Positions 1 to 64,000 of a DNA stretch of 64,000 bases are shown piece by piece. The stretch is from positions 868,001-932,000 of the forward strand of contig NZ_PEND01000001.1 in assembly GCF_002844195.1 (NCBI RefSeq), written 5' to 3'. This DNA comes from Halegenticoccus soli (lineage in GTDB: Archaea > Halobacteriota > Halobacteria > Halobacteriales > Haloferacaceae). A program made the position numbers and the translations under genes. The notes beneath the pieces are model-generated. The model was not told where the DNA came from. It was given only the letters and a program-made list of their open reading frames with translations, and did not search any database. Position 1 is the stretch's first letter. Each line of letters begins with the position of its first letter.

Positions 1-342
1 CTGGTCGTTGCGGATGTACGTGCGGAGTGTTCGACCGTCGTCCTCGTTGCCCCAGTATCCGGGTGGGGAACAGTGTTCGCCCTTCTCTTTGAGCGAGAAG
101 AACGATTTCCACGCGCGCTTGCTCTTGCGGATGAGTTGTTGAGCGGCGGCACTTCCGAGAACACCAACGTACTGTTTGCGGTAGTCTGCGGTGTCCCAGA
201 CGGATTTGCCGTCGAAGTAGTTCTGGCGGTGTTCGTAGGTGAGTTCGTTCCAGAGGCTGGCTGAGGCGTCCAACAGTTCGTGGAGCAACTCCGCGTCCTG
301 TTCGGAGCGGGGTCGGACGACGAAGGTGTTGGTTCGCCTCAT
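1..342 (-). CDS. TnpB-type transposon protein (IS200/IS605, IS1341-like), N-terminal part, runs off the window
   Basis: The first 114 codons of a TnpB/OrfB protein, read leftwards from an ATG and still open at the window edge. The N-terminus ([20 protein letters not shown]) and the following stretch around [15 protein letters not shown] and [17 protein letters not shown] match the helix-turn-helix start of haloarchaeal IS1341-type TnpB proteins. Family knowledge: TnpB is an RNA-guided nuclease helping IS200/IS605 elements persist; the catalytic RuvC and zinc-finger parts lie outside the window, so intactness cannot be judged. No TnpA is visible here. A small gene starts divergently 53 bp away. 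Confidence 0.85.
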
Positions 343-395
343 CAACAACTGGTTGTACCGGGACGCACATAACTGTTCAGTTCGTGTGATACTGT

Positions 396-533
396 ATGGT
401 CGCTATCCGAATCGAGTTTGACGACGATGAACAGTACGAGCGGTTGAAGGAACTGAAGAAGCACCGTGGACTGACGTGGAAAGGGTTGCTCCTCGAAGGT
501 GAGAGACGGGTTCTGGAACAGACCCCGGACTGA
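396..533 (+). CDS. Small acidic-basic protein divergent from tnpB
   Basis: A 45-residue protein beginning [20 protein letters not shown]. The short beta strand followed by two amphipathic helices resembles a ribbon-helix-helix DNA-binding protein (CopG/VapB style), but that is only an impression from length and pattern. It starts 53 bp from the divergent tnpB start, so the two share one promoter region, and it may belong to the mobile element or regulate it. The start codon is the only ATG in this frame near the 5' end. It could also be an orphan antitoxin-like protein; no toxin gene is next to it. Confidence 0.6.
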
Positions 534-867
534 GCGTCGTCGGTGGATTGCGTAGTACTGTGGTCGCTCGACCCTCGCCTGAAGGTGGGGCATGCGCTTG
601 ATTATCTGTCACCGATGTTCCCGTTCACTCCGTTCAGTCCGTACGAAACACGTTCTCGAACCTCTTCGGGAGGGAGTACCGCCGAGCCGTCGTGTACGCG
701 GACGCCGACGGGGAGACGGTTCTCCACGAGGGGGCCGTCCACCACGTCGACGTCCGGTCGGACGAGTCTGCCGGCCGCGGAAGCCGCTGATTCGGTCGGC
801 GGCGAGACGCGGATCTCCGGCCGCGCCGGAGCGCAACCCACATTTCCCAGCGCCGTTTGCGGAGCGT
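534..867. other. Gene-poor stretch between the mobile element and the next gene
   Basis: This stretch has no complete gene. It holds a start-less open frame (annotated separately as a possible remnant) and about 75 bases of GC-rich spacer before the small membrane protein. The outer boundary of the insertion element probably lies within it, but I see no clear terminal palindrome that marks it. Confidence 0.5.
602..790 (+). pseudogene. Possible 5'-truncated gene remnant next to the insertion element
   Basis: An open frame of 62 codons follows a TGA and has no ATG at its 5' end. Its translation (for example NLFGREYRRAVVYADADG and then ETVLHEGAVHHVDVRSDE) has the acidic, well-behaved composition of a haloarchaeal protein. 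The likeliest reading is the 3' end of a gene that lost its start when the element inserted. An unannotated gene starting at an internal GTG is also possible. I do not recognise the family. Confidence 0.35.
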
Positions 868-1080
868 ATGGACCGCTCGCAGTTCGTCCGCCTCTCGCTT
901 CTCGCGTTCGGGCTCGTCCTCCTGAGTTTTCTCGTCCTCGGCACGACGCGGATCGTCCTCCCGTTCCGCGTCGCACAGCTCCTGGCCGCGCCGGTCGTCG
1001 CGGCGGCGTTCCTCCTCGTGGTCTTCCTGTTCGTCCGCGCCGTGCTCGCGGCGACGGGCGTGCTCCCGATCGAGGAGTGA
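868..1080 (+). CDS. Small two-helix membrane protein
   Basis: A 70-residue protein starting MDRSQFVRLSLLAFGL and ending VLPIEE. It contains two hydrophobic segments, roughly residues 8-27 and 36-60, joined by a short loop with Arg residues, so it should be an integral membrane protein with both ends in the cytoplasm. An upstream in-frame ATG exists much further left, but that extension is Arg-rich and not protein-like, so the ATG directly before the first helix is chosen. The function is unknown. It precedes hisD by 79 bp on the same strand. Confidence 0.6.
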   Translation: MDRSQFVRLSLLAFGLVLLSFLVLGTTRIVLPFRVAQLLAAPVVAAAFLLVVFLFVRAVLAATGVLPIEE

Positions 1081-1159
1081 CCGGTCCGCCTCCGAACCGA
1101 CCCATCGACCGCTGTCGTGGGATGGAAACCGTTTTTCGCCCGCCGGGCGAAGCCCGCCC

Positions 1160-2434
1160 ATGAACGTGCGGAAGATCGCGGACCTCGGGCCGGACGAGCG
1201 CGCCGCGCTGTTCGAGCGCGACGCCGGCATCGAGGCCGTCCGCGGCGACGTCCGGACGATCGTGGAACGCGTCCGCGACGAGGGCGACGTCGCGATCAGG
1301 GAGTTCTGCCGGGAGTTCGACGGCGTCGAGGTCGGCAACCTGGACGTCACGGGCGACGCCGAGCGCGCCGCCGAGGCCGTCGACGACGAGATCCGCGGGG
1401 CGATCCGCGACGCGGCGGCGAACGTCAGGGAGTTCCACGAGCGGCAGGTGCCCGAGGACTGGCGCGAGACGATCGGCGGGCGGGAGCTCGGCCGCCGGTT
1501 CCGGCCGCTCGAACGCGTCGGGGTGTACGCGCCGGGCGGGACCGCCGCCTACCCGTCCAGCGTCCTGATGGGGGTCATCCCGGCGAAGGTCGCGGGCGTC
1601 GAACACGTCGCGGTGACGACCCCGCCGGCGGAGAAGATCAACCCGGTGACGCTCGCCGCCGCTCACGAGGCGGGGGCGGACGCGGTCTACAGCGTCGGCG
1701 GCGCGCAGGCCGTCGCCGCGCTCGCCCACGGGACCGAGACGGTCAAGGCGGTCCAGAAGGTCGTCGGGCCGGGGAACAGGTGGGTCACCGCCGCGAAGGC
1801 CGAGATCAGGGGCGACGTCGAGATCGACTTCCTCGCGGGGCCGAGCGAGATCCTGGTGCTGGCCGACGAGACGGCCGAACCGGCGTTCGTCGCCGCCGAC
1901 CTCGTCGCGCAGGCCGAGCACGACCCGAACGCCTCCGTCGTCGCCGTCACGGACGACCCCGGGACCGCGGAGGCGATCGTCGCCGAGGTCGAGTCGCAGA
2001 CGACCGGCAGGGTGCGCGAGGGCGTCGTCCGCGAGGCACTCGGGAGCGGCGCGAGCGGCGTGTTCCTCGCGCGGTCGATGTCCGAGGCGGTGCTGTTCGC
2101 CGAGGAGTACGCCGCCGAGCACCTGTCGATCCAGGCCGCGGACGACGAGGCGCTCCTCGATCGAATCGCCAGCGCGGGGAGCGTGTTCCTGGGGCCGTAC
2201 ACGCCGGTCGCCGCCGGGGACTACGCCTCCGGGACGAACCACGTCCTGCCGACGAACGGCGGCGCGAAGGTCCACGGCGGCCTCTCGGTCGACGACTTCG
2301 TCCGCTCGTCCACCGTCCAGCGCCTCGACCGCGACGCCCTCGGAGACCTGGCCGAGACGATCACGACGCTCGCAGCGGCCGAGGGGCTGGAAGCGCACGC
2401 GGAGAGCGTCCGCCGGCGGTTCGACGCCGAGTGA
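1160..2434 (+). CDS. hisD: Histidinol dehydrogenase
   Basis: This enzyme performs the last two steps of histidine biosynthesis: two successive NAD-dependent oxidations of L-histidinol to L-histidine, in the cytoplasm with one zinc per site. The 424-residue length is normal. The zinc ligands expected from the E. coli enzyme are present in order: Q251 and H254 (in QAEHDPN), D354 (in GDYASGTNH) and H413. The general acid/base pair is E320-H321 (in YAAEHLS). The family signatures VGVYAPGG, GGAQAVAAL and VVGPGNRWV are intact. No other his gene is nearby, as is common in haloarchaea where his genes are scattered. The alkaline phosphatase gene converges on it. Confidence 0.97.
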   Translation: MNVRKIADLGPDERAALFERDAGIEAVRGDVRTIVERVRDEGDVAIREFCREFDGVEVGNLDVTGDAERAAEAVDDEIRGAIRDAAANVREFHERQVPEDWRETIGGRELGRRFRPLERVGVYAPGGTAAYPSSVLMGVIPAKVAGVEHVAVTTPPAEKINPVTLAAAHEAGADAVYSVGGAQAVAALAHGTETVKAVQKVVGPGNRWVTAAKAEIRGDVEIDFLAGPSEILVLADETAEPAFVAADLVAQAEHDPNASVVAVTDDPGTAEAIVAEVESQTTGRVREGVVREALGSGASGVFLARSMSEAVLFAEEYAAEHLSIQAADDEALLDRIASAGSVFLGPYTPVAAGDYASGTNHVLPTNGGAKVHGGLSVDDFVRSSTVQRLDRDALGDLAETITTLAAAEGLEAHAESVRRRFDAE

Positions 2435-2557
2435 GCGACGGGTGGTCGGCCGGCGGCTCGGGGACAAGCGCCGGAACGAAAGGGGGCACCGGAACAAAAC
2501 GAGGTTACGAGGTCTCGACGACCGATCGGCGATCGGAGTCGGCGCCCGGCGTTTCGA

Positions 2558-4201
2558 TTACGCCGAGATCGGGGCGTGCAGGCGCTCGGTGTCGTCGTCG
2601 GAGCTGACGGTTTCGCAGTCGATTTCGGAGCCGTCCGCCCCGTCACCGGAGTCGACGCTCTCGCCGGTTAGCAGCGCGAGCACGTCCATGTAGTCGACGA
2701 GACCGTCGCCGTCGACGTCGAGCGCCTCGGCGACGTCGTCCTCGACGGGTCCGACGTGCTCCACGAGCGCGGTGTAGGCGTCCCGGGGACGCACGGCCGC
2801 GCTCCCGGTCGCGCGGCTCCGGAGCGTGCTCCCGTCGACCGTCCGAAGCCGCTCTTCGTTCTCCCCGAACAGCATGAGCGCGAGCGTCTTCTTCGAGGTG
2901 TCGACGTGGTGGTTCCAGCCGAGGAACCAGTCCTCGCCGGGGCCGGTCGCCATCACGACCTGCGCCGGGCCGGTGTGTTTGTGCGAGGCCCACGCGACGC
3001 CGAGGTGCTCCGAGATGACCTCGCCGAGCGCGTTGGCGAAGGCGTACGGGTCGTCCGAGTCGCGCTGTTCGTCGACGTACGCGAGGTCCTCGTCCGTGAG
3101 ATCGACGTGGGCGTGCTCGCTCACGACCTCGGCGACGTCGCCGCCGTCCTCGATCGCCTCGACCATCGTCCCGATGCTGGCCTTCGCGTCCGCGATCTTT
3201 TCGGTCTCTATGGGCGAGCCGTAGTCGTTGCCGGTCGCCAGGCCGCCGGTCTCGTGGTCCGACGTCACGACGACGAGCGTGTCCTCGTTCTCCGCGGCGT
3301 ACTGGCGCGCGAACGCGACGACGTCGTCGAACTCCTTGGTCTCGGCGACCGTCGCGGCCACGTCGTTGCCGTGAGCGGCGTGATCGATGCGGGCGGCCTC
3401 GACCATCAGGAAGAACCCGTCGTCGCCCTCTTCGAGGCGCGAGACGGCGGCCTCCGTCATGTCGAGCAGGCCCGGCGTCGAGTCGTCGCGGTCGAGCACG
3501 TAGGGGACGTGGCTCTCGGAGAAAACCCCGAAGAGCTTGTCGCCGCTCGCACCTTCGAGGTCGGACGCGTCGTACAGCAGTTCGTATCCCTCGTCCTCGG
3601 CCGTTCGAAGCTGGTCGTCGGAAATTTTCTCAGCGCCGCCGCCGAGTAGGACCTCCGCGCCGCTCGCGATCATGTCGCTCGCGATCTCGCCCTCGTTCCC
3701 GCGGTCCCAGTTGTGGGAGGCGTACACCGCCGGCGTGGCGTGCGTGATCCGCGACGTCGAGACGAGGCCGGTGTTCATGCCCAGCTTCTCCGCTACTTCG
3801 AGCTGCGTCGCGATCTCGGTGACGTCCTGGCTCTCCGCGTCGCCGTAGACGGAGACCTGCCCGTTGTACGCCATGAAGCCGGTGGCGAACGCGGTCCCCG
3901 CCGCCGCCGAGTCTGTGACCTCGCCGCTCCGGGAGTCGGTTTGCTCGTACCCTGTGTGGTCGAACTCCTGCATGGCCAACCGGCCGTGGACTTCCTCGGT
4001 AACTTCGATGTGATCGTAGCCCATGCCGTCGCCGATGAGCACCATCACGTTTTCGACGCCCGTCCGTTCGAACGCGGTCTTCCCTGCCGCGTCTCCGTCC
4101 GTCTCGACAGACTCGTTCGCCCGTTCCGCGGTTCCCGCCGTGCTCGCGGCACTCGTGATGCCCAGCGCCGCCAGAACGCTCATGAAGTCACGTCGCTGCA
4201 T
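2558..4201 (-). CDS. phoA: Tat-exported alkaline phosphatase with dockerin-like C-terminal repeat
   Basis: Releases phosphate from organic phosphomonoesters outside the cell. The 547-residue protein starts with a twin-arginine signal (MQRRDFMSVLAALG, then AASTAGTAERA), so it should be exported folded by the Tat pathway. Catalytic motifs of the PhoA superfamily are present: VLIGDGMG near residue 55 (metal-binding Asp), TDSAAAGTAFATG with the Ser nucleophile at about 98, RIDHAAHGND, and TSDHETGG with metal-binding Asp and His. Near residues 495-513 lies one acidic Ca-binding-type repeat (DVDGDGLVDYMDVLALLTG) like half of a dockerin. A TATA-like element and a perfect palindrome precede it, consistent with regulated, probably phosphate-responsive, expression; that last point is inference. 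Confidence 0.93.
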   Translation of the reverse strand: MQRRDFMSVLAALGITSAASTAGTAERANESVETDGDAAGKTAFERTGVENVMVLIGDGMGYDHIEVTEEVHGRLAMQEFDHTGYEQTDSRSGEVTDSAAAGTAFATGFMAYNGQVSVYGDAESQDVTEIATQLEVAEKLGMNTGLVSTSRITHATPAVYASHNWDRGNEGEIASDMIASGAEVLLGGGAEKISDDQLRTAEDEGYELLYDASDLEGASGDKLFGVFSESHVPYVLDRDDSTPGLLDMTEAAVSRLEEGDDGFFLMVEAARIDHAAHGNDVAATVAETKEFDDVVAFARQYAAENEDTLVVVTSDHETGGLATGNDYGSPIETEKIADAKASIGTMVEAIEDGGDVAEVVSEHAHVDLTDEDLAYVDEQRDSDDPYAFANALGEVISEHLGVAWASHKHTGPAQVVMATGPGEDWFLGWNHHVDTSKKTLALMLFGENEERLRTVDGSTLRSRATGSAAVRPRDAYTALVEHVGPVEDDVAEALDVDGDGLVDYMDVLALLTGESVDSGDGADGSEIDCETVSSDDDTERLHAPISA

Positions 4202-4241
4202 GACGGTCTCTCCTTTCCATTCGTTTCTTATGAAATTCAGG

Positions 4242-4249
4242 ATTTATAC
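4242..4249 (-). promoter_or_regulatory. TATA-box candidate of the alkaline phosphatase gene
   Basis: On the minus strand this reads TGTATAAATCC about 41-48 nt before the ATG. That spacing gives a short leader carrying the purine-rich GGAGAG ahead of the start codon. The surroundings are strikingly A/T-rich compared with the rest of the window. Confidence 0.6.
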
Positions 4250-4273
4250 AACTTAGAACTACTAAACCATACA

Positions 4274-4289
4274 TAAAATACGTATTTTA
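4274..4289. promoter_or_regulatory. Perfect 16-bp palindrome upstream of the alkaline phosphatase gene
   Basis: TAAAATACGTATTTTA is its own reverse complement. It lies 25 bp upstream of the TATA candidate and about 73-88 bp from the start codon, the position expected for an activator site. No assignment to a known regulator is made. Confidence 0.5.
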
Positions 4290-4531
4290 GAGACAAACTA
4301 GTAATTATTCGGACTTCTTCACGATAATCGGAAAATACGGGCCGAGCAGTGTTCGGATACCGAGGCGACGACCGCCGGTTTCAGCCGGCGAGGCAGCCGG
4401 CAGTCCGGCGGAGTGAGAGGGCGAGGGATCTCTCGCAGTCACGTCACTCCCTCCAGGCCCATCTACGTACTCGAACACTACCCCCGCGAACCGGCGTCAC
4501 AGTTAACACGCTTCGGGAGAGATGAACGCTC
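4290..4531. other. Intergenic region between divergent phoA and the A-type iron-sulfur protein
   Basis: Together with the phoA promoter this leaves about 330 bp without a gene. The left part is A/T-rich promoter DNA, while the right part is GC-rich and holds imperfect CCGGC-rich inverted repeats without a clear terminator. No open frame here has protein-like composition. Confidence 0.5.
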
Positions 4532-4897
4532 ATGAGCACGGAAACGGCTGGGACCGAGTCGGAGATGCAGGTCGAGGTGACGCCGGCGGCGGCCGAGCAG
4601 GCCCTCTCGCTGATGGAGGGCGAAGGGATGGACCCGTCGATCGCCGGCCTCCGGCTGTTCGTCCAGCAGGGCGGCTGCGCCGGACTCTCGTACGGGATGC
4701 GATTCGACACGGAACCGGAGGAGGACGACGCCGTCAGCGAACACCACGGGCTCCGCGTGTTCGTCGACCCCGCGAGCCTGAACTACGTCGGCGGGAGCGT
4801 TCTCGACTACGAGAGCGGCCTGCAGGCGGCGGGATTCCACGTCGAGAACCCGAACGTCGTCTCCGAGTGCGGCTGCGGCGAGAGCTTCCGGACGTGA
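4532..4897 (+). CDS. A-type iron-sulfur cluster assembly/carrier protein (IscA/SufA/ErpA family)
   Basis: A 121-residue HesB/IscA-fold protein that carries or delivers Fe-S clusters to client enzymes in the cytoplasm. The three conserved cysteines are C49 (in QQGGCAGLSYGM) and C113 and C115 (in the C-terminal CGCGESF). The first 12 residues are an acidic extension before the family core, VEVTPAAAEQAL. The following gene, also on the plus strand, is a small four-Cys protein. Whether this is an ErpA- or SufA-like carrier cannot be decided from sequence alone. Confidence 0.93.
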   Translation: MSTETAGTESEMQVEVTPAAAEQALSLMEGEGMDPSIAGLRLFVQQGGCAGLSYGMRFDTEPEEDDAVSEHHGLRVFVDPASLNYVGGSVLDYESGLQAAGFHVENPNVVSECGCGESFRT

Positions 4898-4948
4898 CGG
4901 CGACCGGCCCGGAACCAGACATATATTCGGCGGCCGCGTAGTCGGCCC

Positions 4949-5191
4949 ATGGAACTCGAACGAACGACCGCCGACGGCGCGAGCGTCTACGTCGATCGGA
5001 CCGCCGGCGAGCGCGGCTCGAAGGGGCCGTTCTTCGTCGTCTACGCCGGCGAGGACGGCGATCGGCGCTACGGCTACTTCTGCGGCAACTGCGAGACGTT
5101 CGACAACGCGATGGACACGATGGGACGCATCGAGTGCAACGAGTGCGGCAACATCCGCAAGCCGGAGGAGTGGGACGCCGCCCACGAGTGA
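4949..5191 (+). CDS. Small zinc-ribbon-like protein (probably DUF5816 family)
   Basis: An 80-residue protein with two CxxC knuckles, C45/C48 (FCGNCE) and C63/C66 (CNECGN), which should bind one zinc. The N-terminal half (VYVDRTAGERGSKGPFFVVY) is a beta-rich segment seen in small conserved haloarchaeal proteins, which I believe are grouped as DUF5816. No enzymatic motif is visible. It lies 51 bp after the IscA-type gene with an A/T-rich ATATATTC between them, so it may have its own promoter. A role in nucleic-acid or protein binding is a guess from the zinc ribbon. Confidence 0.75.
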   Translation: MELERTTADGASVYVDRTAGERGSKGPFFVVYAGEDGDRRYGYFCGNCETFDNAMDTMGRIECNECGNIRKPEEWDAAHE

Positions 5192-5257
5192 CCGAACGGC
5201 CGGGTTTTCCTCTTCCGTGACAAGGTTTATCACAATCGTCGCTGTAGCTCTAGCCAC

Positions 5258-5602
5258 ATGGCCCCTGTTACCGTGCCACCAGTCGAGGAGGCCAGGGATA
5301 TCTTCAGACGGCTCGGGTACGCCGTCTCCGGCGAAGGGACGGAGTTACGAGCCGAGCGCAAGTGGCGAACCGTCCACGTGACGGCGATGGAGGGCGACGG
5401 CGCGTCCGCGACGCGCGTCCTCGCCGACGGCGGTCGGAGCGACGAGCCGTCGCTCCGCTGTTTCGTCACGTGGAAGGAGTACGCGGGGGACCTTCACGAT
5501 CGACTTCGGGGGACGAGCCCGTCGTACGAGTGGGCCATCATCGGCGTCGACGACGGCGGCGAGTACGAGGTCGTCCGGCAGGAGGACGGCGTCGTCGCCT
5601 GA
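5258..5602 (+). CDS. Conserved haloarchaeal small protein (possibly DUF7116)
   Basis: A 114-residue soluble acidic protein that starts MAPVTVPPVEEARDIFRRLG and contains FRAERKW-like (ELRAERKWRTVHVTAM) and CFVTWKEYAGDLHDRL segments. It appears to be a single alpha/beta domain without catalytic signature. A TATA-like GTTTATCAC lies 27-32 nt before the ATG, so the transcript should be leaderless or nearly so, which also supports this start. The DUF assignment is from memory and tentative. The function is unknown. Confidence 0.7.
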   Translation: MAPVTVPPVEEARDIFRRLGYAVSGEGTELRAERKWRTVHVTAMEGDGASATRVLADGGRSDEPSLRCFVTWKEYAGDLHDRLRGTSPSYEWAIIGVDDGGEYEVVRQEDGVVA

Positions 5603-5665
5603 GTCGGCACCTCCGAGGGCGACTTCCGTTGTAACTTTTAACACCGGCCGAGGCGTCGGGCCGGT

Positions 5666-6247
5666 ATGCGATCAGCCGTCATGCAGACGGGTATCGTCGA
5701 GCGAGCGCTCGCCGACTTCGTGAACGGCCTGGGAGAGGCGATTCCGGCCGTCCTCTCGGGCCTCGTCTTCCTGCTCCTCGGCGGGATCCTCGTGAAGGCG
5801 ATCGTGGCGGGCGTCAGGGTCGCGCTCCGCCGGGCGCTCCCCGGCGAGTCGCCGGTGTACCGCCGGTTCGTGGCGACGATCGTTTCGATCTTCCTCTGGT
5901 TCGGGATCGCCCTGTCCTTCCTCTCCGTCGTCGGGCTCACCGAGATCGCCGCGTCGCTCGGCACCGCGACCGGGTTCGTGGCCCTCGGCGTCTCCTACGC
6001 GTCCTCCGACATGATCGCGGACGCCGTCGCCGGCGTCTACCTCCTCCGCGATCCGGACTTCGAGCCCGGCGACACCGTGGCGACCGGGGATATCACCGGC
6101 GTCGTCGAGAGCATCGAGCTCCGGAAAACGCGGTTCGACGTGGACGGCGACACCGTCGTCCTCGGGAACGCCGCCATCGAGAGCGGCTGGACCAGGCGTG
6201 AGGCAGCGGCGGAGGGCGACCTCGCGGCGACGGGGACCGGCGAGTGA
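5666..6247 (+). CDS. Small MscS-family mechanosensitive channel-like protein
   Basis: A 193-residue membrane protein. Three hydrophobic segments (about residues 26-50, 67-90 and 95-115) are followed by the start of the MscS beta domain, DFEPGDTVATGDITGVVESIELRKTRF. The family's large C-terminal alpha/beta domain is absent, so this is a minimal member. MscS channels open under membrane tension and release osmolytes during down-shock. Whether a truncated form makes a conducting channel is unknown. A TTTTAACA element about 30 nt before the start fits a near-leaderless promoter. A second, full-length MscS protein is encoded near 11.3-12.4 kb. Confidence 0.82.
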   Translation: MRSAVMQTGIVERALADFVNGLGEAIPAVLSGLVFLLLGGILVKAIVAGVRVALRRALPGESPVYRRFVATIVSIFLWFGIALSFLSVVGLTEIAASLGTATGFVALGVSYASSDMIADAVAGVYLLRDPDFEPGDTVATGDITGVVESIELRKTRFDVDGDTVVLGNAAIESGWTRREAAAEGDLAATGTGE

Positions 6248-6428
6248 CGCGCGCGTCCGGGGGTCTGCGCCTTTCGCGCCGGTCTCGTCTTCCGCTCCGG
6301 CTGTGCTTTCCCCTCCAGTCGGGCTTCCCGCCGGGCCTCCTCCTCTGCCCGCGCCTTCGGCTCCGGCCGTGCCCCCCACTACCGAATCGGGCGCGCGACT
6401 TATCTCGTCTCGCCCCGAACGGCCGCGC

Positions 6429-7385
6429 ATGTTCGCCGGCCACGCCCTGTTGGCGTTCGCGGTGGTCGCGCTCGCGGCGGACCGCTGCGGGTGGTCCCGT
6501 GAGCGCGCGCTGGCGCTCGCTGCGGTCGCCGCGGCGTTCGCCGCCCTCCCCGACGTCGATATGGGCTACGCGCTCGTCGGCGTCGTCGGCGCCGCCCCCG
6601 GCGCGGGGGACGCGCTCGCGGTCGCGTCGGCCTTCTGGCGGACCGGAAACGTCGTCCACCGCGCGGTCACGCACTCGCTGCTCGTCGCACCCGGCGTCGC
6701 CGTCGCCGTCTACGCCGCCGCCGTCGGGGAGCGCACCGGATCGACGGCCGCCCGGGTCGGCGCCGCGTCCGCCGTCGTCGCCCTGAGCGCCGTCGCCGCC
6801 GCCGCGAGCGGCGCTCTCGGCGCGGCCGTGATGACGATTTTCGCCCTCGGAGCCGTCGCCGCCGGGGTCGCCGTCGGCCGGTACACAGACCTCCCGCCGG
6901 CCGCGATCGCCGCCGCGGCGCTCTTCGGCCTCGTCTCGCACCCCTTCGGCGACCTCCTGACGGGCGAGCCGCCGGCCATGCTCTACCCCCTCTCTGCGAC
7001 CCTCGTCGCGGAGCGCGTGGCGCTCCACCCCGACCCGACGCTCCACCTGCTCGGCGCGTTCCTCGTCGAACTGTCGACCGTCTGGGCCGCGGTCTACGCC
7101 TACTTCCGGCTCACGGGGCGACCGATCCGCCCGACGGTGAATCCGCGCGCGGCGCTCGGCTTCGGCTACGCGGCGTCGATCCCGCTCATCCCCACCCCGA
7201 CGCTCGACCTCTCGTACCCGTTCGTGTTCTCCGTCCTCGCGGTCGCGACGGTCGGGGCCGCGCCGCGCGTGCGCCCGCTCCGGCGGACGGTCGAACTGCC
7301 CGACGGCGTCACGGCCGCCCTCACCGGTCTGACGGCGGTGACGCTCGCGGCTCTCGCGTACGCCGCGGCCTACCTCGTCGCCTGA
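6429..7385 (+). CDS. Membrane-bound metal-dependent hydrolase (YdjM/LexA-binding family)
   Basis: A 318-residue polytopic membrane protein of the PF04307 type. The family's metal-site residues are visible: H5 (MFAGHALLAF), D42 and D44 (LPDVDMGY), and H77, R78, T81, H82 (HRAVTHSLL). A second His/Asp site occurs around SHPFGDLLTG. Several Ala/Val-rich transmembrane segments occupy the middle and the C-terminus. The substrate is unknown; membrane phospholipids are often proposed for relatives. An Arg/Pro-rich upstream extension in the same frame is not protein-like, so the ATG at the conserved MFAGH is used. Confidence 0.82.
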   Translation: MFAGHALLAFAVVALAADRCGWSRERALALAAVAAAFAALPDVDMGYALVGVVGAAPGAGDALAVASAFWRTGNVVHRAVTHSLLVAPGVAVAVYAAAVGERTGSTAARVGAASAVVALSAVAAAASGALGAAVMTIFALGAVAAGVAVGRYTDLPPAAIAAAALFGLVSHPFGDLLTGEPPAMLYPLSATLVAERVALHPDPTLHLLGAFLVELSTVWAAVYAYFRLTGRPIRPTVNPRAALGFGYAASIPLIPTPTLDLSYPFVFSVLAVATVGAAPRVRPLRRTVELPDGVTAALTGLTAVTLAALAYAAAYLVA

Positions 7386-7567
7386 GCCGGCGGCGCGTTC
7401 GAGGGGAGATCCGCCTCGTCGACGAAAGCCCGCCGCCTGCGGGGGAGCCGCCCATCGGCGTCCGCTTCCCCGCCCCTGACGGACGGCTCGCGTCGCCGAC
7501 GACCGTCGTGGCGGCGGACCAGCGGGACGGCGAAACGTTTTGAACTGTCCGCTCCGTACGACGGGTC

Positions 7568-8209
7568 ATGCCGAACACCGGGCTGCGGGATATCGTGGAG
7601 AGCCGGCGGACCAACGCCGGCCTGGGCTGGCTGCTCATCGGGTTTCTCTGTCTCACCGCCGCCGGCGAGGTCGTGACCGGCGACCTCGTCTGGGCCGGGT
7701 TCACCGTCGCCGTCGCCGTCCTCGCCGCGGTCCCGGCCCTCGCCTACCGGACCCCCGCCGCGATGCTCCCCTGGGAGGTGCTTCTGCTCGCGTCGCTGCC
7801 GGTCATCGGCCGGGCGCTCATCGCGGGGGTGACGGTCGACGGGGTCGTTCTCACCGGGCGCGTCTCGACGTACCTCGCGGTCGCCGCGGTCGCGCTCATC
7901 GTCGCGGTCGAGCTCGACGTGTTCACGCCCGTCCGGATGAACTACTCGTTCGCCGTGCTGTTCGTCGTCGTCGCGACGATGGCCGCCGCGGGCGTCTGGG
8001 CCATCGTCCAGTGGGTCTCCGACCTGTACCTCGGCACGTCGTTCCTGCTCGACGGCCGGCCCGAAGAGGAGATCGAGACGGCGCTCATGCTCGACTTCGT
8101 CGCCGCGACGGCCTCCGGGATCGGCGCGGGGGTGCTCTTCGAGTACTACTTCCGCCGCCGGACGGACAGCAGGCGGCGGTTGCCCGACGAGGTGGGTGAG
8201 CGGCTGTGA
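7568..8209 (+). CDS. Polytopic membrane protein, first of a paralogous-looking pair
   Basis: A 213-residue protein with about six hydrophobic segments beginning near residue 20 (LGWLLIGFLCL) and an Arg-rich C-terminus (FEYYFRRRTDSRRR). No catalytic motif was seen. Its last third (WVSDLYLG, then ALMLDFVAATASGIGAGVL) parallels the end of the next gene ([23 protein letters not shown]), so the two may be divergent copies of a DUF2238/YjdF-like fold. The next gene starts inside its stop codon region, showing translational coupling. A TATA-like CGTTTTGAA precedes the ATG. Confidence 0.65.
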   Translation: MPNTGLRDIVESRRTNAGLGWLLIGFLCLTAAGEVVTGDLVWAGFTVAVAVLAAVPALAYRTPAAMLPWEVLLLASLPVIGRALIAGVTVDGVVLTGRVSTYLAVAAVALIVAVELDVFTPVRMNYSFAVLFVVVATMAAAGVWAIVQWVSDLYLGTSFLLDGRPEEEIETALMLDFVAATASGIGAGVLFEYYFRRRTDSRRRLPDEVGERL

Positions 8210-8865
8210 GGATCAGAGAGCGGCTCGGATTCGACGCCGACCGGCAGCGCCAGGTGACGAGGGCGATGCAGCTGTCGCTGGTCGGGCTGTTCTTCATCGG
8301 CGTCGACCGGGGGGAACTCGGCATCGTCGTCAACGCGGCCATCGCGCTGGGAATCACCTACCTGCCCGCGGTGCTCGAACGCGACTACCACATTCCGATG
8401 GACGCCGGCCTGACCCTGTGGATCACGACCGCGGTGTTCCTCCACGCGCTCGGAACCGTCGGCGTCCCGGGCGGGGGGGACAGCTTCTACGCCTCGGTCT
8501 GGTGGTGGGACCACGTGACGCACCTGCTGTCGGCGAGCATCGTCGCCGCCGTCGGCTACACCACGGCGCGCGCGATCGATCTCCACACCGAGGCGGTCCA
8601 CCTGCCGTCGCGGTTCATGTTCGTGTTCATCCTGCTGTTCGTGCTCGCCTTCGGCGTCCTCTGGGAGGTCATCGAGTTCCTGATCGGCGTCGCCGCGACC
8701 GTCCTGGGGATGCAAGCGGTGCTGACCCAGTACGGCCTGGAGGACACGATGCTCGACCTCGTCTTCGACACCGCCGGCGGCGTCGTCGTGGCGGTGTGGG
8801 GGACCGCCCACCTCTCCGACGTCGTCGGGGCCGTCGCCGCGCAGTTCGACGGGGCCAGACAGTAG
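8206..8865 (+). CDS. DUF2238/YjdF-like membrane protein
   Basis: A 219-residue membrane protein that starts with GTG in a four-base GTGA overlap with the preceding gene. About six transmembrane segments are interrupted by conserved polar motifs: [14 protein letters not shown] near residue 100, [12 protein letters not shown] near 150, and the acidic [14 protein letters not shown] near 185. The conserved D-H-H and E/D residues inside membrane helices resemble the DUF2238 family. The biochemical role is unknown. The tight overlap with its upstream relative suggests the two products form a complex. Confidence 0.7.
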
Positions 8866-8944
8866 GTCCGCCGTCGGCGCCCTCGGAGACCGGCTCGGTC
8901 GGCGATTGGCTTTTTACGAGCGTGCGGCGTACGAACAGGACGCG

Positions 8945-9151
8945 ATGGTATACAAGAAGATCAGCCTCATCGGGCGGAGCGAAGAGAGCTTCGACGACGC
9001 CGTCGACGACGCCATCGACCGCGCGCAGGAGACGCTCGACAACGTCTACTGGGTTGAGGTCGACGAGCTGGGGGTCGAACTCAAGAGCGTCGAGAACCGC
9101 GAGTACCAGGCGGAGGTCACCGTCGCCTTCGAACTCGAAGAGCCGCAGTGA
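8945..9151 (+). CDS. Dodecin, flavin-storage protein
   Basis: A 68-residue protein identical in length to Halobacterium salinarum dodecin. It forms hollow dodecamers that bind riboflavin or related flavins in pairs stacked between tryptophans and so buffers free flavin. The flavin-sandwiching W36 (VYWVEV) and the partner Q55 (EYQAEV) are both present, together with the family start [10 protein letters not shown]. The longer in-frame extension upstream is discarded because the ATG used gives the exact family length. An A/T-rich CTTTTTACG about 30 nt upstream is a probable promoter. A strong inverted repeat follows the gene. Confidence 0.95.
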
Positions 9152-9167
9152 CCGAGAATCCCGGTAA

Positions 9168-9205
9168 CCGATCCGATCTGGTCGCATCGGCCTAGATCGG
9201 ATCGG
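9168..9205. terminator. 12-bp inverted repeat after dodecin
   Basis: CCGATCCGATCT and AGATCGGATCGG are perfect reverse complements separated by 14 nt, starting 17 bp after the dodecin stop. The RNA would form a stable hairpin. There is no U-tract, so intrinsic termination is uncertain; it may be a 3' stabiliser or terminator. More GATCGGA-type copies follow immediately. Confidence 0.45.
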
Positions 9206-9362
9206 ACCGCGCCGGATCAGACCGGACCGAATCCGACGCGGCGCGCCGGCGTTCGGCGGGCGCGTTCGCTGCGCCCGGCTCGCCGGGCGACCCCGTCGCC
9301 CCGCCGGCAACCCGCCGCGCGACCCGACGGCTTCTTGTCGACCGCGACGACACTCCGGGTAC

Positions 9363-10727
9363 ATGCCGCGGTTTCTCCACTACTCCGACGTCGAGAACCT
9401 CTACGACGACCCGGATCGGGCGGGCCGCTTCGCGGGGCTCGTCTCGTCGCTGGACGGCGACGACGCGCTCGTGGTCGGCACCGGCGACAACACCTCGCCG
9501 GGCGTGCTCGCCCTCGTCGCCCGCGGGCGGCAGGCGATCGACCTCTTCGACGCGGTGGGCGCGGACCTCGAGACGTTCGGCAATCACGACTTCGACTACG
9601 GACCCGACGCGACGCGGGAGATCGTCGACGAGTCCCCGCAGACGTGGGTGAGCGCGAACGTCCGCGACGAACGGGGCGGGCGGTTCGGCGCGGCGGAGGG
9701 GGTCGTCCCGTGGACCGTCCGCGAGGTCGACGGCGCGACGGTCGGGGTCTTCGGGCTGACCGATCCCGCCACCGACTCGCTCAACCCGTACGCGGCGGAC
9801 CTGACGTTCACTGATCCGCACGCGGCCGCCGAGGAGGCGGTGGGCGCGCTCCGGGAGCGCGGCGTCGACTACGTCGTCGCGCTCTCGCACCTGGGAGCCG
9901 GCGACGACGAACTCGCGGAGCGCGTCGACGTGGACGCCGTGCTCGGCGGGCACGTCCACACCGAGCGAATCGAACGGGTGAACGGGACGCTGCTGACGCG
10001 GCCGGGCGTCAACGGGGAGACGGTGATCGAGGTCGCCCTCGACGGGGACGGCGCGCGGGCCGTCCGCCGCGACCTCGACGGGGCACCGACGGACGAGGGG
10101 CTCGCGGCGGCGCTGCGGAGCCGGATGGCGGCCGCCGGGCTCGACGAACCGGTGGCGACGGTCGAAACGCCGATCGAGCGGACCGAGGCGACGGTCCACG
10201 GCGGCGAGAGCCGCATCGGCAACTTCGTCGCCGACGCCTACCGCTGGGCGGCCGAGGCCGACGTCGGCTTGCAGAACAGCGGCGGCATCCGGATCGGACC
10301 GCCGCTGTCCGGGACGGTGACGCTCGCGGACCTGATCAGCGTCGCGCCGTTCGAAGAGCAGGTCGTCGTGGCGGAGGTGACCGGCGCTGAGCTGCTCGAC
10401 GCCTTCCGCCAGGCGAGCGCCGCCGTCGTCGGCTTCGGGGAGCCGCACTGGTGGCACGGCCACGTGAGCGGCGCGCGGATCGTCTGGAACGACGAGCGCG
10501 CGGAGCTGATCGAGGCGACGGTCGGCGGCGATTCCGTCGATCCCGACCGGATCTACACCGTGGCGACGCCCGAGTACCTCCTGCACTCGGATCACGAGTT
10601 TCCGGTCGTCGAAGAGCGTCACCGCGCGGGCGAGTGCGGCATCCAGCACGACGTGCTCGCGGCCTACGCGCGCGAGTTCGGGATCGATCCGGCGATCGAG
10701 GGGCGGATCCGACGCGTCTCGAACTGA
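9363..10727 (+). CDS. Bifunctional metallophosphatase/5'-nucleotidase family protein, apparently cytoplasmic
   Basis: A 454-residue two-domain protein of the UshA/5'-nucleotidase family. The N-terminal metallophosphoesterase motifs run as H6-x-x-D9 (HYSDVEN), GDN (41-43), GNHDFDYG (73-80), SHLG (about 175-178) and GGHVH (195-199). The C-terminal substrate domain has IGNFVADAYRW and NSGGIRIG. Unlike classical family members, it starts directly at the first metal motif and has no signal peptide. The first motif is also altered from the usual HTND.HG. It may hydrolyse nucleotides or other phosphoesters inside the cell; the substrate is unknown. Confidence 0.88.
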   Translation: MPRFLHYSDVENLYDDPDRAGRFAGLVSSLDGDDALVVGTGDNTSPGVLALVARGRQAIDLFDAVGADLETFGNHDFDYGPDATREIVDESPQTWVSANVRDERGGRFGAAEGVVPWTVREVDGATVGVFGLTDPATDSLNPYAADLTFTDPHAAAEEAVGALRERGVDYVVALSHLGAGDDELAERVDVDAVLGGHVHTERIERVNGTLLTRPGVNGETVIEVALDGDGARAVRRDLDGAPTDEGLAAALRSRMAAAGLDEPVATVETPIERTEATVHGGESRIGNFVADAYRWAAEADVGLQNSGGIRIGPPLSGTVTLADLISVAPFEEQVVVAEVTGAELLDAFRQASAAVVGFGEPHWWHGHVSGARIVWNDERAELIEATVGGDSVDPDRIYTVATPEYLLHSDHEFPVVEERHRAGECGIQHDVLAAYAREFGIDPAIEGRIRRVSN

Positions 10728-10776
10728 CCGAACCGGTCGATCTTCGGCACTTTCTCGCCCCGGCGAACATCGACGC

Positions 10777-11220
10777 ATGGTAAAGTTGACACCGGAGAGC
10801 CTTGATCACCCGACAATGACACTCGTCGTGGTTCCTGTCCGCTACCCCCTGTCGAGCCACTCGAAAGCGACGCTCGAGGAGGCGATCCGCGTCGCCGAGG
10901 AGCGGGACGCGGAGTTGACGGTGTTTCACGTCGACCTGTACCAGGACAGTCACGGCGTGACGCGGACGGCGCTCAAGCGGGCGGTCGAGCGGGAGTTCGG
11001 ACGCCTGCCGCGGACGCGGTACGTCGTCCGCCGCGGCTTCCTCGTCGAGGAGGCGATCCTGGAGGAGGTCGCGGCCGAGGGGGCCGACATCGTCGTCATC
11101 GGTTCGAAGCAGGCCGGCCGGTGGCGGCGGATGCTCCGGAAGTTCCTCGACGACCCGGACGTGGAGTCGTTCCTCCGGGGGAAACTCGACTGCACCGTGA
11201 TCACGGTGCGGGCGGACTGA
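10777..11220 (+). CDS. Universal stress protein (UspA) family
   Basis: A 147-residue single-domain Usp protein. The core begins with LVVVPVRYPLS and has EELTVFHVDLY-like (AELTVFHVDLYQD) and GADIVVIGSKQAGRWRRML segments. The typical ATP-binding G-x2-G-x9-GS motif is only partly present, replaced by GSKQAGRWRR, so nucleotide binding is uncertain. The start used gives MVKLTPESLDHPT before the core, as in relatives I recall; an internal ATG 13 codons later is the alternative. Its function in stress is not defined. The gene stands alone, convergent with the MscS gene. Confidence 0.85.
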   Translation: MVKLTPESLDHPTMTLVVVPVRYPLSSHSKATLEEAIRVAEERDAELTVFHVDLYQDSHGVTRTALKRAVEREFGRLPRTRYVVRRGFLVEEAILEEVAAEGADIVVIGSKQAGRWRRMLRKFLDDPDVESFLRGKLDCTVITVRAD

Positions 11221-11274
11221 CCCGCGCGCCGGGACGGTCCGCCCGTGCGGGCCGCCCGATCCCCGGCCGGCGCG

Positions 11275-12444
11275 TCACTCCGATCGGTCGCCCTCGTCCG
11301 CCGCCCCGTCGTCGGATCCGCCGCCCCGTCTTCCGTCGTCCCGTCCGCTGTCGCCGCGTCTCTCCTCCGCGGGTCCGCCGCCGCGCCCGCCGTCGCCGTC
11401 GAACGCGAGCGGCTCCGTCGCTTCGGCGCGCTCGACCGACACCTGCATCCGCCCGCTCGTCTCGTCGAACACGAGGTGCTGGTGGGGGTAGGCCATCTCC
11501 ACGTCGGCGTCGGCGACCAGCTTCCAGATCTCCTCCTGCACCTTCGACTGCACCGTTCCGATCTTGTACGGCACGCGCGCCCAGTACCGGAGGTTGAGCA
11601 GGACGCCGTGGTCCGCGTACTCCTCGATGTAACAGGTGGGCATCGCGGGGTACCTGGCGCTCCCGATGCGGATGGCCGGACCGCCTTCGATCACCTCCGG
11701 GCAGTTCTTGGCGGCCCGCTCCATGATCCGGCGGGCCTCGTCGATGTCGCACTCGTAGGTCACGAGCAGGCGCAGCGACAGGCGGGTCCGTTCGTCCTCG
11801 GCGGAGTGGTTGATCACGTCCCGCTCGCGGATCGACGAGTTCGGGATGATGAGGAAGGTGTTGTCGAGGGTGACGATCTTCGTGTACCGCAGCGTGATGT
11901 CCTCGACGAACCCGCGCCGACCGTCGTCGAGTTCGATCATGTCCCCGATCTCGTACGGCTGGTCGGCGAGGACGAACAGGCCGCTGACGATGCTTCCGAC
12001 GATCGGCGCGAGGATGATACCCACCACGGCGGAGAACACCGTCAGGGACAGCGCGATGTTGGTTATCGTGACTCCGTACACCCCCGCGGCGAAGGGGAGT
12101 ACGGCGAGGAACGTCGCGAGCCTGATCCCCCGGAGCACCATCTGCGCGACGCTCTGTCGCTCGAACCGCCTGGCGACCGGACGGCCGAGCAGGCGGACGA
12201 CGACCTTCGAGAGGTAGACGCCGAACGCGACGACGAGCAGCGCCGCGATGAGCCTCGATCCGGGGAACTGCGGGAGGATCTCGGCGAAGGCGTTGCCGGC
12301 CTTCTCGGCGCTACTCGGATCCGGTGTCTTCGTCTGATTGCCCGCCTGGGCGGTCGTCGTTCGGGTGCCGGGCGATGTGACTTGCAGGATCGCTGATCGA
12401 AGCGCACCGCGAAGTCCGCCCGGGTCCATCAGACTACTGCTCAC
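11275..12444 (-). CDS. MscS-family mechanosensitive ion channel
   Basis: A 389-residue MscS channel that should open under membrane tension to relieve osmotic down-shock. It has an N-terminal Ser/Thr-rich segment, three transmembrane segments (about 60-80, 100-125 and 128-155), the pore-lining GIILAPIVGSIVSGL, then the beta domain YEIGDMIELDDGRRGFVED and the C-terminal alpha/beta domain ending near YPHQHLVFDE. A further 50 residues are a disordered Gly/Arg/Asp-rich tail. It is convergent with the Usp gene. The start chosen (MSSSLMDPGG) is the first ATG of the frame. Confidence 0.93.
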   Translation of the reverse strand: MSSSLMDPGGLRGALRSAILQVTSPGTRTTTAQAGNQTKTPDPSSAEKAGNAFAEILPQFPGSRLIAALLVVAFGVYLSKVVVRLLGRPVARRFERQSVAQMVLRGIRLATFLAVLPFAAGVYGVTITNIALSLTVFSAVVGIILAPIVGSIVSGLFVLADQPYEIGDMIELDDGRRGFVEDITLRYTKIVTLDNTFLIIPNSSIRERDVINHSAEDERTRLSLRLLVTYECDIDEARRIMERAAKNCPEVIEGGPAIRIGSARYPAMPTCYIEEYADHGVLLNLRYWARVPYKIGTVQSKVQEEIWKLVADADVEMAYPHQHLVFDETSGRMQVSVERAEATEPLAFDGDGGRGGGPAEERRGDSGRDDGRRGGGSDDGAADEGDRSE

Positions 12445-12570
12445 GCGCCCCCGGAAAAAGCATTGTTTTTCGGTCCGCGATCCAACACGATTCCTCAGAT
12501 CCGGGCGGCGACGGCGCCGAATTCGGCCGTCGGGGTAAACGGCTAAGGAGGCGACGGGAGTAGCTCACGT

Positions 12571-13311
12571 ATGTTCTGGACAGGTCGACGCACCCCCGAA
12601 TTTCACATCTCGCACGAATCGACTCCCAGCGGGACGCTGCTCGCCGGCTTCTCGTCGTTCGGGCTGGCCGGGCTGACCGCGGTCGACTACCTCGTCTCCC
12701 GCCTCGACCTCCGGGAGACGGGGCACATCTCCGTCGAGGAGCTCCCGTCGATCACGCCCTTCGAGGGGGGGCGACCGCGGCATCACACCCGCCTGTTCTC
12801 CCGGCCCGACCTCGACGTGACGGCGCTCGTCGGCGAGATGTTCGTCCCCGCGTCCGTGGGAAAGCGGTTCAGCGACGCGGTGCTCGACTGGACCGAGGCG
12901 AACGGCGTCCGGGAGGTCGCCATCCTCTCCGGCGTGCCGATCCCCCACGGACCCGAGGAGCACCGAACCTACTACATCGCCACGGACGACTACCGCGAGA
13001 GCCGCCTCGCGGACGCCGACATCGCGCCGATGGGCAGGGGCTTTCTCGACGGGACGAACGCGGCGCTCGTCGAGCGGGGGCTCGACTCGCCGCTCGGCGT
13101 CTGCGTCTACGTCACCCCCGTCCACGCGCAGGTACCCGACGTGGAGGCGGCCATCAGGCTCGTCGAGACCGTCGAATCGGTGTACGGGCTCGGTGTCGAC
13201 GCCGGTCCGCTGGAGGAGTTCGCCGCCGAGGTGCAGCAGTACTACGGCGAACTGGCCGAGCGCATGGAGGCGCGCGAGACGGACGTCGCGGAGGATCGAA
13301 TGTACATGTAA
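12571..13311 (+). CDS. PAC2 family protein (proteasome-assembly-chaperone 2-like)
   Basis: A 246-residue protein of the PAC2/DUF75 family, which in eukaryotes includes a proteasome assembly chaperone. The archaeal role is not established. Typical features are GTLLAGFSSFGLAGLTAVDYL near residue 20, EELPSITPFEGG, and VREVAILSGVPIPHGPEEHRT. The C-terminus (residues ~205-240) is helical and charged. The last eight codons lie inside a tandem duplication whose second copy is beyond the stop, so the present C-terminus may be recent. Confidence 0.88.
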   Translation: MFWTGRRTPEFHISHESTPSGTLLAGFSSFGLAGLTAVDYLVSRLDLRETGHISVEELPSITPFEGGRPRHHTRLFSRPDLDVTALVGEMFVPASVGKRFSDAVLDWTEANGVREVAILSGVPIPHGPEEHRTYYIATDDYRESRLADADIAPMGRGFLDGTNAALVERGLDSPLGVCVYVTPVHAQVPDVEAAIRLVETVESVYGLGVDAGPLEEFAAEVQQYYGELAERMEARETDVAEDRMYM

Positions 13312-13337
13312 TGTCGCGGAGGATCGAATGTACATGT
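13285..13337 (+). repeat. 25-bp direct repeat across the end of the PAC2 gene
   Basis: Two perfect 25-bp copies (first from 13285, second from 13313) are separated by three bases. The unit contains GGAGGATCGAATGTACATGT. The first copy encodes the gene's last residues and stop; the second is noncoding. This looks like a replication-slippage duplication. Confidence 0.9.
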
Positions 13338-13387
13338 GTGCGCGATTGTGCACGCGACCCTGACAACTCTCTTCCGTAACCCGGTGC

Positions 13388-13403
13388 TACTCGCTTTTCA
13401 GTA
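13388..13403. promoter_or_regulatory. TACT-N8-AGTA inverted repeat upstream of trmB
   Basis: The sequence TACTCGCTTTTCAGTA lies 34-49 bp before the trmB start. It is one base away from the TACT-N7/8-GAGTA motif described for haloarchaeal TrmB. Its location over the core promoter would suit negative autoregulation; this is inference. Confidence 0.5.
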
Positions 13404-13436
13404 AATTCAATACGGTGGGGGACTCGTGGATGAAAC

Positions 13437-14489
13437 ATGGCAGACGACCTGCGGTTCACGCTGGAGCGCGTCGGCGAGCGCTTCAACCTCGGCGAGTACG
13501 AGATCGACGCGTACCTCGCCGTGCTCGAACACGGCGAACTGACGGCGAGCGAGATCGCCGACAACACCGACATCCCGCAGCCCCGCGTGTACGACACCGT
13601 CCGGAGCCTGTCGGACCGCGGCCTCGTCGAACTGCGCGAGTCGCGCCCGATGAAGATCGTCGCGGTCGATCCGGAGGACGCGTTCGGCAACATCCAGTCG
13701 TCGCTGACCGAACTCGTGGACGAGCTGGCCGCGCGCTACACCGCCCCGGCGCGGGACACCGAGGCCGTCTCGCTCGTGAAGTCGCGCTCGACCATCCTCC
13801 GGTACATCGAGGAGGTGGTCGACAGCGCGGAGTACGAACTCGTGCTCTCTCTCACCCCGGACCTCCTCCGCCGGTTCTACGACGACCTCGCGGAGGCCAT
13901 CGACGGCGGCGTCAGCATCGACCTGCTCGTCACGCCGGCGAGCCGCGCGCCCGACCCCGACGAGTTCGACTACCTCGACGTCTGTACGATCGCGCGCGCC
14001 CGCCGCGGGATCACGACGCCGGTGCTCGCCGTCGCGGACGGCGAGTACTCCGTCTACGCCACGCAGGACGCCCTCCGGGACGACCAGGACCGGTACGGCG
14101 TCATCTTCAACCGCTCGGCGCTCGGCTTCCTCGTCTCCGGCTTCTTCGGCACGGTGCTCTGGACGACCGCCGAGACGCTGGCCGCCGACGGAAAGCGGCG
14201 GCCCTTCCCGCGCCGGTACGCCTCCATCCGCCGCGCCGTGAAGGACATCCGCGAACTCGGCGGCGAGTTCTACGCGACCGTCGAGGGCCGCGACGTGGAG
14301 ACCGGCAACCCCATCGTGGTCGAAGGGCGCGTCGTCGACGTCGCCTTCGAGGACACCGAGGAGGTCGCCGGCATGACCATCGAGACCGACGAGGGGTACG
14401 TCGACGTCGGCGGCCTGGTCGCCGCGCTCGAAGACGTCGAAGCGCAGGAGATCCGCGTCGGGCGGAACTCCCCGCCGGGGCGGATCTGA
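13437..14489 (+). CDS. trmB: TrmB-family transcriptional regulator
   Basis: A 350-residue regulator with an N-terminal winged helix (about residues 8-75, [18 protein letters not shown]-type start, [20 protein letters not shown] recognition region) followed by a TrmB sugar-binding domain (from about 100) and a small C-terminal beta domain. In haloarchaea TrmB senses sugars and switches central-carbon genes between glycolytic and gluconeogenic modes by binding near promoters. The length and organisation are those of the haloarchaeal global TrmB. The sugar ABC transporter cluster 2 kb downstream is a plausible target but not proven. A TrmB-like site lies in its own promoter. Confidence 0.9.
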
Positions 14490-14501
14490 GCCGCCGCCCC
14501 G

Positions 14502-15317
14502 CTACGCGTCCGCTTCGACCGCGGCGGGGAACTCGTAGACGATCGCGTCGCACGCGTCGCACGCGAGCACGTCGGTTCCGGGCGCGTCGTAGACGCCCAT
14601 CGTCCCGCCGCAGCAGTCCGTCACCGTCGTCTCGACCACGTCTCCGCCGCAGAGCGGACAGGTCTCCGCGAACATCCGGAGCGGCGTCGCCGCGTGCGCC
14701 GCGGTGTCGCGCGGAACTCCCCGCGCGGTCAGCGCCCGGACGGCCGCGGTCTCGGCGATCGCTACCGGCCGCGAGAGCCAGACGGTCCGCCCGTCGGCGT
14801 CGGTGACGACGGTCCACTCGCCGTCAGCCTCGCCGGTCGCCTCGCTCGGGGAGGCGTCGGCCGCCGCGGTCGCGAGCGCGTCGGCGTCGAGACCGCGGAG
14901 CGTGGCCGCCTCCGCCTCCCAGTCGGTCCGGAAGCCGTCCGCGAGGTAGAGCTCCTCGTCCCCGGCGAGGACGCCGCGGTCGAACAGTTCGGCGACCAGC
15001 CGTTCCGGGTCGAGTTCGCCGTCGACGAGCGCGTCGGAGCGCCGCCTCTCGCGTCCGGAGTCGAACGGGAGGCGGGCGACGATCCGCGGGGCGAACCGCG
15101 GCGTGTACGGGACGACGTAGCCTCGCAGGGCGATTGCCGCCCCGCCGCCGACGAGCGCGGCGAGCGCCGCCTTCCGGTCCCGGCGCGCGGCCAGGGCCGC
15201 CGCCCCGGCGACGATCGCGGCGTTGATCGCCGTGCACGGCCAGCAGCGGTTCTCCCCCGTGTACTCCGGCCGGCGGATCCGATCCAGGAGCCGACGGGCT
15301 GCGGCTAGAGCTGACAT
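14502..15317 (-). CDS. Membrane-anchored protein with zinc-finger C-terminus, unknown function
   Basis: A 271-residue protein read from the ATG giving MSALAAARRLLDR; the frame stays open upstream but that part is not protein-like. An N-terminal CWPC pair (C25, C28) is followed by two hydrophobic Ala/Gly-rich segments (about 30-65). A long acidic soluble region comes next. The C-terminus has CPLCGG, TDCCGG and CDACD clusters (five to six Cys) that should bind zinc. No catalytic motif was found. It is convergent with trmB, 12 bp apart, and divergent from the aldo/keto reductase. Confidence 0.7.
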   Translation of the reverse strand: MSALAAARRLLDRIRRPEYTGENRCWPCTAINAAIVAGAAALAARRDRKAALAALVGGGAAIALRGYVVPYTPRFAPRIVARLPFDSGRERRRSDALVDGELDPERLVAELFDRGVLAGDEELYLADGFRTDWEAEAATLRGLDADALATAAADASPSEATGEADGEWTVVTDADGRTVWLSRPVAIAETAAVRALTARGVPRDTAAHAATPLRMFAETCPLCGGDVVETTVTDCCGGTMGVYDAPGTDVLACDACDAIVYEFPAAVEADA

Positions 15318-15464
15318 GCGTGACCGTCGCCGGCGCGGGGGCATCAGCGTTTCCGTCGACCGGCGCGCGGGGGCCACGGGATCGCCGGGCGCGCTACGCC
15401 GCGAGTACGAGACGGTACTACCGCCGCCCGCAGACTTTTGCCTCGGCCGGGAGACGGCAGTACC

Positions 15465-16451
15465 ATGACCGACATGGAATACACCCGACTCGGAGACACC
15501 GGGCTGGAGGTTTCCCGCTTCTGTCTCGGCTGCATGAACTTCGGCTCCGACCAGGAGTGGATGATGAACGACCGGGAGGCCAGCATCGACCTGATCCACC
15601 GCGCGCTCGATCTCGGAATCAACTTCCTCGACACCGCGAACGTCTACTCCCGCGGCGAGAGCGAGGAGATCGTCGGCGAGGCGATCGAGGGGCGCAACCG
15701 CGACGAACTCGTCATCGCCACGAAGGTGTACGGCGAGATGGGCGACTACCCGAACGGACAGGGGCTGTCCCGGAAGCACATCCTGGATCAGGTCGAGGGG
15801 AGCCTGGAACGGCTCGGGACGGAGTACATCGACCTGTACCAGATCCACCGGTGGGACGAGAACACGCCGATCGAGGAGACGCTCGACGCGCTGAGCTACC
15901 TCGTCGACACGGGGAAGATGCGGTACGTGGGCGCGAGCACGATGACGGCCTACCAGTTCACGAAGGCCCTCTACACGAGCGACGTGGAGGGGTACGAGCG
16001 GTTCGCGTGCATGCAGCCGGAGTACAACGCGGTCGACCGCCACGAGGAGGCGAACCTCCTGCCCGTCTGCGAGGGCGAGGGGATCGGCGTGATCCCGTGG
16101 TCGCCGCTTGCCGGCGGCTTTCTCACCGGCAAGTACGACCGCGACGGCGACGTCGAGGAGGGGCTCCGCGCCGACTCCGACGAGTACACCCGCGGCCGGT
16201 TCAGGGAAGAGAACTGGCAAGTGCTGGACGAGATTCGGTCGATCGCCGACGAGAAGGACGCCTCGCCGGCGCAGGTGTCACTCGCGTGGCTGCTGCACAA
16301 ACCCGTCGTCGACTCGCCGATCATCGGCCCGCGCAGCGTCGAACACCTCGAAGAGAACGTCGCCGCGCTCGACGTGTCGCTGTCTCCCGAGGAGCTCGAA
16401 CGGATCGAAGCGCCGAAGACGCCGCGGTGGCCCGCGCCCGAGAAGGACTAA
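15465..16451 (+). CDS. Aldo/keto reductase
   Basis: A 328-residue NADPH-dependent oxidoreductase that reduces aldehydes or ketones (or oxidises sugars). The catalytic tetrad is D56 and Y61 (FLDTANVYSRGESEE), K87 (VIATKVYG) and H128 (DLYQIHRWD). The C-terminal cofactor-binding region has VIPWSPLAGGFLTGKY and GPRSVEHLEENV. The ATG chosen is preceded by CAGTACC and matches the family start (MEYTRLGDTGLEV two codons later). The substrate is unknown. Its position before the carbohydrate ABC operon, separated by a 220-bp A/T-rich promoter region, may be functional but is not diagnostic. Confidence 0.93.
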   Translation: MTDMEYTRLGDTGLEVSRFCLGCMNFGSDQEWMMNDREASIDLIHRALDLGINFLDTANVYSRGESEEIVGEAIEGRNRDELVIATKVYGEMGDYPNGQGLSRKHILDQVEGSLERLGTEYIDLYQIHRWDENTPIEETLDALSYLVDTGKMRYVGASTMTAYQFTKALYTSDVEGYERFACMQPEYNAVDRHEEANLLPVCEGEGIGVIPWSPLAGGFLTGKYDRDGDVEEGLRADSDEYTRGRFREENWQVLDEIRSIADEKDASPAQVSLAWLLHKPVVDSPIIGPRSVEHLEENVAALDVSLSPEELERIEAPKTPRWPAPEKD

Positions 16452-16605
16452 CTCGTCTCTGGAACTTAATTCCGCTATTATATGATATTCTTTTATGTAT
16501 AGATATAACAAGAAATAATAATCGAATATATATTACGTTACGTCGAAAAGGGGGAAACAGGCAGATAACGGCAACTTCCACGCCGGCGGTTATGACAACC
16601 AATTC

Positions 16606-16622
16606 ACTACAACAGTGGTAGT
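16606..16622. promoter_or_regulatory. ACTAC-N7-GTAGT inverted repeat upstream of the sugar transporter operon
   Basis: Perfect five-base arms lie just upstream of the TATA box. That position suits an activator. TrmB or a local regulator are candidates; none is demonstrated. The heptamer CACTACA recurs on the opposite strand in front of the first Gfo/Idh gene near 21.63 kb. Confidence 0.4.
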
Positions 16623-16635
16623 AACGTTTACCGAA

Positions 16636-16645
16636 AATATAAATA
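16636..16645 (+). promoter_or_regulatory. TATA box of the sugar transporter operon
   Basis: AATATAAATA lies 27-36 nt before the ATG of the binding-protein gene, giving a leaderless or very short-leader transcript. The surrounding 16452-16671 stretch is unusually A/T-rich for this genome. Confidence 0.7.
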
Positions 16646-16671
16646 ATCGCTCTACCAAGCAGACGACTGTA

Positions 16672-18180
16672 ATGGTTGACAGTGACTTACATGACGACGC
16701 GCGTCGGAACGGAGTGTCGCGCCGGCGGTTCGTACAGGCCGCGGGAGCGTCCGGTGTCGCCCTCGGTCTGGCAGGGTGCATCGGCGGGAACCCGAACGAC
16801 GGCGGCTCCGGCGGGAACACTTCCCCGATCAACACCGAGGCCCCGAGCGGTGACGTAAAGATCCAGTGGGCGGCCGACTCGCGGGTCGCCGAGAACAGCG
16901 ACCGCATCATGGAGGCGCTGCGGAACGCCGGCCTCCCGGACAACATCAACCTGGAGATCCTCGCCGGCTCGCAGGTCACGGACAACCGCCAGTCGCAGTA
17001 TCAGACCTGGCTCAACTCCGGCCGCGAGGAACCCGCGCTCCTGATGATGGACAGCGGGTGGACGATCCCGTTCATCGTCCGCGACCAGATCCAGAACCTC
17101 AGCCAGTCCCTCCCGAACGACTGGATCAAGCAGGTCGAGAACAACTACTTCCAGGCCAGCGTCGACACGGCGAAGCACCCGGACAGCGGCGACCTGTTCG
17201 GCATCCCGCTGTTCCCGGACTTCCCGACGATCCAGTACCGGAAAGACCTCGTGACGCAGGCCGGCTACGACCCCGAGGGTCAGAACTGGGCGACGGAGTC
17301 CATGTCCTGGAAGGACTTCTCGGCCATGATCAAGGACACGATGGAGCAGACGAACACCCAGCAGGGCTTCAACTTCCAGGCCAGCGTCTACGAGGGCCTC
17401 TCCTGCTGTGACTTCAACGAGTTCATGTCCTCGTTCGGCGGCGCGTACTTCGGCGGCCTCGACAACCTCTTCGGGCCGGTCGGCGACCGCCCGATCACGG
17501 TCGACGAGGACCCCGTCGTCCAGTCGATCCGGATGGTCCGGACGTTCATCCACGGCAGCGACGACCAGCACGCCCTCGACGGCTACGCGGGCAACATCTC
17601 GCCCGAAGCGGTCCTCCAGTGGGTCGAGGACTCCTCGAAGGCCCCGTTCGACAACGGGAACGCCGTCGCGCTGCGCAACTGGCCGTACTCCATCGTCGAG
17701 AACGGCGCGGAGGAGAACTACGGCGAGGATCTCGGCGTGATGCCGATCCCGTGGGGCGTCAAACCGGATCAGGCTAAGTACGAGGGAACCGGCGGGCCGG
17801 TCGCGGCGCTCGGCGGGTGGCACATGACCATCAACCCGAACGCCAGCGACGACGCGAAGTCCGCCGCGGCGAACGTCATCAAGGCGATGATGACCGAGGA
17901 CTTCAAGCTCAAGATCTTCGAGATCATGGGCTGGATTCCGCCGGAGCCGAAGCTGCTCAACTCCCAGCGGGCGAAGAAAGTGCCGGTCATCGGCCGCTAT
18001 CTCGAACCGCTTCGGGTCGCCGGCGAGAACGCGATCCCGCGGCCCGTGACCGCCGTCTGGACGCAGCAGTCCGGCAAGATCGCCCAGCAGGTCAACGCGG
18101 CGTACGCGCAGAAGAAGGCCCCGAAGCAGGCGATGACGGAGCTGAAGAGCCAGCTGCAGGACATCGAGAACAACGCCTAA
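16672..18180 (+). CDS. Carbohydrate ABC transporter, extracellular solute-binding lipoprotein (family 1)
   Basis: A 502-residue substrate-binding protein. The N-terminus carries a twin-arginine motif (SRRRFVQAAG) and a lipobox with C36 (LAGCIGG), so it is Tat-exported and lipid-anchored outside the cell. The body has the family 1 fold features (KIQWAADSRVAENSDRIMEA; PLFPDFPTIQYRKDLV; WHMTINPNASDDAKSAA). The first ATG of the longer frame is rejected, because the TATA box lies inside that extension. It heads an operon with two permeases, an ATPase and a small membrane protein. The sugar it binds cannot be told from sequence. Confidence 0.93.
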   Translation: MVDSDLHDDARRNGVSRRRFVQAAGASGVALGLAGCIGGNPNDGGSGGNTSPINTEAPSGDVKIQWAADSRVAENSDRIMEALRNAGLPDNINLEILAGSQVTDNRQSQYQTWLNSGREEPALLMMDSGWTIPFIVRDQIQNLSQSLPNDWIKQVENNYFQASVDTAKHPDSGDLFGIPLFPDFPTIQYRKDLVTQAGYDPEGQNWATESMSWKDFSAMIKDTMEQTNTQQGFNFQASVYEGLSCCDFNEFMSSFGGAYFGGLDNLFGPVGDRPITVDEDPVVQSIRMVRTFIHGSDDQHALDGYAGNISPEAVLQWVEDSSKAPFDNGNAVALRNWPYSIVENGAEENYGEDLGVMPIPWGVKPDQAKYEGTGGPVAALGGWHMTINPNASDDAKSAAANVIKAMMTEDFKLKIFEIMGWIPPEPKLLNSQRAKKVPVIGRYLEPLRVAGENAIPRPVTAVWTQQSGKIAQQVNAAYAQKKAPKQAMTELKSQLQDIENNA

Positions 18181-18213
18181 GGTTCTCGACACAGTCTTTC
18201 ACTATTGTTACCA

Positions 18214-19236
18214 ATGGCCACAGAACAAGAATCCCAGCAGGCCATACGCGACAGCGGCCGCTCGGGACCGTACGTCGCCGCCGTGCGATGGATGGAGTCC
18301 CTGAGCGAGACGCAGTTCGCGTACCTCCTGCTCACGCCGGCGCTCCTGTTGCTCCTGGTGATCGCCGTCTATCCCCTCGTGACGACGTTCGGCATGTCGT
18401 TGTTCGCGGACGCGATCGCCGGGAGCGCGAACCTCGGTGAGTTCGTCGGTCTCCAGAACTACGTCGAACTGCTCACGAACGAGAAGACGTACGCGCTGCC
18501 GTCGGCGTTCGTCCCCACGGGGCTCTCGACGGGAGCGCTCCTCAGCAGCGCCCTGACCGTCACGCTGATCTTCACGCTCTTCAGCGTGTTCTTCGAGACG
18601 ATCATCGGGTTCGGGCAGGCGCTCGTGCTGGACCAGGACTTCCGCGGCCGTCGCTGGGTCCGGGTCGCCATCATCATCCCGTGGGCGGTGCCCATCGTCA
18701 TCCAGGGGATGATCTTCTACCTGCTGTTCCAGCCGGGGATCGGATTCCTGGTGGGCACGCCGGAGAACCCGGCGCTGCTCAACCAGCTCGGAGTCATCGG
18801 GTTCACGCCGCTGGCGAACACGGCGGACTCGCTTCTCATCATCACGGTCGCCGACATCTGGAAGACGTCGGCGTTCATGGCGCTTCTCATCCTCGCGGGG
18901 CTCCAGAGCATCGACCGCTCGCTGTACGACGTCGCGCGGGTCTCCGGCGCCTCCCCGTGGCAGCAGTTCAAGATGATCACCCTGCCGCTCATCCTGCCGA
19001 CGGTGCTCGTGGCGATGCTGTTCCGCACCATCGCGGCGATGCGCGTCTACGGGATCATCGAGACGACGTCCAGCTGTCAGACGGTTCCCTCCCTGTCGTG
19101 TCTCGTGGTAACGAGCTTCAACCAGCGGCTGTACGGCACGTCGGCGACCGTCGCCTTCGTAACGGCGGCCATCATCGGCGTGGTCGTGTCGATCTACATC
19201 GTCAAGTTCGCGGACGCCGAAGGAGGTGCGTTCTGA
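18214..19236 (+). CDS. Carbohydrate ABC transporter permease 1 (MalF-like)
   Basis: A 340-residue inner permease subunit with about six transmembrane segments, the first near residue 35 (AYLLLTPALLLLLVIAVYPLV). The cytoplasmic EAA loop that docks the ATPase is around ARVSGASPWQQFKMITLP. A larger external insertion (FQPGIGFLVGTPENPALLN) lies mid-protein, and CQTVPSLSC occurs near the C-terminus, where two cysteines could pair. An ATG is chosen over the in-frame TTG three codons earlier. Its stop codon overlaps the next start by one base. Confidence 0.92.
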   Translation: MATEQESQQAIRDSGRSGPYVAAVRWMESLSETQFAYLLLTPALLLLLVIAVYPLVTTFGMSLFADAIAGSANLGEFVGLQNYVELLTNEKTYALPSAFVPTGLSTGALLSSALTVTLIFTLFSVFFETIIGFGQALVLDQDFRGRRWVRVAIIIPWAVPIVIQGMIFYLLFQPGIGFLVGTPENPALLNQLGVIGFTPLANTADSLLIITVADIWKTSAFMALLILAGLQSIDRSLYDVARVSGASPWQQFKMITLPLILPTVLVAMLFRTIAAMRVYGIIETTSSCQTVPSLSCLVVTSFNQRLYGTSATVAFVTAAIIGVVVSIYIVKFADAEGGAF

Positions 19237-20204
19237 TGTCGAGCGAATCTCGGACCGACGGCGGACAGACCACCACGATAGAGGACCGCCCGCTCAAGCG
19301 CGGCCCGTTCAGCCGCTGGGTCGAGAACTCGATCAAGAACCCGCAGCGCGTCTACCGGTCGATGTTCTACGTCGTGACGGTGTTCTTCCTGCTCACGACG
19401 CTGTTCCCGTTCTACTGGCTGGTGGTGCTCGCGGTCACGCCGCCGCGGCTCCTGTCCGGCGTGGGACTGTACCCCCCGGGATTCAACCCCGAGTCGTTCC
19501 TCATCGTCTTTGAGCGCGTGCCGTTCCACTGGTTCATGTTCAACAGCTTCGTGCTCGGGATCATGACGACGGTCATCGTCCTGGTGCTGGCCAGCCTCGC
19601 GGGCTACGTCTTCGGCCGGCTGCGGTTCCCCGGCAAGACCCCGCTCATGCTCGCGATTCTCGCCATCTCCTACTTCCCGCCGGCGGCGTTCCTGCTGCCG
19701 CTCTTCGAGCTGTTCACGGGGAACGTCGGCGCGGTCATCGGGGGCGTGTACATCCACAGCCCGGACCTGTTCAACACGCCGTGGCCGATGGTGCTACCGT
19801 TCAGCGCGCTGTTCATGCCGCTGTCGATCTTCATCCTCACGACGTTCTACGGGCAGATCCCAGACGGCCTGGAGGACGCCGCCCGCGTCGAGGGGACGAC
19901 GCGGCTCGGCGCGCTGTTCCGCGTGATCGTCCCGCTGTCGGCGCCGGGCGTCGCGACCGCCGGCGTCCTCACGTTCATCTCGGTGTACAACGAGTTCTTC
20001 TTCTCGTTCCTGATGAACAACGGCGAGGCGGAGAACTGGGCGCCGATCGTGGGCGGTATCCTGGGACTGCAGGGGCAGTTCGACACGCCCTATCATCTTA
20101 TGGCCGCGGCGAGCGTAATTGGAGTGCTCCCCGTCGCCATCCTGGTGATCATCGCACAGGAAAAGATCGTAAGCGGCCTCACTGCGGGGGCGCTCAAGGA
20201 GTGA
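19236..20204 (+). CDS. Carbohydrate ABC transporter permease 2 (MalG-like)
   Basis: A 322-residue permease of the MalG type. After a soluble N-terminus it has six transmembrane segments (first YVVTVFFLLTTLFPFYWLVV). The EAA motif is EDAARVEGTTRLGALFRVIV. The C-terminal EKIVSGLTAGALKE is typical of sugar permeases. The start lies in TGATG with a good Shine-Dalgarno (GGAGG) 10 nt upstream, indicating translational coupling to permease 1. Confidence 0.93.
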   Translation: MSSESRTDGGQTTTIEDRPLKRGPFSRWVENSIKNPQRVYRSMFYVVTVFFLLTTLFPFYWLVVLAVTPPRLLSGVGLYPPGFNPESFLIVFERVPFHWFMFNSFVLGIMTTVIVLVLASLAGYVFGRLRFPGKTPLMLAILAISYFPPAAFLLPLFELFTGNVGAVIGGVYIHSPDLFNTPWPMVLPFSALFMPLSIFILTTFYGQIPDGLEDAARVEGTTRLGALFRVIVPLSAPGVATAGVLTFISVYNEFFFSFLMNNGEAENWAPIVGGILGLQGQFDTPYHLMAAASVIGVLPVAILVIIAQEKIVSGLTAGALKE

Positions 20205-20210
20205 TCCACA

Positions 20211-21392
<1,182 letters not shown>

Positions 21393-21394
21393 GA

Positions 21395-21598
21395 ATGGTC
21401 ACGGAACTCGGATGGATCTACCTCGGCGGGATGACGCTCCTGTTTTTCTTCTGGGCGTACGGCATCGTCTCGTTCGCGTTAGATGTAAAGAACGTGTACG
21501 TCCCGAAGGGCAGACAGTTCATCCGAGGCCGCCGCCGCATCAAAGAGCAGCGGAAAGAAGAAGAGGAGCGCGAGGAGCGAGAGCGCCAGTTGTACTGA
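21395..21598 (+). CDS. Small single-span membrane protein in the sugar transporter operon
   Basis: A 67-residue protein with one strongly hydrophobic segment (about residues 6-28, GWIYLGGMTLLFFFWAYGIV) and a highly charged Arg/Glu C-terminal helix (RRRIKEQRKEEEEREERERQ). It starts two bases after the ATPase stop, so it is co-transcribed and probably translationally coupled. I recall similar small proteins beside haloarchaeal sugar ABC genes. Its position suggests an accessory subunit or assembly factor of the transporter. No family name can be given. Confidence 0.7.
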   Translation: MVTELGWIYLGGMTLLFFFWAYGIVSFALDVKNVYVPKGRQFIRGRRRIKEQRKEEEEREERERQLY

Positions 21599-21650
21599 CG
21601 AATCGCGTAACGAGACACTTAACAACCGCTGTAGTGAAGCGAGAACAACG

Positions 21651-22742
21651 ATGAATTCGGGCGAACCAGTCCGGGTCGGTATTGTCGGCCTGGGAAACAT
21701 CGGGCACTACCACGCAGATCGGCTCCTCGAACTGCAGGCTGATCTCGTGGGGGGGATGGACATCAAACCGGAGGCGCGTCGGCGGTTCGCCGAGAAGTAC
21801 GGCGTCGAGACGTACGAGGACACCGCCGAGATGTTCGCCGAGGCGGACGCGGTCATCATCACCACCCCCAACCGTTTCCACGAGGAGTACACCGTGGCCG
21901 CGCTCGAAGCCGGGCTGGACGTGCTGCTGGAGAAGCCGCTCGCCCACACGCTCGAAAGCGCCGAGCGCATCGCCGCCGCCGCGCGGGCAGCCGACGGGTT
22001 TTGCATGGTCGGATTCAACTACCGCTTCGCCAACCCGATCAACGTAATCAAACATTACCAGCGCTCCGGCCGGTTCGGCGACGTCCAACACATCGAGGCG
22101 AACTACGTCCGCCGCCGCGGCATTCCGGGCCGCGGCTCGTGGTTCACGAGCAAGGAGGTCGCCGGCGGCGGTGCCCTCATCGACATCGGCGTCCACGCGG
22201 TCGACCTCGCACTGTACTTCCTCGACTTCCCCGAGGTGGTCGAGGTGACGGGCGTCACCCGCTCGCAGTTCGGCGACCGCGACGACTACGCCTTCGTCGA
22301 GATGTGGGGCGAGGACACCGGGGCGGAGGGCTTCAACGTCGACGACTCCGCGAGCGCGTTCATCCGCTGCGACGACGGCAAGACGGTGAGCCTGGAGGTC
22401 GCCTGGGCGACGAACCGCCCGACGAACGACGAGTTCATCGTCCGGGGCACCCAGGCCGGCGCGCGGTTCGACCGCGACGCGCACGAGCTCACCATCTACG
22501 AGTCGAGCAAGGGCGGCACGGATCACCTGAGCGACACGGACATCGAAACGCAGCCCAACGACACCCACAAGTCCGAACAGCAGCTGTTCCTCGCCGCCGT
22601 CGCCGCGGGCGAACGCCCCGGACGAAACACGGTCGATCAGGCGCTGGCGGTCCAGCGCGTCATCGACGCCATCTACCGCTCCTCCGCGGAGGGGCGGGCG
22701 ATCCAGCTCGACGTCGAGCCCGAGGCGACCCTCGAACAGTAA
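21651..22742 (+). CDS. Gfo/Idh/MocA family NAD(P)-dependent oxidoreductase 1
   Basis: A 363-residue sugar or cyclitol dehydrogenase-like enzyme. The Rossmann motif is GIVGLGNIGHYHA at the N-terminus and the family catalytic lysine motif is EKPLAHTL (K95). The C-terminal substrate domain contains GGALIDIGVHAVDLALYFL, with the conserved D-x-x-x-H. The substrate is unknown; the family includes glucose-fructose oxidoreductase, inositol dehydrogenase and 3-keto-glycoside-forming enzymes. It follows the transporter operon by 52 bp, with a weak promoter-like ACTTAAC between. Confidence 0.92.
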   Translation: MNSGEPVRVGIVGLGNIGHYHADRLLELQADLVGGMDIKPEARRRFAEKYGVETYEDTAEMFAEADAVIITTPNRFHEEYTVAALEAGLDVLLEKPLAHTLESAERIAAAARAADGFCMVGFNYRFANPINVIKHYQRSGRFGDVQHIEANYVRRRGIPGRGSWFTSKEVAGGGALIDIGVHAVDLALYFLDFPEVVEVTGVTRSQFGDRDDYAFVEMWGEDTGAEGFNVDDSASAFIRCDDGKTVSLEVAWATNRPTNDEFIVRGTQAGARFDRDAHELTIYESSKGGTDHLSDTDIETQPNDTHKSEQQLFLAAVAAGERPGRNTVDQALAVQRVIDAIYRSSAEGRAIQLDVEPEATLEQ

Positions 22743-22842
22743 CCGCGGGGGCGAGGAGCATCCCGTCGGACCGCCCCTCGCCGAGTCGGCAGTCAGACAG
22801 GTATCCTGAAGTTTTATTCAAACAGTTGTTGTAACTCCGCGC

Positions 22843-23811
22843 ATGGACGTGGGAGTGCTTACCGTCCCCCTCGGGGACCAGTCACTCGAAGCGGCGTTCG
22901 AATACCTCTCCGGACTCGGCGTCGGCGCGGTCGAGATCGGCTGCGGCGGCTACCCCGGCGAGGACCACATCGACAGAGAGCGGTACCTCGACGACGAGGA
23001 GGCGCGCGCGGAGCTGTCCGACTTACTCGACGAGTACGACCTGTACGTGAGCGCGCTGGCGACGCACAACAACCCGCTGCACCCGGACGACGAGCGGGCG
23101 GCGGAGGCCGACCGCGAGCTGCGCGAGGCGATCGAGCTCGCCTCTCGGCTCGACGTCGACGCGGTGACGTGTTTTTCGGGGTTGCCCGGCGGTGGCCCGA
23201 CCGACGAGGTGCCCAACTGGATTACGGCACCGTGGCCGACCGAGCACGCCGACGCCCACGAGTACCAGTGGGACGTCGCCACCGGCTACTGGCGCGACCT
23301 GGCCGAGCACGCCGAGGCGCACGAGGTGGACGTGGCGATCGAGATGCACCCGAACATGCTCGTGTACGAGCCGACCGGGATGCTGCGGTTGCGCGAGGCG
23401 ACCAACGAGCGGGTCGGCGCGAACTTCGATCCGTCGCACCTGTACTGGCAGGGGATCGACGTGACGGAAGCGATCCGCTTCCTCGGCGAACACGACGCCG
23501 TCCACCACTTCCACGCCAAGGACACCAAGGTCTACGGCGCGAACGCCCGGCTCAAGGGCGTCCTCGACACGACCGCCTACACCGAGGAGCTCGACCGCTC
23601 GTGGCTGTTCCGGTCGGTGGGGTACGGCCACGGCGAGGAGCACTGGAAGGACGTGGTGAGCGCCCTCAGGATGATCGGGTACGACGGCGCGCTCTCGATC
23701 GAACACGAGGACTCGCTCACCTCCTCGCGCGAGGGCCTCGAAAAGGCGATCGAGGTGCTGCAACGCTCGGTCTTCGAAACCACCCCCGGGGAGGCGTACT
23801 GGGCGGAATGA
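22843..23811 (+). CDS. Sugar phosphate isomerase/epimerase family TIM-barrel protein
   Basis: A 322-residue AP-endonuclease-2-type TIM barrel (xylose isomerase-like, IolE/IolI superfamily). Metal-binding acidic and His residues are visible in VAIEMHPNMLVYEP, NFDPSHLYWQGID, VHHFHAKDTK and SIEHEDSLTS, in the usual order. It should isomerise, epimerise or dehydrate a sugar or cyclitol intermediate with a divalent metal. A TATA-like TTTTATTCA about 25-32 nt upstream suggests its own start site. The second Gfo/Idh gene overlaps its stop codon, so both act in one pathway. Confidence 0.9.
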   Translation: MDVGVLTVPLGDQSLEAAFEYLSGLGVGAVEIGCGGYPGEDHIDRERYLDDEEARAELSDLLDEYDLYVSALATHNNPLHPDDERAAEADRELREAIELASRLDVDAVTCFSGLPGGGPTDEVPNWITAPWPTEHADAHEYQWDVATGYWRDLAEHAEAHEVDVAIEMHPNMLVYEPTGMLRLREATNERVGANFDPSHLYWQGIDVTEAIRFLGEHDAVHHFHAKDTKVYGANARLKGVLDTTAYTEELDRSWLFRSVGYGHGEEHWKDVVSALRMIGYDGALSIEHEDSLTSSREGLEKAIEVLQRSVFETTPGEAYWAE

Positions 23812-24932
23812 GCGCCTCAGAACCCCTCACCGTCGGCGTCCTCGGCTACCGGTTCATGGGCAAGGCCCACTCGAACGCGCTGGCCCGCCTGCCGATGTTC
23901 TTCCCGGACGCGCCCGCCGTCGAGCGACACACCCTGATCGGCCGGCAGGAGGAGCCGCTGCGCGAGGCGGCCGAGCGCTTCGGCTTCGAGCACGTCGCCA
24001 CCGACTGGGAGGACGTGATCGACGAGGTCGACGTGTTCTACAACCTCGGGCCGAACTTCGTCCACGCCGAGCCGTCGATCGCGGCGCTCGACGCCGGGAC
24101 GCACGTCTTCTGCGAGAAGCCGCTCGCGCCCACGCTGGAGGAGGCGGAGGCGATGCGCGACGCCGCGGCCGGGAGCGACGCGCTCGCGGGCTGCGCGTTC
24201 AACTACCGGTTCGTCCCCGCCATCCGGTACGCGAAAGGACTGATCGCCGACGGCGCGCTCGGGGAGATCCATCACGTCCGCGGGCGGTACCTGCAGGACT
24301 GGCTGGTCGACCCCGACGCGCCGTGGAGCTGGCGGAACGACGAGGAGCTGGCAGGCAGCGGCGCGCTGGGCGACCTCGGGTCGCACACGATCGACCTCGC
24401 GCGGTTCCTCGTCGGCGATCAGGTGGGCGACATCGCGCGGATCAGCGGGCACCTCCGGACGTTCGTCGACGAGCGGCCGGTCGAGGGCGAAGACGAGACG
24501 CGGCCGGTGACGGTCGACGACGCGTACAGCGCGCAGGCAGCGTTCGAAAGCGGCGCGATGGCGACGTTCGAGGCCTCCAGATTCGCCACCGGGCACAAGA
24601 ACGACCACACTATCGAGATCCACGGCAGCGACGGGAGCCTGCGGTTCTCGCTCGAACGGCTGAACGAACTCGAATACAAGGGACCGGACCAGCGGGGGTA
24701 CGAGACGGTCCTCGTCACCGACGAGTCGGACCCGTACGTCGCCCACTGGTGGCCGCCAGGGCACGTCATCGGCTGGGAGCACACGTTCGTCCACGAGAAC
24801 TACGAGTTCCTGACGAGCATCGCGGACGGCACGGACTTCTCCCCGTCGTTCGAGGACGGTTACCGGGTCCAGCGGGTGCTCGACGCCATCGAACGGAGTG
24901 ATGAAACCGGCGAATGGGTCACGCTCGCGTGA
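23808..24932 (+). CDS. Gfo/Idh/MocA family NAD(P)-dependent oxidoreductase 2
   Basis: A 374-residue second member of the family, not a close copy of the first. The Rossmann motif is GVLGYRFMGKAHSNAL, the catalytic lysine motif EKPLAPTLEEAE, and the substrate-domain motif GSGALGDLGSHTIDLARFL. The ATG sits in an ATGA overlap with the TIM-barrel gene, so translation is coupled. With two such enzymes and one isomerase/epimerase, the operon resembles oxidation-isomerisation pathways such as inositol or 3-keto-sugar catabolism; the real substrate is not known. Confidence 0.92.
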   Translation: MSASEPLTVGVLGYRFMGKAHSNALARLPMFFPDAPAVERHTLIGRQEEPLREAAERFGFEHVATDWEDVIDEVDVFYNLGPNFVHAEPSIAALDAGTHVFCEKPLAPTLEEAEAMRDAAAGSDALAGCAFNYRFVPAIRYAKGLIADGALGEIHHVRGRYLQDWLVDPDAPWSWRNDEELAGSGALGDLGSHTIDLARFLVGDQVGDIARISGHLRTFVDERPVEGEDETRPVTVDDAYSAQAAFESGAMATFEASRFATGHKNDHTIEIHGSDGSLRFSLERLNELEYKGPDQRGYETVLVTDESDPYVAHWWPPGHVIGWEHTFVHENYEFLTSIADGTDFSPSFEDGYRVQRVLDAIERSDETGEWVTLA

Positions 24933-24974
24933 CGGCGCGAGCGCGCCGGTGAACGAACCGGATGGCGATCCGGT

Positions 24975-25823
24975 TCAGAACTCGTGGACGCCCTGGTCCG
25001 TGATCACCTCGTCGACGAGATCCACGGGCGTGGCGTCGTAAGCGGGGTTCTCGATCGCGATTCCCTCGGTCGGTTCGAGGAGGACCTCGCTGCCCGGACG
25101 GTACTCGTTCTCGAAGGCGAAGCCGTCCTCGATGACCTTCGCGCCGGAGCCGACGACGGTGACCGGGACGCCCACCCGCGTGGCGGTTGCCACGATCGGG
25201 AACGTGCCGACGCGGTTGTAGAGGGTGTCGTCGACGATGCAGTCCATCCCGAGGATCACCCGATCGCACGCTTCGAGGAACAGCCCGCACGATCCGTCGA
25301 CGAGGAGGTGCGGGTCGACGCGGTCGATGCCGGCGAGCGTGCGGGCGGTCTTCCGGCCGAGGTACCGCGGCCTGGCCTCGGTCACGTAGGCGGTGAGGTC
25401 CGCGCCCTTGCCCGCGGCCGTCTCGATCGCTTCGAGCACCGTCGAGGAGTAGTCGTGGGTGAGGAACGTCTCGCCGTCGACGAACGTCTCGGCGGCGTTC
25501 TCGGCGGCCCGCCGCTTCGCGGTGTTGATGTCCTCGACGACCCGTTCGATGGTCGAGCGGGTCACCTTCTTCGCCGACTCGACCGTGTCCGCCCGCCCGA
25601 CGACGCTGCGCGTGACCTCCCGCATCGCGTTGTGCAGGGAGGCGTGAGAGGGGTTCGCCCGCCGCAGCGCCCCGGCGTTGTGTTCGAGGTCGCGTTCGAA
25701 CTCCTCGACGGTGGCGTACTCGCGGCCGAGCAGATCCTCGAGCGAGCGCGTGGCCTTCACGGCGACGACCGAGGAGCTGTGGGTCTGCATCTCCCTGATC
25801 TCCTCGATGGTCTCGTCGATCAT
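24975..25823 (-). CDS. eIF2B-alpha/ribose-1,5-bisphosphate isomerase family protein, catalytic Cys replaced
   Basis: A 282-residue member of the family that contains eIF2B subunits, methylthioribose-1-phosphate isomerase (MtnA) and archaeal ribose-1,5-bisphosphate isomerase. The Rossmann-like C-terminal half with LVDGSCGLFLEACDRVILGMD is intact, and D194 fits the catalytic Asp. The other catalytic residue, a Cys in THCxS/THCNAG, is replaced here by D124 in LTHDYSS. The canonical isomerase reaction is therefore doubtful, and a regulatory or different catalytic role is possible. It is convergent with the sugar cluster and divergent from moaA. Confidence 0.85.
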   Translation of the reverse strand: MIDETIEEIREMQTHSSSVVAVKATRSLEDLLGREYATVEEFERDLEHNAGALRRANPSHASLHNAMREVTRSVVGRADTVESAKKVTRSTIERVVEDINTAKRRAAENAAETFVDGETFLTHDYSSTVLEAIETAAGKGADLTAYVTEARPRYLGRKTARTLAGIDRVDPHLLVDGSCGLFLEACDRVILGMDCIVDDTLYNRVGTFPIVATATRVGVPVTVVGSGAKVIEDGFAFENEYRPGSEVLLEPTEGIAIENPAYDATPVDLVDEVITDQGVHEF

Positions 25824-26107
25824 ATGAGAGCAGTCCGTCTATCGAGGCAAAGAGTTTCCGGGAGGGGGGCCGCGGATCCGGCGGTTCGATCGCCCGGCGG
25901 CGCGCGGGCGGATCCTCCAGCGAGTGATTTGGAGCGGGAGCCGAACCCCGAACGGGTTCGGTCGGCCCCTCGCCGGTCGCCGAACCGCCGACCGCGCGGG
26001 CGGAACCGGGAGAGCCGACTCGATCCCCGCGACGTAACTCATATCAGTTACGTCCCCCCCGTTTCGTCCCGCTGATTTAAGAAGATCCGCGCGAACGTTC
26101 CGATATA
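25824..26107. other. Divergent intergenic region before moaA
   Basis: This 284-bp spacer holds no convincing gene. It contains two perfect inverted repeats (annotated or described separately) and a TTTAAG element 27-32 nt before moaA that suits a near-leaderless promoter. Confidence 0.5.
26031..26054. promoter_or_regulatory. GACGTAACT-N6-AGTTACGTC inverted repeat upstream of moaA
   Basis: Perfect nine-base arms separated by CATATC lie 21 bp upstream of the moaA TATA-like element. The symmetry and position suggest a dimeric regulator's operator. An additional 8-bp inverted repeat (CCGAACCC/GGGTTCGG) lies at 25941-25961. Confidence 0.45.
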
Positions 26108-27094
26108 ATGCTGACGGACGACTTCGGCCGCGAGGTGACCGGGGTCCGGGTCTCTCTCACCGACCGGTGCAACTTCGACTGCGTCTACTGTCACAACGAG
26201 GGGCTGGGGGACACGCGGGGACCGATGGAGCCGCAGGACAGCGAGATGAGCGCCGACGACGTCGTTCGCTTCCTGGAGGTCGTCGAGGAGTTCGGGGTGC
26301 GGAAGGTGAAGTTCACCGGCGGGGAGCCGATGCTCCGGGAGGACTTGGAGGAGATCGTTCGGCGGACGCCCGACTCGATGGAGACCTCGCTGACGACGAA
26401 CGGCACGTTCCTGCCGGGGCGCGCGACGGCGCTGAAGCGGGCGGGCCTCGAACGGGTGAACGTCTCGCAGGACGCCCTCGATCCCAAAGCGTTCGCCGAG
26501 ATCACGAAGTCCGGCGCGTACGATCGCGTGATAGAGGGCGTCGAGGCCGCGCTCGACGCCGGGCTCGACCCGGTGAAGCTCAACATGGTCGTGTTCGAGC
26601 ACACGGCGGGCTACGTCGAGGGGATGGTCGAGCACGTCGCCGAGAACGACGGCCTCCAGCTCCAGCTGATCGAGTACATGCCCGAGCTCACGGGCAAGCC
26701 CGAGTGGAGCATCGACATCCAGCGCGTGCACGACTGGCTCGCGGACATCGCCGACCGGGTCGAGACGCGCGACATGCACGGCAGGAAGCGCTACTGGGTG
26801 AACGGCGACGCGGGCGGAAGCTCGTCGGAAAGCGGGATGGTCGAGATCGTCGACCCCGTCGGCAACGAGAACTTCTGCGCGAACTGCCACCGCGTCCGCG
26901 TGACCCACGAGGGCTACCTCAAGGGCTGTCTCAACCGGAACGACGACCTCCGGCCCATGGGCGAGATGACGAGAGAGGAGATCCGCGAGGCGTTCCGCGA
27001 GGTCGTGTCGAACCGCGTCCCCTACTACGGCGAGTACCTCGTCCGCGACGAGCGGGGCGAGTGGACGATCAACGAGAAGTACATCGGCGCGTAG
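26108..27094 (+). CDS. moaA: GTP 3',8-cyclase, molybdenum cofactor biosynthesis
   Basis: A 328-residue radical SAM enzyme catalysing the first step of molybdopterin synthesis, rearrangement of GTP to 3',8-cyclo-GTP. The N-terminal SAM cluster ligands are C21, C25 and C28 ([10 protein letters not shown]). The C-terminal GTP-binding cluster ligands are C257, C260 and C274 (FCANCHRVR ... KGCL). The SAM-binding [12 protein letters not shown] and LTTNGTFLP motifs are also present. The C-terminal GG tail of many bacterial MoaA proteins is not present; it ends EKYIGA. The gene is alone on its strand with a short-leader promoter. Confidence 0.96.
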
Positions 27095-27154
27095 GGAGAT
27101 CCCGAACGTCACCGGCAAAGACTCTTCTCCCGGGCGCGCGAGGAACCCCACACC

Positions 27155-27544
27155 GTGGCTCCGACCGACATTCCGACCGAGGGCGACGTGTTGACCTACG
27201 CCCGGACGTTCACCGAGGCGGAGGTCCGCGAGTTCGCCGACCTCTCGAACGACTGCGGCGAGCACCACGTCGAGCCGGACGAGAACGGCCGCCTCGTGGT
27301 CCACGGCCTGTTGACCGCGACCCTGCCGACGAAGATCGGCGGCGACCTCGACGTGCTCGCCCGTTCGATGACCTTCGAGTTTCACCGCCCCGTCTACGCC
27401 GGGGAGACGATCGCCTGCGAGGTGACGATAGAGCGCGTCGAGGAGTCGGCGGGGCGCGCCGACCTCGACGCGTCCGTCGTCTGCCGGAACGGGGCCGGGG
27501 AGGAAGTGCTGACGGGGGCGTTCGACGGCGTGATCCTCGGGTAG
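27155..27544 (+). CDS. Hot-dog fold protein (MaoC/thioesterase-like)
   Basis: A 129-residue single hot-dog domain protein starting at GTG. The segment around residues 30-52 (SNDCGEHHVEP, then GRLVVHGLLTATLPT) corresponds to the catalytic Asp/His loop of MaoC hydratases but is rearranged, so activity on enoyl-CoA is uncertain. The rest (MTFEFHRPVYAGETI, CEVTIERVEE) is typical hot-dog sheet. It may bind or hydrolyse acyl-CoA. No ATG is available near the family start; GTG preceded by CACACC is the best start. It converges on the CoA-transferase gene. Confidence 0.75.
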   Translation: MAPTDIPTEGDVLTYARTFTEAEVREFADLSNDCGEHHVEPDENGRLVVHGLLTATLPTKIGGDLDVLARSMTFEFHRPVYAGETIACEVTIERVEESAGRADLDASVVCRNGAGEEVLTGAFDGVILG

Positions 27545-27598
27545 CTCATCGGGAGTACCGGAGGAGTGGGTAGCTCATCGGGAGCATCGGAGGAGTGC
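27541..27598 (+). repeat. 29-bp imperfect tandem repeat between convergent genes
   Basis: Two copies of GTAGCTCATCGGGAG followed by TACCGGAGGAGTGG or CATCGGAGGAGTGC occur head to tail. The first begins in the stop codon of the hot-dog gene. A near-complementary CTCCGATACTCCC at 27661-27673 could pair with the second copy to form a hairpin between the convergent genes. Confidence 0.8.
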
Positions 27599-27675
27599 AG
27601 CGATTCCCGGCGAAGAACCGAGAGACACCACCCAGGGACGGCTTCGGAACCGCCGGCTGGCTCCGATACTCCCTA

Positions 27676-28866
27676 TCAGTCGTCCGCCGCCCGCTCCTCG
27701 GCCCGCTCGCCGAGCAGTTCCGCGCGGTGTTCGTCGAGCAGCGGCGCCCGTCCGCCCGGTTCCGGCGGAGTCGCGGTCATCTTGATCGGCTGGCCCGCGA
27801 TCGTGACGCACCGGTCCGCCCCCGGCTGTTCGACCTCGACGAGCATGTCGCGGGCGCGGACGTGGGGATCCTCGAACACGTCGGCCGTGTCCTGGACGCG
27901 CTCGCAGGGGATGGAGCCGACGAGCGCGTCCGTCACCTCCTCGCAGGTCCGGTCGCGCGTCCAGGCGGCGATCTCCTCGCGGAGCGCCTCGCGGTTCCGG
28001 AGGCGGGCCGACGCGTCGGGGTAGTCGGCGGCGAGGCCCGGTCGATCCATCGCCTCGCAGAGGGCCCGCCAGTGGTTGTCGCCGAAGGCGGCGATCACGA
28101 CGTGCCCGTCGTCGGCCTCGAAGGCGTCGTAGGGAAACAGCGTCGGGTGGGAGTTCCCCTGCCGCGTGGGGGGTTCGCCGGTGTACGAGTACTGGTAGAC
28201 GGCCCGCTCGCAGAGGCTGACGATGCTGTCGTACATCGCGGTGTCGACGAACTGCCCCTCGCCGGTCCGCTCGCGGTGGTGGACCGCTGCGAGGACGCCG
28301 ACCGCGTTGAGCGCGGCGGTGAACAGGTCGCCGATCCCGGGGCCGACCTTCGTCGGGGGGCCGTCCTCCGGACCGGTGATCTCCATCACCCCGCCCAGCG
28401 CCTGCGCGATGAGGTCGAACGAGGGCTGGCCCTGGCGCTCGGTCGCGCCGGTCAGGGGGTCGCCGAAGCCGCGGATGGCCGAGTAGATCAGCTCCGGGTT
28501 GCGCTCGCGGAGCGTTTCGTACCCCAGCCCGAACCGCTCCATCGTGCCGGCGCGGTAGTTCTCGACGACCACGTCCGCCGTCTCGACGAGCGAGAGGAAG
28601 TCCTCGCGGCCGCGCTCGCTCCCGAGGTCGAGTTCGACGCTCCGCTTGCCGCGGTTGACGCTCTGGAAGTAGCCGCCGTACGGCTCGTCCGCGGAGGCGA
28701 CGAACGGCGGGTTCGGCCGGATGAGGTCGCCGCCGGGGCGCTCGACCTTCACCACGTCCGCGCCGAGATCGGCGAGGAGCATTGTGCAGTACGGTCCCGC
28801 GAGCACCTGCGTCAGATCGAGCACGCGGAGGTCTGAGAGTGCGCCCATGCGATCGGCGTCGGCCAT
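27676..28866 (-). CDS. mct: Succinyl-CoA:mesaconate CoA-transferase (family III)
   Basis: A 396-residue CoA-transferase of the CaiB/BaiF (family III) type. It should move CoA from succinyl-CoA to mesaconate in the methylaspartate cycle. Family features: LRVLDLTQVLAGPYCTMLLA at the N-terminus, KRSVELDLGSERG, and GQFVDTAMYDSIVSL carrying the catalytic Asp. The specific assignment rests on its place beside glutamate mutase, methylaspartate ammonia-lyase and mesaconyl-CoA hydratase, as in other haloarchaea. The start used is MADADRMGALSDL; an internal ATG six codons later is equally possible. Confidence 0.87.
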   Translation of the reverse strand: MADADRMGALSDLRVLDLTQVLAGPYCTMLLADLGADVVKVERPGGDLIRPNPPFVASADEPYGGYFQSVNRGKRSVELDLGSERGREDFLSLVETADVVVENYRAGTMERFGLGYETLRERNPELIYSAIRGFGDPLTGATERQGQPSFDLIAQALGGVMEITGPEDGPPTKVGPGIGDLFTAALNAVGVLAAVHHRERTGEGQFVDTAMYDSIVSLCERAVYQYSYTGEPPTRQGNSHPTLFPYDAFEADDGHVVIAAFGDNHWRALCEAMDRPGLAADYPDASARLRNREALREEIAAWTRDRTCEEVTDALVGSIPCERVQDTADVFEDPHVRARDMLVEVEQPGADRCVTIAGQPIKMTATPPEPGGRAPLLDEHRAELLGERAEERAADD

Positions 28867-28960
28867 GAGTACCAAAAACCTTCCCTATTGATCATGTAGA
28901 ATGCGTCGATGTGTCACACCGCCTCTCGAAGGTGTTTTAGGAATATTATCATGAAAAATC

Positions 28961-28978
28961 GTTAGGTTTATTTCTAAC
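28961..28978. promoter_or_regulatory. GTTAG-N8-CTAAC inverted repeat enclosing the glmS TATA box
   Basis: The spacer GTTTATTT between the arms is itself the TATA-like element, 26-33 nt before the glmS ATG. A protein bound here would exclude the basal factor TBP, so this is a candidate repressor site. A wider ATCATGA/TCATGAT inverted repeat surrounds it (arms near 28948 and 28990). Confidence 0.5.
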
Positions 28979-28998
28979 ATCACGGTTGTTCATGATGA

Positions 28999-29448
28999 AT
29001 GCCGCGAACAGTCATCCTCGGCGTCATCGGTTCCGACGCGCACGTGGTCGGGATCACGATTCTGGAACAGGCGTTCGACGCGGCCGGGTTCGACGTGGTG
29101 AACCTCGGCGTGCAGACCTCCCAGGAGGAGTTCGTAGAGGCGGCGCTCGCACGCGACGCGGAGGCGGTCCTGGTCTCCTCGCTCTACGGACACGCCGCGC
29201 AGGACTGCCGCGGGTTCCACGAGCGGCTCGCCGAGGCGGGTCTCGGCGACCTGACGACGTACATCGGGGGCAACCTCGCCGTCGGACAGGACGACCCCGA
29301 GGAGACCCGCGAGCGCTTCGAGGCGATGGGCTTCACGCGGGTGTTCGACTCGGAGACCGAGCCGGAGGAGGCCATCGAGGCGCTCCGGGTCGACCTCGAA
29401 ATCCCGCCGACGGAGTCGGAGCGCGACCCGGTCAGGGCCAGGACGTGA
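28999..29448 (+). CDS. glmS: Glutamate mutase (methylaspartate mutase) subunit S
   Basis: The 149-residue B12-binding component of coenzyme-B12-dependent glutamate mutase, which interconverts L-glutamate and L-threo-3-methylaspartate. The base-off/His-on motif D13-x-H15-x-x-G18 (GSDAHVVG) supplies the cobalt ligand, followed by SSLYGHA and YIGGNLAVG that bind the nucleotide tail. An acidic C-terminal tail of about 15 residues extends beyond the family core. It is the first gene of the plus-strand operon; its stop overlaps the glmE start. Confidence 0.95.
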   Translation: MPRTVILGVIGSDAHVVGITILEQAFDAAGFDVVNLGVQTSQEEFVEAALARDAEAVLVSSLYGHAAQDCRGFHERLAEAGLGDLTTYIGGNLAVGQDDPEETRERFEAMGFTRVFDSETEPEEAIEALRVDLEIPPTESERDPVRART

Positions 29449-30884
29449 TGGTCCGAGACGAGAAGCTCTCCGAGTCGGAGCTGCGGCGCGTCGCCGACGA
29501 TCTCAGGGGCGACTGGCCGACCGCCGAGGCGGTCGACTTCCGGGAGTCCGTCGAGTACCACGAGGCGCTTCCGCCGTCGAAGCGGTTCGCCGAGGTGCTC
29601 GAATCCGCCGATCGACCGCTGCTGCAGCCCCGCGCGGGCGTTCCGCGGCTCGACGACCAGGTCCGCCTCCTGACGCACCTCCTGGAGGACGGCCGCGCCG
29701 ACCTGCTGCCGACGACAATCGACTCCTACACCCGCGACAACGAGTACGCGAAGGCCCAGGAGGGGCTGGAGGAGGCCCGCGAGACGGGCGAGGACACGCT
29801 CAACGGCTTTCCGGCGGTCAACCACGGCGTCGACGGCTGCCGGGAGCTGATAGAGCGGATCGACGGTCCCGTCGAGGTCCGCCACGGCACGCCCGACGCC
29901 CGCCTGCTCGCGATGGTGACGTTCGCCGGCGGGTTCCAGTCGTTCGAGGGCGGGCCGGTGTCGTACAACATCCCGTACACGAAGCGGCGCGACCTCGCGG
30001 AGACGATCGAGCACTGGCAGTTCGTCGACCGCCTCGCGGGGCTGTACACCGAGTTCGGCGTCCGGATCAACCGCGAGCCGTTCGGCCCGCTCACCGGGAC
30101 GCTCGTGCCGCCCTGCATCGCCATCGCGGTCATGCTGATCGAGGGGCTGCTCGCCGCCACCCAGGGCGTTCGAAGCGTCACTCTCGGCTACGGCCAGGTC
30201 GGCAATCTCGTCCAGGACGTGGCGGCGCTGCGCGCGCTCCGGGCGCTCGGCGAGGAGTACCTGCCCGACGAGGTGGCGGTCACGACGGTCTTTCACGAGT
30301 GGATGGGCGGCTTCCCGCCGGACGAGGCCCGCGCGAACGGCGTCATCGGCCTCGGCGGCGCGACGGCGGCGGTCGCAGAGCCCGACAAGGTCATCACGAA
30401 GTCGCCGCAGGAGTTCCGCGGCGTTCCCACGATGGAGGCCAACGCCGCCGGCCTCCGCACCACGCGACAGCTCATCGACATGCTCGCAGAACAGGAGATC
30501 ACCCTCGACGGAGTTGACGACGAACAGGCGTTCATCGAACGATCGACCCGCTGCCTCGTGGACGCGGTGCTCGAACGCGGCGACGGCGATGTCGCCGCCG
30601 GGACGGTCCGCGCGTTCGAGGCGGGCGCGCTGGACGTGCCGTTCGCCCCGAGCGAGAGCGCGAAGGGCGCGGTGCTGCCCGCCCGCGACGACGACGGCCG
30701 GGTGCGGATCCTCGAATTCGGCGATCTCGCGCTCTCCGACGACATCAGGGAGACGCACGCGGCCCGGCTGGACGAGCGGGCCACCACCGAACAGCGCCCG
30801 TGCTCGTTCCGCATGGTCGCGGACGACGTGGACGCCATCAGCGAGGGGCGGCTCATCGGCCGCCCCCGGGAGGGCGAATCGTGA
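29448..30884 (+). CDS. glmE: Glutamate mutase (methylaspartate mutase) subunit E
   Basis: The 478-residue catalytic TIM-barrel subunit of glutamate mutase. It binds glutamate and, with GlmS, adenosylcobalamin, and generates the substrate radical. Typical segments are PTTIDSYTRDNEY, NGFPAVNHGV, EVRHGTPDARLLA, EGGPVSYNIPYTK and GYGQVGNLVQDVAAL. The length equals that of Clostridium-type E subunits. Its ATG lies in a TGATG overlap with glmS and its end overlaps the GTG start of the ammonia-lyase, so the three are translationally coupled. Confidence 0.95.
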   Translation: MVRDEKLSESELRRVADDLRGDWPTAEAVDFRESVEYHEALPPSKRFAEVLESADRPLLQPRAGVPRLDDQVRLLTHLLEDGRADLLPTTIDSYTRDNEYAKAQEGLEEARETGEDTLNGFPAVNHGVDGCRELIERIDGPVEVRHGTPDARLLAMVTFAGGFQSFEGGPVSYNIPYTKRRDLAETIEHWQFVDRLAGLYTEFGVRINREPFGPLTGTLVPPCIAIAVMLIEGLLAATQGVRSVTLGYGQVGNLVQDVAALRALRALGEEYLPDEVAVTTVFHEWMGGFPPDEARANGVIGLGGATAAVAEPDKVITKSPQEFRGVPTMEANAAGLRTTRQLIDMLAEQEITLDGVDDEQAFIERSTRCLVDAVLERGDGDVAAGTVRAFEAGALDVPFAPSESAKGAVLPARDDDGRVRILEFGDLALSDDIRETHAARLDERATTEQRPCSFRMVADDVDAISEGRLIGRPREGES

Positions 30885-32140
30885 GGATCGAGGCGGTCCG
30901 CGCGGTGCCGACCGTCGCGGGCTTTTACTTCGACGACCAGCGCGCCATCAAGTCGGGCGCGGAGCGGGACGGCTTCGACTACCGCGGCCCCCCACGGACG
31001 CCCGGCTTCCGACGGGTTCGCGAGGCCGGCGAGGCCCTGTCCGTCGAGCTGGAACTCTCGTCGGGAGCGGTCGCGGTCGGCGACTGCGCGGCCGTCCAGT
31101 ACTCGGGGGCCGGCGGGCGGGATCCGCTGTTCCGGGCCGGCGAGTACCGGTCGGTGATCGATGGGCCGGTCGCGGAGGCGCTGGTCGGCCGCGACCCGCG
31201 CGCGTTCGCCGACAACGCCGCCGTCGTCGAGGGGCTCGAACCCGCCGGCGACAGCCTCCACACCGCGATCCGCTACGGCGTCTCGCAGGCGCTCCTCGAC
31301 GCGGCGGCGCGCGCCGGGGGGACGACGATGACGGACGTGCTCGCCGAAGCGTGCGACGCGACGCCGGCGACCGAGCCGGTTCCGGTGTTCGGCCAGTCCG
31401 GAGACGAGCGGCGGGCGAACGCCGAGAAGATGCTCATAAAGCGCGTCCCGGTGCTCCCGCACGGGCTGTTCAACAGCGTCGAGAAGGTCGGCGAGGACGG
31501 CGGAAAGCTTGTCGCCTACCTGTCGTGGCTCGCGGAGCGGGCCGACCGGAGAGACGGGTACGAACCGCGCTTCCACGTCGACGTGTACGGCCTCCTCGGC
31601 GAGCTGTTCGGCCCGCCGTACGACCGGCCCGCGGTGACGGACTACTTCGCCGACCTCCGCGACGCGGCCGCGCCGTACCCCCTCCAGGTCGAGGGGCCGA
31701 TGGACGCGGGCGGCCGCGGGAAGCAGATCCGCGCGATGGCCGAACTCCGGGAGGGGCTGCGCGACGCGGGCGTCGCGGTCGACGTCGTCGCCGACGAGTG
31801 GTGCAACACCCTCGGCGACGTGCGGGCGTTCGTCGACGCCGGCGCGGCGGACCTCGTGCAGGTGAAGACGCCCGACCTCGGCGGGATCCACCGGAGCGCG
31901 GTGGCGGTGCTCGCGTGCCGGGGGACCGACACGCGGGCGTACCTCGGCGGCACGTGCAACGAGACGGACATCTCCGCGCGGGCCTGCGCGCACGTCGCGC
32001 TCGCCACCGACGCGGCGCAGGTGCTGGCCAAGCCCGGGATGGGGTTCGACGAGGGGTTCATGATCGTGACGAACGAGATGCGGCGGACGCTCGCCCGCCG
32101 CGAGGCCGCCGGCCGGCGGGAGGTGCCCGCCGATGACTGA
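30881..32140 (+). CDS. mal: Methylaspartate ammonia-lyase
   Basis: A 419-residue enolase-superfamily enzyme that eliminates ammonia from L-threo-3-methylaspartate to give mesaconate. The catalytic base lysine corresponds to K329 in VQVKTPDLGG, the opposite His lies in KRVPVLPHGLFNS, and metal ligands occur in the YGLLGEL, QVEGPMD and DEWCNT regions. The GTG start is in a GTGA overlap with glmE. The next gene starts before its stop. It is the second committed step of the haloarchaeal methylaspartate cycle. Confidence 0.94.
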   Translation: MRIEAVRAVPTVAGFYFDDQRAIKSGAERDGFDYRGPPRTPGFRRVREAGEALSVELELSSGAVAVGDCAAVQYSGAGGRDPLFRAGEYRSVIDGPVAEALVGRDPRAFADNAAVVEGLEPAGDSLHTAIRYGVSQALLDAAARAGGTTMTDVLAEACDATPATEPVPVFGQSGDERRANAEKMLIKRVPVLPHGLFNSVEKVGEDGGKLVAYLSWLAERADRRDGYEPRFHVDVYGLLGELFGPPYDRPAVTDYFADLRDAAAPYPLQVEGPMDAGGRGKQIRAMAELREGLRDAGVAVDVVADEWCNTLGDVRAFVDAGAADLVQVKTPDLGGIHRSAVAVLACRGTDTRAYLGGTCNETDISARACAHVALATDAAQVLAKPGMGFDEGFMIVTNEMRRTLARREAAGRREVPADD

Positions 32141-33284
32141 CGATCCGTGGCTCGACGGGATGGCCGGCGCGCTCGGCCGCGCCGACACCCTCGAAAAGGG
32201 GACCTACTTCGAGGAGTTCGCCGAGGGGGAGACGATCGAGCACGCGCCCGGCCTCCGGCTCACCCGCGACGGGAACGACCTGTGGACGAGCGGGACGCTC
32301 AACCACGACCCGGCGTACTGGCGGCCCGACGCGGCCGCGGACCGCGGCTTCGAGCGGCCGCCGATCCACCCCGACTACCTGCTCGCCTGCACGATGGGGC
32401 CGAGCGTCGAGGACCTGAGCGAGAAGGGCGGCTACTTCCTCGGTCGGACGGGCGTCAGGTTCCACCGCGACGCGGTGTACCCCGGCACGGACCTCCGCGT
32501 CGAGTCGACGGTGCTCGAAAAGCGGCCCTCCTCGTCTCGCCCCGCCTACGGCATCGTCACGTGGGAGACGACGGGGTTCGACGCCGCCGACGGCGAGCCG
32601 CTGTGCTCGTACACCCGGACGAACATGGTGCCGCGCCGGAAGCCCGTCGAGACGGACGGCGGAGAGTCGTCGCGAGGCGGGGAACCGCGAGGTGAGGGAT
32701 CGTCACGGAGCGAAGGGTCCTCACGGAGCGATCCGGGGGCGAGCGCCGATCCGGACCTCCCGGCGGAACTGCTCTCGCCCGAGGGGCCGCACTTCGAGGA
32801 CTTCCGCGACGCGCTCGACCGCGCCGAGGGCCGGGACGCCGCCGTCGCCTACCGGCACGAGCGGGGGCGCACGATCGACGACTTCCTCACGGCGGTGTTG
32901 CCGCTGCGGACGCTCAACACCGCGAAGCAGCACCACAACGCCGACGCGATGGCCGACTCGCCGTCCGGCGGGATCGTCGCCTACGGCGACGTGACGCGCT
33001 CCGTCGCGCTCGGCCACGCGCGGTCCGACGAGGCGACGTACCGCGAGGTCGGGTGCGACGACGAGCGCTTCCACGGCTTCGTGACGAGCGGGGACACGAT
33101 CTACGGGTTCACCCGCGTCCGCTCGGCCGACCCAATCCGAAACGTCGAAGACGGCCCCGCGGCGGCGCTCCCGGCCGCGGTGGGCGACGAGGTCGGGCGG
33201 GTCACCTTCGAGCACTACGCTATCAACCAGCGCGACGAACCGGTCTACTCGGGGACGAGGACCGCGCTCGTCCGACGGCGGTGA
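32133..33284 (+). CDS. mch: Mesaconyl-CoA hydratase (double hot-dog)
   Basis: A 383-residue MaoC-type hydratase with two hot-dog domains (about 20-165 and 210-380). It should hydrate mesaconyl-C1-CoA to beta-methylmalyl-CoA. The N-terminal half has YFEEFAEGETIEHAPG and FHRDAVYPGTDLRVES; the C-terminal half has LNTAKQHHNADAMA and FVTSGDTIYGFTRV. Between them lies a low-complexity linker with the repeated GSSRSEGSSRSD (coded at 32697-32732). Domain order and the neighbours agree with the haloarchaeal enzyme. Its ATG overlaps the ammonia-lyase end by eight bases. Confidence 0.9.
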   Translation: MTDDPWLDGMAGALGRADTLEKGTYFEEFAEGETIEHAPGLRLTRDGNDLWTSGTLNHDPAYWRPDAAADRGFERPPIHPDYLLACTMGPSVEDLSEKGGYFLGRTGVRFHRDAVYPGTDLRVESTVLEKRPSSSRPAYGIVTWETTGFDAADGEPLCSYTRTNMVPRRKPVETDGGESSRGGEPRGEGSSRSEGSSRSDPGASADPDLPAELLSPEGPHFEDFRDALDRAEGRDAAVAYRHERGRTIDDFLTAVLPLRTLNTAKQHHNADAMADSPSGGIVAYGDVTRSVALGHARSDEATYREVGCDDERFHGFVTSGDTIYGFTRVRSADPIRNVEDGPAAALPAAVGDEVGRVTFEHYAINQRDEPVYSGTRTALVRRR

Positions 33285-33333
33285 CCGCGAACCGCCGCGA
33301 AACGCAGAAACGCGGACACCAAACGCAGAAACC

Positions 33334-34377
33334 ATGACGACGCAGACGCCGCGGCTCTGCCGCACGTTCCAGACCGCACCGGCCGCCGTTCCGAAGGAGA
33401 ACACGGCGAAGTACCTCGACTCGGGCCTCGGAAGCGAGGGGTTCGCGAAGCCCGACTGGCTCGTGCCGGACATCGAGGACGGCACCGCCCCCGACATGAA
33501 GGCGCGGGCGCTCGAAAACGTGGTCGACCGCCTGCCGGAGGCCGAGTTCGCCGGCGAGATCTGGCCCCGCGTCGAGTGGAGCTACGACGACGACTCCTTC
33601 CGCGAGCGCGGCCGCGAGCAGATCGAGACGCTCGTCCGCGAGGTCGGCGAGCACATAGACGGCGTGGTCGTCCCGAAGGTCGGCCGCCTGGCGGACGTGG
33701 AGCGCACAGAGCGCGTCGTCGCGGACGCCGAGCGGGAGTACGGCCACCCGGAGGGGTCGATCGGATTGAGCGTCATCGTCGAGACCGCGCGGGCGGTCTC
33801 CGACCTCCGGGAGATCGCCGCCTCCGGCGCAAAATCGGGTTCTCGGCTGGAGGGGCTGATCTTCGGCCCGGTCGACTACACGGCCGAGCTGGGCGGCCGG
33901 GAGATGGGCGGCGTCGGGCCGGGGTGGGACGCCCTCCTCGCCGCCCTCTCGAACGAGGCGAGCGCGAACGGCCTCGTCGCCGTCGGCGGGCCGTTCGACC
34001 GGCTGTTCCGCGAGCGCGCGGGCGTTCGCTTCTACAACGGCGACGCCTACGCCGATCAGGTGGAGCGGGAGGCGCGGGTCGGCCTCGACGGAAGCTGGTC
34101 GCTGCACCCCCAGCAGACGGCGCAGGCGAACCGGATCCACATGCCGAGCCCGGACGAGCTCGCCCGCGACGTCCGGCGGATCGAGGAGTTCGAGGCCGCG
34201 AGGTCGGCCGGGACGGGCGCGGTGACCGTCGACGGCCAGATGGTCGACGAGGCGACCTACAAGAACTTCAGAAACACGGTCGAGACGGCGCTCGCCATCG
34301 AGCGCGCCGCGCCCGAGCAGGCGACGGAGGCGTACGACCCTGACCTGCTCGACCGGGCGCGGGCGCTCGAGGCCTGA
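33334..34377 (+). CDS. CitE-type lyase, probable beta-methylmalyl-CoA lyase
   Basis: A 347-residue member of the HpcH/HpaI-CitE family. In this operon it should cleave beta-methylmalyl-CoA to glyoxylate and propionyl-CoA, the final step before glyoxylate enters malate synthesis. Family motifs are WLVPDIEDGTAPDMK near residue 41, VVVPKVGRLADVE, SVIVETARAVSDL with the metal-binding Glu, and LIFGPVDYTAEL with the metal-binding Asp. It follows mch by 49 bp that contain two AAACGCAGAAAC copies. A role as malyl-CoA or citramalyl-CoA lyase is possible, but the context favours the methylaspartate cycle. Confidence 0.88.
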   Translation: MTTQTPRLCRTFQTAPAAVPKENTAKYLDSGLGSEGFAKPDWLVPDIEDGTAPDMKARALENVVDRLPEAEFAGEIWPRVEWSYDDDSFRERGREQIETLVREVGEHIDGVVVPKVGRLADVERTERVVADAEREYGHPEGSIGLSVIVETARAVSDLREIAASGAKSGSRLEGLIFGPVDYTAELGGREMGGVGPGWDALLAALSNEASANGLVAVGGPFDRLFRERAGVRFYNGDAYADQVEREARVGLDGSWSLHPQQTAQANRIHMPSPDELARDVRRIEEFEAARSAGTGAVTVDGQMVDEATYKNFRNTVETALAIERAAPEQATEAYDPDLLDRARALEA

Positions 34378-34383
34378 GATTCC

Positions 34384-35310
34384 TCAGTCCACCGTCGCGC
34401 TCGACGCGCGGTCGAGGTAGTACACCGCGATTGAGGCGAACGCGAGGTCGAGCGCGAGGAGGACGGCGAGCGAGGGCAGGATCGTCTCCCAGGCCCAGCC
34501 GTCGAGAACCAGCGCCCGCGCGGCGTCGACGCCGTACGTGATCGGGTTGACGCCGCTTATCGCCCGGATCCACCCCGGCAGGATCTCGACCGGGAGGAAC
34601 GCCGAGCTGACGAACAAAAGCGGGAGCTGGAGGACGTTCGCGGCGATGATCGTCGCCTCGCTGTTCCGCGTCTTGATGGCGACGACGTTCGAGAAGGCCG
34701 TGAACCACACGGAGAAGACGATGGCGATGCCGACGATGGCGATCGCGCCGGGAAGGCCGGTGGCGATGCGCGCGCCGAGCAGCGTCCCGAGGCCGAGGAT
34801 GAGCGTCGCCTGCACCGAGATCCGAAGCACCTCCGACAGCGTCTTGCCGGCGAAGACGCCGACCCGGCTCATCGGCGAGACGAGCACCTTCTCGAACATC
34901 CCGTCCTCGATGTCCTGGACGAGCCCGATGCCGGAGGTCGCGGCGGCGACGAGCGCCACCTGGATCACGATCGCCGGCATCAGGAAGCTCACGTAGTCGA
35001 CGCCCCCGCCGCCGATCGCGCCGGTCGCGACCTGGCCGAACACCTCGGTGAAGAGCACGAGGAAGATCACCGGGTTGAGCAGCGAGACGACGAGCACGAA
35101 CGGGTTCCTGACCGCCTTCAGGTTCCACCGCTTGAAGTTGGTCCACACGTCGCCGAGGAACCCGTTTCCGGGTGCGGACCCTCGCGGCGACGCGACGGCG
35201 CTCCGGAGACGACCGGCGTCGCCGATTCCGGCCTCTCCGTCCCGTCTGTTCTCTCTGCCCTCGCCGCGCTTTCCGTTCTCTCCGCCCTCTCCGTCGCCTC
35301 CGCGGCTCAT
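34384..35310 (-). CDS. ABC-2 type transporter permease
   Basis: A 308-residue permease with six transmembrane segments after a roughly 65-residue Gly/Arg/Glu-rich N-terminus. The family ABC-2 signature lies around GLVQDIEDGMFEKVLVSPMS and the C-terminal helices. With the next gene it forms a two-component exporter of the DrrAB type; the substrate (drug, lipid or polysaccharide) is not identifiable. Its ATG overlaps the end of the ATPase gene (ATGA), so the ATPase is translated first. Confidence 0.9.
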   Translation of the reverse strand: MSRGGDGEGGENGKRGEGRENRRDGEAGIGDAGRLRSAVASPRGSAPGNGFLGDVWTNFKRWNLKAVRNPFVLVVSLLNPVIFLVLFTEVFGQVATGAIGGGGVDYVSFLMPAIVIQVALVAAATSGIGLVQDIEDGMFEKVLVSPMSRVGVFAGKTLSEVLRISVQATLILGLGTLLGARIATGLPGAIAIVGIAIVFSVWFTAFSNVVAIKTRNSEATIIAANVLQLPLLFVSSAFLPVEILPGWIRAISGVNPITYGVDAARALVLDGWAWETILPSLAVLLALDLAFASIAVYYLDRASSATVD

Positions 35311-36308
35311 CGGCCCCTCCCCCGCGAGTCACCCTCGGCCTCCGGCTCCGCGGTCTCGGGCTCCGCCTCCCCCGTGACGGCGAGGAACACGTCGTCGAGC
35401 GTCGGGGAGCGGACGTTGAATCCGGTGACGACGACGCCCGCGTCCCGGAGCGCGACGAGGAGGTCCGTGCCGAACCGCTTCGCCTCCGCCGAGGTGACGC
35501 TCAGGCCCGACTCGGTGGCGACGACGGCGGCGTTCCCGTCGAACAGCCCGGACCGTCGGGCGATCTCCGCCGCGCGGTCGGCGTCCGCGGACGCGGCCGG
35601 ATCCAGTTCGATCTCCAGGACGTCGCCGCCGACCCGCCGCTTCAGCTCCTCAGGCGACCCCGACGCGACGATCTCGCCGTTCAGGATGACCGAGATCTCC
35701 GAGCACAGCGCGTCCGCCTCCGCCAGGTACTGCGTCGTGAGGAAGACGGTCGTCCCCCGCGCGTTTATCTCGCGGAAGTACTCCCAGAGGCGGTTCCGCG
35801 CCTTCGGGTCGAGGCCGGTGGTCGGCTCGTCGAGGAAGACGATCGGCGGGCGGTGGACGAGGGCGGTCGCCACGTCCAGGCGCTTTTTCATCCCGCCGGA
35901 GAACGCCTTCGCGGGCTTGCCGCCCGCGTCGGCGAGGTCGACCAGGTCGAGCAGGTCGTCGATCCGCGAGCGCCGCTCCGCCCGCGGCACCCCGTAGGCC
36001 TCGCACGCGAACTTCACGTTCTCCCGCGCGGTGAGTTCGGGGTCGACGCTCGTCTCCTGGGCCATGTAGCCGATCGACCGTCTGACCGCCCGGGGGTTCG
36101 CGACGGCGTCGAATCCGTTCACCGCGACCCGGCCGCCGGTCGGGCGAAGCAGCGTCGCGAGGGCCTTGATCGTCGTTGTCTTGCCCGCGCCGTTGGGGCC
36201 GAGAAAGCCGAAGAACGCCCCCTCGGGGACCGTGAGATCGACGCCGCGGACCGCCTCCGTGCCGTCCGCGTAGGTGAGTTCGAGCCCCGTCGCGTCTATC
36301 GCGTTCAC
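35307..36308 (-). CDS. ABC transporter ATP-binding protein (DrrA/daunorubicin-type)
   Basis: A 333-residue ATPase. Walker A is GPNGAGKTT (37-45), the Q-loop MAQETSVDPELTARENV, the signature FSGGMKKRLDVA, Walker B VFLDEPTTGLDPKA, and the switch TTQYLAEAD replaces the common TTHYMEEA. The C-terminal 90 residues are the DrrA-type extension (EELKRRVGGDVLEIEL). Operon-coupled to the ABC-2 permease. The exported substrate is unknown. Confidence 0.95.
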   Translation of the reverse strand: MNAIDATGLELTYADGTEAVRGVDLTVPEGAFFGFLGPNGAGKTTTIKALATLLRPTGGRVAVNGFDAVANPRAVRRSIGYMAQETSVDPELTARENVKFACEAYGVPRAERRSRIDDLLDLVDLADAGGKPAKAFSGGMKKRLDVATALVHRPPIVFLDEPTTGLDPKARNRLWEYFREINARGTTVFLTTQYLAEADALCSEISVILNGEIVASGSPEELKRRVGGDVLEIELDPAASADADRAAEIARRSGLFDGNAAVVATESGLSVTSAEAKRFGTDLLVALRDAGVVVTGFNVRSPTLDDVFLAVTGEAEPETAEPEAEGDSRGRGR

Positions 36309-36472
36309 GCCGTATCCAGGGGCTGGGACGCAATAACGGCTCGCTGCGCGAGTTCGAAGTTACCAGGCGAGGCGGAAGTCGCTCCGGGACCCGAGGCCCC
36401 ACCCGGAATCGACCGTTCCTCTCGAACCCTCTCGGTGGACGGCTTATCCCCCGGCGGGTCGTAGAGGTACCG

Positions 36473-37102
36473 ATGAGACTCACGATCTTCGGCGCGAGCG
36501 GCCGGACGGGCCGCGCGCTCGTCGAACAGGCGCTCGCCGCCGGCCACCACGTGACGGCGTTCGTCCGGGATCCCGCGGCGTTCGACGCCGAACGCGAGCG
36601 ACTCGCCGTCGTCCGGGGCGACGTGCTCGACCCCGACGCGGTCGATCGGGCGGTCGACGGGGCTGACGCGGTGCTCAGCGCGCTCGGGCACGCGAAGGGG
36701 TCGCCGAACGACGTGCTCGCGGTCGCGGCGGACAACGTCGTCGAAGCGATGGAGGAACGCGGCGTTCCGCGGCTGATCGTCCTCTCGGGCGCGGCGGTGC
36801 GCACGAACAAGGGCCCCTCGTCGCTCGGCGGTCGGGCGATGACGGGGCTGATGAAGCTCGTCCCCGGCGACCTGCTGGCGGATTCGAAGCGGTACGTCCG
36901 GCGGGTCGCCGACAGCGACCTGGAGTGGGTCGTCGTCCGCGCCCCGCGGCTCACCGACGGCGAACACACGGGCGACTACCGCGTCGGCTACCTGAAGCTC
37001 GGGCCGCGCGCGACGGTGTCCCGCGCCGACGCGGCCGACTTCATGCTCGGACAGATCCGAAGCGACGAGTGGGTCGGCGAGATGCCGATGGTCGCGCGCT
37101 GA
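36473..37102 (+). CDS. NAD(P)-binding SDR-like protein (NmrA/BVR-B type)
   Basis: A 209-residue Rossmann protein starting MRLTIFGASGRTGRALVEQA with the G-x-x-G-x-x-G-type dinucleotide motif, followed by RGDVLDPDAVDRAVDGADAV and LIVLSGAAVR. This is the size and pattern of flavin/biliverdin reductase-like or NmrA-like atypical SDRs. The active-site Tyr-Lys pair of classical SDRs is not obvious. A TATA-like GGCTTATCCC is 22-31 nt upstream. A decayed second SDR-like gene follows immediately. Confidence 0.88.
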   Translation: MRLTIFGASGRTGRALVEQALAAGHHVTAFVRDPAAFDAERERLAVVRGDVLDPDAVDRAVDGADAVLSALGHAKGSPNDVLAVAADNVVEAMEERGVPRLIVLSGAAVRTNKGPSSLGGRAMTGLMKLVPGDLLADSKRYVRRVADSDLEWVVVRAPRLTDGEHTGDYRVGYLKLGPRATVSRADAADFMLGQIRSDEWVGEMPMVAR

Positions 37103-37103
37103 G

Positions 37104-37270
37104 ATGACCGGGAGACGCGTACTCGTGATCGGCGCGACCGGGTGACCGCGGACGCGGAGCGCGCGCTCGGCCGGCCGCCGACCTCGTTGCGCGCCTTCGC
37201 CGCCGACTACCGCGAGACGTGGATCTCCGGGCGGGACGGGCGGAGCCGCGATCGGTGCGACGACCGGTGA
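37104..37270 (+). pseudogene. Remnant of an NAD(P)-binding (NmrA-like) gene, internally deleted
   Basis: Two bases after the intact SDR-like gene an ATG opens a frame reading [13 protein letters not shown] and then stops, exactly at the glycine-rich nucleotide-binding loop. Directly after, in another frame, comes [20 protein letters not shown], which looks like the C-terminal segment of an NmrA-like protein. The simplest reading is that the middle of the gene was deleted and the ends joined out of frame. Confidence 0.65.
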
Positions 37271-37317
37271 CGCGGGGGTTACCGGGGCTTCATGCGGATC
37301 GCGTGCGCAGCAGTACC

Positions 37318-37524
37318 ATGGCCGACCGGTGTCCCTACCTGGAGTATCGCCGCGAGAGCGGGGGAAAGCGATTCGAGACGGAGCGGGCGTACTGCACCGC
37401 CGCCGAGGCGTTCGTCCAGCCGATGCGGGCGGACGTCTGCAACGATCGGTACGGCCTGGGCCACGCGACCGACTGCGAGATCTTCCTCGAAGCCGAAGCG
37501 GGGACCGACGCGGGACGGGACTGA
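37318..37524 (+). CDS. Small four-cysteine protein
   Basis: A 68-residue acidic protein with four cysteines at 5, 26, 41 and 53 ([28 protein letters not shown]). This spacing is not a zinc ribbon, but the four could ligate a metal or Fe-S cluster. The ATG is preceded by CAGTACC. It lies four bases before the beta-keto-acid cleavage enzyme gene and is probably co-transcribed. I know similar small haloarchaeal proteins but no function. Confidence 0.65.
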
Positions 37525-37528
37525 CCCG

Positions 37529-38365
37529 ATGGCCTACGACGACTACCTCGACGGGAAGCCGGTGATCGTCACCGCCGCGCTCACCGGCGGCGTTCACGGC
37601 AAGGAGGCGCACCCGAACCTCCCCGAGACGCCGGCGGAGATCGGCGACGCCGCGGCCGCCTGCGAGGCCGCGGGGGCGAGCATCGTCCACCTCCACGCCC
37701 GTCGGGACAACGGCGAGCGGGCGTTCGACGCCGAACGGTTCCAGGCGGTGACCGACGCGGTCCGCGAGCGGGCGGACGACGTGATCGTCCAGCACTCGAC
37801 CGGCGGGACCGGCGTCCCGACCGACCTCCGGGCCCAGCCCCTCCGGACCGATCCGGCCCCCGAGACGGCGTCGCTCGACATGGGGCCGCTGAACCGGTAC
37901 GACCGGCTGACGAGCGAGAACACGCGGGCGACGGTCCGGACCCTGCGCGGCGAGATGCGCGAGCGGGGTATCAAACCCGAGCTGGAGGTGTTCAACGACG
38001 GCCACCTGAACGAGGCGCTCCGGATCGTCGACGACCTGGCGGAGCCGCCGTACCTCAACCTCATCTTCGGGCCGGGAACGCTGTCGCTTCCGCACCCTCG
38101 ATCCCTCCTGACCCTCGTCGAGTCGCTCCCGGCCGGCGCGGAGTTCAACGTCCTCGGGTTCGGCCGGCACCAGCTCCCGCTGACGACGCTGTCCGTGCTC
38201 CTCGGGGGGCACGTCCGCGTGGGCCTGGAGGACAACCTCTACTACCGACGGGGCGAACTGGCCGAGAGCAACGCGCAGCTGGTCGAGCGCGCGGTTCGGA
38301 TCGCCGAGACGCTCGGACGGCCGGTCGCGTCGCCGGCGGAGGCGCGAGAGATCATCAAAATCTGA
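37529..38365 (+). CDS. Beta-keto acid cleavage enzyme (BKACE, DUF849 family)
   Basis: A 278-residue TIM-barrel enzyme that condenses a beta-keto acid with acetyl-CoA and splits it to acetoacetate plus a new acyl-CoA, as in 3-keto-5-aminohexanoate cleavage. Zinc ligands are H54 and H56 (VHLHAR) and E234 (VGLEDNLYY). TAALTGGVHG at the N-terminus and MGPLNRYDR in the middle match the family. The actual beta-keto acid is unknown because BKACE specificities are broad. A small four-Cys gene lies just upstream. Confidence 0.9.
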   Translation: MAYDDYLDGKPVIVTAALTGGVHGKEAHPNLPETPAEIGDAAAACEAAGASIVHLHARRDNGERAFDAERFQAVTDAVRERADDVIVQHSTGGTGVPTDLRAQPLRTDPAPETASLDMGPLNRYDRLTSENTRATVRTLRGEMRERGIKPELEVFNDGHLNEALRIVDDLAEPPYLNLIFGPGTLSLPHPRSLLTLVESLPAGAEFNVLGFGRHQLPLTTLSVLLGGHVRVGLEDNLYYRRGELAESNAQLVERAVRIAETLGRPVASPAEAREIIKI

Positions 38366-38540
38366 CACGGATTCCGGCGAGCCGGCCCGACCCGCCCGTT
38401 TCGTAAGCCGGATCCGCAGTCGGAAACCCGCGCGGGCGGCGTTTTCGTGACGCTTAAGTAGGCAACCTGTGTTAGATCGAATGCGTACACTGTAGGGGCG
38501 ACGGGTCCCGAGTCCGGAAGGGCGACGATGTGCAAGCAGT
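38366..38540. promoter_or_regulatory. Promoter region of the tRNA-Ser/uS13 operon
   Basis: CTTAAGTA near 38452-38459 is a good TATA-box candidate and would start transcription about 60 nt before the tRNA. No protein-coding frame is supported in this spacer. Confidence 0.5.
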
Positions 38541-38625
38541 GTTGCGGTAGCCAAGCCTGGCCCAAGGCGCTGGGTTGCTAACTCAGTGGCGTCAAGCCTC
38601 CGGGGTTCGAATCCCCGCCGCAACG
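38541..38625 (+). tRNA. tRNA-Ser (GCT anticodon)
   Basis: An 85-nt class II tRNA. The acceptor stem GTTGCGG pairs with CCGCAAC, the anticodon loop TTGCTAA gives GCT, the variable arm has a GGC/GCC stem, and the T arm is CGGGG-TTCGAAT-CCCCG. CCA is not encoded. It reads AGC/AGU serine codons. It sits 18 nt before the uS13 gene, so it is likely processed from the ribosomal operon transcript. Confidence 0.96.
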
Positions 38626-38643
38626 CTTTCACACCATTCAGCC

Positions 38644-39159
38644 ATGAGTTCAGAAGAACCACAGGACGGCTCGCCGGAGGAGGACGAGGACCTCCGCTAC
38701 TTCGTCCGCATCGGGACGACGGACCTCGATGGGACGAAGTCGGTCGAGCGCAGTCTCACAGACATGAAGGGTATCGGCAAGCGCACGGCGCGCATCGTTG
38801 CCGACACCGCGGGCGTGGACCGAACCGCGACGTTCGGTCGCCTCTCCGACGAGGAGATCGACGCCGTCGTCGACGTCGTCGAGAACCTCGACGACCACGC
38901 CCCGGAGTGGCTCATCAACCGCCGGAACGACTTCTACACCGGCGACACGAGCCACGAGATCGGCAGCGACCTCGAACAGACGCGCCGGCAGGACATAAAC
39001 CGGATGCAGATGATCAACTCCTACAAGGGCGTCCGACACAAGCGCGGCCAGAAGGTCCGCGGGCAGCGCACGAAGTCCACCGGGCGCAGCGAGGGGACCA
39101 TCGGCGTCAACGTCGAGGCGATCAAGGAGGAGGCCGCCGAGGGCGGTGAGGACGAATGA
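38644..39159 (+). CDS. rps13: 30S ribosomal protein uS13
   Basis: A 171-residue archaeal uS13 of the small-subunit head that contacts the large subunit and P-site tRNA. After an acidic Ser/Glu start ([17 protein letters not shown]), the core is [20 protein letters not shown] with [14 protein letters not shown]. The C-terminus carries the basic [18 protein letters not shown]. The chosen ATG lies 18 nt after the tRNA. It is followed by uS4 in an ATGA overlap, the usual archaeal order uS13-uS4-uS11-Rpo3. Confidence 0.97.
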
Positions 39160-39683
39160 CGACGGGGCACAACACCAAGTTCTACGAGACCCCGAACCAC
39201 CCCTTCCAGGGCGAGCGCATCGCCCAGGAGGCGGATCTCCTCGACCGCTACGGCCTCAAGAACAAGGAGGAGCTGTGGCGCGCGCAGTCGCAGCTGCGCA
39301 ACTTCCGCCGCGAGGCCCGACGCCTGCTCGGGAACGCCCAGGGGGACACCGAGGCCGCGGCGGCCGCCGGCGCGGACTTCCTCGCCAAGCTGCGGCGCAT
39401 CGGCATCCTCGACGAGGACGACGACATCAGCGAGATCCTGTCGCTCGACGTGACGGACCTGCTGGAGCGCCGCCTCCAGACCGTCGCCTACCGGAAGGGG
39501 CTGGCGAACACGCCCAAACAGGCGCGCCAGTTCATCACCCACGGGCACGTCACCGTCGACGGCGCCCGGGTGACAGTCCCGTCGAAGAAGGTCGAGGTAG
39601 ACGAGGAGAACACCGTGAGCTTCGACGAGAACAGCCCGCTCGCGGACGAACTGCACCCCGAACGCGCGGAGGCGCAGGAGTAA
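39156..39683 (+). CDS. rps4: 30S ribosomal protein uS4
   Basis: A 175-residue archaeal uS4, a primary 16S rRNA-binding assembly protein. The S4 RNA-binding domain is seen in [20 protein letters not shown] followed by [17 protein letters not shown]. It lacks the zinc-binding cysteines of some homologues. The start overlaps the uS13 stop by four bases. Confidence 0.97.
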
Positions 39684-39689
39684 CCACCA

Positions 39690-40079
39690 ATGAGCGAATC
39701 CGAAGACGGAAAGTGGGGAATCGCCCACGTCCACGCATCGTTCAACAACACGCTCATCACGGTCACGGACCAGACCGGCGCCGAGACGATCGCGAAGTCC
39801 TCCGGCGGGTCGGTCGTCAAGCAGAACCGTGACGAGGCGTCGCCGTACGCGGCGATGCAGATGGCGGACTCGATCGCGGAGGAAGTGAAGGCCGCCGGCA
39901 TCACGGGGCTGCACGTCCGCGTCCGCGGGCCGGGCGGCAACGGCAACAAGAGTCCGGGGCCGGGCGCGCAGGCGACGATCCGCGCGCTGGCCCGCGCCGG
40001 CATCGAGATCGGCCGCATCGAGGACGTGACGCCGATCCCGCACGACGGGACCCGCGCCCCCAAGAACAAGCGACTGTAG
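39690..40079 (+). CDS. rps11: 30S ribosomal protein uS11
   Basis: A 129-residue uS11 of the small-subunit platform. The family core is [20 protein letters not shown], followed by [15 protein letters not shown] and the C-terminal [18 protein letters not shown]. It lies six bases after uS4 and three before the RNA polymerase gene. Confidence 0.97.
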
Positions 40080-40082
40080 ACC

Positions 40083-40832
40083 ATGGCGGAAGAATTCGAC
40101 GTCGAGTTCATCGAACGCGGCGACCGGAGCGCCCGCTTTCTCGTCCGGGGGCTGACCCCGGCGTTCGCCAACGGCATCCGGCGGGCGATGATCGCCGACG
40201 TGCCGACGCTGTCGATCGACACCGTCCGGTTCATCGAGAACACGTCGGTGATGTTCGACGAGATGATCGCGCTGCGGCTGGGGCTCATCCCCCTGACGAC
40301 GCCCCTCGACGACTTCGAGGTGGGCGAGACGGTCACGCTCGCGCTCGATGTCGAAGGGCCGGCCACGGCGTACTCCGGCGACATCCAGTCGTCGGTCCCG
40401 GAGGTCCAGCCCGCCGACGAGAACGTCCCCATCATCGAGCTAAAACAGGGACAGCGCCTCGAGTTCGAGGCCGACGCGGTGCTCGACTCCGGAAAGACCC
40501 ACGCCAAACACCAGGGCGGGGTCGCGGTCGGCTACCGCCACCTCCAGCGGGTCGAAGTCGTCGGCGACGCCGGCGAGTTCGAAGAGCAGGAACCGAACAT
40601 CCTCCGCGGGGTCATCGAGACCGAGGACGGCGAACTCGTCAACGCGGACGAGTTCGGCAACGACCTCACGCAGCGATACCCCGGCAAGGAGGTCGAAGTG
40701 CACGACGTGCCCGGCGCGTTCGTCTTCCACGTGGAGACGGACGGGTCGTTCAGCGTCGACGAACTGGTCCTGCGCGCGATCGAGTCGCTCGATCTGCGCG
40801 CGGCGGAACTGGAAGAGAAAGTACGCGTCTGA
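40083..40832 (+). CDS. rpo3: DNA-directed RNA polymerase subunit Rpo3 (RpoD)
   Basis: A 249-residue archaeal alpha-like subunit (D) that with Rpo11 nucleates polymerase assembly. The dimerisation motif [19 protein letters not shown] and the [14 protein letters not shown] segment are conserved. There is no cysteine in the whole protein, so the Fe-S cluster domain present in several archaeal D subunits cannot form a cluster here. It closes the uS13 operon; a UUCG-looped hairpin follows. Confidence 0.96.
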
Positions 40833-40891
40833 ACCGCACCCATGACCCCTTCACCGACCCTCCGACGTTCGCCCGCGCCGCGAGCGGCGGT

Positions 40892-40909
40892 GCCCGGCTT
40901 CGGCCGGGC
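40892..40909. terminator. GCCCGGC-TTCG-GCCGGGC hairpin after rpo3
   Basis: A perfect seven-bp stem with a cUUCGg tetraloop, exceptionally stable in RNA, 60 nt after the rpo3 stop and about 100 nt before the tRNA-Leu. It could mark the 3' end of the uS13 operon or protect it. No U-run follows. Confidence 0.45.
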
Positions 40910-41007
40910 GGCCGCCCCGCGAACGCCGGCGAGAGCTGGCGCGGCGGCCGTCGATCGCGGTCGGACCGAAAGTGGTTTGAAGGGGCGGGCGGTACAGCAA
41001 CGTGCGT

Positions 41008-41092
41008 GCAGGGATAGCCAAGTTTGGCCAACGGCGCAGCGTTCAGGGCGCTGTCTCATAGGAGTCCGCAGGTTCAAATCCTGCTCCCTGCA
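41008..41092 (+). tRNA. tRNA-Leu (CAG anticodon)
   Basis: An 85-nt class II tRNA. Acceptor GCAGGGA pairs with TCCCTGC, anticodon stem CAGCG/CGCTG encloses TTCAGGG (CAG), the variable arm has CTC/GAG, and the T arm is GCAGG-TTCAAAT-CCTGC with discriminator A. It heads the eL18-uL13-uS9 operon, as described for Haloarcula. A TATA-like GGTTTGAAG lies about 30-38 nt upstream. Confidence 0.96.
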
Positions 41093-41116
41093 CTCCCTTT
41101 TTCAGGAGGTCACATC

Positions 41117-41467
41117 ATGAGTAAGACGAATCCGAGACTCAACAGTCTCATCGCCGAGCTGAAGGCGGCCTCGCGCGAGTCCGGTGCCGGCGTCTGGCAG
41201 GACGTAGCGAACCGCCTCGAAAAGCCCCGGCGCACCCACGCGGAAGTCAACCTCGGCCGTATCGAACGGTACGCCAGGGAGGACGAAACCGTGATCGTCC
41301 CCGGCAAGGTGCTGGGGAGCGGTGTGCTGCAGAAGAACGTCACCGTCGCCGCCGTCGACTTCTCCGAGACCGCTCGGAAGAAGATCGAGCAGGTCGGCGA
41401 GGTGGTGGCGCTGGAACAGCTAGCCGAACAGAATCCCGACGGATCGAACGTGCGGGTGATTCGATGA
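41117..41467 (+). CDS. rpl18e: 50S ribosomal protein eL18
   Basis: A 116-residue archaeal/eukaryotic-type large-subunit protein. The core is [37 protein letters not shown] and [13 protein letters not shown]-like ([13 protein letters not shown]). A strong Shine-Dalgarno (GGAGGT) seven bases before the ATG fixes the start, 24 nt after the tRNA-Leu. Its end overlaps the uL13 start. Confidence 0.96.
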
Positions 41468-41901
41468 GCCTGGCCGAATTCGACGCGGACGTCGTCGTCG
41501 ACGCCCGCGACTGCATCATGGGTCGCGTCGCGAGCGAGGTCGCCCAGCGCGCGCTCGACGGCGAGCGCGTGGCGGTCATCAACGCCGAGCGGGCGGTCAT
41601 CACGGGGAGCGATGACGACGTGATGGGCGTCTACCGCAAGCGCGCGGAGCTCGGGTCGGACCGGGGGCCGTACTACCCGAAGCGTCCGGACGGCATCTTC
41701 AAGCGCGCCGTCCGCGGGATGCTCCCGTACAAGACGCCCCGCGGGCGCGAGGCGTTCGAGAACGTCCGCGTCTACGTCGGCAACCCGTTCGACGAGGACG
41801 GCGAAGTGCTCGAGGGGACGTCGCTGGATCGGCTGTCGAGCATCAGGTTCCTCTCCCTCGGGGAGATCAGCGAGAAACTGGGTGCTAACGTCACATGGTA
41901 A
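41464..41901 (+). CDS. rpl13: 50S ribosomal protein uL13
   Basis: A 145-residue uL13. Typical archaeal motifs are [36 protein letters not shown] and [20 protein letters not shown]. The ATG overlaps the eL18 stop (ATGA); its own 3' end overlaps uS9 by seven bases. Confidence 0.97.
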
Positions 41902-42293
41902 CCAACACGAGCGGCAAGAAAAAGACGGCCGTCGCCCGCGCCACCGTTCGCGACGGGGCCGGCCGCATCCGAATCAACTCCCAGCCGGTCGAGCTGGTCG
42001 AACCGGAGCTGTCGCGGCTGAAGATGCTGGAGCCGTTCCGCATCGCCGGCGACGACCTGCGCGACAAGGTCGACGTCGACGTGCGCGTCGACGGCGGCGG
42101 CTTCAGCGGTCAGGCCGACGCGGCCCGGACGGCCATCGCCCGCGGGCTGGTGCAGCACCTCAACGACGCGGAGCTCCGCGACGCGTACATGGAGTTCGAC
42201 CGGTCGCTGCTCGTCAACGACGTGCGGCAGTCCGAGCCGAAGAAGTGGGGCGGCCCCGGCGCCCGCGCGCGGTACCAGAAGTCCTACCGCTGA
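41895..42293 (+). CDS. rps9: 30S ribosomal protein uS9
   Basis: A 132-residue uS9 whose C-terminal tail contacts P-site tRNA. The N-terminus [20 protein letters not shown] and the C-terminal [17 protein letters not shown] are diagnostic. The start lies inside the end of uL13, indicating coupled translation. Confidence 0.97.
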
Positions 42294-42305
42294 GGTGATC
42301 CAGTC

Positions 42306-42500
42306 ATGATGATTCCCGTCCGGTGTTTCACCTGCGGCAACGTGGTCGCGGAGCACTGGGAGGAGTTCAAAGCGCGCGCCCGAGACGGCGACGAGGACCC
42401 GGAGGCGGTGCTCGACGACCTCGGCGTCAACCGCTACTGCTGCCGCCGGATGATGGTGTCGCACAAGGACCTCGTCGACGTGGTGTCCCCCTACCAGTGA
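42306..42500 (+). CDS. rpo10: DNA-directed RNA polymerase subunit Rpo10 (RpoN)
   Basis: A 64-residue zinc-binding subunit with the atypical CxxC...CC site: C7, C10 (RCFTCGNV) and C45, C46 (RYCCRRM). It stabilises the Rpo3-Rpo11 platform. Position between uS9 and Rpo6 is standard for archaea. Confidence 0.97.
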
Positions 42501-42501
42501 G

Positions 42502-42690
42502 ATGATCGGGCAACGCTACAACCGCTACGAGAAGGCACGGATCCTCGGGGCGCGGGCCCTGCAGGTGTCCTACGGCGCGCCGGTGCTGATCGAGACGGAT
42601 CAGACGGAGCCGATACTCATCGCCGCGGAGGAGTACGACGCCGGCGTCCTGCCGTTCACGGTCAAACGGGAGAGCAAACGACAGAGATGA
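42502..42690 (+). CDS. rpo6: DNA-directed RNA polymerase subunit Rpo6 (RpoK)
   Basis: A 62-residue omega/RPB6-like subunit. It keeps the conserved [20 protein letters not shown] region and LPFTVKRE at the C-terminus. The acidic N-terminal tail of eukaryotic RPB6 is absent. It starts one base after Rpo10 and overlaps the enolase start. Confidence 0.95.
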
Positions 42691-43892
42691 CGCTCATCAG
42701 TTCAGTTTCGTTGCGACGGATCCTCGACTCGCGGGGGAACCCCACGGTCGAGGCGGACGTGCTCACGGAGTCGGGCGGTTTCGGCCGCGCGGCGGCGCCG
42801 AGCGGCGCCAGCACCGGCGAGTACGAGGCGATCGAACTTCCGCCGAGCGAGGCGATCGCGGCGGCCCGCAAGCACGCCATCCCGCGCCTCGTCGACGAGG
42901 CGTACGCCGGCGACCAGCGCGAGGTCGACAACGCGCTCCGCGCGGCGGACGGGACGGCCAACTTCTCCGAGATCGGCGCCAACAGCGCGGTCGCGATCTC
43001 GATGGCCGCCGCGAAGGCCGGCGCCGACGTGCTCGGTGCGCCGCTGTACCAGCACCTCGGCGGCGCGTTCCGCGGCGGCAACTTCCTGGTCCCGCTCGGC
43101 AACGTCATCGGCGGCGGCGAGCACGCGAAGGAGGCGACCCACATCCAGGAGTTCCTCGCGGCCCCCGTCGGCGCGCCGAGCGTCGCCGAGGCGGTGTTCG
43201 CCAACGCCGACGTGCACGCGAAAGTCGCCGACATCCTCGACGAGCGGGGCGTCCCCGCGGCGAAGGGCGACGAGGGCGCCTGGGCGCCGTCGATCGACGA
43301 CGCCGAGGCGTTCGAGATCGTGGACGAGGCGGTCGAGGCCGCGAGCGACGACCGCGGCTTCGAGATCCGGTTCGGCCTCGACATGGCCGGCGCCGAACTG
43401 TACGACGCCGACGCCGGCGTCTACCGCTACGGCGACGAGACGAAGTCGCCCGACGAGCAGATCGACTACGTCGCCGGCCTGGTCGACGAGTACGACCTCG
43501 CGTACGTCGAGGACCCCCTCGACGAGGACGACTACGACGGCTTCGCGGAGCTGACCGACAGGGTGGGCGAAAAGACGCTCGTCTGCGGCGACGACCTGTT
43601 CGTCACGAACGTCGAGCGCCTGGTGGAGGGCATCGAGACGGGCGCGGCGAACAGCATCCTGATCAAGCCGAACCAGATCGGCACGCTCTCGGACGCCTTC
43701 GACGCGGTCGAGCTCGCGACCCGGAACGGCTACGACGCGGTCATCTCCCACCGATCGGGGGAGACCGAAGACACGACGATCGCACACCTCGCCGTGGCGA
43801 CCGGCGCGCCCTTCATCAAGACGGGCACGGTCGGCGGCGAGCGAACCGCCAAACTCAACGAACTCATCCGCATCGCGGAGGACGCAGTATGA
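42687..43892 (+). CDS. eno: Enolase (phosphopyruvate hydratase)
   Basis: A 401-residue glycolytic/gluconeogenic enzyme that interconverts 2-phosphoglycerate and phosphoenolpyruvate with Mg2+. Key regions are [13 protein letters not shown], the metal-binding [19 protein letters not shown] and CGDDLFVTN, the catalytic lysine region [12 protein letters not shown] and [14 protein letters not shown]. It overlaps Rpo6 and uS2 by four bases each. The order Rpo10-Rpo6-eno-uS2 is the known haloarchaeal arrangement. Confidence 0.97.
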
Positions 43893-44701
43893 GCGAAAAC
43901 GACAACGAAGCACTCGAAACCGCGGAGGAGGAGCTCGACACGGAGCCGACCGGCGAGGCCGGCGCGGATCCGGATGTCGACCCCGACATCGACGCGGAAG
44001 ACGACCTGCCCGCGGAGGGGGCCGAGGAGGCCGACGCGGGCGACGAAGAGACACAGACCGAAGACCCGGCCGAGGGCGACGACCAGCCGATGCTCGACGA
44101 GGACGTCATGCCCGACGAGGAGGCCGACCTCCTCATCCCCGTCGAGGACTACCTCGGCGCTGGGGTCCACATCGGGACCCAGCAGAAGACGAAGGACATG
44201 GAGCGGTTCATCCACCGCGTCCGCGACGACGGGCTGTACGTCCTCGACGTGAGCCAGACGGACACGCGCATCCGCACCGCGGCGGACTTCCTGTCCAACT
44301 ACGATCCCGAGCAGGTCCTGGTCACGTCCTCGCGGCAGTACGGGCGCTTCCCGGCGAAGAAGTTCGCCGACGCCATCGGGGCGCGCGCCCGGACCGGCCG
44401 GTTCATCCCGGGGACGCTCACCAACCCGAAGTACAAGGGGTACATCGAGCCCGACGTGGTGGTCGTCACCGACCCCATCGGCGACTCGCAGGCCGTCAAG
44501 GAGGCCATCACGGTCGGCATCCCGGTCATCGCGATGTGCGACTCGAACAACCAGACCAGCAACGTCGACCTCGTCATCCCGACGAACAACAAGGGTCGGC
44601 GCGCGCTGTCGGTCGTCTACTGGCTGCTCGCCAACGAGACGCTCGACCGCCGCGGCGCGGACACGGTGTACGCCCTCGACGACTTCGAGGAAGGCATCTG
44701 A
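43889..44701 (+). CDS. rps2: 30S ribosomal protein uS2 with long acidic N-terminal extension
   Basis: A 270-residue uS2. The core starts near residue 82 ([19 protein letters not shown]) and includes [33 protein letters not shown] and [19 protein letters not shown]. Residues 1-80 are an extremely acidic Glu/Asp-rich extension (for example [16 protein letters not shown]). Extensions of this kind occur in haloarchaeal uS2, and this one roughly accounts for the extra length over the usual 190-200 residues. It ends the operon. Confidence 0.96.
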
Positions 44702-44842
44702 GAGGCCGATTCGACGGTTCGACGTTCGCGTTCCGTTTTCTCGCTCCCGCCCCGGCGAGCGGTCGCGCTCTCGCTCCCGCCGGCGGACCGCTCCCGCGGA
44801 TCGCCCAGTACGACTAACCGGCTCCGGAACGCCAATCGCACT

Positions 44843-45112
44843 ATGCCCCTGACAGAGGCCGACTGGAACCGGGCCGAACCGCGCGAGAGCTTCGTCACGC
44901 TCGTGTACGAGGTGTTCGAGAGCCGCGCGCCGGAGGCGTACTCGGCCGAGGAGCTGTTCGACGAGATGGACACGTCCCGCTTCGGCTCCGACGCCGAGGA
45001 CGTGGCGGGGCAGTTCGACCTCGCGCTCGAACTGCTGGTCTACGAGGGGAAGCTCGAAAAGCGCGTCCGCGTCGACGACGGGGACGAGACGACGTTCTAC
45101 CGGGCGCGCTGA
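44843..45112 (+). CDS. Small acidic conserved protein, unknown
   Basis: An 89-residue soluble protein (MPLTEADWNRAEPRESFVTL...). The middle (EAYSAEELFDEMDTSRFGSD) and LELLVYEGKLEKRVRV suggest a small winged-helix-like alpha/beta domain without cysteines. It lies between the uS2 operon and the mevalonate kinase gene, with GC-rich spacers on both sides and no clear operon partner. Function unknown. Confidence 0.65.
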   Translation: MPLTEADWNRAEPRESFVTLVYEVFESRAPEAYSAEELFDEMDTSRFGSDAEDVAGQFDLALELLVYEGKLEKRVRVDDGDETTFYRAR

Positions 45113-45170
45113 GGCGGTTCTTCGGGCGTCGAGGCGGCTCTTTCGCCGTCGAGCGGACCTTCCGCCGGGA

Positions 45171-45225
45171 CGGACCTCCCGGCGTTCGAGTCGGGGCTTC
45201 CGGCGGTCGACTGCCGGGAGGTCCG
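45171..45225. repeat. 13-bp perfect inverted repeat before mvk
   Basis: CGGACCTCCCGGC and GCCGGGAGGTCCG are separated by 29 nt in the 193-bp spacer before mevalonate kinase. It lies upstream of the CTTAAG promoter-like element, so it is likelier to be a 3' structure of the preceding transcript or a binding site than part of the mvk leader. Confidence 0.5.
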
Positions 45226-45305
45226 GTTCGACCGGTCCCGGCTCGACCGCGGCCGCTCGGGTCGTTTCGCATACCCTTAAGCGACCGCTCCCGTTCCTTT
45301 CGGAC

Positions 45306-46361
45306 ATGACCGTTTCGAGCGCCCCCGGCAAGGTCTACCTCTTCGGGGAGCACGCCGTCGTCTACGGGGAGCCGGCCGTCCCCTGCGCCATCGAGCGGCG
45401 GGCGACCGTCACCGTCGAACCGCGCGAGGACGACCACGTCCGCGTCGAGGCGGAGGATCTCTCCATCGACGGCTTCACCGTCGAGTACAGCGGCGACGCC
45501 GGCGGCCGCCCCGACGTCGACGTGCCGACGCCGCTCGTCGATGCCGCGATGGGCTACATCGACGCCGCGGTCGACCAGGCGCGCGACGCGCTGGGGATGC
45601 CGGACGCCGGGTTCGACATCACGGTGGAGAGCGACATCCCGCTCGGAGCCGGGCTCGGCTCCTCCGCCGCGGTCGTCGTCGCCGGCATCGACGCCGCCAC
45701 CCGGGCGCACGGCGACCCGCTCGACCCGCGGGAGATCGCGGACCGCGCCTTCCGGGCGGAGTACGAGGTGCAGGACGGGCAGGCCTCGCGGGCGGACACG
45801 TTCTGCTCGGCGATGGGCGGGGCGGTCCGCGTCGAGGGGGACGACTGCCGGACCATCGACGCGCCGAACCTCCCGTTCGTCGTCGGCTTCGACGGCGGCG
45901 CGGGGGAGACCGGCGAACTCGTCGCCGGCGTCCGCGCACTCCGGGAGCGGTACGGCTTCGCCGCGCGCACCGTCGAGACCGTCGGCGACGTCGTCCGCGA
46001 GGGCGAGCGCCTCCTGACCGACGCCGACCCGGACGAGGACGCGAGCGATGACCTGCTGTCGGAACTCGGCCGCCTCATGAACTTCAACCACGGCCTGCTG
46101 GAGGCGCTCGGCGTCTCCTCGCGCTCGCTCGACAACATGGTGTGGGCCGCGCGGATGGCGGACGCCTACGGCGCGAAGCTGACCGGCGCGGGCGGCGGCG
46201 GCTGCATCGTCGCGCTCGACCCGACGGCGGAGACGGAGACGGCCCTGCGCTTCACGCCTGGCTGCGAGGACGCCTTCCGCGCCGAGCTGGCCGACGAGGG
46301 CGTGCGGGCGGAGGACGACCGAGCGGCCCGTCGCCGCGAGGATGAGGGCGAGGAGCGCTGA
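45306..46361 (+). CDS. mvk: Mevalonate kinase
   Basis: A 351-residue GHMP kinase that phosphorylates mevalonate in isoprenoid (archaeal lipid) synthesis. The N-terminus SAPGKVYLFGEHAVVYGEP, the ATP-binding PLGAGLGSSAAVVVAG (about 112-127) and the C-terminal KLTGAGGGGCIVAL are the three GHMP motifs. A 25-residue acidic/basic tail (DDRAARRREDEGEER) is extra. A CTTAAG element about 25 nt before the ATG suggests a leaderless transcript. The isopentenyl phosphate kinase gene follows after two bases. Confidence 0.95.
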   Translation: MTVSSAPGKVYLFGEHAVVYGEPAVPCAIERRATVTVEPREDDHVRVEAEDLSIDGFTVEYSGDAGGRPDVDVPTPLVDAAMGYIDAAVDQARDALGMPDAGFDITVESDIPLGAGLGSSAAVVVAGIDAATRAHGDPLDPREIADRAFRAEYEVQDGQASRADTFCSAMGGAVRVEGDDCRTIDAPNLPFVVGFDGGAGETGELVAGVRALRERYGFAARTVETVGDVVREGERLLTDADPDEDASDDLLSELGRLMNFNHGLLEALGVSSRSLDNMVWAARMADAYGAKLTGAGGGGCIVALDPTAETETALRFTPGCEDAFRAELADEGVRAEDDRAARRREDEGEER

Positions 46362-46363
46362 GG

Positions 46364-47101
46364 ATGGTCGTCGTCCTCAAGCTCGGCGGCAGCCTGATCA
46401 CCGAGAAGGACCGCCGCGAGACGGTCGACGAGGGGGCGCTGGGGGCGGCGGTCGACGCGATAGCCGGGTCGGGCGTCGACGACCTCGTGGTCGTCCACGG
46501 CGGCGGGAGCTTCGGCCACTACCACGCCGAGAAGTACGGCGTGAGCACCGACGCGGGGACGCGTGACGCCGCGGCCGCGACGGCCGTCCACGCCGCGATG
46601 AAGCGGCTCAACGACGCCGTCGTCTCCCGGCTCCATGACGCCGGCGTCCCCGCGCTTCCCGTCCACCCGTTCTCGCTCTGCGCCCGCGACGGGGCGGGCG
46701 ACCTGACGCTCCCCCTCGACGGCGTGGAGGCGATGCTCGCGGAGGGGTTCGTCCCCGTGCTCCACGGCGACGGCGTCGTCCACGCCGGGAAGGGCGTGAC
46801 CGTCCTGAGCGGCGACGAGCTGGTCGTGCGGCTGGCGGCGGGGCTGGACGCCGACCGCGTCGGCCTCTGTTCGACCGTGCCGGGCGTCTACGACGCCGAC
46901 GGGGAGGTGATCCCCGAGATCCGCGCGTTCGCGGACGCGGCGGACGCCCTCGGCGGGAGCGACGCGACCGACGTGACCGGCGGCATGGCCGGGAAGGTGC
47001 GGTCGCTCCTCGAACTGGGCGCGCCGGCGCACGTGTTCGGACCCGAGGGGCTGGAGGCGTTCCTGGCGGGCGAGTCGCCGGGGACGCGGATCCGCGGCTG
47101 A
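46364..47101 (+). CDS. Isopentenyl phosphate kinase
   Basis: A 245-residue amino-acid-kinase-fold enzyme that phosphorylates isopentenyl phosphate to the diphosphate, the last step of the alternative archaeal mevalonate route. Diagnostic are VLKLGGSLITEK at the N-terminus and VVHGGGSFGHYHAEKYG with the catalytic His (H52 or H54), and DVTGGMAGKVRSLLE near the C-terminus. It is directly downstream of mvk, forming a two-gene isoprenoid operon. Confidence 0.95.
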   Translation: MVVVLKLGGSLITEKDRRETVDEGALGAAVDAIAGSGVDDLVVVHGGGSFGHYHAEKYGVSTDAGTRDAAAATAVHAAMKRLNDAVVSRLHDAGVPALPVHPFSLCARDGAGDLTLPLDGVEAMLAEGFVPVLHGDGVVHAGKGVTVLSGDELVVRLAAGLDADRVGLCSTVPGVYDADGEVIPEIRAFADAADALGGSDATDVTGGMAGKVRSLLELGAPAHVFGPEGLEAFLAGESPGTRIRG

Positions 47102-47106
47102 GGCGG

Positions 47107-47472
47107 CTACCCGATCCGTTCTACGTCCGTCCGCGTTCGCTCGTCCTCGACGTTTCCGGTGTTCCGCGTCCCGACGGGTTCGAAGAGCAGTATCTCCGCC
47201 TCCTTCTCAGCCACCGGCCGGTGTTCGACGCCGCGCGGCACGACGACGAATTCGCCCGCCGTCAGCACCACGTCCGGTTCGTCGCGGAGCTCGATCCGCA
47301 GTTCGCCCGACCGGACCAGAAACAGCTCGTCGGCGTCGTCGTGGCGGTGCCAGACGAACTCGCCTTCGACCTTGGCGAGTTTGACCGCCTGACCGTTGAG
47401 TTCGCCCGCGAGACGCGGCGACCAGCGCTCGTCGAACGACGCGAACGCCTCGTCGAGATTCACCTTCTCCAT
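47107..47472 (-). CDS. Cupin-domain protein
   Basis: A 121-residue single cupin. The metal-binding motif 1 appears as VWHRHDDADELFLVRSGEL (two His, Glu) and motif 2 as FVVVPRGVEHRPVAEK. No substrate can be assigned. It is convergent with the isopentenyl phosphate kinase gene, which ends five bases away, and separated by 73 bp from the transporter gene read in the same direction. Confidence 0.88.
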   Translation of the reverse strand: MEKVNLDEAFASFDERWSPRLAGELNGQAVKLAKVEGEFVWHRHDDADELFLVRSGELRIELRDEPDVVLTAGEFVVVPRGVEHRPVAEKEAEILLFEPVGTRNTGNVEDERTRTDVERIG

Positions 47473-47545
47473 GAATCCACGGCGGTCGGCGGCGGTCTTC
47501 CGCCTTTCGACGGTCCGGTTCGTGATCTCGGCTCGATCCGGTCCG

Positions 47546-48463
47546 TCACCCCCGCTCGTCGACCCCGCTGCGCGCCCGCACGACGCTCCGAACGGCGTCC
47601 GCCTTGACGAGCAGGAACGCGGCGAGGATGGCGAGGAATCCGAAGACCGCCCCGGGCGTGAGCGTCTCGCCGAGGACGAGCCAGCCGAACAGCGCCGCGA
47701 AGGGCGGGATGGCGTACTCGATCAGCCCCGCCTGGATCGGGCCGACCCGGTCGAGCAGCCGGAAGTACGCGAAAAAGCCCACCGCGCCGGGCACGAGCGC
47801 GAGGTACGCGAGCCAGGCCAGCGCCGCCGGCGTCGCCTCGACGGCGGCGATCGACTCGCCCGAGAGGGCGAGCGCGGCGAGGTGCAACAGCGCCGCGCCG
47901 ACGAGAAGCGTCCACGCCTGGAGCGAGATCGGCGGGAGGGCGGCCCCGTCCTCGCGGGTGAGCACCGCGCCGAGCACCCACGCGACCGCCGAGGCGAGCA
48001 CGAGGCCGACGCCGACGTTCGCCGACAGGTCGGCGGGATCCGGGTTCGCGATGAGCGCCACGCCGACGAAGCCCGCGACGATGCCCGCCGCGGCCGTCGG
48101 CGAGAGCCGCTCGTCCGGTCGGAGGACGCGCGCGACCGCGGGGGTCAACACCGGGACGAGGCCGAGCAGCGTCGCCGCGACGGCGCTCGCGACGTACTGC
48201 TGGCCGGCGAAGAGCAGCGCGTGGTGCGCGCCGATGTTGAACGCGCCGCCCGCGATGACGGGCGCCCAGTCGCCGCGGCCCCGCGGACGCCACCGCCTCC
48301 CGGTCGCGGCGACGACGGCGAAGAGGGCCGCGGCGGCGACGTCGAACCGGAAGGCAGCCAGGACGACCGGGGGGAACGACGCGAGCGCCGCCTTCGTGGC
48401 GACGAACGCGGTTCCCCAGACGGCGGCGAGTCCGACGAACAGCAGTCCGTTCCGACGGTTCAC
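47546..48463 (-). CDS. EamA/DMT superfamily transporter
   Basis: A 305-residue membrane protein with ten predicted transmembrane segments arranged as two EamA repeats (first LLFVGLAAVWGTAFVATKAAL, second from about residue 150, VGVGLVLASAVAWVLGAVLT). Conserved YFRLLDRVGPIQAGLIEYAIP occurs in repeat 2. These transporters move metabolites or amino acids; the substrate is unknown. It precedes the cupin gene on the same strand. Confidence 0.9.
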   Translation of the reverse strand: MNRRNGLLFVGLAAVWGTAFVATKAALASFPPVVLAAFRFDVAAAALFAVVAATGRRWRPRGRGDWAPVIAGGAFNIGAHHALLFAGQQYVASAVAATLLGLVPVLTPAVARVLRPDERLSPTAAAGIVAGFVGVALIANPDPADLSANVGVGLVLASAVAWVLGAVLTREDGAALPPISLQAWTLLVGAALLHLAALALSGESIAAVEATPAALAWLAYLALVPGAVGFFAYFRLLDRVGPIQAGLIEYAIPPFAALFGWLVLGETLTPGAVFGFLAILAAFLLVKADAVRSVVRARSGVDERG

Positions 48464-48484
48464 CCCGGAGGGTACAGACTCCCG

Positions 48485-49258
48485 CTACTCAGGTATTTCG
48501 AAGCGCAGCCCGTCGCGGGCGAACCGGACGTCGCCGTCGAAACCGGCGCGCTCGATCGCGTCCAGCATCTCCCGGTGCTTGCCCTCCGTGTGGGGGTAGA
48601 GGTGCGTGAGGTACACCTGATCGATGTCGCGGCCGGCGAGGGCCTCGCCCAGCTGGGTCGGCGTCGGGTGGTTGGACACGTCCACCTCGTCGGGGAACGA
48701 GCAGTCGTGGGCGAGTACGCGAGATCCGTCGGCGAAGTTCGCGAGCCCCTCGAACGCCTCGGTGTCGCCGCTGAACGCGAACCGATCGCCGAACCGGTAC
48801 GCGAGACACCGCATCGAGTGGCGCGTCTCCCGCGCGGCCACGTCGAAGCCGGCGACGTCTATCGCCTCGTCTCGCCCCGTCTCGCCGATCTCCCGGATCC
48901 GGAGGTCGATCCGGTCCCGGAGGTAGTCGTGGACGTCGAGGAGGCCGTCGAGGAGCGCCTTCGTCCCCGCGGGGCCGACGACTTCGAGGTGCTCCTCGCC
49001 GGCGAGCCAGCGCGCCTTGAGCAGCGGGAGGAGGTCCGAGACGTGATCGAGGTGGTGGTGGGTGAGGAGCACCGTCGAGACGCCCTCGTAGCCGACGTCG
49101 GTGCGGGCGAGTCGGTGGAGTGCGCCGCTCCCGCAGTCGACGAGCAGCGGTCCCACGCCTTCGCCGCCGTCGACCGTCCCGCTCTCCAGGAGGATGCCGG
49201 TCTGCACGCGGTCGGGGGTCGGCATCGCGCTGCCGGTGCCGAGAAAGGTGACGTGCAT
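48485..49258 (-). CDS. RNase Z-like metallo-beta-lactamase-fold hydrolase
   Basis: A 257-residue MBL-fold protein. The zinc-binding HxHxDH motif appears as THHHLDHVSDLLPLL, with further ligands in ETRHSMRCLAYRF, AFSGDT and LTHLYPHTEG. It resembles tRNA 3'-processing RNase Z and arylsulfatase-type relatives; it lacks a long exosite, so the substrate is uncertain. The ATG at MHVTFLGTGSAMPTPDRVQT is the conserved family start; the longer frame upstream is rejected. It is divergent from the Lhr helicase gene. Confidence 0.87.
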   Translation of the reverse strand: MHVTFLGTGSAMPTPDRVQTGILLESGTVDGGEGVGPLLVDCGSGALHRLARTDVGYEGVSTVLLTHHHLDHVSDLLPLLKARWLAGEEHLEVVGPAGTKALLDGLLDVHDYLRDRIDLRIREIGETGRDEAIDVAGFDVAARETRHSMRCLAYRFGDRFAFSGDTEAFEGLANFADGSRVLAHDCSFPDEVDVSNHPTPTQLGEALAGRDIDQVYLTHLYPHTEGKHREMLDAIERAGFDGDVRFARDGLRFEIPE

Positions 49259-49382
49259 GGTGGCGACTGTGGCCCGCAGGCGCAAGGGCGTTCGGGTCGA
49301 CACGACCGCGCGTCAGACGTTCGTCCGGCGCGGACGGTCCGCGAACATAACCCACTTACGCGCTCGGACCGACACCACACTA

Positions 49383-52136
49383 ATGAGGAGACGGGAACTG
49401 CTGGCCGCCGCAGGCGTCGATTTCGACCCCGAGTCGGCGACCATCGAGGACGAGGGGGTGCTCGACCTCCTCGAACCGTCCGTGGCGGAGTGGTGGGTGG
49501 AGCAGTTCGACGAGTACGTTCCCGGCAACGGCGGCTTCTTCACCCCGCCGCAGCGGGAGGCGATCCCGCTCATCCACGAGCGGACGAACGCGCTCATCTG
49601 CGCGCCGACGGGGTCGGGGAAGACGCTCGCCAGCTTCTGTGCGATCATCAACGAGCTGTTCCGCCGGGACCGCGAGCGGCCCGAGGGGCTCGAAAACTCC
49701 GTCTACTGCCTCTACGTCTCCCCCCTGAAGTCGCTCGCCAACGACATCCACCGCAACCTGGAGGTGCCGCTCGACGGGATCGCGGAGAAGCTCGGCGAGC
49801 GCGGCGAGGAGGTCGAACTCAGACACGCCATCCGCCACGGCGACACGGACAGCGCGGCGCGCCAGCGGATGCTCGGCGAGACGCCACACATCCTCAACAC
49901 GACGCCGGAGACGCTCGCCATCCTGCTCAACTCGCCGAAATTCCGCGAGAAGCTCCGCACCGTCGAGTACGTCGTCGTCGACGAGATCCACAGCCTCGCG
50001 GAGAACAAGCGGGGGACGCACCTCGCGGTCAGCCTCGAACGCCTGGAGAACCTGACCGAGGAGCCGCCGACCCGAATCGGCTGTTCGGCGACCGTCGAAC
50101 CGCTCTCGACGATGGCGGAGTTCCTCGTCGGGCGTGACGCCCGCGGCGACCCCCGGCCGTACGAGATCGTCGACACCCGGTTCGTCCGCGACTTCGACGT
50201 CCGGCTGGAGTGCCCCACGGACGACCTCATCCACACGCCCGTGGAGGTCGTTCAGGGTCGCTTCTACGACCGGCTGCACGAGCTGATCCGGTCGCACACC
50301 AACACGCTCGTGTTCACCAACACCCGGTCGGGGGCCGAGCGCGTCCTGCACAACCTCCGCGAGCGGTTCCCCGACGCCTACGACGAGTCGAACTCCGGGT
50401 GCCACCACGGGAGCCTCTCGAAGGAGCGCCGCCAGGGGATCGAACGGCGGCTGAAGGCGGGCGACCTCGACGTGGTGACGTCCTCGACCAGCCTCGAACT
50501 CGGCATCGACATGCCGCACCTCGACCTGGTCGTGCAGGTCGGCTCGCCGAAGTCCGTCGCTGCGCTGCTCCAGCGGATCGGCCGGGCCGGCCACCGCCTC
50601 GGCGAGACCGTCGAGGGGCGGGTACTCGCGCTCGACCGCGACGAGCTCGTCGAGTGCGCGGTGATGCTGAAGAAGGCGGAGGAGGGGTTCGTCGACCGGG
50701 TGTTCGTGCCGGAGAACGCCTACGACGTGGCCGCCCAGCACGTCTACGGCATGGCCATCAACGGGGTTCGGCCGGAGTCGGAGATACGCGCGACGCTCCG
50801 GCGGGCCTACCCGTACCGCGACTTCTCCGACGAGCGGTTCGAGCGGCTGTTCCGCTACCTCACCGCGGACTACGAGGGGTTGGAGGAGAAGAACGTCTAC
50901 GCGAAGGTGTGGCGGGACGAGAACGACCCGCCGGACGGCGAGTACCACTACGAGGAGTACGACGTGGGCGAACCGCTCGTCGGCAAGCGCGGCCGGATGG
51001 CGCGGGTCATCTACATGACGAACGTCGGCACCATCCCGGATTCGTTCACCTGCGACGTGTACACCCGCGGGGGGGACGAGTGGGTCGGAAATCTCGACGA
51101 GAGCTACCTCGACACGCTGGAGACGGGCGACGTGTTCGTCCTCGGCGGCGACCGCTTCGAGTTCCGCTACCGCCGGGGGACGAAGGTGTACGTCGACCGG
51201 ACGAGCGCGCGGCCGACGGTGCCGTCGTGGTTCTCCGAGCGCCTGCCCCTCTCGTACGACCTGGGCCGGGAGATCCTGGCGTTCCAGCGCGACCTCCTCG
51301 ATCGCCTCGAACGGGGCGGGCGACCCGCCGTCCGCGACTGGCTCCGGGGCTTCCCGATGGACGAGAACAGCGTCCGGGCGATCGCCCGGACGTTCGACGA
51401 GCAGGTCCGCTATGCCGGGGCCGAGAGCGTGAGCACCGCGGGCCGCATCGCCGTCGAGGAGGAACTGGACCGCGAGGCGTACCGCAGACACTACTACGTC
51501 CACTCGAACTACGGTCGGAAGTTCAACGACGGGCTCTCGCGGCTCGTCGCCTACCGGATCGCCCGCCGGGTGAACGCGAACGTGCAGGTCGCGGTGGCGG
51601 ACAACGGCTTCACCGTCTCGATGCCGCTGAACCGCAAGGCGGACGTGGCGGGCATCCTCCGGAGCGTCGACCCCGAGGACGCGGCGGCGGACCTCCGCGC
51701 GGCGCTCGACGGGACCGACCTGCTGAAGCGGTACTTCCGGATCAACGCCACGCGCTCTCTCATGATCCTGAAGCGCTACAAGGGATACGAGAAGACGGCG
51801 GCGGAACAGCAGGTTTCGAGCGAGATGCTCCTGTCGTTCGCCCAGCGGCTCGACTCGTTCGCGGTCACGGAGGAGACCTACCGGGAAATCTTGGAGGACA
51901 AGCTGAACCTCGCCGGCATCCGGGAGGTCCTCTCGGGGATCCGGGACGGGGAGATCGCCGTGACGCACCGCGAGGTGGCGTCACCGTCGCCGCGCGCCTT
52001 CGGGCTGGCGACGCTCGCGGCGAGCGACGTGGTGCTCGCGGAGGACGAAAGCGCCGTCCTCAAGGAGTTCCACGAGCGCGTGGTCGCCCGGATCGGCGAG
52101 GAGAAGTCCCGTCCGGTGGTCGACACGACGGACTAG
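49383..52136 (+). CDS. lhr: Lhr-family ATP-dependent helicase
   Basis: A 917-residue superfamily 2 helicase implicated in archaeal DNA repair. Motifs in order: Walker A CAPTGSGKT at about residues 76-84, VVDEIHSL, GCSATVEP, LVFTNTRSGAERVL, SSTSLELGIDMPHLDLVVQ and QRIGRAGHR. The C-terminal Lhr winged-helix and beta-barrel core (VGTIPDSFTCDVYTRGGDEW and SNYGRKFNDGLSRLV) is present. The chosen ATG follows an A/T-rich leader and fits the family; the long upstream extension in frame is antisense to the hydrolase. Confidence 0.94.
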   Translation: MRRRELLAAAGVDFDPESATIEDEGVLDLLEPSVAEWWVEQFDEYVPGNGGFFTPPQREAIPLIHERTNALICAPTGSGKTLASFCAIINELFRRDRERPEGLENSVYCLYVSPLKSLANDIHRNLEVPLDGIAEKLGERGEEVELRHAIRHGDTDSAARQRMLGETPHILNTTPETLAILLNSPKFREKLRTVEYVVVDEIHSLAENKRGTHLAVSLERLENLTEEPPTRIGCSATVEPLSTMAEFLVGRDARGDPRPYEIVDTRFVRDFDVRLECPTDDLIHTPVEVVQGRFYDRLHELIRSHTNTLVFTNTRSGAERVLHNLRERFPDAYDESNSGCHHGSLSKERRQGIERRLKAGDLDVVTSSTSLELGIDMPHLDLVVQVGSPKSVAALLQRIGRAGHRLGETVEGRVLALDRDELVECAVMLKKAEEGFVDRVFVPENAYDVAAQHVYGMAINGVRPESEIRATLRRAYPYRDFSDERFERLFRYLTADYEGLEEKNVYAKVWRDENDPPDGEYHYEEYDVGEPLVGKRGRMARVIYMTNVGTIPDSFTCDVYTRGGDEWVGNLDESYLDTLETGDVFVLGGDRFEFRYRRGTKVYVDRTSARPTVPSWFSERLPLSYDLGREILAFQRDLLDRLERGGRPAVRDWLRGFPMDENSVRAIARTFDEQVRYAGAESVSTAGRIAVEEELDREAYRRHYYVHSNYGRKFNDGLSRLVAYRIARRVNANVQVAVADNGFTVSMPLNRKADVAGILRSVDPEDAAADLRAALDGTDLLKRYFRINATRSLMILKRYKGYEKTAAEQQVSSEMLLSFAQRLDSFAVTEETYREILEDKLNLAGIREVLSGIRDGEIAVTHREVASPSPRAFGLATLAASDVVLAEDESAVLKEFHERVVARIGEEKSRPVVDTTD

Positions 52137-52197
52137 CGGCGAACCCGACGGAGCCGGCGCGGCGGACGGCGGACCGAACCGGTGTCGAACCCGCGGA

Positions 52198-53481
52198 CTA
52201 CGGTCTCCCGTCCGTTTCGTCGACCCCGTCGGCCGTCTCATCCGTTTCGCCCGTCGCGCCCTCGTCCTCCTCGCCTCCCTCGCCGGCCTCGTTCGATTCG
52301 CCCGTCTCTTCGCTCCCGTCCGCCCCGCCGACCGTGCCCCTTTCGTCCGCCCCCGCACCGCCCACGCCGTCACCCCCGTCGAGCGCCGCGTCGACGGTCA
52401 TGCGGCCGAAGATCGCTCGGGGGTCGATCACCACGTCCGCGCCGGCCCGCCTGAGCTTGTCGGCGGAGCCGGCGACGGAGACGGCGACGATGCGGACCTC
52501 GGGGCTCACCTGGCGGGCGGTCAGCACCGCGAGCGCGTCCTCGGCCTCGTTCCACGTCGCCGCGACGACGGCGGCCGCCTCGCCGATCTGCACCCGTTCG
52601 AGCGTCTCCTCGTCCGTGGGGTCGGCGGTGAGCACGTCGACGTTCCGATCCGAGAGCCGCGCCGCGCGGTCCTCGTCGGGCGTGATCACGACGAACGTCG
52701 TCCGGTCCGCCAGCTCCTCCAGGACCGGCTTCGTCGGATCGTCGTACCCGAGCACGACGACGTGGTCTTCGAGCCGCGCGAGCCGCGCGTCCGTCATCCT
52801 GCCGAGCGTGTCGGAGAGCCGCCCCTCGATGGCGGGCGCGAACAGCGTCCCGACGGCGACGCCGAGGCTGGCCGGTCCGAGGACGACGAGCGACAGCGCG
52901 AAGAGCCGCGCCGGTTCGCTCTGGGGCGTGACGTCGCCGTAGCCGACGGTGCTCGCCGTCACGAGCGTGAAGTAGAAGGCGTCGAAGAGGGTTTCGAGGC
53001 CGGAGAACTCCCGCCGGATCGCGTACGAGCCGACCGTTCCGTACGCCAACACCCCGACGACGGCGGTCAGCACCGCCGCCTGGCTCTGCGAGAGCGACAG
53101 CCGGCGGTCGAACCGTCCCCGGTTCGAGAGGAGGGCGACGAACGCGGCGACGGAGAGGAGGACGAGCGGCGCCGAGTAGGGGCTCGACTGCGCGAGGCCG
53201 TGGGCGGCCGAGAAGAGCGCGAGCGCGGCCGCCGCGACGGCGGCGACCCTGAAACCGCGTCGGAGGCCGTACGCGGCCAAGAGGAGGAAGAATCCGAGCA
53301 CGGTGCCGCTGAAGGCCGCGGTGTTCCGGATCCACTCCGGGACGACAGCGCCGAGGGGGCCGACCCCCGCGCCGGTGGCGATGGCGGCGATGCCGGTGGC
53401 GATCGACGCGAGTCCGGTCGCGATGACCAGCCACACCGTGGTTCGCTTGCCCGGCCGGTACTGACGCGAGCGCGTGGCCAT
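52198..53481 (-). CDS. Potassium channel with RCK/TrkA-N domain
   Basis: A 427-residue protein. Four N-terminal hydrophobic segments precede a two-helix pore with the selectivity filter TVGYGD (178-183). From about residue 239 a TrkA-N/RCK Rossmann domain (HVVVLGYDDPTKPVLEEL) extends to about 365; it should sense a nucleotide or ion and gate the pore. The last 60 residues are a Gly/Glu/Thr-rich, probably disordered tail. K+ handling is central to salt-in osmoadaptation of haloarchaea. Confidence 0.92.
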   Translation of the reverse strand: MATRSRQYRPGKRTTVWLVIATGLASIATGIAAIATGAGVGPLGAVVPEWIRNTAAFSGTVLGFFLLLAAYGLRRGFRVAAVAAAALALFSAAHGLAQSSPYSAPLVLLSVAAFVALLSNRGRFDRRLSLSQSQAAVLTAVVGVLAYGTVGSYAIRREFSGLETLFDAFYFTLVTASTVGYGDVTPQSEPARLFALSLVVLGPASLGVAVGTLFAPAIEGRLSDTLGRMTDARLARLEDHVVVLGYDDPTKPVLEELADRTTFVVITPDEDRAARLSDRNVDVLTADPTDEETLERVQIGEAAAVVAATWNEAEDALAVLTARQVSPEVRIVAVSVAGSADKLRRAGADVVIDPRAIFGRMTVDAALDGGDGVGGAGADERGTVGGADGSEETGESNEAGEGGEEDEGATGETDETADGVDETDGRP

Positions 53482-53611
53482 GTCGTTCTCACGGCGGCCG
53501 GGGGAATAAATCCGGGTTCGGTTCGCAGCGCGCGCGGCGGTCGCGCCGACGACGGAGACGTCGGCCGGCAGGGCGCGTGGGGGCCGCGGCGTGCCGATCG
53601 AGGTGTCGCGC

Positions 53612-54118
53612 TCAGATCTCGTACACGACGACGTCGGCGTAGCGGCCGTAGATGCCCCCGAGGACGTACCCGTACACCCAGTGCGCGAGCAGGGTCACGG
53701 CGGCGAAGACCGCGAGTTCGGGGTCGATCTGCCCCGCGTAGAGGTCGGTGAGGTCCCCGCGGTAGAAGCCGAAGACGAACCCGACCCAGACGATGGTGGC
53801 GTACGAGACGCCGCGCCACGCGAGCGACCCGCCGGGGAGAAACGCCGCGAGCGAGATGAAGAGCAGCGGGAGCGCCGTCATCCCGCCCAGCACGAAGACG
53901 AGCGCGCCGATCGGGAAGTTCGGCCCCAGGCCGAAGATCGACGCGAACCCGGCGAACGCGTCCGTGCTGAGCACGCCGAGCGCCCAGGCGACGGCCAGAA
54001 CCGGCGTCATGGCGATGGTTCCGGCGAGACCGGCGCCCATCGCCGCGACGATCTCCCTCGCGCCGATGCCGGAGTCCTCCGTCTCGGTCGCGACCGCGTC
54101 GATGGAGTCACTGCCCAT
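53612..54118 (-). CDS. Four-helix membrane protein (DUF6789-like)
   Basis: A 168-residue protein with a 23-residue acidic start and about four transmembrane segments (first AAMGAGLAGTIAMTPVLAVAWALGV in two parts, last FAAVTLLAHWVYGYVLGGIY). Pro, Gly and His residues in the helices resemble a family I recall as DUF6789; the name is tentative. No catalytic motif was found. Encoded between the K+ channel and the Dna2-like helicase, all on the minus strand but separated by 130-140 bp. Confidence 0.65.
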   Translation of the reverse strand: MGSDSIDAVATETEDSGIGAREIVAAMGAGLAGTIAMTPVLAVAWALGVLSTDAFAGFASIFGLGPNFPIGALVFVLGGMTALPLLFISLAAFLPGGSLAWRGVSYATIVWVGFVFGFYRGDLTDLYAGQIDPELAVFAAVTLLAHWVYGYVLGGIYGRYADVVVYEI

Positions 54119-54258
54119 ACGCGCACGTGGGGGCCGGACGCGGAAAAGTATTCGCGCCGATCAGCGGATACGGCCCCCGAATCGGCCGAAATCGTCCGGC
54201 TTCTGGATATTGGCACCGGGCGAGTGGTACGGTTCGGGAACCCCCGCCGGTCGTTCCC

Positions 54259-56931
54259 CTACCGCCGCGCCCAGTCGAGCAGTCGCGCGTAGAAGGGATC
54301 GGAGCCGAGCGCCGCGGCGTCGCCGACGAGGACGAGCGCCTTCTTCGCGCGCGTCAGCGCGACGTTCACCCGACGGGTGTCCTCGAAGATCGGCCCGTCG
54401 AGGTCGCCGGTCGCCACGAACGAGACGACGATCACCTCCCTGCTGGACCCCTGGAAGCGGTCGACGGTGTCGACCGTCACGTCGACCCGGCGGCCGATCT
54501 CCGCCACCTGCGCGCGGAACGGCGCGATGACGCCGACGTCGTCCGGACCGACGCCCGCGTCGAGGAACGACGCGACGATCTCGGCGACCCGCTCGGCCTC
54601 GGCGGGGTTGGTGTTGCCCTCGCGTCGGCCGTCGGGGTCGACGAAGCACACCGGATCGCGGAGTTCGGCCGGCAGGGCGTCGACGTCGACGCCGGCCAGG
54701 TTGTCCAGCCGCTGCGCCGCGACCTCGCCGGTCGCCGGTCGGAGCGCGCCGTCGTAGAACTCCGCCGACGAGAACGCCTGGATGCGCTGGGCCATCCGGT
54801 ACTGGCGGTCCAAGAGGACCGAGGCGTCCGGGTACGTCTCGACGAGCCGCTCGAACAGCGACCGCCGGAGGTCGTTCTCGGCTCTGACGACCGGCGGAAG
54901 CTGCTGGTGGTCGCCGACGAGGACGAACCGGTCCGCGAGGTTGATCGCCGCGAGCGTCCCCGGTTCGGTCAGCTGGGACGCCTCGTCGACGAGCGCCACG
55001 TCGAACGACTGCTCGCGGAGGACGCGAGACCCGCAGGCGGCGGTGGTCGCGGCCACGACGGGCGCGTTCGACAGCGCCGCCGCGCGCTCGTCCGGGTCGC
55101 CCCGCCGCTCCAGTCGGAGGTCGAGCATGTCCTCGCGGACGCCGGACTCGGTGCCGACGCGGACGGCCCCCTCGAACCCCTGCTCGCGGAGCGCTTCGAG
55201 GGCGTTGTCGACCGCGCGGTTCGTGAAGGCGGACAGCAGAACCCGGTCGCCCCGGTCGACGAGCGCCCGGACGATCCGGGCGATGGTGTACGTCTTTCCC
55301 GCCCCCGGCGGGCCGTGGATCAGCGCGCAGTCCTCGGCGTTCACCGCGAGGTTGACGGCGTCGTTCTGCGCCTCGTTGTTGTCGACGTAGGTGCGGCGCT
55401 CCCCGCCGAACTCCGGTTCCCGCCGCCCGAAGAGCACGTCCTTCCGCTCGGGATCGCCCTTCAGGAGGGCGTCGTGCAGCGCGGTGAGCATCCGGTCGAC
55501 CGAGATCTCGGAGGGGTACACGTCGAGCCGGCGGAGCTCGACCGGTTCGTCCGCGGTGACGACGACTTCGGCGCCCAGCCGTTCGATCCTGACGAGTTCG
55601 GCGTGGCCGCTGACCGGGTCGCCGTCGCTGGCGAGGGCGACGTCGCCCTCGCGGAGCTTCGACACGGCGTCCCCCGGTTTGTGTGCGCGCAGCTCCCAGC
55701 GGCCGTCGCCGATCTCCCGCCGGCCGGCCGGTTCGAGGCCGACGAGCGCCCGGTCGTCGTCGGCGCGTTCCTCGGCCGTCTGCTCCCACAGCTTGCGGTA
55801 CTCGCGGTGGGTTTCGCGGCGCTCCTCCTCGATCGCGCGGTACGTGCGGTCGAAGTACTCGCGCTCGTCCTCCGGGATGGGCCGGCCGATCTGCCCCGCC
55901 TTCGACTCCTGGTCGAGGCGGCCGGAGACGACCATGCAGGTGTCCTTCTCGAAGCAGTACTCGCAGCGGGCGTCGGCCTCGAAGCCCGTCGGGACGGACG
56001 AATCGAACTCCGTCGCCGCGATCTCGTTGCGCGCGCGGACGACGAACTCCAGGAGGCCCTTCCCGACCGAGAACTCCTTCGCCGGCGAGAGGTCGCCCGC
56101 CTCCTCGCTCCGATCGAGGGCGGTGTTCTTGGTGTACAGGAGCGTCCCCGTGTCGGCCGGGACGCCGCGCTCCGAGAGCATCAGCGCGTAGCACGCGGCC
56201 TGGATCTTGTCCTGAAAGCGCGGCTCGCGGTTCGTGTTCTTCCCGGTCTTGAGCTCGACCGGCATCCCCCGGCGGAGCGCGTCGGCGCGCCCCTTGACGC
56301 CGAAGGTGGGGCTGATGAGGGTGTACTCCGAGCGCCAGTCGTCCTCCTCGGTGAGGGTCCCCTGCGACAGCCACCCCTCGATGGCGGCGGCGTTCCGCCG
56401 AACCTCGTCCTCGACCTCGGTCGCGTCGCGGCCGAGCAGCCCGAGTTCCAGCCCCGCCTCGGCGACCCGCTCCTCGATTGACGAGTCGAGGTCCCGGCCG
56501 CGCAGGAGGTCGCCGAACACCTCGTGGACGATCGTCCCCTTGACGACGGGGTAGTTGAGCGGGACGCCCGAGAGCTTGTTCAGGTAGTACATCCGCGGGC
56601 ACTGCACCCACGAGCGGATATCCGTCACGTCGACGAGGAAGCCGGGTTCGAGCACGACGTAGGAGTCCTTCGAGGTGGCGTAGCTGATCTCCCCCCGGTA
56701 CTCGTCGGGTTCGGCGTCGGTGACGAGCAGTTCCATCCCCGGTTCCGCGTGCTCGGCGGTGTGGGTCCACTTGCCCCACAGCGTCACCGTCACCGCGTCG
56801 CCCCCGTCGAGCAGCTCCTCGGCGTTCTCGCCCGTCGGCCGGACCGCGACGTCGGCGATGTCGCGCTCGCCGTACCGCGTGCTCACCGTGCGAGGGCCGT
56901 CGACGTTCGCGATGGTGCCCCGAACGTTCAC
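54259..56931 (-). CDS. Dna2-like nuclease-helicase (PD-(D/E)XK nuclease with Fe-S cluster plus SF1 helicase)
   Basis: An 890-residue protein in three parts. Residues 1-75 look like an OB-fold. Residues ~100-335 are a Cas4/Dna2-type nuclease: C111, H136, D217 (GRADAL), E226-x-K228 (VELKTGK), with C323, C326 and C332 completing a four-Cys iron-sulfur site around the nuclease. From about 520 a superfamily 1 helicase of the UPF1/Dna2 class follows, with Walker A GPPGAGKT near 540, FTNRAVDNAL, VDEASQLTEPG and VGDHQQLPPVV. It likely trims DNA flaps or ends in replication and repair. Confidence 0.93.
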   Translation of the reverse strand: MNVRGTIANVDGPRTVSTRYGERDIADVAVRPTGENAEELLDGGDAVTVTLWGKWTHTAEHAEPGMELLVTDAEPDEYRGEISYATSKDSYVVLEPGFLVDVTDIRSWVQCPRMYYLNKLSGVPLNYPVVKGTIVHEVFGDLLRGRDLDSSIEERVAEAGLELGLLGRDATEVEDEVRRNAAAIEGWLSQGTLTEEDDWRSEYTLISPTFGVKGRADALRRGMPVELKTGKNTNREPRFQDKIQAACYALMLSERGVPADTGTLLYTKNTALDRSEEAGDLSPAKEFSVGKGLLEFVVRARNEIAATEFDSSVPTGFEADARCEYCFEKDTCMVVSGRLDQESKAGQIGRPIPEDEREYFDRTYRAIEEERRETHREYRKLWEQTAEERADDDRALVGLEPAGRREIGDGRWELRAHKPGDAVSKLREGDVALASDGDPVSGHAELVRIERLGAEVVVTADEPVELRRLDVYPSEISVDRMLTALHDALLKGDPERKDVLFGRREPEFGGERRTYVDNNEAQNDAVNLAVNAEDCALIHGPPGAGKTYTIARIVRALVDRGDRVLLSAFTNRAVDNALEALREQGFEGAVRVGTESGVREDMLDLRLERRGDPDERAAALSNAPVVAATTAACGSRVLREQSFDVALVDEASQLTEPGTLAAINLADRFVLVGDHQQLPPVVRAENDLRRSLFERLVETYPDASVLLDRQYRMAQRIQAFSSAEFYDGALRPATGEVAAQRLDNLAGVDVDALPAELRDPVCFVDPDGRREGNTNPAEAERVAEIVASFLDAGVGPDDVGVIAPFRAQVAEIGRRVDVTVDTVDRFQGSSREVIVVSFVATGDLDGPIFEDTRRVNVALTRAKKALVLVGDAAALGSDPFYARLLDWARR

Positions 56932-56984
56932 TGTCGGGTGTCAGTGCGGCCGGGTGAAAAACGCTGTCGGTGACGCCGGGACTG

Positions 56985-57836
56985 TCAGAAGTGCCGCCGC
57001 AGGTGATCGCGCGTCGCGGAGAGCGTACAGGGCGTGAGTCGCAGGCTGAGCCGCTCCGTGTTCTCGACGACCGCGGCGGCGTTCCGCGCGTGCGAACAGC
57101 GGTCGGACGGCGGGTCCTGCGTGACGGAGCCGTAGTACAGGAGCATCGGCGAGTTCGCGCGACCGCGGCGGTCGACGTACTGCGCGCCGTCGGCGTGCCG
57201 GCAGCCGAGGGCGTGTCCGACCTCGTGCATCACCGTCGCCTCCCAGGCGGTGACGCCGCCGCGAAGCTTGTTCGCGACGTTGCAGACGACCGTCGTCCGC
57301 CCGTCGGGGGCGTACCCGCCCGCGTCCGCGCTCGAAACCACGCGGCCGTTCAGGACGCAGGTGACGTCGGAGACCATGAGCAGGTGGACGCACCCCTCCT
57401 CGGCCGCCGCCGAGGATTCGGACAGCCAGCGCCGGAACCGCCGGCGGTTTTCCCCGCTCGAACGGGATCGATCGTAGCGCGGGTACGTCTCGCCGCTCTC
57501 TTCGAAAGAGAGCGCCAGACCGCCGTACCTGCGGTTGTACTGGTCGACGTACGCGCGGAGCGCGCGCTCCTCTTCGCCCGTCCCGAATCTGGTTCTCGGC
57601 GTTCGGAACGTCACGACGCGGAGTTCGTACTCCGGGTCCGCGATCGGGCCGCTCCAGGCCGCTCTCGGACCCGAGGCGCTCCCGGTCGCCCCGACGCTCA
57701 GCGCGGCCGCGAAGCCGCCGCCGACGAGCCGGAGCGCCGCCCGTCGAGACGCCGCGGCGACCGTCCCCGTTCGGGTTTCGCCCGTCTCCGTCCGGCTCTC
57801 GTCCGTCTCCGTCTGATTCTCGCCCGTCTCCGTCAT
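56985..57836 (-). CDS. Tat-exported metzincin-like zinc protease
   Basis: A 283-residue predicted secreted protein. The N-terminal 30 residues are an acidic Thr/Glu-rich repeat (ENQTETDESRTETGETR), followed by a twin-arginine signal (SRRAALRLVGGGFAAALSVG). The catalytic zinc site is HEVGHALGCRH with H204, H208 and H214 as ligands and E205 as base, i.e. HExxHxxGxxH, and a Met-turn candidate M231 (SPMLLYYGS) follows at the right distance. Several cysteines (149, 160, 185, 212, 247) may form disulfides outside the cell. Substrate and subfamily are unknown. Confidence 0.82.
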   Translation of the reverse strand: MTETGENQTETDESRTETGETRTGTVAAASRRAALRLVGGGFAAALSVGATGSASGPRAAWSGPIADPEYELRVVTFRTPRTRFGTGEEERALRAYVDQYNRRYGGLALSFEESGETYPRYDRSRSSGENRRRFRRWLSESSAAAEEGCVHLLMVSDVTCVLNGRVVSSADAGGYAPDGRTTVVCNVANKLRGGVTAWEATVMHEVGHALGCRHADGAQYVDRRGRANSPMLLYYGSVTQDPPSDRCSHARNAAAVVENTERLSLRLTPCTLSATRDHLRRHF

Positions 57837-58071
57837 CGAGTGTCGTCCGTCGGCGACGCCCGTTTCGACCGCCGGGCGGTCGCCGCGCGCGGACCGTCAC
57901 CTCGTTCGCATACTCACCTTCGCGGCACATATATCATATCAATATTCTAATAATTTTAATAAGCGAACGTGAACGTCAAATTCGGCGGACGTTCACGACG
58001 ACGTGACAATCGCCAGCATCGGCCCGGAGCCGCACCACAGCCTGCAAGTGCTTCCGCTGCCGAACGGAGGT
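57837..58071. promoter_or_regulatory. A/T-rich divergent promoter region with inverted repeat
   Basis: About 235 bp between divergent genes. A run of A/T-rich sequence (ATATATCATATCAATATTCT onwards, near 57927-57963) offers TATA elements in both directions. Next to it CGTGAACGTC (57968-57977) and GACGTTCACG (57988-57997) form a perfect 10-bp inverted repeat, a possible operator. Confidence 0.5.
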
Positions 58072-58410
58072 ATGAGCGAGTCCGGTACGCGCGGCGGCGT
58101 CGCGCGACTCTCGAAGGTCGTCCTGTCGGTTCTGCTCGGGTTCGTGCTGATCGGATCGGCGTTCCAGCTCCGGGCCGAGGGCGTCGCGGCCCTCCCCGAA
58201 GTCGCCGCGAGCGTCTACGTGGCCGCCGTCGTGGCCTACGGCGTCCTCCGCGACGCGATGGACACGTCGCGCTTTCGGATCGCGCTGTACGCCGGCGTCG
58301 TCGCGTGGGCGGCGGTCAACCTCGCCGGCGGGGCGACGGACGTCGTGACCTACGCGCTTTTCGCCGTCGGCGCGCTGCTCCTGGCGCGCGAACTCACCTT
58401 CGGGGGGTAA
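58072..58410 (+). CDS. Small four-helix membrane protein
   Basis: A 112-residue protein with about four hydrophobic segments (SKVVLSVLLGFVLIGSAF; LPEVAASVYVAAVVAYGVL; FRIALYAGVVAWAAVNLAG; DVVTYALFAVGALLLA). No motif identifies it. A start further upstream in frame is not hydrophobic or conserved-looking, so the ATG before SESGTRGG is used. Divergent from the secreted protease. Confidence 0.6.
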   Translation: MSESGTRGGVARLSKVVLSVLLGFVLIGSAFQLRAEGVAALPEVAASVYVAAVVAYGVLRDAMDTSRFRIALYAGVVAWAAVNLAGGATDVVTYALFAVGALLLARELTFGG

Positions 58411-58478
58411 TCGATCGATAGGCCCGATCGACGCGCCCGACCGATACGCTCATTCCCGCGGTCGCCCAACGGCGGGGT

Positions 58479-59033
58479 ATGCGCGTCAGAGACTGGCGGG
58501 ACATCCTCGACGAGGTCGCCGAGGGGACGTCGGCTCCCGAGGACTGGCGGGCGGTCGCCGGTCGCCGGCGGGAGGGCGTCGGCGAGGACCTCGTTCTCGG
58601 TCACCCCCGAGACGGGGTCTACCTCCTCAAGACGTACGCGAAAAACCCCTACGACGTGCGGGGGGTCGGCACGCGCGTCGCCCGGAGAGTCGACGAGGAC
58701 CTCGATCCCCTGCTGCCGGGTCGCGACGACGACGGCGGCCGCTTCGCCGTTCGGACCCCGCCCGAGGACGAGGACGACGCCGAGCGGATGGCGAAGCGGC
58801 TCGAAGAGACCGTCAGGGTCCACGCGGAGGCGCCCACGACGCCCGACGACTTCTTCACGGACCTCATGGAGGCCGTCGAGAGCCCCGCCTTCGGCCCGAT
58901 GGAGTACGACGGGACCGATCGGCCCGACCGGCTGGACGAGCTGTCGGACGCGTTCGAGGAGGCCGAGCGCCTGCTGAACGCGGAACTCGACGACCTCATC
59001 GCGGACGACGGGGTCGACCGCGGCTTCCAGTGA
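58479..59033 (+). CDS. Conserved haloarchaeal acidic protein, unknown
   Basis: A 184-residue soluble protein. The N-terminal RVRDWRDILDEVAEGTSAPEDW region is followed by a beta-rich piece, DLVLGHPRDGVYLLKTYAKN, and a C-terminal helical acidic part (LSDAFEEAERLLNAELDDLI). No catalytic or metal motif was found. It looks like a lineage-specific conserved protein; its neighbours give no clue. Confidence 0.7.
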   Translation: MRVRDWRDILDEVAEGTSAPEDWRAVAGRRREGVGEDLVLGHPRDGVYLLKTYAKNPYDVRGVGTRVARRVDEDLDPLLPGRDDDGGRFAVRTPPEDEDDAERMAKRLEETVRVHAEAPTTPDDFFTDLMEAVESPAFGPMEYDGTDRPDRLDELSDAFEEAERLLNAELDDLIADDGVDRGFQ

Positions 59034-59087
59034 CGGGCCGTCCCCCGGCGGGGAGCGTTCAAATGGGCGGGACACGTGCGTGACGAT

Positions 59088-59489
59088 ATGAGCGCGGAGG
59101 CGACCGTTCGGAAATACTACGAGGCGCTCCGACGAGGGGAGCCGCTGCACCCGTTCTTCCTCGATCGCCCGGACGTGGTGAAGTTCGGAATCGGCGAACG
59201 GCTGGCCGGCTACGACGAGATCCGGGCGGGGCTCCGGGAACAGACGCGCACCACCGACGGGTGGGTCGTCGAGAGCCGGCGGCTCCGCGTCGGGGAGCGC
59301 GGCGACCACGCCTGGTTCAGCGACGACGTTCGGATGGCGTGGACGGACGCCGCCGCCGACCGCGAGCGCGACTTCGAGACGCGGTGGAGCGGAACGCTCG
59401 AACGGCGCGGCGACGGGTGGGCGTTCGCCGGAATGCACGTGAGCGTCGCCCGGTCGACCGACGGAGCGCGCGGAGGCGACGGCGACTGA
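59088..59489 (+). CDS. SnoaL/NTF2-like domain protein
   Basis: A 133-residue protein with the cone-shaped NTF2-like pattern: helical start SAEATVRKYYEALRRGEP, PFFLDRPDVVKFG, AWFSDDVRMAW and the closing RWSGTLERRGDGWAFAGMHV strands. Such domains bind small hydrophobic ligands or act as isomerases; this is close to the proposed SnoaL_3 group. The ATG four codons downstream of another in-frame ATG gives the better start. Overlaps the next gene by one base (TGATG). Confidence 0.78.
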   Translation: MSAEATVRKYYEALRRGEPLHPFFLDRPDVVKFGIGERLAGYDEIRAGLREQTRTTDGWVVESRRLRVGERGDHAWFSDDVRMAWTDAAADRERDFETRWSGTLERRGDGWAFAGMHVSVARSTDGARGGDGD

Positions 59490-59704
59490 TGGTCGGACCG
59501 AGCCTGACCGACGAGGAACGCCGGCTGGCCAACAGCCGCCTCAAAGCCGGTTTCGTCGCGCTCGTCGGCCTTTCGAGCGGACTGGTCGCCCTCCAGGTCG
59601 AACCGTCGCTCCCGCAGCTCGCCGCGGCCGTCGTCGGTGGACTGCTCGTCGGCTGGCTGCTCGTCTGGTACCTCTCGCGGAGCTTCCGGCGCGCCGAACG
59701 CTGA
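59489..59704 (+). CDS. Small two-helix membrane protein
   Basis: A 71-residue protein with two hydrophobic segments (LKAGFVALVGLSSGLVALQV and LAAAVVGGLLVGWLLVWYLS) and a basic C-terminus (SRSFRRAER). It is translationally coupled to the NTF2-like gene upstream. Function unknown. Confidence 0.65.
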   Translation: MVGPSLTDEERRLANSRLKAGFVALVGLSSGLVALQVEPSLPQLAAAVVGGLLVGWLLVWYLSRSFRRAER

Positions 59705-59713
59705 CCGGGCCGC

Positions 59714-60667
59714 TCAGGCGACCCGCGCGAGCCACCGCTCGGGGTGGTCGAGTTCGACGTTCGTCGGCAGGTTCTCGGGGCGCTCCCACACCTTGCTCGC
59801 GGCGGCGACGCCGCGGGCGTCGGCAACCGCCTCGAAGAACGCCGCGCCGCGCTCGTACTGGCGGCGCTTCAGCCCGAGGCCGAGCACGCGCCGGACGAGC
59901 TGGGCGAGCGGGCCGCCGCCGCGGCGGCGCTCGTCGAGCTTCCGCCGCAGGTCGGCGTAGTCGTCGTCGAACGCGCGGTCCATGAGCAGCTCCGCGTAGC
60001 CCTCGACGGCGGTCATCGCCGTGTCCAGCTCGCGGAACGCCTCGCGGTCGAGGCTCCCCTCGGCGAGGGCGTCGACGCCCTCCTCCATGCGGGCTTCGAG
60101 GTACCCGGAGAGCCAGGGCGCCGCGCCGAACTCCGCGGCGTGCGACACCTCGTGGAAGGCGATCCAGCGGCGGAAGCGCGGGTAGTCCACGTCGAGCGAG
60201 TCGGCGACCTTGCGGATGTTCGGCCGGACGAAGTAGAGCCCGTGGTCTTCGTCCCCCTCGGCGAGGAGCAGCGGGTCGTACTGTCCGAGCACGTTGTTGC
60301 CGAGAAACGAGAGCATGAACGCCATCGTCCCGGTGTTGACGACGCGAGCGACGCCGGGAAGGACCCCGGCGCCGCGGCGCTCGATGGGGCGCATCACCCG
60401 CTCGAAGGTGCGGATGTTCGCGTCTATCCAGTGGTGGCGGTTCTGCACCTCGATGGCGTCCGGGAGATCGAACTCGACCGCGGCGACCGCGCGGAGCCGG
60501 GTTCGCGCGTCGCGGACGTCGGTGGCGTAGCCCGCCCGCTCCTCCGGGGAGAGGTCGAGGCTCCCCGGGTCGGTGGCCGCCTTGGCCGCCTCCGCGACCG
60601 CGTCCCAGTCGACCACGCCGGTTCCCGACGCCTCGGTTACCGCGCGGACGCTGCGATAGAGGTTCAT
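59714..60667 (-). CDS. Zinc-dependent metalloprotease-like protein (DUF2342 family)
   Basis: A 317-residue protein of the DUF2342/coenzyme-F420-biosynthesis-associated type. The conserved HEVSH zinc motif is at 172-176 (FHEVSHAAEF), and a family motif around LLLAEGDEDHGLYFVRPNIR precedes it. The N-terminus MNLYRSVRAVTEASGTGVVDW and the middle LGNNVLGQYDPLL are typical. Proteolytic activity has not been shown for most relatives. The ATG used removes a nine-residue upstream extension. Convergent with the small membrane protein gene. Confidence 0.85.
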   Translation of the reverse strand: MNLYRSVRAVTEASGTGVVDWDAVAEAAKAATDPGSLDLSPEERAGYATDVRDARTRLRAVAAVEFDLPDAIEVQNRHHWIDANIRTFERVMRPIERRGAGVLPGVARVVNTGTMAFMLSFLGNNVLGQYDPLLLAEGDEDHGLYFVRPNIRKVADSLDVDYPRFRRWIAFHEVSHAAEFGAAPWLSGYLEARMEEGVDALAEGSLDREAFRELDTAMTAVEGYAELLMDRAFDDDYADLRRKLDERRRGGGPLAQLVRRVLGLGLKRRQYERGAAFFEAVADARGVAAASKVWERPENLPTNVELDHPERWLARVA

Positions 60668-60808
60668 ACCCCTACCTCCGGGATCGCCGACCAAAACGCT
60701 TGTGCGGTCGCCGGGAGAGCCCCGCGGGACTCACTTCATTTCGAGGGAGCCCGCTCGGACGAAACCGCCGTGCGTCGGCCTCACACGGCATGACGGCTTT
60801 GAAAGCGC

Positions 60809-60815
60809 TTTTATG
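60809..60815 (+). promoter_or_regulatory. TATA candidate of the eL7 operon
   Basis: CTTTTATGG follows TTGAAAGCG and would place the transcription start near 60840, giving a leader of about 90 nt, unusually long in this window. Confidence 0.5.
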
Positions 60816-60842
60816 GAGGGCACAACTACACCATCGTACACC

Positions 60843-60897
60843 CTGCCCGGGGTTGATGATACTCCTCGCCGTCAGGGAACGACCATCGGCGGGGCAG
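60843..60897 (+). promoter_or_regulatory. Structured leader in front of eL7, candidate autoregulatory RNA element
   Basis: CTGCCC (60843-60848) can pair with GGGCAG (60892-60897) and CGCCG (60867-60871) with CGGCG (60887-60891), the two stems lying directly next to each other on the 3' side. The 19-nt 5' bulge contains TGATGA (60854-60859), like the C-box bound by eL7/L7Ae. Known: L7Ae represses its own mRNA through a kink-turn in some archaea. A canonical kink-turn is not evident here. Confidence 0.35.
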
Positions 60898-60928
60898 TCG
60901 AGCCCGCGAGCAGGAGAGGTGAACAACC

Positions 60929-61291
60929 ATGCCAGTCTACGTCAACTTCGAAGTCCCAGCCGACCTCCAGGAACGCGCCATCGAGGCGCTCGAGGTCGCC
61001 CGAGACACAGGTAGCGTAAAGAAAGGAACCAACGAGACGACGAAGGCCGTCGAGCGCGGCAACGCCGAGCTCGTCTTCATCGCCGAGGACGTCCAGCCCG
61101 AGGAGATCGTGATGCACCTCCCCGAGCTGGCCGACGAGAAGGGGATCCCCTTCATCTACGTCGAGACGCAGGACGACATCGGCCACGCCGCCGGCCTCGA
61201 GGTCGGCAGCGCCGCCGCGGCCATCGTCGACGCCGGCGAGGCGTCCGACGACGTCGAGGACATCGGGCAGAAGCTCGAGGACCTGCAGTAA
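60929..61291 (+). CDS. rpl7ae: 50S ribosomal protein eL7 (L7Ae)
   Basis: A 120-residue RNA-binding protein that recognises kink-turns in 23S rRNA, box C/D and H/ACA sRNAs and RNase P. The family core has [19 protein letters not shown], followed by [16 protein letters not shown] and [18 protein letters not shown] Shine-Dalgarno (GGAGAGGTG) sits seven bases before the ATG. It leads an operon with eS28, eL24 and nucleoside diphosphate kinase, as in other haloarchaea. Confidence 0.97.
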
Positions 61292-61297
61292 GCGACC

Positions 61298-61522
61298 ATG
61301 AGCGCAGAGGAGAACGCCAGCGACTCGACGCCCGCCGAGGTCATCGAGATCGTTGGCAAGACAGGGATGCATGGCGAGGCCATGCAGGTCAAGTGCCGAA
61401 TCCGCGAGGGCTCGAACAAGGGCCGAATCATCACGCGGAACGTGCTGGGTCCCGTGCGCGAGGGCGACGTCCTCCAGCTCCGGGAGACCCAGCGCGACGC
61501 CGACTCCATCGGAGGCCAATAA
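61298..61522 (+). CDS. rps28e: 30S ribosomal protein eS28
   Basis: A 74-residue eS28. The OB-fold core [20 protein letters not shown] and [20 protein letters not shown] are diagnostic, with the C-terminal [18 protein letters not shown]. Six bases after eL7; its TAA overlaps the eL24 start. Confidence 0.97.
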
Positions 61523-61719
61523 TGCCACAGACGCGAGAATGTGACTACTGCGGCGCGGACATCGAGCCCGGCACGGGCACGATGTTCGTCCGAACCGACG
61601 GCACCGTCATCCACTACTGCTCGTCGAAGTGCGAGAAGAACGCGGCGCTCGGCCGCGAGTCCCGCGACCTGGAGTGGACCGAAGCGGGCGGCGGCGCGGG
61701 CCGGGAGAGCGAACGATGA
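61522..61719 (+). CDS. rpl24e: 50S ribosomal protein eL24
   Basis: A 65-residue zinc-binding protein with C7, C10 (ECDYCG) and C33, C37 (YCSSKCEKN) as ligands. The RDLEWTE motif near residue 48 is conserved. The start overlaps eS28 and the end overlaps ndk, giving tight coupling. Confidence 0.96.
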
Positions 61720-62195
61720 GTCACCACGACGAGCGAACCTTCGTGATGGTCAAGCCGGACGGCGTCCAGCGCGGCCTCATCGGGGAGATCGTCTCGAGGT
61801 TCGAAGCGCGCGGCCTGAAGCTGGTCGGCGCGAAGTTCGTGCAGATCGACGAGGGACTGGCCCACGAACACTACGGCGAACACGAGGGCAAGCCCTTCTT
61901 CGAGGGTCTCGTGGACTTCATCACGTCCGGGCCGGTGTTCGCGATGGTCTGGGAGGGGCAGGACGCGACCCGTCAGATCCGAAAGATGATGGGCGAGACC
62001 GACCCGGCCGAGTCCGCCCCCGGCACCATCCGCGGCGACTTCGGCCTCGACCTCGGTCGCAACGTCATCCACGGCTCCGACCACGAGGACGAGGGCGCGA
62101 ACGAGCGCGAAATCGACCTGTTCTTCGACGAGGACGAACTCCTCGACTACGAGCGCGTCGACGAGGTCTGGCTCTACGAGGAGTCGGAGCACTAG
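61716..62195 (+). CDS. ndk: Nucleoside diphosphate kinase
   Basis: A 159-residue enzyme that equilibrates nucleoside tri- and diphosphates via a phospho-His, H119 in RNVIHGSDH. The N-terminal [20 protein letters not shown] and [15 protein letters not shown] segments are family-typical. Length is normal for haloarchaeal NDK. Operon-coupled to eL24 through an ATGA overlap. In other haloarchaea IF2 often follows; here it does not. Confidence 0.97.
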
Positions 62196-62342
62196 GCGCG
62201 GCTTTTCGTCGCCGACCGGCCGCTTTCTGCGATTCCGCTCCGGTAGCCGTCCGCCCGATCCCGTCGGCCGGCGCGAGGCGGATCGGTCCGCCGACCGACC
62301 GGTCCGCCTCGACGACAGTCAACGCCGGCGCGGAAAACAGCT

Positions 62343-63035
62343 ATGCCCGTCAGGGCGGAGGCTACCGATACGAGTGGCACACAGGAAGACCGAAGCCGGA
62401 GCGGGTTCGTTCGAACGCGGGCGAGACGGGGGCGCGATCGGGGGGCGAGTACGGACGTGAGCGAACTCGTCCTGATCGCGGCGCTGTTCGTCGGCCTGGT
62501 CGTCCTCGCGCTGTTCGCGTCCGTCGCCGCCGTGGCGACCGTCACGGTCGCGCTCGTTCGGGCGACCGGCGTCGTGGGGTTCTTCCCGGGCGACCCGCCC
62601 GCCGGCCACCGGAGCCTCGACGAGGTGGAAGCGCGGCTGCGGACGCTCGAACTGGAGCGGTACATCGACGCGGGCGTCGTCTGCGACGTCGTCCCGGAAC
62701 GGCGCAGATCCGCCGGCGAGCTGTTCGCCCGTCGCGGTCCCGCCGTCGACGGGGTCAGGGTCGACGTGGCGGTGCCGACCGCCGAACGGACCGTGACGGA
62801 CGTCTGGTTTCCCATCCCCGAGCGGCTCACCGGCCAGTCGGCGCTGGAGCGCTTCCTGAACCGGCACCGCGTCCCGTACGACGACCTCACCGAACTCGTC
62901 GGCACCGAGTTGCCGGTGCGGAAAACGGCGACCGGCGAGTGGCGGGTCGTCCTGGACGACGGCCGACCGCGAGGCTCGGACGCCGGGGAGCTGTTCCGGA
63001 GAAACGTGCGGTGGCTCCTCGAGAACCGCCGCTGA
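62343..63035 (+). CDS. Membrane-anchored acidic protein, unknown
   Basis: Up to 230 residues. A hydrophobic segment (LVLIAALFVGLVVLALFASV) is followed by a soluble domain with SLDEVEARLRTLELERYIDA, VTDVWFPIPERLTGQS and RKTATGEWRVVLDDG. No known motif. The first 38 codons (Arg/Ser-rich) are not convincing, so a GTG start near 62457 (VSELVLIAAL) may be the true start. A single N-terminal anchor with the domain in the cytoplasm or outside is likely. Confidence 0.55.
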   Translation: MPVRAEATDTSGTQEDRSRSGFVRTRARRGRDRGASTDVSELVLIAALFVGLVVLALFASVAAVATVTVALVRATGVVGFFPGDPPAGHRSLDEVEARLRTLELERYIDAGVVCDVVPERRRSAGELFARRGPAVDGVRVDVAVPTAERTVTDVWFPIPERLTGQSALERFLNRHRVPYDDLTELVGTELPVRKTATGEWRVVLDDGRPRGSDAGELFRRNVRWLLENRR

Positions 63036-63177
63036 GGCCCGTTCGATCGCCGCGATCGGCGAACTCCGATCGGCGAATCCGCGGCCGGCGAACGCCGGTC
63101 GCCGATCCGCGGTCGTCGGTTGGAGCGGCCGTCCGGCGCGGCGGTCGTCGTCCCGGCCGCCGGGGATTCCATTGACA

Positions 63178-63279
63178 CGTAGAGGCAAACCGATCAGTCG
63201 TGTGCGGCAAACACTCATAATTTCCTATTTTATTAGGTGAAAAATATTTCCCGGTCACCTCGCAACGGCCGAACGTCAC
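63178..63279. promoter_or_regulatory. A/T-rich promoter of the PhoD-like gene
   Basis: The stretch contains CCTA-N6-TAGG (63224-63237) and an AAAAATATTT element about 32-41 nt before the ATG, the likely TATA box. It resembles the phoA upstream region in A/T content but I see no shared exact motif. Confidence 0.45.
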
Positions 63280-64000
63280 ATGGCCCACGAGGGATCGACT
63301 GACGCGGAACCGGGCGGCACGCGGCGCGACGTTCTCAGGGCGGCGGGGGCCGCGTCGCTCTGTGGGGCGGTCGCGACGCTCCTCGCCGACGGGGCGATGG
63401 CCGAGGAGGTCGCCCCCGAACCGACGAGCCGATCGAAACCGTTCGCGGCGGACGGGACCGACGACGACGGGACGACCTTCTCGCACTCGGTGGCGAGCGG
63501 GGATCCGACGCCGAGCGGAGTCGTCCTCTGGACGCGCGTCCACCCCGAGGCGTACGATCCGGACGTCCCGCTCGGCGTCGAGGTCGCGGCCGACGAGGAG
63601 TTCACCGAGGTCGCGTACCGCGGCGTGGTCGAGCCGAGCGCGATCGACCCGGCCGACGACTACGCCGTGAAGGCGGAACTCGACGGCGAGCTCCCGGCCG
63701 ACTCCCGGCTGTACTACCGGTTCGTCTACGACGGCGTCCGGAGCCGGGTCGGCCGCTGCCGGACCCTGCCGGAGCCGACCGACAGCCCCGAGAAGCTCTC
63801 GCTCGCGGTCGTCACGTGCCAGGACTTCCGGAACGGGTACTACGGCGCGTTCGCCCGCGTCGCGGACGAGGAGGTCGACTTCCTCGTCCACCTCGGCGAC
63901 CTCATCTACGAGTACGCCGGCGAATCCGAGTACGTCGGCCGCGACGTAGCGCTGCCGAGCGGGAAGTCGGTGGCCCACGGGCTGGAGGACTTCCGGTACC
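63280..64000 (+). CDS. PhoD-family alkaline phosphatase/phosphodiesterase, N-terminal part, runs off the window
   Basis: At least 240 residues, open at the right edge. It starts with a twin-arginine signal (RRDVLRAAGAASLCGAVA). The PhoD N-terminal domain motif HSVASGDPTPSGVVLWTRV is clear, followed by LYYRFVYDGVRSRVGRCRTL and the beginning of the metallophosphoesterase domain (AVVTCQDFRNGYYGAF and FLVHLGDLIYEY, carrying metal ligands). PhoD enzymes release phosphate from phosphomono- and diesters outside the cell with Ca/Fe. Frame is intact up to the edge. Confidence 0.92.
   Translation, partial: MAHEGSTDAEPGGTRRDVLRAAGAASLCGAVATLLADGAMAEEVAPEPTSRSKPFAADGTDDDGTTFSHSVASGDPTPSGVVLWTRVHPEAYDPDVPLGVEVAADEEFTEVAYRGVVEPSAIDPADDYAVKAELDGELPADSRLYYRFVYDGVRSRVGRCRTLPEPTDSPEKLSLAVVTCQDFRNGYYGAFARVADEEVDFLVHLGDLIYEYAGESEYVGRDVALPSGKSVAHGLEDFRY

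Follow-up and report, generated by a model that had tools for sequence, protein, structure and literature searches.

A probable Tat-exported metzincin-type protease of Halegenticoccus soli and its relatives among haloarchaea

Background

The literature on haloarchaeal exoproteases centres on halolysins (among the matches listed), which are serine proteases exported by the Tat pathway and, according to passages of PMC6085418, carry an N-terminal propeptide. The same passages describe cell death in Hfx. volcanii when the halolysin SptA is retained inside the cell by a mutated signal. For the archaemetzincins (M54), the portion of PMC3427221 available gives the signature HEXXHXXGXXHCX4CXMX17CXXC and reports that BaP1 and similar metzincins have four cysteines at the zinc-finger places of archaemetzincin, where they form two disulfides. 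An excerpt of PMC3403918 names a metalloprotease of Nab. magadii, 'NMP', as described in the literature. A search for literature combining haloarchaea and metzincin found none, and literature on matrixin, archaemetzincin, Halegenticoccus, adamalysin and Natrialba metalloprotease held, among the matches listed, no study of a haloarchaeal Tat-type metzincin family.

The gene described here lies in a 64,000-nucleotide stretch of Halegenticoccus soli DNA (the window; contig NZ_PEND01000001.1, positions 868,001 to 932,000). Like the halolysins its product appears to be a haloarchaeal exoprotease exported by Tat, but it carries the metal-site motif of a metzincin and differs from them in its N-terminal layout. 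Judged from its sequence, it is probably a real and active exported metzincin-type protease, and the best reading of its relationships is that of a divergent member of a metzincin family that is widespread in haloarchaea and has already been labelled automatically.

Gene structure, ortholog and neighbourhood

The gene (56985..57836, minus strand) was identified by an ORF call and by an ortholog in H. tardaugens; it runs from an ATG at 57836 to a stop codon finishing at 56985 and encodes 283 aa. G+C by codon position was 0.67/0.58/0.90, a coding-like pattern. Three copies of an imperfect 21-bp tandem repeat (TETGENQ/TETDESR/TETGETR; 57761..57833, minus strand) encode the start of the protein. 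A twin-arginine signal comes next, and a short linker then leads into a domain of ~218 residues that holds both HEVGHALGCRH and SPM. The Thr/Glu-rich stretch that had been noticed ahead of the Tat signal is this repeat, which is missing from the H. tardaugens ortholog, whose start is shorter. Upstream of the start, at a distance of 94-127 bases, an AT-rich stretch (57930..57963, minus strand) may represent a promoter region, as far as the bases themselves suggest. An NCBIfam search of the protein returned no match.

A search of 170 genomes of the host's taxonomic family (E <= 0.001) matched four genomes: that of the window, that of the ortholog and two with weak matches. Both weak matches were set aside, L003 for its two in-frame stops and its position inside a long minus-strand ORF, and L004, likewise with two in-frame stops, by analogy with L003. 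A paralog was also sought in the host genome; the one weak match (L005, E 0.0086) had no HE.GH..G ORF at its site and was taken as chance, a looser pattern having matched only an unrelated minus-strand frame.

The ortholog is 66% identical to the window protein (67.9% over 215 residues in a gene-by-gene comparison of the stretch). The pair differs with pS 0.47 and pN 0.23, and by this comparison of coding sequences it is evolving under purifying selection. Gene order was common to both Halegenticoccus species over the 12.6 kb compared, with ~2.9 kb between the Zincin_2 and SnoaL-like genes and ~1.4 kb beyond a 168-aa gene as extras in H. tardaugens. The neighbours comprise a Dna2-like helicase, a 135-aa and a 184-aa gene without Pfam match, and a SnoaL-like gene. 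Identities to H. tardaugens were 94.3% for Zincin_2, 87.7% for the helicase, 80.7% for the 184-aa gene, 68.3% for the SnoaL-like gene and 60.3% for the 135-aa gene, placing the metzincin-type gene among the faster-changing genes of the stretch, though not as the fastest. The helicase gene lies 53 bases downstream in the same direction and may therefore share a transcript with the metzincin-type gene. The Zincin_2 gene (59714-60694, minus strand; PF10103, 203 bits) is a second zinc-peptidase-like gene nearby, with the motif FHEVSH.

Metal site and metzincin class

The original prediction took HEVGHALGCRH and a Met-turn as the full metzincin signature, and both elements are present. The zinc-site motif (residues 204-214; 57195..57227, minus strand) is identical in the ortholog. 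M231 of the Met-turn SPM (residues 229-231; 57144..57152, minus strand) sits in ANSPMLLYYG, 17 residues past H214, and was found in 32 of 33 family rows. A six-frame translation of the window contained a single HEXXHXXGXXH, whereas 60 second-order Markov simulations of window composition gave 0.017 on average. Furthermore, the block TVMHEVGHALGCRHADGAQY is identical between the window protein and the H. tardaugens ortholog, leaving the metal site unchanged. That the motif is invariant across the aligned family partly reflects the way in which the ORFs were chosen, namely by that motif.

Profile comparisons agreed with a metzincin-type protein. Reprolysin_5 scored 27.2 bits in the window protein (cut-off 27), with the other six listed Pfam models under their cut-offs, including Reprolysin_3 (19.3 vs 22.4) and Reprolysin_2 (15.2 vs 27). 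The family profile A5, searched against PDB sequences, returned acutolysin A first (E 9.7e-7), followed by myroilysin, BaP1 and others; ADAM33, archaemetzincin, serralysin and MMPs came in lower rows, and many rows spanned the motif region only. The single window sequence had one PDB match, BmooMPalpha-I, at E 1.5.

A metzincin fold is suggested by structure models of low confidence. Two AlphaFold models, both too weak to prove the fold or to place the third His at the metal, had mean pLDDT of 30.9 and 39.9, the second built with the signal trimmed and two distant viral zincins added to the alignment; its element order, E-H-E-H-E-E-H and then helices, suits a metzincin. Foldseek on the weak model placed M12B enzymes first (E 4.2e-4, TMq ~0.4), with thymine DNA glycosylase appearing from E 0.012, and VIA-align on the weak model ranked an Argonaute at the top (Z 7.7), metzincins being tied close to 7, below the telling Z level.

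By sequence profile and low-confidence model, the protein is closest to the M12B adamalysins or reprolysins (acutolysin A, BaP1, BmooMPalpha-I), which gave the best solved matches, and it may belong to M12B. The window protein differs from these enzymes in having no propeptide region, and the ortholog scores 26.7 bits, just below the Reprolysin_5 cut-off of 27. In M12B enzymes an Asp follows directly after the third zinc His; in the window protein the order is H214-A215-D216, with Ala in that place. Snapalysins (M7) have Asp as the third zinc ligand, in place of the His found at 214. For the matrixins (M10A), Peptidase_M10 reached 13.4 bits in the window protein (cut-off 24). Peptidase_M66 had no match in the host genome. 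Archaemetzincin shares with the window protein a metzincin motif and an archaeal origin. This identity was rejected: the window protein has HEVGHALGCRHADGAQYVDRRGRANSPM in place of HCX4CXMX17CXXC, it carries an export signal, and the host genome has a separate M54 match (G000:C2). PF07998 was absent among the Pfam matches of the window protein up to E 1.

Distribution of haloarchaeal metzincins

The expectation that metzincins would be rare in haloarchaea was not borne out. Archaemetzincin (PF07998) was found in 389 of 391 haloarchaeal genomes, a Tat-type family of ~250 aa, comprising the nearest relatives that were identified, under E 1e-50 in 85 of 391, and a lipobox-bearing matrixin-like type (profile A6, built from six sequences) in 86 of 194 at E <= 1e-10. 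Because all three censuses show wide occurrence, metzincins are not rare in this group; metzincin-type proteins, exported kinds included, are common in Halobacteria.

The Tat-type family was reached through a profile of the two Halegenticoccus proteins, which matched 12 of 391 class genomes, namely the window's own and 11 further genomes of family f4 (Natrialbaceae, by inference). The 11 f4 proteins have 245-256 aa, a twin-arginine start, HExGHxxGxxHxxG, PM and two cysteines. Profile A4, made from these 11 relatives with the window protein left out, was searched against the 391 class genomes and matched 94 at E <= 1e-4. The 85 genomes under 1e-50 comprised 74 of the 100 sampled f4 genomes, 6 of f3 and 5 of f7. 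Nine genomes matched more weakly, and five of them (G021, G028, G047, G423, G424) carry the lipobox type; among four divergent relatives, L059 and L062 have no twin arginine, and L059 also has no Met at its column. With the A4 profile the window protein came up at E 1.3e-10, the match spanning the motif and the C-terminal part, and hhalign of the window protein against the A4 family gave 97.7% probability (E 1.8e-12) over columns 201-277, again confined to these parts. Identity of the window protein to the other relatives was 14-28% over family rows. L009, a Tat-type A4 member, had 11 Pfam models listed with none over cut-off (Reprolysin_5 19.1 bits). Profile A5 matched 32 of 294 genomes of the phylum, those outside the class being short or weak (E 2e-6 to 7e-5).

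A representative of this type, Haloterrigena turkmenica WP_049942150.1, resembles the window protein in its length of ~250 aa, twin-arginine start, lack of room for a propeptide, HExGHxxGxxHxxG motif, PM Met-turn and cysteines matching C247 and C270. The Halegenticoccus proteins differ by the addition of C185/C212 (and of C149/C160 in the window protein alone), by other neighbours, trehalose genes standing beside the plasmid copies of the Haloterrigena turkmenica type, and by being less acidic than L009, the one relative measured.

Eight haloarchaeal plasmids with a Tat-type gene were found, seven labelled 'peptidase M10A and M12B matrixin and adamalysin' and one 'matrixin family metalloprotease'. 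A trehalose block adjoined the Tat-type gene in all five Natrialbaceae plasmids inspected of the eight (L054-L058); there a winged-helix gene faces the Tat-type gene and is itself followed by otsB, a trehalose-6-phosphate synthase gene and an Xaa-Pro/aminopeptidase P gene. With regard to a mobile origin, relatives of the window protein were looked for among plasmids, phages and viral contigs and none was found; A4 found four viral loci, which are distant zincins.

The lipobox type is exported, as the window protein probably is, and likewise carries HExGHxxGxxH, but it has ~340-390 aa and a lipobox Cys in place of the Tat-type start. One member, L065, passes Peptidase_M10 at 34.2 bits, and the host genome also has a match of this type (G000:C1:44607-45677). 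In this type (L063-L065, L067-L069 and the host match), the C-terminal region looks like a second copy of the domain that lacks the motif.

Export, cysteines and surface charge

The protein was predicted to be exported through a Tat signal, and this is probable. The signal (~residues 31-55, its end being inferred; 57672..57746, minus strand) contains the twin arginine R31-R32 in SRRAALRLVGGG; both arginines recur in 31 of 33 family rows. In SRRAALRLVGGGFAAALSVG the twin-arginine motif precedes a hydrophobic stretch, and RR can also be read in the ortholog sequence. Because only ~13-16 residues separate the putative signal end (~55) from the first predicted strand (69-72 in the weak models), an inhibitory propeptide would have no room. 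Our guess is that a redox or zinc switch on export keeps the enzyme silent until then.

Six cysteines are present, at residues 149, 160, 185, 212, 247 and 270, and a fair guess would be three disulfides. C247 (57096..57098, minus strand), the proposed partner of C270 (57027..57029, minus strand), occurs in 30 of 33 family rows and C270 in 32 of 33, the ortholog's counterpart of C247 lying one column away. C185 (57282..57284, minus strand) is found in two of 33 rows, the two Halegenticoccus proteins, and its proposed partner C212 (57201..57203, minus strand), within the motif, in three of 33, these two and L059; as L059 has the C212 counterpart without C185, it counts against a strict pairing. 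C149 (57390..57392, minus strand) and its proposed partner C160 (57357..57359, minus strand) are replaced in the ortholog by Phe and Pro, respectively. That the cysteines stabilise the protein outside the cell is plausible: C247 and C270 are widely kept, C149 and C160 are absent together from the ortholog, and C185 and C212 are shared by both Halegenticoccus proteins.

From residue 66 onwards the window protein has 27 D+E and 31 K+R, compared with 24 and 21 in the ortholog and 36 and 17 in L009. The mature part (56985-57641, minus strand) is slightly basic, its 31 K+R including one Lys, which is odd for an exported haloarchaeal protein. Net charge per 100 residues was +1.1 against a median of -5.3 for 58 window ORFs, a crude set with doubtful frames included; nine of the 58 were higher.

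Proposed function and alternatives

The window gene likely encodes a small zinc-dependent metzincin endopeptidase that would be exported in folded form by Tat and act outside the cell or at its surface. In such an enzyme H204, H208 and H214 would bind zinc, E205 would activate the attacking water and M231 would form the floor of the zinc site; disulfides C247-C270, C185-C212 and, in the window protein only, C149-C160 would be made during export and would stabilise the domain. The enzyme's likely job is to turn over extracellular protein or to scavenge nutrients, the gene context naming no substrate. A possible but doubtful alternative to a scavenger is a protease at the cell surface that processes a single dedicated substrate, such as an envelope protein. 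The single copy in the genome, the lack of propeptide or accessory domain and the same adjoining genes in both Halegenticoccus species would fit such a role, but the neighbours (helicase, 135-aa, 184-aa and SnoaL-like genes) point to no substrate, and the patchy distribution is more in keeping with an accessory role than with a central processing step.

It is rather unlikely that the Halegenticoccus protein stands outside the haloarchaeal Tat family as an M12B-like protease gained separately, for example from bacteria. The common layout (twin-arginine start, no propeptide, Met-turn context and C247/C270) and the A4 match argue for membership, and no nearer relative appeared in plasmids, phages, viral contigs or a genome-contig scan (patterns from a variable region; the profile searches of genomes covered archaea only). 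A separate gain would agree with the presence of the gene in only two Halegenticoccus among 170 family genomes, weak matches set aside, with the 14-28% identity to other relatives and with the higher Reprolysin_5 score than in L009 (27.2 vs 19.1 bits). Very improbable is a catalytically dead or decaying gene that retains only the signature: both species have an intact frame and an identical metal-site block, against which stand a faster change than in the neighbouring helicase and Zincin_2 genes, pN/pS near 0.5, the repeat-expanded start and the loss of an acidic surface.

Should the preferred reading of an exported metzincin endopeptidase hold, with activity and a genuine lack of a propeptide, the enzyme would offer a way to test how the cell is spared by a protease already folded before export. 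A wider scheme, which we consider improbable, is that the haloarchaeal Tat-exported metzincins are propeptide-less, fold in the cytoplasm and are silenced by another switch on export (disulfides or zinc loading, for instance); in the Halegenticoccus branch, two pairs of cysteines would have been gained and the acidic halophilic surface lost.

Metzincin-like motifs on viral contigs

Two viral contigs (L050 4818-5477 and L051 4818-5477) encode a short archaemetzincin-like protein with HEVGHTLGLPHC and CLM. A long phage tape-measure-like ORF (L052 967-4551) has an embedded metzincin motif, HEVGHALGLHH.
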